Assembly: GCA_028097945.1 (NCBI GenBank)
Contig: JAOHFJ010000015.1
Span: 1-19,548 of the forward strand
DNA from: Candidatus Pelagibacter sp.
GTDB lineage: Bacteria > Pseudomonadota > Alphaproteobacteria > Pelagibacterales > Pelagibacteraceae
DNA length: 19,548 nt
Direction of reading: 5' to 3'
In this document: piece by piece, positions 1 through 19,548 of the stretch
Position numbering within the stretch: position 1 is the stretch's first letter
How the letters are laid out: every line of letters begins with the position of its first letter
The notes under the pieces: generated by a model
Told to the model about the DNA's origin: nothing
Database searches by the model: none
The model's input: the letters and a program-made list of their open reading frames with translations, nothing else
Program-made: the position numbers and the translations under genes

Positions 1-604
1 CAAGGGTGGTTTCTAATTTAAAATTTTTTATTAAATCATTAATAATTTTTAATCTTGAGTTTTGATTTAAAATAATCTTGATTTCAATTGATCTTGATTT
101 AATTGTTTCTAGTAAAGGTTTTGATTGATTGTTTATAAGAAAAAAATAATTATTTTTACCTGGTTCTTCGATTATTTTCAAAAGAGCGTTAAGACAATTA
201 TTATTGAACAGCTCAACATCATCTAAAATTATGAATCTTTCATTATATGAAATTGATGATTGAAGAATGTTTTTTTTTAGATTTCTTATATCTTCTATCT
301 TTATAGATTTAAAATTAGAGCCATTTAGATAAGCTATATTAGCAAAAATATTATTATTGTACTGTTTAAAAATGGGAGATGAGTCAGAAATTGAAAAATT
401 ATTTATATTGTAATTAATTTTATCGAATATTGAAAATAGGAAATGATTTATAAGCGTCGATTTTCCAAGCCCTTTATTACCTGTAAACAACATCACCCTA
501 GGTAATTTTTTTTCTACATAGAGAGATGTTAAAAAAGCAAAATTTTCCCTATGGCCAAATAGATTTAAAGTTTTTTTAGGTTCAAAAAAAGGAGGATAAT
601 TCAT
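1..604 (-). CDS. holB: DNA polymerase III subunit delta-prime (partial, C-terminus beyond window)
   Basis: Clamp-loader subunit of the replicative polymerase; with DnaX and HolA it loads the sliding clamp. I translated it by hand from ATG at 604 and the frame stays open to the window edge, about 201 residues. It shows a P-loop-like segment GNKGLGKST near residue 43, a Walker-B-like strand FIILDDVELF followed by LLKIIEEP near residues 122-142, and an SRS segment in the place of the sensor-1 SRC motif of the family. The start codon overlaps the tmk stop (TAATG), so translation is probably coupled. tmk-holB adjacency is standard in Alphaproteobacteria. The C-terminal collar domain lies outside the window. 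Confidence 0.85.
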   Translation of the reverse strand, partial: MNYPPFFEPKKTLNLFGHRENFAFLTSLYVEKKLPRVMLFTGNKGLGKSTLINHFLFSIFDKINYNINNFSISDSSPIFKQYNNNIFANIAYLNGSNFKSIKIEDIRNLKKNILQSSISYNERFIILDDVELFNNNCLNALLKIIEEPGKNNYFFLINNQSKPLLETIKSRSIEIKIILNQNSRLKIINDLIKNFKLETTL

Positions 605-1248
605 TAAGTTTTCAAATATTTATTAACAATTGAGAATATTTTTTTTTCAAGAATATTATTATTAGAAGATGAGTCTAATACGAAATAATTCTTTTTATTT
701 TTTGATAATTTTATAAAAGATCGTTGAGCTTTTGCATAAAAAGACTGAGCGAAGTTATCATATCTATTTTTAGTTTTTCTTTTTATTAATCTTGATTTAG
801 AGGATTTTGAAGAAACTTTTAAAATAAAAACTATATTAGGTTTTATACCTTCGAGTATTTTTTTATGTATGTTATTAATAAAATTTATATCTACTTTTTT
901 CCCATCTACTTGATATGCTATTGTTGAGTCCGTAAAACGATCACAAATTACTACTTTTTTTTTATTTAAAGCTGGTTTAATTTTATTTTTTACATGTTCA
1001 TTTCTTGCAGCAAGATATAGTAAAGTATCTGTGTACTTATCAAACTTTTCTTTACTATTCTTGTTGAAATAATCTTTGAGTATTAAATTTCTTATAAGTT
1101 CAGAGCTTTTTGTTCCACCGGGTTCTCTAGTCAAAACCGCATCTATAGAATTCTTCTTTAAATTATTAAAAAGTTTTTTACTTTGAAAAGATTTACCACA
1201 CCCTTCAACTCCTTCGAAGACAATAAAAAAAGGTTTTTTTTTATACAT
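604..1248 (-). CDS. tmk: Thymidylate kinase
   Basis: Phosphorylates dTMP to dTDP for DNA synthesis in the cytoplasm. At 214 residues it has the normal length. Visible motifs are the P-loop GVEGCGKS (residues 13-20, ending in S rather than the common ST), TREPGG near residue 40, the DRF motif followed by DSTIAYQ near residues 103-112, and a basic LID segment RLIKRKTKNRYDNF near 152-165. The ATG overlaps the end of the upstream carboxypeptidase gene by 8 nt (ATGTATAA), and a GGGGAG sequence just upstream serves as ribosome binding site. It sits between dac and holB in a five-gene minus-strand operon. Residues outside the P-loop match the family, so the call is firm. Confidence 0.95.
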   Translation of the reverse strand: MYKKKPFFIVFEGVEGCGKSFQSKKLFNNLKKNSIDAVLTREPGGTKSSELIRNLILKDYFNKNSKEKFDKYTDTLLYLAARNEHVKNKIKPALNKKKVVICDRFTDSTIAYQVDGKKVDINFINNIHKKILEGIKPNIVFILKVSSKSSKSRLIKRKTKNRYDNFAQSFYAKAQRSFIKLSKNKKNYFVLDSSSNNNILEKKIFSIVNKYLKT

Positions 1249-2389
1249 CTCCCCAAATCAAATAATTCAAAGATGTAACCAGACTCTTAAAAAAATTAAC
1301 TTTCTTTAGATTTTCAGCTGCATAAAGAGGCAACTTTTTAATTATTTCATCTTTTTTTGAAACAATAATGTTTGCAATTTGTGCACCTTCTTTTACAGGG
1401 GCAGAAATTGGACCTTCATATTCTAATGAAATATTAAGATGTTTTATATCCTTTTTATTTATAGTTACGTAATAATCCTCTTTAGAAATAGCTTTAATTT
1501 TATTTTTTTTACCTAACCAAGTTTCTAACTCAAATGTTGTCTCTCCTTTTTTAGAAATTTCAAACGTATTTGTGTTTCTAAATCCCCAGTTCAATAATTT
1601 TAAAGACTCTTTGCTACGTGCCTTTTTGGTTTCAAAACCTGAAACTACTGCAATTACTCTTCTATCTTTTTTTCTCATCGAGCTAGCAAGAGAATATTTT
1701 TCAACAGCTAAATATCCAGTCTTAACACCATCCACTCCTACATTTTTATACAACAATGGATTTCTATTGCCTTGTTTAATTGGCTCACCGCCAGTTCTAT
1801 CCCACGTAAAAGTTTTTTCAGAAAATAATTCATAATAAATTGGATAATTTTTTATCAAGTGTTTAGACATTATGGCGATGTCTCTTACAGTAGATATATT
1901 ATCAGGATCGTTAATACCTGATGAATTTGTAAAGTTCGTTGATGTCATGCCGATTTCACCTGCTTTCTCATTCATCATGTCGGAAAAATTTTCTTCCGAT
2001 CCAGCAATCCCCTCTGCTAAAGCAATACAGGCATCATTGCCAGAAGCAATGATTATTCCTTTGAGCAAGTTTTCAACGGAGACTTGATCGTTTATCATTA
2101 TAAACATTGATGAGTACCCAGCTTGAGAAAGTCTCCAAGCGTTTTCTGAGATAGTAAATTTATCATCTAGTGATAATTTATTTTCTTTTAATAAATCAAA
2201 AGCCACAATTGCAGTCATGATTTTTGTCATTGAAGCTGGATAAATTTGACTATCTGGATCTAATTCAAATAAAATTTCATCGGAATGGAAATCTACAAGT
2301 ATACCCGTTCTTGCTTGTAGATTAGGATTAGCATTAATTTTTAAACTTAAGCTAAAAAATAAAAATGTTAAAATAATAAATTTACTCAT
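1241..2389 (-). CDS. dacC: D-alanyl-D-alanine carboxypeptidase (PBP5/6 type, family S11)
   Basis: Periplasmic penicillin-binding protein that removes the terminal D-Ala from peptidoglycan stem peptides. The three active-site motifs are present in order: SxxK as S53-M-T-K56, SGN at 116-118, and KTG at 223-225. An N-terminal hydrophobic segment (residues 3-18) ending near NANPN is a signal peptide. I chose ATG 2389 over a longer frame from 2443 because the extra 18 residues would place a polar stretch before the signal peptide and overlap the upstream gene by about 60 nt, whereas 2389 gives the usual 8-nt overlap (ATGAGTAA). The C-terminal half (about 280-382) matches the beta-rich domain and membrane-anchor region of PBP5. 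dacC versus dacA naming is by analogy only. Confidence 0.9.
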   Translation of the reverse strand: MSKFIILTFLFFSLSLKINANPNLQARTGILVDFHSDEILFELDPDSQIYPASMTKIMTAIVAFDLLKENKLSLDDKFTISENAWRLSQAGYSSMFIMINDQVSVENLLKGIIIASGNDACIALAEGIAGSEENFSDMMNEKAGEIGMTSTNFTNSSGINDPDNISTVRDIAIMSKHLIKNYPIYYELFSEKTFTWDRTGGEPIKQGNRNPLLYKNVGVDGVKTGYLAVEKYSLASSMRKKDRRVIAVVSGFETKKARSKESLKLLNWGFRNTNTFEISKKGETTFELETWLGKKNKIKAISKEDYYVTINKKDIKHLNISLEYEGPISAPVKEGAQIANIIVSKKDEIIKKLPLYAAENLKKVNFFKSLVTSLNYLIWGDV

Positions 2390-3119
2390 TGATAAAAATG
2401 TCCAACTCCTCGAATCCAAAATTTTTAAACTTAATGTAATCATTTTTCAATAAATTAATAGAAGTATATGGTCCTGAAATAACTTGCGTTTCTTTCAAAT
2501 TAATCTTTTTAATTATTAATTTTTTATTATCATAATTAATTAATTCATTAATGATTCTTTTTTTAAGAAATTGTGCATTTTGTACTGAATAAAAAGTGGC
2601 TATATGTAAAAATATTTTATTTTGGTCATTTTTAGAGTTTTTAACTTTATTTTTAGAAATATTGGAAATTTGAACAGAAGCTACAGGCGCTTTTGAGGGA
2701 ATTTTTTTTTCTTCCTCATGAATTTTTGCTTTTTTAGCTACAAAAGATTTATTTTTTTTAATTTCAATAATTTCTAATATTGGTAAATCTTGACTAAGAT
2801 TAAGTTCTTCAGCAACTTGTTTTGTTATTAATATTTTGTAAAAATCAGGATATTTAATTCTTTTTAAATTTTTAAGGACCAGGCTTTTTTGATTTACTGG
2901 GTTGGATATTTTTATCAAAGCACCAGTCCTAATATTTTGTTGAGATATTTGTATTTCGTTATTATTCATCTTTTTCTTTATAATCTTATTATCAAAATCT
3001 TGATCGTTATAAATATATGCAATACCTTTTGCTGTATATGGTTTTTTTTGATTTAAGGAACTTAACCTAGGATCACAAGATAAAATAAAAAAAAAGACAA
3101 ATATAAATTTAAATTTCAT
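2382..3119 (-). CDS. RlpA-like SPOR-domain lipoprotein with degenerate DPBB domain
   Basis: Likely envelope/septal lipoprotein acting with the flanking peptidoglycan enzymes. From ATG 3119 the protein begins with a short basic-hydrophobic signal and lipobox ILSC (Cys15). The frame also opens at a TTG at 3125, but ATG is preferred and gives an 11-nt overlap with mltB. Residues about 22-125 align by eye with the RlpA double-psi beta-barrel (KPYTAKGIAYIY, then ALIKISNPVNQKSLVLKN, then ITKQVAEELNL). The D-R-G stretch carrying the catalytic Asp of RlpA is not recognisable. A Lys/Glu-rich linker follows and the C-terminal 80 residues form a SPOR domain (FLHIATFYSVQNAQFLKK, QVISGPYTS) that binds denuded glycans. 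The residue after the lipidated Cys is Asp, an inner-membrane retention signal in enterics; whether that holds here is unknown. Confidence 0.75.
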   Translation of the reverse strand: MKFKFIFVFFFILSCDPRLSSLNQKKPYTAKGIAYIYNDQDFDNKIIKKKMNNNEIQISQQNIRTGALIKISNPVNQKSLVLKNLKRIKYPDFYKILITKQVAEELNLSQDLPILEIIEIKKNKSFVAKKAKIHEEEKKIPSKAPVASVQISNISKNKVKNSKNDQNKIFLHIATFYSVQNAQFLKKRIINELINYDNKKLIIKKINLKETQVISGPYTSINLLKNDYIKFKNFGFEELDIFINE

Positions 3120-4119
3120 TTTCAAAACTTTGTTTTAATGTACACACCGCTAAGGCAAATCTTAAAGATCTATTCCAATTTAGGATTTTTTCATAATTTT
3201 CGAATATAATATATGCGGGTGCTAATGTTTCTGCTTCTGGAATAATGTCTTTATCTGGTATAATTATGGCAGCAGTCAAGTTTTCTTTGATACTTAGTTT
3301 ATCAAAGTTTTTGATATATTTTTTTAAAAATTTTACTTTCTTTTTATTTTTTATATTTCTAGCTGATGAATTTAAATACTTCCTGGGTATATTTTTATTC
3401 AATTCTATTTTGAAAAAGCAAGGTTGATTTTTTTTCCATCCTATTGTTTTTAAATAATTTGCTGCTGAGGCAAATGAATCTTCGATATTTTTAAGTTCAA
3501 TAGTGTTATTATTATTATAATCGATGGCGTAATTTCTTATGGTCCTTGGCATAAATTGAAAATTACCAAATGCACCGGCCCATGAACCAAAAAGTATTTT
3601 TTTATCTATAATGTTTTGATCAACTAATTTTAATAAAATCAACAATTCTTCTGTAAAAAAAACGCTTCTTCGTTTATCAAAACTTAATGTTGCTAGTGAA
3701 GAAATTATATCCATTTTGCCCAAGTATTTTCCAAAATTTGTTTCGATGCCCATTAAAGCCAAGAGTAACTCTTTCTCCACTTCAAAATCTTTTTCTATAG
3801 TTTCTATAGTAAATTTTTCTTTTTTATAAAGTTTAAGACCATCTTTTACTTTTTTATTAGAAGATCTTTTTTTAATATACGTAAAGGTATCTTCATAAAA
3901 TTCTGGTTGATATCGATCATATTTTATAACATTAGGTAAAAATTTAGCATTAGACATTACTTCATTAACAACTTGCCTTGAAATTCCGGAGTCAATAGCT
4001 TTAATTTGAAATTTTTTTAACCATTGACTAAATTCCTCTGCTGCAGGTAAAGAAGAAATTATAAAAAAATATAAAAATAAAGATTTAATAATTATTTTAA
4101 ACATCTTAGTAATTATCAT
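3109..4119 (-). CDS. mltB: Lytic murein transglycosylase, MltB family
   Basis: Cleaves the MurNAc-GlcNAc bond of peptidoglycan to give 1,6-anhydro-muropeptides. The catalytic Glu is E126 in ALMGIETNFGKYLGKM, followed by the family segments ISSLATLSFDKRR, GSWAGAFGNFQFMP and a C-terminal RSLRFALAVCTL. At 336 residues it matches the single-domain MltB group (COG2951). The N-terminus is a hydrophobic signal sequence (residues 7-26, ending LPAAEE). Two ATGs are possible, 4119 and 4104; the latter gives MFKIIIKSLFLYF directly as a signal peptide, and neither has a clear Shine-Dalgarno. It is the first gene of the operon with the RlpA-like protein, dac, tmk and holB, an arrangement common in Alphaproteobacteria. 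There is no lipobox, so it is secreted rather than a lipoprotein. Confidence 0.88.
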   Translation of the reverse strand: MIITKMFKIIIKSLFLYFFIISSLPAAEEFSQWLKKFQIKAIDSGISRQVVNEVMSNAKFLPNVIKYDRYQPEFYEDTFTYIKKRSSNKKVKDGLKLYKKEKFTIETIEKDFEVEKELLLALMGIETNFGKYLGKMDIISSLATLSFDKRRSVFFTEELLILLKLVDQNIIDKKILFGSWAGAFGNFQFMPRTIRNYAIDYNNNNTIELKNIEDSFASAANYLKTIGWKKNQPCFFKIELNKNIPRKYLNSSARNIKNKKKVKFLKKYIKNFDKLSIKENLTAAIIIPDKDIIPEAETLAPAYIIFENYEKILNWNRSLRFALAVCTLKQSFENEI

Positions 4120-4120
4120 A

Positions 4121-4140
4121 ATTAACTAGTATTAACTAGT
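4121..4140. repeat. Tandem decamer upstream of mltB
   Basis: Two perfect adjacent copies of ATTAACTAGT, followed by TTAAC. They end one base before the ATG at 4119 on the minus strand and so occupy the place where a ribosome binding site would be. Each copy contains the palindrome ACTAGT. Function is unknown; this may be chance in AT-rich DNA. Confidence 0.5.
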
Positions 4141-4161
4141 TTAACAAATGCTACTTATTTA

Positions 4162-4190
4162 TTGTTATTTCGCTGCTTTGATAGTATTAA
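4162..4190 (+). promoter_or_regulatory. Putative sigma70 promoter for tRNA-Ser
   Basis: TTGTTA at 4162-4167 and TATTAA at 4185-4190 are separated by 17 nt, placing a start about 14 nt before the tRNA 5' end at 4211. This is a visual match only; in AT-rich DNA such matches are frequent, but spacing and position are right. Confidence 0.45.
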
Positions 4191-4210
4191 AGAACGTAAA
4201 TCTGATTTAA

Positions 4211-4300
4211 GGAGAGGTGGCTGAGCGGTTGAAAGCACTGGTCTTGAAAACCAGCAACGGGGCAACTCGTTCGTGGGTTCGAATCCCACCCTCTCCGCCA
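4211..4300 (+). tRNA. tRNA-Ser (anticodon UGA)
   Basis: Complete class II tRNA of 90 nt including encoded CCA. The acceptor stem GGAGAGG (4211-4217) pairs with CCTCTCC (4290-4296), with discriminator G4297 and CCA at 4298-4300. The anticodon stem CTGGT/ACCAG encloses loop CTTGAAA with anticodon TGA at 4245-4247. A long variable arm (about 4255-4272) and a T-arm GTGGG TTCGAAT CCCAC are present. The last base of CCA is directly followed by the stop codon of sdhE on the other strand. Confidence 0.97.
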
Positions 4301-4558
4301 TTAAAGTTTAAAGCCTTTAAAAATTTGAGAAATCTCATTTTTATCTATATCATTTTCAATTAAATCATGATGGTAAAAGTTTAATATTACCTCATCCTCG
4401 AAATTAAGAAATTCATTAAGTTCGTTTAAAAGTTTTTCATCAAAAGAATCTATATATTTATTAACAAATGAACTTAATAAAATATCCATCTCTTTGGTGC
4501 CTCTATAACCAGCCCGATAAATTAATTTTTTTTTAAATATTTCTAATTTATTGTTCAT
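4301..4558 (-). CDS. sdhE: FAD assembly factor SdhE
   Basis: Small cytoplasmic protein that promotes covalent flavinylation of succinate dehydrogenase (and fumarate reductase) flavoprotein subunits. At 85 residues it has the family length. The signature RGxxE is R19-G20-T-K-E23 within YRAGYRGTKEMDILL, and the helical C-terminal part includes FLNFEDEVILNFY, typical of the YgfY/Sdh5 fold. Its ATG (4558) is divergent from recG, leaving about 33 nt. Its TAA (4303-4301) directly abuts the CCA end of tRNA-Ser on the opposite strand. In many Alphaproteobacteria sdhE lies between recG and mfd; here a tRNA takes the mfd position. Confidence 0.9.
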   Translation of the reverse strand: MNNKLEIFKKKLIYRAGYRGTKEMDILLSSFVNKYIDSFDEKLLNELNEFLNFEDEVILNFYHHDLIENDIDKNEISQIFKGFKL

Positions 4559-4591
4559 AAAATTATATTATACATAATTATAAGTATTTTG
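4559..4591. promoter_or_regulatory. Divergent sdhE/recG promoter region
   Basis: Only 33 nt separate the two starts. The stretch is almost pure A/T and contains overlapping -10-like hexamers (TATTAT, TATACATAAT) readable on both strands. No clear -35 boxes or ribosome binding sites can be assigned; -35 elements would have to lie inside the opposite gene. Confidence 0.35.
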
Positions 4592-6637
4592 ATGAAAAAA
4601 AATTTTGTATTTACCGATGTTAAACAACTTAAAGGTGTTGGTCCAAAATTATCCAGTTATCTTAAAAAAAAAAAGATAGAGAAAATAAAAGATTTACTAT
4701 TAAATTTGCCTTATAGCGAAACCGATAGATCAAAAATTTTTAAATTAAATGAACTTGAAGTTGGAAAAATTCAATCTATTAAAGTGTTAGTCAAAAAACT
4801 TAATTTTCCTCGATTCAGGAATTTGCCTAATAAAATTATTTGTGAGGATGAAACTGGTAAAATTGACATTATCTATTTTAATAGTCGTGAAGGTTATCTA
4901 AGAAAATTATTTCCTGTCAATGAATGGGTTGTTATTAGTGGAAAGATAAATTTCTATAATAAAAAATATCAAATTACAAATCCAGATTATGTAACAACCT
5001 TAGATAAACAAGAATTTGTAGTAAAAAATATTCCAAAATACAATCTGACGAAAGGTATTAATGAAAAAAAATACAGATTAATAAGTGAACAAGTAATTGA
5101 TAACTTACCTAATATAAGTGATTGGTTAGATGAAGATTTTATTAGAATTAATAATCTTGAAAATTGGAATAAAAGTATAAGTAATCTCCACAAAACAAAA
5201 GATGCTTTAAATTATCATTCTAGGAGTTATAGAAGACTTGTTTTTGATGAATTGTGCGCAAATTTTTTAGCTTTATCAGAAAGCAGAAAAAGAATTAAAA
5301 AAAATAAATCGCCTAAAGAGTTTAATAATGCATATTCTGATTTAATTTTAAAAAAATTGCCGTTCGAACTAACCAAAAGTCAAAAAGAAGTCCTAAGTGA
5401 AATTAATAATGATTTATTGAGTGATAAAAAAATGTTTAGAATTATTCAGGGAGACGTTGGTTCTGGAAAAACGATTGTTTCTTTGTGTGCTGCATCTAAT
5501 ATCGTAGAAAGTGGTTATCAATGTGCTTTAATGGCTCCTACTGAAATTTTAGCTAAGCAACATTTTGAATTAGCAAAGAAAATCTTTAAAAATCTTGATA
5601 TTGAAATTGAATTTTTAACCGGAAAAACTGAGTACAAAAAAAGAAAAGAAATCTTAAAAGATATTGAAAGTAAAAAAATAAAATTTTTAATTGGAACCCA
5701 TTCTTTATTTCAAAAAAAAATAAATTTTAAAAAATTAGGATTAGTAATAATTGATGAACAACATAAATTTGGTGTTAAACAAAGAAGTGATTTTGCAAAT
5801 AAAGGTGGTGATAATTGTGATGTATTACTTATGTCCGCTACTCCAATACCAAGAACAATGATGATGTCATTATATGGTGATATGGACATATCGAAAATCA
5901 CAGAAAAGCCTGCGAAAAGAAAAAAAATCATCACATTAAGTAAACCAGAAAAAAAGATTGATGAACTTTGGCCTTATATAAAAAAACAAGTAAAGAACAA
6001 TAATCAAATTTTTTGGGTTTGTCCTTTAATTGAAGAATCATCTTTTTTAGATTATTCATCTGCAAAAAAGAAATTTGATTTAATTAATAAAAAATTTCCA
6101 ATGAAAGTTGGCCTTATTCATGGATCATTAAAACAGGATGAAAAAAATAAAATTTTAAATAAATTCTTAACTAAAAAAATTTCTATTCTCGTTTCGACTA
6201 CTGTCATAGAGGTTGGTATTGACTTTCCTAATGCTAATTTAATCATTATTGAAAATGCGAACAAATTTGGTCTTGCCCAATTACATCAGCTTAGGGGTAG
6301 AGTTGGAAGAGGTTTAAACCAAGGAACTTGTATTTTACTATTTAAAGATGGGTTAAGTAAAAATGCAATTAAGAGAATTAAAATTTTAAAAAATTCAGAT
6401 GATGGATTTTATATAGCTGAAGAAGATTTAAAATTAAGAGGTTTTGGAGACCTTATTGGTTATCAGCAAAGCGGACTTAAAAATTTTAGATTTGCAGATC
6501 CTGTAAATCATGATGATTTATTTAAACTTGCTGAAAAATATATTTTAAATGTTAGTAAAAATATAAATCAAAATAAATATATTTTCCTTTTAAAACTTTT
6601 TGATAAAGCTGAGATAATTAATGTTGAGGAAACTTAG
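4592..6637 (+). CDS. recG: ATP-dependent DNA helicase RecG
   Basis: Branch-migration helicase that regresses stalled forks and processes Holliday junctions. From ATG 4592 it is 681 residues (a TTG one codon earlier is less likely). The N-terminal wedge/OB domain (about 1-230) includes GVGPKLSSYLKKK. The helicase core follows: Walker A GDVGSGKT near 287-294, DEQH box IIDEQHKFGVKQR near 387, MSATPIPRTMM, then the second RecA domain with GLIHGSLKQDEKN, STTVIEVGIDFPNA, and the QLRGRVGRG arginine-finger motif. The TRG-type C-terminal segment LKLRGFGDLIGYQQSG is present. Its TAG overlaps the TAA of the convergent DUF502 gene by 3 nt, so no terminator fits between them. Confidence 0.96.
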   Translation: MKKNFVFTDVKQLKGVGPKLSSYLKKKKIEKIKDLLLNLPYSETDRSKIFKLNELEVGKIQSIKVLVKKLNFPRFRNLPNKIICEDETGKIDIIYFNSREGYLRKLFPVNEWVVISGKINFYNKKYQITNPDYVTTLDKQEFVVKNIPKYNLTKGINEKKYRLISEQVIDNLPNISDWLDEDFIRINNLENWNKSISNLHKTKDALNYHSRSYRRLVFDELCANFLALSESRKRIKKNKSPKEFNNAYSDLILKKLPFELTKSQKEVLSEINNDLLSDKKMFRIIQGDVGSGKTIVSLCAASNIVESGYQCALMAPTEILAKQHFELAKKIFKNLDIEIEFLTGKTEYKKRKEILKDIESKKIKFLIGTHSLFQKKINFKKLGLVIIDEQHKFGVKQRSDFANKGGDNCDVLLMSATPIPRTMMMSLYGDMDISKITEKPAKRKKIITLSKPEKKIDELWPYIKKQVKNNNQIFWVCPLIEESSFLDYSSAKKKFDLINKKFPMKVGLIHGSLKQDEKNKILNKFLTKKISILVSTTVIEVGIDFPNANLIIIENANKFGLAQLHQLRGRVGRGLNQGTCILLFKDGLSKNAIKRIKILKNSDDGFYIAEEDLKLRGFGDLIGYQQSGLKNFRFADPVNHDDLFKLAEKYILNVSKNINQNKYIFLLKLFDKAEIINVEET

Positions 6638-7248
6638 TCAATATTAGTTGTGCCTGCTGAAACTATGAATTTTGAGGCTTGTTCAAAAGAAACATTTAGG
6701 TAAATTAAATCTTTTTTTGGCACCATTAATAAAAAACCACTTGTTGGATTTGGTGTAGTAGGTACAAAAACATTGATTATTTCGTCCTTAATCTGATCTT
6801 TTATTAATCCTTCATTTTTTTTTGTTGCAAAACCAACTGCCCAAACACCTTTTCGTGGATATTCTAAAAGCACTACACTTTTTTGTTTGTTGTCTGTTTT
6901 AGTAAAACTTTCAGTCATTTGACCAATAGCTGAATAAATTGTTCTAAGAATTGGTATCTTTTTTAAAATATTATTAAAAAGTTCAAAAAATTTTCTTCCT
7001 AAAAAAGATAGAGATAACCAACCTATTAAAGTTATAATTATTAGTGCTATTAAAATTTCTACACCAGGAATATTAAAAGGCAGATAATTATTTGGATTGA
7101 TTTCTTTTGGTATAATCTTTCCTGAAAATCTAATTAAAAAAAGAGTTAAATATAAAGTAATTCCAATAGGTATTAGAACAACAATTCCAGCTATAAAATT
7201 ATTTCTTAATTTTGCAAAAACAGATTTTTTAACATTAAAATTGGACAT
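6634..7248 (-). CDS. DUF502 family inner-membrane protein
   Basis: Conserved membrane protein of unknown function (COG2928), 204 residues, the normal size. Two transmembrane helices are visible, about residues 17-39 (FIAGIVVLIPIGITLYL) and 62-84 (GVEILIALIIITLIGWL). They are followed by the hallmark KIPILRTIYSAIGQM segment (about 97-111) and a soluble C-terminal domain with VFVPTTPNPTSGFLLMVP. The family is frequently found near recG/mfd in Proteobacteria, as here. No enzymatic motif is seen. The gene is convergent with recG (stop codons overlap) and divergent from the M48 protease. Confidence 0.88.
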   Translation of the reverse strand: MSNFNVKKSVFAKLRNNFIAGIVVLIPIGITLYLTLFLIRFSGKIIPKEINPNNYLPFNIPGVEILIALIIITLIGWLSLSFLGRKFFELFNNILKKIPILRTIYSAIGQMTESFTKTDNKQKSVVLLEYPRKGVWAVGFATKKNEGLIKDQIKDEIINVFVPTTPNPTSGFLLMVPKKDLIYLNVSFEQASKFIVSAGTTNID

Positions 7249-7334
7249 TATGAGTAGCTTGAGTAAACGATAAACACTATTATTAAGATAAAAATTGCAA
7301 TTAATAATTTATTATTTAAAATCATGAATCTAAA
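7249..7334. promoter_or_regulatory. Divergent region between DUF502 gene and M48 protease gene
   Basis: An 86-nt AT-rich spacer that must hold both promoters. TTGCAA occurs on both strands at its centre (it is self-complementary), but no unambiguous -10 partner at 16-18 nt can be assigned. No operator-like repeat is obvious. Confidence 0.3.
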
Positions 7335-8168
7335 ATGTATAACATAAATAGAAGAAAATTTCTTGGCTATTTTGGCTGTAGTTGCTGCTCATTAATGCTA
7401 CCTTCTTGTTCAACTGTTCCAATTACCGAAAGAAAACAATTAAGCATTATACCTGAATCACGAATAAACAAACAAGCCGCTGCTGCGTATGAAAATTTTA
7501 GAAGTAAGTCAAAGTTAATTACAAGTGGTCGCCAACTTAATGAAATTATAGAAATAGGAAAAAAAATGGAAGTTGCTGTAAGTACTTTTTTTGTAAATCA
7601 AAATAAAAATGACCCGACTAGAAACTTCGGATGGGATTACGTGTTAGTAGATAATGATAAAATTGTTAACGCCTGGTGTATGCCTGGTGGAAAAATAGCT
7701 GTATATACTGGATTGTTAAAAATTACTAAAAATACTGATGCTCTTTCAATTGTAATGGGTCACGAAATAGCTCACGCTGTTGCAAAACATTCTTTAGAAA
7801 GAATGAGTCATGCTATGACATTGAATTTAGGAACAACTGTTGCAGATATATTTTTAGGAGGAGCTATTAATAGAACAAGGAATACAGTAGGTCAAAATAC
7901 TGGTTTTGATATTTTTCAATTAGGTATAATGAATCCTTTTGGAAGAAAACAAGAAACAGAAGCAGATTATCTTGGATTAATTTTTTCTTCTTTGTCTGGA
8001 TTCGATATTAGGGAATCAACAAATCTTTGGAGAAGAATGGCTGAAAAGAACAAGGGAAAGGAACCACCAGTTTTCTTAAGTACGCATCCAAGCAGCAAAA
8101 AAAGGATTGAAAATTTGAGCAATTGGATAAATGAAGTAATGATTAAATACCCACCAATAAAAATCTAA
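7335..8168 (+). CDS. M48 family metallopeptidase, lipoprotein with Tat-like signal
   Basis: Zinc metalloprotease of the LoiP/YcaL/BepA-like group, expected in the cell envelope for quality control of outer-membrane proteins. The zinc motif HExxH is H143-E-I-A-H147. The third ligand is E207 in QETEADYLGL, and the substrate-loop segment STHPSSKKRI (249-258) is characteristic. The N-terminus NRRKFLGYFG (residues 5-14) resembles a twin-arginine signal, and a lipobox LPSC ends at Cys25 with Ser at +2. At 277 residues it has a single catalytic domain without TPR repeats. The start at ATG 7335 places the RR motif correctly. Its stop lies 4 nt before the tRNA-Lys fragment of the adjacent island, so before insertion it was directly convergent with tRNA-Lys. 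Confidence 0.88.
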   Translation: MYNINRRKFLGYFGCSCCSLMLPSCSTVPITERKQLSIIPESRINKQAAAAYENFRSKSKLITSGRQLNEIIEIGKKMEVAVSTFFVNQNKNDPTRNFGWDYVLVDNDKIVNAWCMPGGKIAVYTGLLKITKNTDALSIVMGHEIAHAVAKHSLERMSHAMTLNLGTTVADIFLGGAINRTRNTVGQNTGFDIFQLGIMNPFGRKQETEADYLGLIFSSLSGFDIRESTNLWRRMAEKNKGKEPPVFLSTHPSSKKRIENLSNWINEVMIKYPPIKI

Positions 8169-8177
8169 TTATTGGTG
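8152..8177. repeat. 9-bp inverted repeat spanning the M48 stop and tRNA-Lys fragment
   Basis: CACCAATAA (8152-8160) and TTATTGGTG (8169-8177) form a perfect stem with an 8-nt loop that contains the stop codon. The right arm includes the CCA-encoding end of the tRNA fragment. No T-tract follows on either strand, so intrinsic terminator function is doubtful. Confidence 0.4.
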
Positions 8178-8217
8178 AGCCCTGATGGACTCGAACCATC
8201 GACACCCTCCTTAAAAG
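8173..8217 (-). repeat. tRNA-Lys 3'-half duplication (distal att site of island)
   Basis: Exact 45-bp match to 10108-10152, covering tRNA-Lys from the first anticodon-loop base through the T-arm, acceptor 3' strand and CCA. Identity breaks at 8218/10153, exactly at the 5' edge of the 7-nt anticodon loop. The 5' half of a tRNA is absent here, so this is not a gene. It is the classic footprint of site-specific integration into a tRNA. Confidence 0.93.
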
Positions 8218-8222
8218 TTTCC

Positions 8223-8349
8223 TGCACATGAGTTAATTAAAGCCTAAAAGAAGTATTATCTGCCCGTTTTAGCTTTAAATTAAGGTTATGCTTATTCTCA
8301 AAACTGCACATTTTCTGCACACAGTTTTTTGTGTGCTGTTTTATGTGCC
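8223..8349. repeat. GCACA motif cluster, left end of island
   Basis: TGCACA at 8223-8228 and 8305-8310, TGCACAC at 8316-8322, and inverted copies GTGTGC at 8331-8336 and ATGTGC at 8343-8348. The inner pair GCACACA (8317-8323) / TGTGTGC (8330-8336) forms a 7-bp stem with a 6-nt loop, and the outer copies extend the symmetry imperfectly. This resembles binding sites for an element-encoded DNA-binding protein. Confidence 0.6.
8233..8283. repeat. Imperfect inverted repeat in left end of island
   Basis: TTAATTAAAGCCTAAAAG (8233-8250) is nearly the reverse complement of 8265-8283 (core TTTTAGCTTTAAATTAA), with two one-base offsets and a 14-nt loop. It could be a stem-loop or paired protein sites. 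Function not known. Confidence 0.45.
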
Positions 8350-8354
8350 AATTT

Positions 8355-9923
8355 TTATTTTTGTTCATTAACATTTAATAACTCTGCAACTTTTTTGTGG
8401 CCTCCTAATTTCTTAATGTAAGATCTTAAATGTTGCGGAAAACCTTCATATTTAGCAGATCTGATATTTTTAGATGATGGCAAAAAACCAAGTTTTAAAG
8501 CATATCTTTTTAAATACCAAAGAAGATAATTTGTGTGTTTAAATTGATGAAAGGATAATTCTTTATCCATTTTAATTGCTAAATTATGTAATCCTATTTT
8601 TTTTATTACAGGCCTTAAACCATTAGGGCCTTTGCTACCTATAACGTCTAAAGATGGTATTTTGTCATCAATTAACAAAGGTTTAATATTCTTAACAATT
8701 TTATCAAAAGTATCAAAATCCTCAAAAGTTGAAGGATTTCCATGTTGTAGATTTAAATTTAAGGCACATTTACGAGAACCACCGAAGTGAATATACATAG
8801 CTGCAAATAAATCCAGTTTATTCTCTTTTTTAAATTGTGCATGTGTAGGCATTTTTCTATATTTTTTTGAAAGAGCTATTATTTGCTCTTTTACTTTATT
8901 TTTTGTCCATTTAAGTTTTATTTCAGGTTCTTTTATTTTATATTTGCTTCTAAGATATGGGAAGCCACCTATTTTCATAAATCTATCTCTAAAACCTGCA
9001 AACTTTTTATCTGTTAATTTTCCATAGGCTGGTAAATATCCATAATGTTTTACAACTTTATCTAAATCATTTTTTAAACTTTTTTCGTCATAAAGTTTGG
9101 CATTGAGTAAATTAATGCTATCAATTTTTGAAATAGGTTTTATTTTTTTTATGATATTATTTTTTAATAAAATTTTTGAAATACTTTTATAAACGTAACT
9201 TAAAGAGCCATTTAAAAGTTTATGCCCATCAATTTCTATTAGTTTAAGATTAAATTTTTTATAAAGTTTTATCTTATCAGACCTTTTTTTGTTATAAACA
9301 TTACCTCTTTCAGTTAAGTGCTTTTCATTATAACCCCAAATTTCAATATATGTGTCTATGCCATTTAAATTTGTAACTTTAAAATCATATTTGTATTTTT
9401 TTTTTGATTTATTTGAGATTAAGGATTCATAATCATATTTTAAGTTATAAAAGTTTAAGATATTGTCAAAAAGTAATTCGTATTGACTCTTTACATACTT
9501 TCCAGATGCTGTAACAAATATATTTTTTTTATTTAAATCTTCACCTAACTCTTTATAAAGTTTTTCAATTGATGAAAAATATTTATCTTTTTGTATAGAA
9601 AGAGCTCTCTCATCTAGTAAAACTAAATCATTATATGATGGAAATCTTCCAATTTTAGATTTTATTCTTTTATATCCCTCCAATACTTTATTTTTAGAGT
9701 CGTACTTAACCGGATCTGCTATTAATCTGTCTTTATGTTTAGGTCTCTTTAATAACCTCCAAAAAAACCTTTGACCCCCATTTCGTTGAATAGCTCCTCT
9801 TAAATCTGCTTTGCCTTCTTCGTCTAATTCTTTTCCACTAGGCCAATATCCTTTGGCTATAACGATTTTTTGTAAATCTTTAATTATTATTTTTTTTGTC
9901 CAGTCTTTTTGTTTTTTCTTCAT
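8355..9923 (-). CDS. Island protein: repeat-module protein with PD-(D/E)XK/Vsr-like nuclease domain
   Basis: I do not recognise a named family. The 522-residue lysine-rich protein has about six related 50-60-residue modules at roughly 12-58, 78-128, 280-328, 339-390, 402-452 and 464-517. Each has helix, then G-x-[FLW]-P-[SAT], then a leucine-rich helix, most ending in K/R-x-[GI]-G (GYWPSGKEL, GRFPSYNDL, GYLPAYGKL, RKMPTHAQF, DKIPSLDVI, GFLPSSKNI). Residues about 141-240 lie between modules 2 and 3 and look like a PD-(D/E)XK or Vsr/DUF559-type nuclease: E149 in SQYELLFD, D180 in YKYDFKV, E194 in YIEIWGY, then NKKRSDKIKLYKKF and LIEIDGH. Trp196 occupies the usual catalytic-Lys position. There is no signal peptide or membrane segment. 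It is the only gene of the island, co-oriented with tRNA-Lys. A homing-type or target-specifying DNA endonuclease is my inference; RNA binding or defence are alternatives. Confidence 0.6.
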   Translation of the reverse strand: MKKKQKDWTKKIIIKDLQKIVIAKGYWPSGKELDEEGKADLRGAIQRNGGQRFFWRLLKRPKHKDRLIADPVKYDSKNKVLEGYKRIKSKIGRFPSYNDLVLLDERALSIQKDKYFSSIEKLYKELGEDLNKKNIFVTASGKYVKSQYELLFDNILNFYNLKYDYESLISNKSKKKYKYDFKVTNLNGIDTYIEIWGYNEKHLTERGNVYNKKRSDKIKLYKKFNLKLIEIDGHKLLNGSLSYVYKSISKILLKNNIIKKIKPISKIDSINLLNAKLYDEKSLKNDLDKVVKHYGYLPAYGKLTDKKFAGFRDRFMKIGGFPYLRSKYKIKEPEIKLKWTKNKVKEQIIALSKKYRKMPTHAQFKKENKLDLFAAMYIHFGGSRKCALNLNLQHGNPSTFEDFDTFDKIVKNIKPLLIDDKIPSLDVIGSKGPNGLRPVIKKIGLHNLAIKMDKELSFHQFKHTNYLLWYLKRYALKLGFLPSSKNIRSAKYEGFPQHLRSYIKKLGGHKKVAELLNVNEQK

Positions 9924-9954
9924 CTTTAACTTAGGAGTGTAAATCCTTAACTAG

Positions 9955-9968
9955 GAACTGCACAGTTC
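9955..9968. promoter_or_regulatory. Palindromic operator-like site upstream of the island gene
   Basis: GAACTGCACAGTTC: arms GAACTG/CAGTTC around a 2-nt centre, 32 nt upstream of the ATG at 9923. It contains the TGCACA motif repeated across both island ends, so autoregulation by the island protein is plausible. No convincing promoter hexamers could be fixed around it. Confidence 0.45.
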
Positions 9969-10046
9969 AAAAATGTAGGAATTTGGTCTTGTGTACTACT
10001 CCTTATTTAGGAGTTGCACACATAATTCAGCACAAAAAGAGCACAC
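9959..10046. repeat. GCACA motif cluster, right end of island
   Basis: TGCACA at 9959-9964, TGCACAC at 10015-10021, GCACA at 10030-10034 and GCACAC at 10041-10046, all in the same orientation. The first two lie in a longer shared frame CTTAnnTAGGAnnTGCACA (9946-9964 and 10002-10020). A further TTAGGAGT lies at 9931-9938 and again at 10007-10014. These match the motifs at the left end and suggest arm-type or iteron-like protein sites. Confidence 0.6.
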
Positions 10047-10068
10047 AGAGGTTTTAGCAAATTAGGGA

Positions 10069-10078
10069 GGTGTACACC
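10069..10078. repeat. Perfect 10-bp palindrome near the tRNA-proximal island end
   Basis: GGTGTACACC, self-complementary, 29 bp inside the 3' end of tRNA-Lys. It follows AGGGAGGTG (10064-10072), a 9-bp match to the 5' strand of the tRNA-Lys anticodon stem (10151-10159). A role in att-site recognition is possible but unproven. Confidence 0.35.
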
Positions 10079-10107
10079 ACTTAAATAAACGTTGTAAATG
10101 CTTATTG

Positions 10108-10152
10108 TGGTGAGCCCTGATGGACTCGAACCATCGACACCCTCCTTAAAAG
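10108..10152 (-). repeat. Proximal att copy within tRNA-Lys
   Basis: The 45-bp segment identical to 8173-8217, running from the CCA end to the first base of the anticodon loop. The 7-nt anticodon loop at its inner edge is the likely strand-exchange or break site. Confidence 0.9.
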
Positions 10153-10183
10153 GGAGGTGCTCTACCAACTGAGCTAAGGGCCC
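10108..10183 (-). tRNA. tRNA-Lys (anticodon UUU)
   Basis: Complete 76-nt tRNA with encoded CCA (10110-10108). The acceptor GGGCCCU pairs with AGGGCUC with one G-U wobble; the anticodon stem CCTCC/GGAGG encloses loop CTTTTAA with anticodon TTT. The D-arm has AGCTCAGTTGGTAGAGC and the T-loop TTCGAGT. It is the insertion target of the adjacent island: its 3' half, from the anticodon loop on, is duplicated at 8173-8217, so the present 3' half probably came with the element while the gene stayed intact. Confidence 0.97.
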
Positions 10184-10193
10184 TAAAAGATAG

Positions 10194-10222
10194 TATTTAT
10201 ATACTAATCAATTAAATTTCAA
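10194..10222 (-). promoter_or_regulatory. Putative promoter for tRNA-Lys
   Basis: On the minus strand TTGAAA (10222-10217) and TAAATA (10199-10194) are spaced by 17 nt, with the tRNA 5' end at 10183 about 10 nt downstream. This is a visual match in AT-rich DNA. It would keep tRNA-Lys, and perhaps the island gene by read-through, transcribed independently of tgt. Confidence 0.4.
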
Positions 10223-10226
10223 ATAA

Positions 10227-11342
10227 TTAATCAAATAATTTTATATATTTTTTGTAAAAGGATTGGAATGTGCCATTCTGAATACTTTGTCGAATTTCCC
10301 GCATAAATTGTTGATAAAAATATATATTATGTAGTGAAATTAGCATTGAAGCCATCATTTCATTAGATTTAATTAGATGATTTAAATAACTCTTAGAATA
10401 TTTATTAAGTTCTCTTATTTCACAATCTTTATCTAAGGGTGACTGATCTTTTTGATACTTTGAATTTTTTAGATTGATTTTACCTTGCCATGTAAAAGCT
10501 AAACCTGTTCTGCCTGATCTTGTGGGCATAACACAATCAAACATGTCAATACCTTCATTAACAGCACCTAGTATATCCGAAGGTGTTCCAACACCCATAA
10601 GATATCTTGGTTTTAGTTTAGGAAGAAATTCAGTTGTCTTATTTAAAATACTAAACATGTCTCGTTGTTTTTCACCAACAGCCAATCCACCCATAGCGTA
10701 TCCATCAAAGTTAATATCAATTAATTTTTCTATACTTTCAAGACGTAAATCTTTATACAGACCGCCTTGAACAATACCAAATAATCCCTTAGATTTATCA
10801 TTGCCAAATTCGGTTTTACTTCTTTTTGCCCAATTAGTTGAAACATCTATTGCTTTTGATAAAATCTTCTTATCTTTAGTTAGTTTTGGGCATTCATCTA
10901 AAACCATTATTATATCTGAATTGATAGATTTTTGAACTTGAATACTTTTTTCAGGACTTAAAATTATTTTTTTACCATCTAGATGTGAGCTGAAAATTGC
11001 TCCCATTTTTAAATCAATTTTATTAAATTTTGACAAAGACATTATTTGATATCCACCTGAGTCTGTTAAAATTGGTTTTTTCCAATTCATAAAATTATGT
11101 AAACCGCCAAATTTATTTAATGTTTGAACCCCAGGTCTTAGTAATAAATGATAAGTGTTGCCTAATATAATTTGAGTATTAGTTTTCAAAATGTCATCTG
11201 TAAAAATGCCTTTAACTGTTCCTTGGGTACCAACAGGCATAAAAGCTGGGGTGTCGATGTCACCACGAGAAGTGTTTATTTTACCCAATCTAGCCTTACC
11301 CTCTTGAGTGATTAACTCAAAAGAAAAATTCCTAATTGACAT
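10227..11342 (-). CDS. tgt: tRNA-guanine transglycosylase (queuine tRNA-ribosyltransferase) with degenerate zinc site
   Basis: Exchanges guanine-34 of tRNAs with GUN anticodons for preQ1 in bacteria. At 371 residues it has normal length. Active-site motifs are intact: D94 in DSGGYQ, GGLAVGE (218-224), RYLMGVGTPSDI and the nucleophile D269 in GIDMFDCVMPTRSGR. The structural zinc site, normally CxCxxC plus a later His, reads C307-E-I-R-E-L, so only the first Cys remains, while His338 is present. I re-read the nucleotides and the codons are unambiguous (TGT GAA ATA AGA GAA CTT). The gene starts 6 nt after the ppiB stop; queA, commonly between ppiB and tgt in Alphaproteobacteria, is missing. The fold could be stabilised without metal; preQ1 versus queuine use cannot be decided here. 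Confidence 0.92.
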   Translation of the reverse strand: MSIRNFSFELITQEGKARLGKINTSRGDIDTPAFMPVGTQGTVKGIFTDDILKTNTQIILGNTYHLLLRPGVQTLNKFGGLHNFMNWKKPILTDSGGYQIMSLSKFNKIDLKMGAIFSSHLDGKKIILSPEKSIQVQKSINSDIIMVLDECPKLTKDKKILSKAIDVSTNWAKRSKTEFGNDKSKGLFGIVQGGLYKDLRLESIEKLIDINFDGYAMGGLAVGEKQRDMFSILNKTTEFLPKLKPRYLMGVGTPSDILGAVNEGIDMFDCVMPTRSGRTGLAFTWQGKINLKNSKYQKDQSPLDKDCEIRELNKYSKSYLNHLIKSNEMMASMLISLHNIYFYQQFMREIRQSIQNGTFQSFYKKYIKLFD

Positions 11343-11348
11343 TTATTA

Positions 11349-11909
11349 TTATTTTAAAGATCTTATGGAAATTATCTTGTCAGGATCTTGAACTGAACCG
11401 CTATTTGGATCACCTTTTTTAATCATATCAATAAATTCCATACCTTCCACTACTTTTCCAAAAGCCGAGTACTGTCTATCTAAATGCGGAGATGAGTCAA
11501 AACAAATAAAAAATTGACTATTTGCACTATCAGGATCTGCAGACCTTGCTGCCGAGATTACACCTCTGGTATGAGCAATGTCAGAAAATTCAGCTTTAAG
11601 ATTTGGTAAATCAGACCCCCCAGTTCCAGCCATGGATAAATTGAAATTTTCATTTTTTGAATTTCCAAATTTAACATCTCCAGTTTGAGCCATAAAACCC
11701 TCAATTACTCTATGAAACACTACGTTATCATATTTACCGCTATCAGCTAAATCTTTAAATCTTTTTACATGGTTAGGTGCTTTTTCTGGGTAGAGCTCTA
11801 TTTTTACTTCACCATGTGTTAATTTTAGTATCATAAGATTGTTTTGTGCGAATATATTATTATTTACTAAACTAAAAATAAGAATAAATAAATAGAAAAT
11901 TTTTTTCAT
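11349..11909 (-). CDS. ppiB: Periplasmic cyclophilin-type peptidyl-prolyl isomerase
   Basis: Catalyses cis-trans isomerisation of prolyl bonds in secreted proteins. The 186-residue product has an N-terminal signal peptide (residues 1-21, ending NIFA). The cyclophilin core follows: VVFHRVIEGFMAQTGD (active-site Arg and Gln), GVISAARSADPDSANSQFFI and HLDRQYSAFGKVVEGM. The gene is five bases after coaD and six before tgt, within the ssb-gyrA-coaD-ppiB-tgt operon. Because of the signal peptide it corresponds functionally to a periplasmic (PpiA-like) enzyme, although the operon gene in Alphaproteobacteria is often named ppiB. Confidence 0.92.
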   Translation of the reverse strand: MKKIFYLFILIFSLVNNNIFAQNNLMILKLTHGEVKIELYPEKAPNHVKRFKDLADSGKYDNVVFHRVIEGFMAQTGDVKFGNSKNENFNLSMAGTGGSDLPNLKAEFSDIAHTRGVISAARSADPDSANSQFFICFDSSPHLDRQYSAFGKVVEGMEFIDMIKKGDPNSGSVQDPDKIISIRSLK

Positions 11910-11914
11910 AGATA

Positions 11915-12397
11915 TTAATTTTGAAGCTTCTTAACAGTTGATCTAGTAACAAATCTATCAATATTTCCCCCTAAATTTGCAATTTCTTTAACAAACTTTG
12001 ATGAAATAATTTGATTTTCAATATCAGACATTAAAAACATTGTTTCAATTTTAGTATTTAATTTTTTGTTCATACCTGCCAATTGAAATTCATATTCAAA
12101 ATCAGAGACGGCTCTAAGCCCTCTTATAATAGTAGTGGCTTTATATTTTTTACACAAATCTATTGTAAGGTTATCGAAAGAAATTACTTTAATCTTATTT
12201 TTATTAAATTTAAGATCTTTAAATAAAGAGTCATTTATAATGTTTAACCTATCTTCAATCGAAAAGTGGTAATTTTTATTAATATTATCAGTGGTAGCTA
12301 CAATTATCTTATCAAATATATTTAAAGATTTTCTAATAACATCTATATGACCGTATGTTAATGGATCAAATGTACCTGGATAAATAGCTACTTTCAT
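11915..12397 (-). CDS. coaD: Pantetheine-phosphate adenylyltransferase
   Basis: Transfers AMP from ATP to 4'-phosphopantetheine to give dephospho-CoA, the fourth step of CoA synthesis. From ATG 12397 the protein is 160 residues, the usual length. It begins MKVAIYPGTFDPLTYGH with the nucleotidyltransferase T/HxGH motif at 14-17, then the conserved RGLRAVSDFEYE and the C-terminal ISSKFVKE motif. A longer frame from a TTG at 12418 would overlap gyrA and add unrelated residues, so it is rejected. Only one base separates the gyrA stop from this ATG, so coupled translation is likely. Confidence 0.95.
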   Translation of the reverse strand: MKVAIYPGTFDPLTYGHIDVIRKSLNIFDKIIVATTDNINKNYHFSIEDRLNIINDSLFKDLKFNKNKIKVISFDNLTIDLCKKYKATTIIRGLRAVSDFEYEFQLAGMNKKLNTKIETMFLMSDIENQIISSKFVKEIANLGGNIDRFVTRSTVKKLQN

Positions 12398-12398
12398 T

Positions 12399-14954
12399 TT
12401 AATTAATATTGTCCTCAATTTTAATTACAGAAACTACTTTTTCGCTTCCTGATAATTTTTTAATTCTTACTCCTTGAGTATTACGACCTGCAACTCTGAT
12501 TTCTTTCACGGCACATCTCATTATACTTCCTTTATCGGTAGATAAGATAATATCATCAGTTTCATTTACGACTAAGGATGAAGATATGTTTCCATTTCTT
12601 GGTGAATTTACAATACCAATAATACCTTTTCCTCCCCGATTAGTAACTCTATAATCTAAATAAGAAGATCTTTTACCGTATCCATTTTCTGATACGGATA
12701 AAATAAACTTATCTACTCCAGTTTTTATTTTTTTATCTTTATTTATGGTTTTAGTGTCTATTTTGCTATTATCCAAAATAGATAGAGATATGACTTTATC
12801 TTTTTCATTAAGTTGAATTCCTTTAATTCCTTTAGATGATCTTCCTTTAAATAATCTTAATTTTTTAGATTTAAACCTGATACATTTCCCAAATTGAGTA
12901 CTCAAAAGAATATCTTGATCATCTCTACATATTTTAACACCTATAATTCTATCATCTTGATCTAATTTCATTGCAATTTTTCCACTATTATTGATATTAA
13001 CAAAATCCTCTAAAGTGTTTTTTCTTATATTTCCTTTAGCGGTGGCAAAAATTACCATTAAATTTTTCCACTCAGATTCATCCTCAGGTAATGGCATAAT
13101 GGAACTTATTGAGTGATGGCTTTTTAGAGGTAGAATGTTAAATATTGATTTTCCTTTTGATGCAGCTGTACCTTCAGGAATTTTATGAGCTTTTATTTTA
13201 TAAACTAATCCTTGAGTAGAAAAAAATAATACCGGTGTATGAGTATTTGCAGTAAATATCTGAACAACGAAATCTTCTTCTCGAGTTGAAATGCCTGTTT
13301 TGCCCTTTCCACCTCTCTTTTGAGCTTTTAATGAGCTTAAAGGACTGCGTTTAATGTAACCCTGGTTTGTAATACTGATAACAACAGACTCTTTTTGGAT
13401 TGTTTCCTCAATATTATAATTTAGAACTGCATCAATAATTTTAGTCCGTCTTGGTTTAGAAAATTTATCTTTAATTTTTTCTAATTCTTCAGTTATTAGT
13501 TTATAAAGCTCTTTTTTAGAGTTAATAATTTTATTATATTCAATTATTAACTTAGCAAGTTTGTTAATTTCACTTTCTATTTCCCCTATTCCGTAAGCTG
13601 TAAGTTTTTGTAATCTTAATTCTAAAATTGCATTTACTTGTTCAATGGAAAGTGAGTAACTTGATACGTTTTTTTTTTTTCTATTAATGAAATTAATTTT
13701 CCATTTTTTTGATAAAAGATTTTTTTTTGCTATTTCTGTATCTTTAGAATTTTTTATAATTTTAATTATTTCATCTATATTTTCTACAGCAGTAGCTAGA
13801 CCAATTAAAATATGAGCTCTTTCTTCTGCTTTTTTTAAATCAAATTTTACTCTTTTTACAACTGTATCTTCTCTGAATTTTAAAAATTCTGAAATAAATT
13901 CCTTTAAATTAAGTATCTTTGGTTTATTATTAACAATGGCTAAAGTGTTAAAACCAAAAGAACTTTCTATATTTGTGAGTTTGTAAAGTTGTCTTCTGAT
14001 CATCTCTGGTTCAACTGCTTTTCTTAATTCTATAACTACTCGAATTCCTTCCCTATTGGACTCATCTCTTATATCTCTGATGCCTTCAATTTTCTTATCT
14101 CTTACAAGTTGGGCTATTTTTTCAATAAGCATTGATTTGTTAACTTGATAGGGAATTGATTTAATTATAAGTGTTTCTCTGCCACCTTTTTTTTCTTCAA
14201 GATCTATCTCTCCTCTAATCTTAAATGATCCTCTGCCTTTATTATAACCTTGTTTAATAATATCTTTGCCAATTATAATTCCTCCTGTGGGGAAATCTGG
14301 GCCAGGCACGTGTTTCATTAATTGGGCGATAGTAATGTCCTTATTATTTATATAAGCTATAGTTCCATTGATTATTTCACCCAAGTTATGTGGAGGGATA
14401 CTCGTAGCCATACCAACTGCGATACCTCCTGCACCATTAACTAAAATGTTAGGGTACTGAGATGGTAAAACTTCAGGTTCTTTTTCTGTTTCATCATAAT
14501 TGCTGCGATAACTGACAGTATTTTTTTCTAAATCCTCAGTTAAAAATTGTGCAATTTTTCCTAATTTTGTTTCTGTGTATCTCATTGCTGCAGGTGGATC
14601 TCCGTCAATTGAACCAAAATTACCTTGCCCAGTTATTAATGGAACGCTCATCGAAAAATCTTGTACTAATCTTACTAGAGCATCATAAACTGATTGATCT
14701 CCATGAGGATGATATTTACCAATTACATCTCCAACTATACGAGCTGATTTTCTAAAGGGTTTTGACCAATCATAACCACCTTTATACATTGCATATATTA
14801 TTCTCCTATGCACGGGTTTTAAACCATCTCTCACATCTGGAAGAGCTCTACTTACAATTACGCTCATAGCGTAAGAGAGATAAGATGAACTCATTTCATC
14901 TTGGACAAAAATAGGCTTAAATGATTTATTATTCGTTACGATATTTTTTTCCAT
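12399..14954 (-). CDS. gyrA: DNA gyrase subunit A
   Basis: Breaks and rejoins DNA for negative supercoiling together with GyrB. The 851-residue product has the catalytic Tyr126 in AAMRYTETK. The quinolone-determining segment [14 protein letters not shown] (82-95) has Gln87 at the position of E. coli Ser83 and Asp91 at Asp87. The GyrA box [11 protein letters not shown] in the C-terminal beta-pinwheel distinguishes it from ParC. A run of twelve A (coding strand; 13680-13669) encodes the Lys triplet in [10 protein letters not shown] near residues 426-428. The gene starts 6 nt after ssb and is followed one base later by coaD. Resistance cannot be inferred from Gln87, since the natural residue varies among lineages. 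Confidence 0.97.
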
Positions 14955-14960
14955 GAAATT

Positions 14961-15422
14961 TTAAAAAGGAATTTCATCATCTAAATCAGAACTATCTTGA
15001 TTTAGGTTTTCGTTAGGAAGGGAACTTTTGTTCTCAGAGACTAGATTAGAATTACCATTGTTATTACCCCTACTGTCTAACATTGTTAAACTCGAGTTAT
15101 ATCCTTGGAGAACTATTTCAGTAGAGTATTTATCTTGACCTGTTGACTCGTCTTTCCATTTTCTAGTGCTTAATTGGCCCTCTATATATACATTTGCACC
15201 TTTTTTAACATATTGCTGAACGACATTTACTAGACCTTCATTAAATATTACAACTCTATGCCACTCTGTTTTTTCTTTTCTTTCACCACTAGATTTGTCC
15301 TTCCAGCTCTGGCTTGTCGCTATGCTCAATCTAGCTACACTTTTGCCGTTGACCATTTGTTTTACTTCTGGGTCTGCGCCTAAACGACCTATTAATTGTA
15401 CTTTATTTAAACTTCCAGCCAT
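14961..15422 (-). CDS. ssb: Single-stranded DNA-binding protein
   Basis: Coats single-stranded DNA in replication, repair and recombination. The 153-residue protein has an OB-fold (about 1-110: [42 protein letters not shown]). An Asn/Ser-rich flexible linker follows, and the acidic tip DDEIPF recruits partner proteins. It is the first gene of the minus-strand operon with gyrA and is divergent from uvrA, a conserved arrangement. No extra domain is present. Confidence 0.97.
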
Positions 15423-15522
15423 AATAATTTTGAATTAAATTTGATTAATTATTTATAAAACTGATAATTTATAACATAATTACCAAATAATTATAAGGTG
15501 TATGTTATTTTAAGGAAAAAAT
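15423..15522. promoter_or_regulatory. Divergent ssb/uvrA promoter region
   Basis: A 100-nt AT-rich spacer holding both promoters. Candidate -10 sequences such as TTATAACATAAT lie near 15470-15480. AAGGA at 15512-15516 is a good ribosome binding site for uvrA. I searched by eye for LexA boxes: neither GTTC-N7-GTTC (alphaproteobacterial) nor CTG-N10-CAG (E. coli) is present. Confidence 0.4.
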
Positions 15523-18402
15523 ATGTTGAAAAAAATCGTTGTAAAAGGCGCTAAAGAACACAACCTAAAAAATGTTTCTTTAGAAATACCAAAGGAGAAA
15601 TTAGTCGTTATAACTGGTCTATCTGGATCAGGAAAATCTTCTTTAGCATTTGATACTATATACGCTGAGGGTCAAAGACGGTATGTGGAGAGTTTATCTT
15701 CCTATGCTAGGCAATTTTTAGATAAAATGAAAAAACCTAAAGTGGATTTTATAGAAGGTTTGAGTCCTGCTATTTCAATCGAACAAAAAAATACCTCCAA
15801 AAATCCTAGATCTACAGTTGCAACAGTAACTGAAATTTATGATTATATGAGAGTTTTGTATGCTAGAGTTGGAATACCTTATTCACCTTTTACAGGTAAA
15901 CCAATAGTATCTCAGCCCATTAGTGAAATGGTTGATAAAATCAAAAAATTACCGAAAGATAGCACAATTTATCTTCTTGCTCCGATAGTGAGGGGTAGAA
16001 AAGGAGAATATAAAAAAGAAATACTAAACTTTAAAAAAAGAGGTTTTACCAAAATTAAAGTGGATGGCAAATATCTTAACATAGACGAATTCCCCAACCT
16101 CAATAAAAAACTCAAACATGAAATTTCAATTATTGTAGATAGGGTTATTTTAAATTCTAATTTAGGGAATAGATTAGCTGACAGCGTTGAAACAGCTGTG
16201 AATCTATCTAATGGACTACTTAATGTTGAATATGAGAATGAGTCGTTGCCAAAAAAATTTAGAAAAAGGGAGTCTATTACCTTTTCTTCAAAATTCTCCT
16301 GTCCGGAGAGTGGTTTTACCATTGAAGAAATTGAACCAAGACTTTTTTCTTTCAACTCACCCTATGGAGCATGTGAAGAATGTGAAGGAATAGGACATAA
16401 TTTAAATGTAGATCCAAATTTAGTTATTTCTGATCCAAAAAAAAGTCTTCAGGATGGAGCTATAGAACCTTGGGCTAAATCTACGTCTTTATATTACGCA
16501 CAAACTTTAGCATCTATTGCTAAACATTACAAAATCTCTATGGCAGATTCATGGAGAAAAATTCCAAAAAAAATTCAAGACGTTATTTTGTATGGTTCTG
16601 ATGAAGAAGAAATAAAATTTTCATATGATGATGGATATGAGGCTTATAATACAAAAAAAACATTTGAAGGAGTTATTAATAACCTTGAAAGAAGATATTT
16701 GGAAACCGATAGTGAATGGAAAAGAGAGGAAATATCTCAATATCAAAGTGAAACGGATTGTGAAAAATGTAAAGGGATGAGACTTAAAGATGAAGCTCTT
16801 TGTGTAAAAATTAATTCGTTAAATATTAGTGAAGTCACTGAAAAATCAATAGAAGATGCGCAGCAATGGTTTGAAAATTTACAAAATGTGTTAACTGATC
16901 GTGAAAGTAAAATAGCACAACATATCTTAAAAGAAATAAACGAAAGACTAAACTTTCTTTTAAATGTTGGCTTAAATTATTTAACACTTTCACGAGAGTC
17001 AGGAACTTTATCAGGAGGTGAAGCACAAAGAATCAGATTGGCATCTCAAATAGGTTCGGGACTTACTGGAGTTTTATACGTATTAGATGAACCCTCTATA
17101 GGCTTACATCAAAGGGATAATAAAAAATTGATAAAAGCTCTAAAAAAACTTAGAGACCTTGGAAACACCGTAATTGTTGTTGAACACGATATTGAAACAA
17201 TGGAAAATTCAGATCACATTATTGATATTGGTCCAGAAGCTGGATTAAATGGTGGTCAAATTGTTGCTGATGGAACTGTAAAAGAAATTGTCGCCAACTC
17301 AAAGAGTATAACAGGAGATTATTTATCGGGTAAAAAATTTATTGCCATTCCGAAAAAAAGAAGATCAGCTAAAAATGGACGTTTTATTGAAATTAGTGGT
17401 GCAAGTGGAAATAATTTGAAAAAAGTAAATTTAAAAATTCCTGTTGGAACTTTTACTTGTGTAACAGGAGTTTCAGGAAGTGGAAAATCAACATTAATTC
17501 TTCATACTTTATATAATGCTTTTAATTTGATGTTGAACAAAAATAAAAGTCGTAAAGTTCCTAAAGCATTTACTGGTTTTAAAGGCACAGAATTAATTGA
17601 TAAAATTATAGACATTGATCAATCTCCTATTGGTAGAACCCCTCGATCTAATCCAGCTACATACACAGGTGCATTTGGGCCAATACGAGAGTGGTTTGCT
17701 GGACTACCGGAGTCAAAAGCAAGAGGATACAAAGTTGGTAGATATTCTTTTAATGTTAAAGGCGGAAGATGTGAAACTTGTGAAGGAGATGGAGTAATAA
17801 CTTATGAAATGCATTTTTTACCTGATGTTTTTATTCCTTGTGACACATGTAAAGGAGCTAGGTATAATCGAGAAACTCTTGAAATTCGTTTTAAAAATAA
17901 AAATATTGCAGATGTTTTAGATATGACTGTTGACGAAGGCTGTGAATTTTTTGAAAATATACAAACAATAAGGTCAAAATTAATTACACTAAAACATGTC
18001 GGACTTGGTTATATGAAAATAGGTCAACAAGCGACGACATTATCTGGTGGTGAAGCTCAAAGGATAAAACTTGCCAAAGAGCTATCTAAGAGACCTACTG
18101 GTAGAACACTATATATCTTAGATGAACCAACGACAGGATTACATTCTCATGATATAAAGAAATTATTAGAAATTCTTCAAGCATTTGCAAACACAGGGAA
18201 TACAGTTGTGGTGATTGAACATAATTTAGATGTCATTAAAACAGCTGATCACATTATTGATATGGGTCCTGAAGGTGGTGTAAATGGTGGTGAAATTATC
18301 GCTCAAGGGACACCCGAGAAAGTTTCGAACGTAAAAGAAAGCTATACTGGTAAATTTATTAAGGAAATTATGGGTGATAATTCAATGAAAAAAACTGCTT
18401 GA
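15523..18402 (+). CDS. uvrA: UvrABC excinuclease subunit A
   Basis: Damage-sensing ATPase of nucleotide excision repair. The 959-residue product has two ABC modules: first Walker [10 protein letters not shown] (32-40) with signature [12 protein letters not shown] near 496, and second Walker [10 protein letters not shown] near 649-657 with signature [12 protein letters not shown] and LDEPTTGLH. The C-terminal zinc module is intact (C750, C753, C773, C776). The first zinc module has C260, Ser263, C284 and C287, so one ligand is replaced; I recall a Ser in this position in other alphaproteobacterial UvrA proteins, so it is probably lineage-typical. The ATG follows AAGGA by 7 nt. Divergent from ssb; the next gene starts 26 nt downstream. 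Confidence 0.97.
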
Positions 18403-18428
18403 TGTTAAAAATTATGTTATAAAGAATC

Positions 18429-19031
18429 ATGACGAACATATTACAATCTCTTTCAAAAACAATTCACCTTTCACTAGGTATTGCGATTTTATTATTCTTT
18501 GGCTTGCATTTTTTTGGTGAAGGTTTTGCTTTTGATACACTTTTTTGGAGTTGGTTGTTTAGATTCATCCATGTTGTTGTTGCAATTATGTGGATTGGAT
18601 TATTATGGTATTTCAATTTTGTTCAGATTCCAAATATGTCTAAAATTCCTGATGAACAAAAACCAGCTATAGGAAAAGTTATTGCTCCTGCCGCGCTATT
18701 TTATTTCAGATGGGCGGCTGCTATTACAGTTGTATCCGGATTAGTTCTAGCGTGGATTAATGGATATGTTCATAGTGCAATGATATTAGGATTAGATGGA
18801 TCCGGAGGCAAGAACACAGCGATAGGAATAGGCATGTGGTTAGGATTAATAATGGCTTATAATGTTTGGTTTGTAATCTGGCCTAATCAAAAAAAAGCGC
18901 TAGGAATGGTTGAGGTTTCTCCTGAAATTAAAGCTTCTTCAGCTAAAACTGCAATGTTATTTTCAAGAACTAATACGCTACTTTCTCTACCAATGCTGTT
19001 ATCGATGGTTGCGGCACAAAATCTTTACTAG
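18429..19031 (+). CDS. Five-helix membrane protein, PuuD N-terminal-like
   Basis: Integral membrane protein of 200 residues with hydrophobic helices at about 13-29, 41-66, 85-111, 131-151 and 176-197. The segment FRFIHVVVAIMWIGLLWYFNFVQ (43-65 region, with His48 and WIG) and the following VIAPAALFYFRWAA / VVSGLVLAW resemble the membrane part of the urate hydroxylase PuuD family (urate oxidase N-terminal domain). The cytochrome c domain of full PuuD, with its CxxCH motif, is absent, so urate oxidation is not supported; a haem-binding membrane subunit is conceivable. It starts 26 nt after uvrA on the same strand and its stop is 2 nt from the convergent secF stop. Family assignment is from memory of sequence patterns. 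Confidence 0.6.
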   Translation: MTNILQSLSKTIHLSLGIAILLFFGLHFFGEGFAFDTLFWSWLFRFIHVVVAIMWIGLLWYFNFVQIPNMSKIPDEQKPAIGKVIAPAALFYFRWAAAITVVSGLVLAWINGYVHSAMILGLDGSGGKNTAIGIGMWLGLIMAYNVWFVIWPNQKKALGMVEVSPEIKASSAKTAMLFSRTNTLLSLPMLLSMVAAQNLY

Positions 19032-19033
19032 TT

Positions 19034-19548
19034 TTAAGGAACTATCTTTTCTTCTTCTTTTTCAATTGTTTTATAATTTACTTTAAAATATTTTAGAATT
19101 GGTGAGGCTACAAATATTGAAGAGTAAGTACCAATTAAAACACCTAAAATCATTGCAAATGAAAATCCTCTTAAAATTTCTCCACCTAATATAAATATTG
19201 AGATTAATGCAAGTAAAGTAGTTACAGAAGTTATAACTGTACGAGCTAAAGTTTCATTAATTGATAAATTTGCAGTTTCACTAATTTCTAATTTATGAAA
19301 TTTACCAAGATTTTCTCTTATTCTATCGTAAATTACCACTGTATCATTCATGGAATAACCAACAATAGTAAGGACTGCCGCAATAATTGATAGATTTATT
19401 TCTAGTGACAAAAGTGAAAAAATTCCAAGTGTAATGATTACGTCATGAAATAGTGCTATAATAGAACCAATACTAAATTGCCATTCGAACCTTATCCAAA
19501 TATAAAAAAGCATAGCTGCAAGGGACAATGAAATTGCCATTATACCAG
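19034..19548 (-). CDS. secF: Protein translocase subunit SecF (partial, N-terminus beyond window)
   Basis: Membrane subunit of the SecDF complex, which uses the proton gradient to help protein export through SecYEG. About 170 C-terminal residues are visible and the frame is open to the window edge, so the Met codon at 19540 is internal, not the start. Characteristic segments are IGSIIALFHDVIITLG, AAVLTIVGYSMNDTVVIYDRIREN, TVITSVTTLLALISIF and GGEILRGFSFAMILGV. Several transmembrane helices are evident. It converges with the PuuD-like gene with only 2 nt between stops. secD would be expected just outside the window. Confidence 0.93.
   Translation of the reverse strand, partial: GIMAISLSLAAMLFYIWIRFEWQFSIGSIIALFHDVIITLGIFSLLSLEINLSIIAAVLTIVGYSMNDTVVIYDRIRENLGKFHKLEISETANLSINETLARTVITSVTTLLALISIFILGGEILRGFSFAMILGVLIGTYSSIFVASPILKYFKVNYKTIEKEEEKIVP

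Follow-up and report, generated by a model that had tools for sequence, protein, structure and literature searches.

Bacteria of the SAR11 group belong to the most abundant cells on the planet; their genomes are streamlined and, to our knowledge, few mobile elements have been recognised in them. The stretch of DNA that was analysed here (the window, 19,548 nucleotides of a Candidatus Pelagibacter contig) raises the question what kind of element lies in its tRNA-Lys(UUU) gene, between the genes for an M48 peptidase and Tgt, and by what means such an element could have come there. A sequence-only reading of the window had proposed a minimal genomic island. By comparing the locus with its counterparts in other SAR11 genomes and in phages we found that the insert belongs to a family of cassettes without integrase that are able to stack.

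The insert and its empty sites

The 45-nt direct repeat that encloses the insert is exact (8173-8217 = 10108-10152; start-to-start distance 1935) and equals nt 32-76 of the tRNA, i.e. it begins with the first nucleotide of the 7-nt anticodon loop (CTTTTAA) and ends with the encoded CCA, which confirms the earlier claim that one copy is the 3' half of an intact tRNA-Lys. ARAGORN recovered a single intact tRNA-Lys(ttt), on the minus strand, and Rfam concurs (Table 1). That the repeat encloses one gene was likewise confirmed: the 522-aa ORF occupies 83% of the inner 1890 bp, and the remaining ORFs of at least 50 aa that touch the insert are only 52 and 53 aa long and have TTG starts. The ends are motif-rich, as had been noticed, with 9 GTGCACA-like clusters in the part of the insert not taken up by the ORF (321 bp) versus 6 in the 17,537 bp outside the island; the corresponding p-value of 4e-13 is optimistic, as the motif was picked after inspection.

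Table 1. Features of the tRNA-Lys locus in the window
Feature	Position	Strand	Basis or remark
M48 peptidase, flanking host gene, convergent with the tRNA	7335..8168	+	80 homologous SAR11 loci
Left direct repeat, displaced tRNA-Lys 3' half (nt 32-76), M48 side	8173..8217	-	exact repeat
Anticodon-loop heptamer of the left repeat	8211-8217		likely crossover overlap
Left non-coding end, 4 GTGCACA-like motif clusters	8218..8354	.	putative integrase arm sites
Cargo gene, 522 aa	8355..9923	-	helical modules on both sides of a Vsr/I-Bth0305I-like endonuclease domain
Predicted nuclease domain, aa 133-260	9144..9527	-
Right non-coding end, 5 motif clusters	9924..10107	.	motif count
Intact tRNA-Lys(UUU)	10108..10183	-	ARAGORN, Rfam
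3' half of the intact tRNA-Lys	10108-10152		probable gift of the cassette
Anticodon loop of the intact tRNA-Lys	10146-10152
tgt, flanking host gene	10227..11342	-	synteny in relatives

The M48 ORF ends 4 nt from the repeat. The compact spacing of M48 and tRNA that removal of the insert would restore is indeed what is found in relatives, and the main check of the sequence-only reading, the existence of empty sites in related SAR11 genomes, was passed: 71 of 77 SAR11 M48/tRNA-Lys loci are empty, with gaps of 4-74 nt (median 12), measured from the last aligned M48 residue and hence including the stop codon. The 14 top relatives, as ranked by M48 (71-90% identical), all show gaps of 6-21 nt. Occurrence of the same repeat at other tRNA genes, which had also been considered, was not observed at the 57 tRNA-Ser genes and one tRNA-Glu gene within these loci. 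One locus with a gap of 156 nt lacks the repeat and was left out of the cassette count, and a genome with two repeats on opposite strands (G122) was dropped as an artefact, its contig ends being a perfect 5.5-kb inverted duplication.

With a regenerated tRNA at one end and a displaced fragment at the other, the insert looks like a tRNA-targeted island. An integrase gene of its own was not found: its only ORF longer than 53 aa has no integrase match. If the insert is mobile, an integrase would most likely be supplied in trans.

A family of cassettes at the same tRNA gene

Eleven cassettes, including that of the window, were found at the same tRNA-Lys, all with the 45-nt repeat; the combination of a repeated tRNA fragment with cargo that varies at a given site marks additive, tRNA-linked cassettes. 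The repeat is exact in seven (spacings 546, 1644, 1778, 1935, 2281, 2331 and 4001) and 89-93% identical in four, namely three that lie in tandem in a single genome, at locus L048 (2511, 1946 and 2197), each with both ends kept, and one at L068 (814). The ten further cassettes measure 0.55-4.0 kb and carry mostly unrelated cargo. The very small size attributed to the window insert (1.9 kb) holds, those of 546 and 814 bp being smaller still. Two loci without the left repeat (L017/L018), whose right ends are of type C (see below), were left out of the count.

All 24 cargo ORFs of at least 70 aa were scanned against Pfam and none matched an integrase family. The cargo of the family comprises an EcoRI-family restriction-modification pair, a Pif1-like helicase and nucleases. 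A PHROGs scan of 20 cargo proteins recovered no structural, packaging or integrase family; the named matches were to a helicase, an exonuclease, a methyltransferase and, in one weak case, porphyrin biosynthesis. The cargo ORFs share the direction of the tRNA in 22 of 24 cases (ORFs within one cassette not being independent), and the tRNA-proximal ORF does so in 11 of 11 cassettes.

The non-coding ends fall into types. At a threshold of z >5 and 0 of 100 shuffles scoring as high, 18 of 55 left-end pairs and 25 of 78 right-end pairs (L017/L018 added) are similar, all within types and none between. Both ends are common to the members in types B and C, and the right end only in type A (the window and one other): positions 10023-10107 show 92% identity to the right end of the cassette of 546 bp in genome G105, and the window left end found no partner that passed the test among the 10 other cassette left ends. 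A single right end falls into none of the types. GTGCACA-like clusters number 50 in 3,960 bp of cassette ends versus 16 in 17,529 bp of interiors. Because the 546-bp cassette has no arm motif in its left end, it may be a dead deletion. A pattern of the type-C left end matched 34 genomes, three of which are real (G390, G356, G077); seven of the 31 other matches were inspected, have no tRNA in their 3-kb locus and all look like chance, as does a 28-base type-A match in G107, which lies inside an open frame. Exact patterns of type A, B and C ends gave no match in IMG/VR.

The window ORF itself is best read as cargo, and it probably represents a defence or interference gene. Its predicted domain has the Vsr/I-Bth0305I-like endonuclease fold, with D180, E194 and K217, presumably the catalytic residues, invariant among 15 aligned sequences. 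A protein search yielded 14 relatives and an alignment search one more; for 13 of the 14 first found, the longest contig is shorter than 4 kb. No relatives were recovered from the genome contig collection or from IMG/VR, a PDB sequence search gave no match, and a search of 397 Pelagibacteraceae genomes, run without positive control, gave none for the gene. In the phage collection a 26% match was found, in two records of Geobacillus virus E3.

Candidate helpers and alternative explanations

The explanation that we favour, and consider fairly probable, is that the insert is a non-autonomous, cis-acting cassette that relies for its movement on a phage-type integrase, which acts in trans at the anticodon loop. 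Such a cassette would comprise one cargo gene, the tRNA-Lys 3' half and two non-coding ends with arm-type sites. The helper, a tyrosine integrase that most likely comes from a temperate phage with the same tRNA-Lys as its target, would recombine the circular cassette with the chromosomal tRNA gene at the 7-nt anticodon loop, so that the tRNA is made whole by the 3' half of the cassette and the old host 3' half stays at the far end. With the tRNA restored and the old half displaced, the site would be reusable and cassettes could therefore stack, with the youngest one adjoining the tRNA. The cargo, being directed as the tRNA, may be expressed from the tRNA promoter; a simple minus-strand scan from tRNA to ORF found no promoter- or terminator-like site, a result of little weight since promoter counts equalled those in shuffles. 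We infer the place of crossover, the identity of the helper, excision, transfer between cells, expression and the function of the cargo.

The candidate helper is suggested by two contigs of temperate SAR11 podoviruses (L089, L090) that show, in this order, the end of a SAR11 M48 gene, the 45-nt repeat, motif-rich DNA, a tyrosine integrase (404 or 430 aa) and terminase and head-tail connector genes. They have the host site, the repeat and the class of end motif in common with the cassettes but differ in their integrase and virion genes; one end of each is seen. The L090 integrase scores below the PF00589 cut-off and above that of Phage_int_SAM_5. The integrase-side regions of temperate phages at tRNA-Lys are dense in GTGCACA-like motifs, as are the cassette ends; phage gene regions, with 3.0 motifs per kb versus 0.43 in the host, lie above the host too. 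Between the left end of G077 (type C) and the integrase side of phage contig L100, an alignment of 123 columns contains 91 identities, a score reached by 0 of 3000 random SAR11 stretches, and by this alignment one type-C end is a clear homologue of a phage end. The connection of the window insert with phages is weak: its right end agrees with L089 in 20 of 23 bases, which 4 of 3000 random host stretches reach before allowing for 176 comparisons, and its left end is matched by 23 (L093) and 345 (L089) of 3000 random stretches. Among phage isolates the tRNA-Lys query hit 1,762 records, the 40 listed being phage tRNA genes or unannotated places and hence uninformative; the L089 integrase hit 13 records (22-26% identical) and the L089 head-tail connector 146, including 25 Pelagibacter phages, with 25-27% identity in all 15 listed.

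Within the host genomes an integrase profile matched 3 of 397, and these integrases were rejected as helpers because they adjoin tRNA-Leu(CAA) and not tRNA-Lys; a second, weak PF00589 match in G003 was rejected likewise, its locus having tRNA-Met. A further candidate is a resident, conserved tyrosine recombinase of 317-319 aa, which, if it moved the cassettes, would make the locus integron-like with a platform enzyme of its own. We deem this unlikely. The enzyme was indeed present in all nine genomes in which it was sought, with 70-100% identity to the copy of G328, and in 8 of 9 it lies on the same contig as tRNA-Lys, 16-29 kb away, and in 8 of 9 it is the only PF00589 match. However, it is also present in single-repeat genomes (G038, G046), and, as its XerD-like part begins at residue 20 versus residue 112 in the phage integrase, it is shorter by about 90 N-terminal residues, which could serve to read arm sites. 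Phage-type integrases make use of multi-site ends on both sides.

It is also quite unlikely that the inserts are what remains of prophages or larger islands after deletion of the interior, with the ends and one to six chance genes left. The repeat and similar motifs on L089 and L090 would fit such an origin, as would the decay that is seen in the G105 left end and in L017/L018; yet the 20 cargo proteins gave no structural, packaging or integrase family in PHROGs, the three tandem cassettes all retain both ends, and left ends are 78-96% identical within types despite unlike cargo. Homing, in which the 522-aa nuclease would cut an empty tRNA-Lys and repair from an occupied copy would spread the element, is very improbable: the homing endonuclease I-Bth0305I and Vsr are among the closest to the catalytic domain, and aa 76-100 give one weak HNH_repeat match in Pfam, below cut-off, but none of the cargo ORFs in the 10 further cassettes is similar to the nuclease, the cassette of 546 bp which shares the window right end included, and the insert leaves the tRNA undisrupted. 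Hardly credible, finally, is an exchange of the region solely via homologous recombination of flanking core genes, with the repeats as the fossil of one old insertion, for although genome exchange is frequent in SAR11 according to PMC7542561, the different end types, the varied cargo and the tandem copies require a number of site-specific events, and L068 has empty relatives with M48 up to 98.5% identical.

Relation to known elements and meaning for SAR11

An integrase of their own and packaging or regulation genes, which characterise phage satellites (PICI and the like), were not found in the 20 cargo proteins and the window ORF. CIMEs are defined as attL/attR-flanked elements that carry cargo only and no recombinase, and they are thought to arise from ICEs by deletion. 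The cassettes resemble them in their putative att flanks and in 24 of 24 ORFs being without integrase. One tandem array was seen, but the likely helper is a phage and not an ICE; and the cassettes differ from CIMEs in that end types recur in unlike cassettes and are similar to phage ends. Integron gene cassettes stand in tandem with the newest by the anchor, carry no recombinase and have one main reading direction. The present cassettes likewise are recombinase-free, can be tandem and share one main direction, and the newest would again lie by the anchor, whereas no integron integrase was found (the resident recombinase scores 32 bits against integrase_gron, cut-off 265), the anchor is a tRNA gene and the sites look phage-type. 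We tentatively put forward, as a possibility, that SAR11 has an integron-like capture system in which tRNA-Lys(UUU) is anchor and promoter, recombinase-free cassettes come equipped with phage-type arm sites and a tRNA 3' half each, and phage integrases acting in trans build arrays and let defence genes, such as the EcoRI-family restriction-modification pair, the helicase and the nucleases, be carried between populations.

Other streamlined lineages are already known from the literature to carry small tRNA-linked cassettes. Tycheposons, according to PMC10872708, are tRNA-linked cargo elements of streamlined marine bacteria with a tyrosine recombinase and a size of 4-200 kb, unlike the cassettes (0.5-4 kb, without tyrosine recombinase) and the 1.9-kb window insert. 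The additive islands of 'Ca. Methylopumilus' have tRNA-Lys 3'-end repeats preceding insertions of 330 bp-42 kb (1-63 CDS, mostly unknown genes); the repeat there is the last 20 nt of tRNA-Lys(CTT), here nt 32-76 of tRNA-Lys(UUU) in SAR11, and the available text does not discuss shared ends, a helper or the missing integrase (PMC10872708). In 'Ca. Actinomarinales', likewise streamlined marine bacteria, tRNA-targeted gene cassettes occur and a cell-wall island has five tRNAs; the word integrase is absent from the text, and the passages available name no recombination site (PMC7771536).

Integrase-less cassettes suggest a simple route of gene gain for streamlined SAR11. The single target and the defined ends make the question of accessory-gene gain testable, since each cassette, as a delimited unit, lends itself to synthesis, to assays with a candidate integrase and to counting in metagenomic data, and the same mechanism may possibly apply to the tRNA-linked cassettes of other streamlined lineages.

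Structure of the insert and its empty counterparts

The window belongs to SAR11, its M48 protein having 90% identity to the counterpart in the Pelagibacteraceae SAG AG-914-E07. The sequence-only reading, which had described an exact 45-bp repeat with one copy inside an intact tRNA-Lys gene, enclosing one gene and two ends, proved accurate: the displaced copy corresponds to nucleotides 32-76 of the tRNA gene, and two non-coding ends flank the nuclease gene, the sole open frame noted inside (see table). The repeat runs from base 1 of the anticodon loop (CTTTTAA, 7 nt) through the encoded CCA.

That this arrangement reflects insertion was borne out at the M48/tRNA-Lys junction of relatives. Among the best 80 of at least 579 confirmed M48 loci, tRNA-Lys lies downstream of M48 in 77 (none was found after M48 in the other 3), and the gap between the two, measured from the last aligned M48 residue, is 4-74 nt (median 12) in 71 of these 77 and 6-21 nt in the 14 best-ranked relatives. 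The remaining six are L017, L018, L024, L027, L048 and L068. A profile of the nuclease gave no match in 397 Pelagibacteraceae genomes, a result that is uninformative by itself as there was no known-positive genome.

A family of cassettes and their cargo

The 45-nt pattern, searched without mismatches (so that decayed repeats are undercounted) in the 397 genomes, mostly single-cell or metagenome assemblies, is present in 275, with a second same-strand copy in five (G077, G105, G328, G356 and G390). A sixth two-copy genome, G122, carries its copies on opposite strands and was rejected as an artefact; the ends of its contig 9 (L140) form a perfect 5.5-kb inverted duplication, probably an amplification or assembly chimera. 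Adding the inserts of L027 (genome G002) and of the window brings the number with exact repeats to seven, all between M48 and tRNA-Lys, with start-to-start spacings of 546, 1644, 1778, 1935, 2281, 2331 and 4001. Locus L048 has three tandem repeats ahead of its tRNA, 89-93% identical to that tRNA, delimiting cassettes of 2511, 1946 and 2197 bp, and L068 has a single repeat (91% identical) and an 814-bp cassette. The repeat covers the same 45 nt in 11/11 cassettes; at the 57 tRNA-Ser genes of the same loci no comparable repeat was found.

Two of the three displaced L048 repeats have the T-stem CTGG/CCAG, the L048 tRNA TTGG/CCAA, as if cassettes brought in tRNA halves from other lineages, for proof of which the relatives are too distant. 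Loci L017 and L018 have a common 2.1-kb insert with a type-C right end and without a left repeat, which encodes a protein of 648-649 aa, TPR-like by eye; it is missing in the close relatives L020, L022 and L026 and is possibly a cassette fixed through decay of its left site.

Similarity between the cargo proteins of different cassettes is absent in most cases. A 92-aa protein is 96% identical between G390 (L139) and the first tandem cassette of L048, in both of which it stands beside nucleases that are only distantly alike (38% identity across a 56-aa stretch), which suggests recombination within cassettes. Similarity was further seen between the MORN repeats of G328 and L048 and in a small-protein pair of G002 and G356 (25% identity). 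The 2.2-kb last cassette of L048, a SAR11 single-cell genome, is an entire restriction-modification system. A Pfam scan of all 24 cargo ORFs of 70 aa or more detected no integrase. The tRNA-direction reading of 22 of these ORFs includes non-independent counts from single cassettes; the tRNA-proximal ORF has this direction in 11/11 cassettes. From this orientation one might guess that cargo is expressed by read-through from the tRNA.

Features of the window insert, related cassettes and resident recombinases
Feature	Genome or locus	Position or size	Strand or direction
Displaced exact copy of tRNA-Lys nt 32-76	window	8173-8217	
Non-coding end	window	137 bp	
Nuclease ORF	window	522 aa	as tRNA
Second non-coding end	window	184 bp	
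Intact tRNA-Lys(UUU), between M48 and tgt	window	10108-10183	minus
Two of three displaced repeats	L048	11746-11790; 13692-13736	
N6/N4 methylase + EcoRI-family endonuclease (PF02963, E 2e-102), last cassette	L048	13737-15888	convergent
Insert without left repeat	L017; L018	10823-12913; 10823-12902	
MORN cargo	G328, L048		
Pif1-like helicase cargo	G356		
PD-(D/E)XK nuclease cargo, Cas4-like in PADLOC	G390, L048		
Sel1-repeat cargo	G077		
M48 peptidase cargo	G002		
Several unknowns			
Resident tyrosine recombinase	G105, G077, G390, G002, G356, G328, G046, G003, G038	L151-L156, L187-L189	

Full-text searches, judged by titles and abstracts and covering few subscription papers, returned no paper on SAR11 tRNA-Lys cassettes. 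To judge from passages of these papers, the nearest published cases are those of PMC7771536 and PMC10872708, a SAR11 prophage is reported in tRNA-Val (PMC7542561), and SAR11 islands are discussed in PMC7318151 and PMC12421898, the latter stating that obvious transfer genes are absent at the island it describes.

Cassette ends and phage attachment regions

Ends were counted alike if z exceeded 5 and 0/100 shuffles scored as high. Among left (M48-side) ends (130 bp), 18/55 pairs are alike, all inside two sets, B (G328, G002, L068) and C (G356, G390, G077 and the three L048 cassettes). Among right (tRNA-side) ends (95 bp; L017 and L018 included), 25/78 pairs are alike, within sets only: A (window and G105), B, and C minus G077 plus L017/L018. 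Among those compared, nothing pairs with the right end of G077 or with the left end of either the window or G105; type A is therefore defined by right ends only. The window and G105 match over 85 bp at 92% identity.

The ends are rich in clusters of a motif picked by eye (GTGTRC/GYACAC/TGTRCA/TGYACA), with 50 per 3,960 bp of ends, 16 per 17,529 bp of interiors (Fisher p 1.7e-24 for this by-eye motif, ends versus interiors) and 41 per 96,000 bp of SAR11 background. In the IMG/VR phage contigs L089 and L090, the end of a SAR11 M48 gene (54 bp in L089, by eye) is followed by the 45-nt repeat, a motif-rich stretch and a tyrosine integrase (404 aa in L089; 430 aa, under the PF00589 cut-off, in L090), beyond which lie podovirus-type terminase and head-tail connector genes. 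In L093, L095 and L100 related integrases adjoin a complete tRNA-Lys, which the same motifs flank on both sides. In L093, by eye, a second CTTAAAAG lies ~300 bp off, adjoining integrase-side arms. Per kb, motif density is 10-30 on the integrase side (five regions), 10-15 on the other side (three regions) and 3.0 in phage genes.

The exact end patterns have no phage match in IMG/VR. Of the cassette-end/phage-end comparisons, 14/176 pass 100 shuffles at z over 3.5; a re-test of nine pairs used 3000 random stretches of SAR11 sequence. None of the 3000 reaches the score of L100 with the G077 left end (91 identities in 123 columns), of L095 with the L068 left end, or of L093 with the G328 right end, the last an AT-rich 35-nt stretch without the motif. 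The score of the window right end is reached by 4/3000 (against L089) and 19/3000 (L093), that of its left end by 23/3000 (L093) and 345/3000 (L089), and that of the G105 right end by 5/3000 in each of two phage comparisons. These re-tests argue strongly for a phage link of one type-C end and are suggestive only for the window.

Candidate recombinases and a proposed route of insertion

As the cassettes carry no recombinase, one would have to act in trans. A resident tyrosine recombinase, with 70-100% identity to the copy in G328, is present in all nine genomes searched, where it is the sole PF00589 match in 8/9 and lies 16-29 kb from tRNA-Lys in 8/9; the six copies read have 317-319 aa, and the one tested falls far below the XerC/XerD cut-offs. 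It is missing ~90 N-terminal residues present in the phage integrase, judged from the start of the XerD-like part, and the cassette ends resemble phage ends; for both reasons we favour a phage integrase as the putative helper. In three SAR11 genomes (L134, L135, L136) integrases with open frames of 419-426 aa lie ~90 bp from tRNA-Leu(CAA), which would be a second tRNA target of phage-type integrases in SAR11.

Anticodon loops are favoured targets of tyrosine integrases, the overlap being 7 bp. Because the repeat is limited exactly at the anticodon loop, a crossover there by such an enzyme would be the natural reading. The incoming cassette would supply the tRNA 3' half and displace the old host half, and the restored tRNA gene would stay usable as a target; L048 is an array as expected from such re-use.
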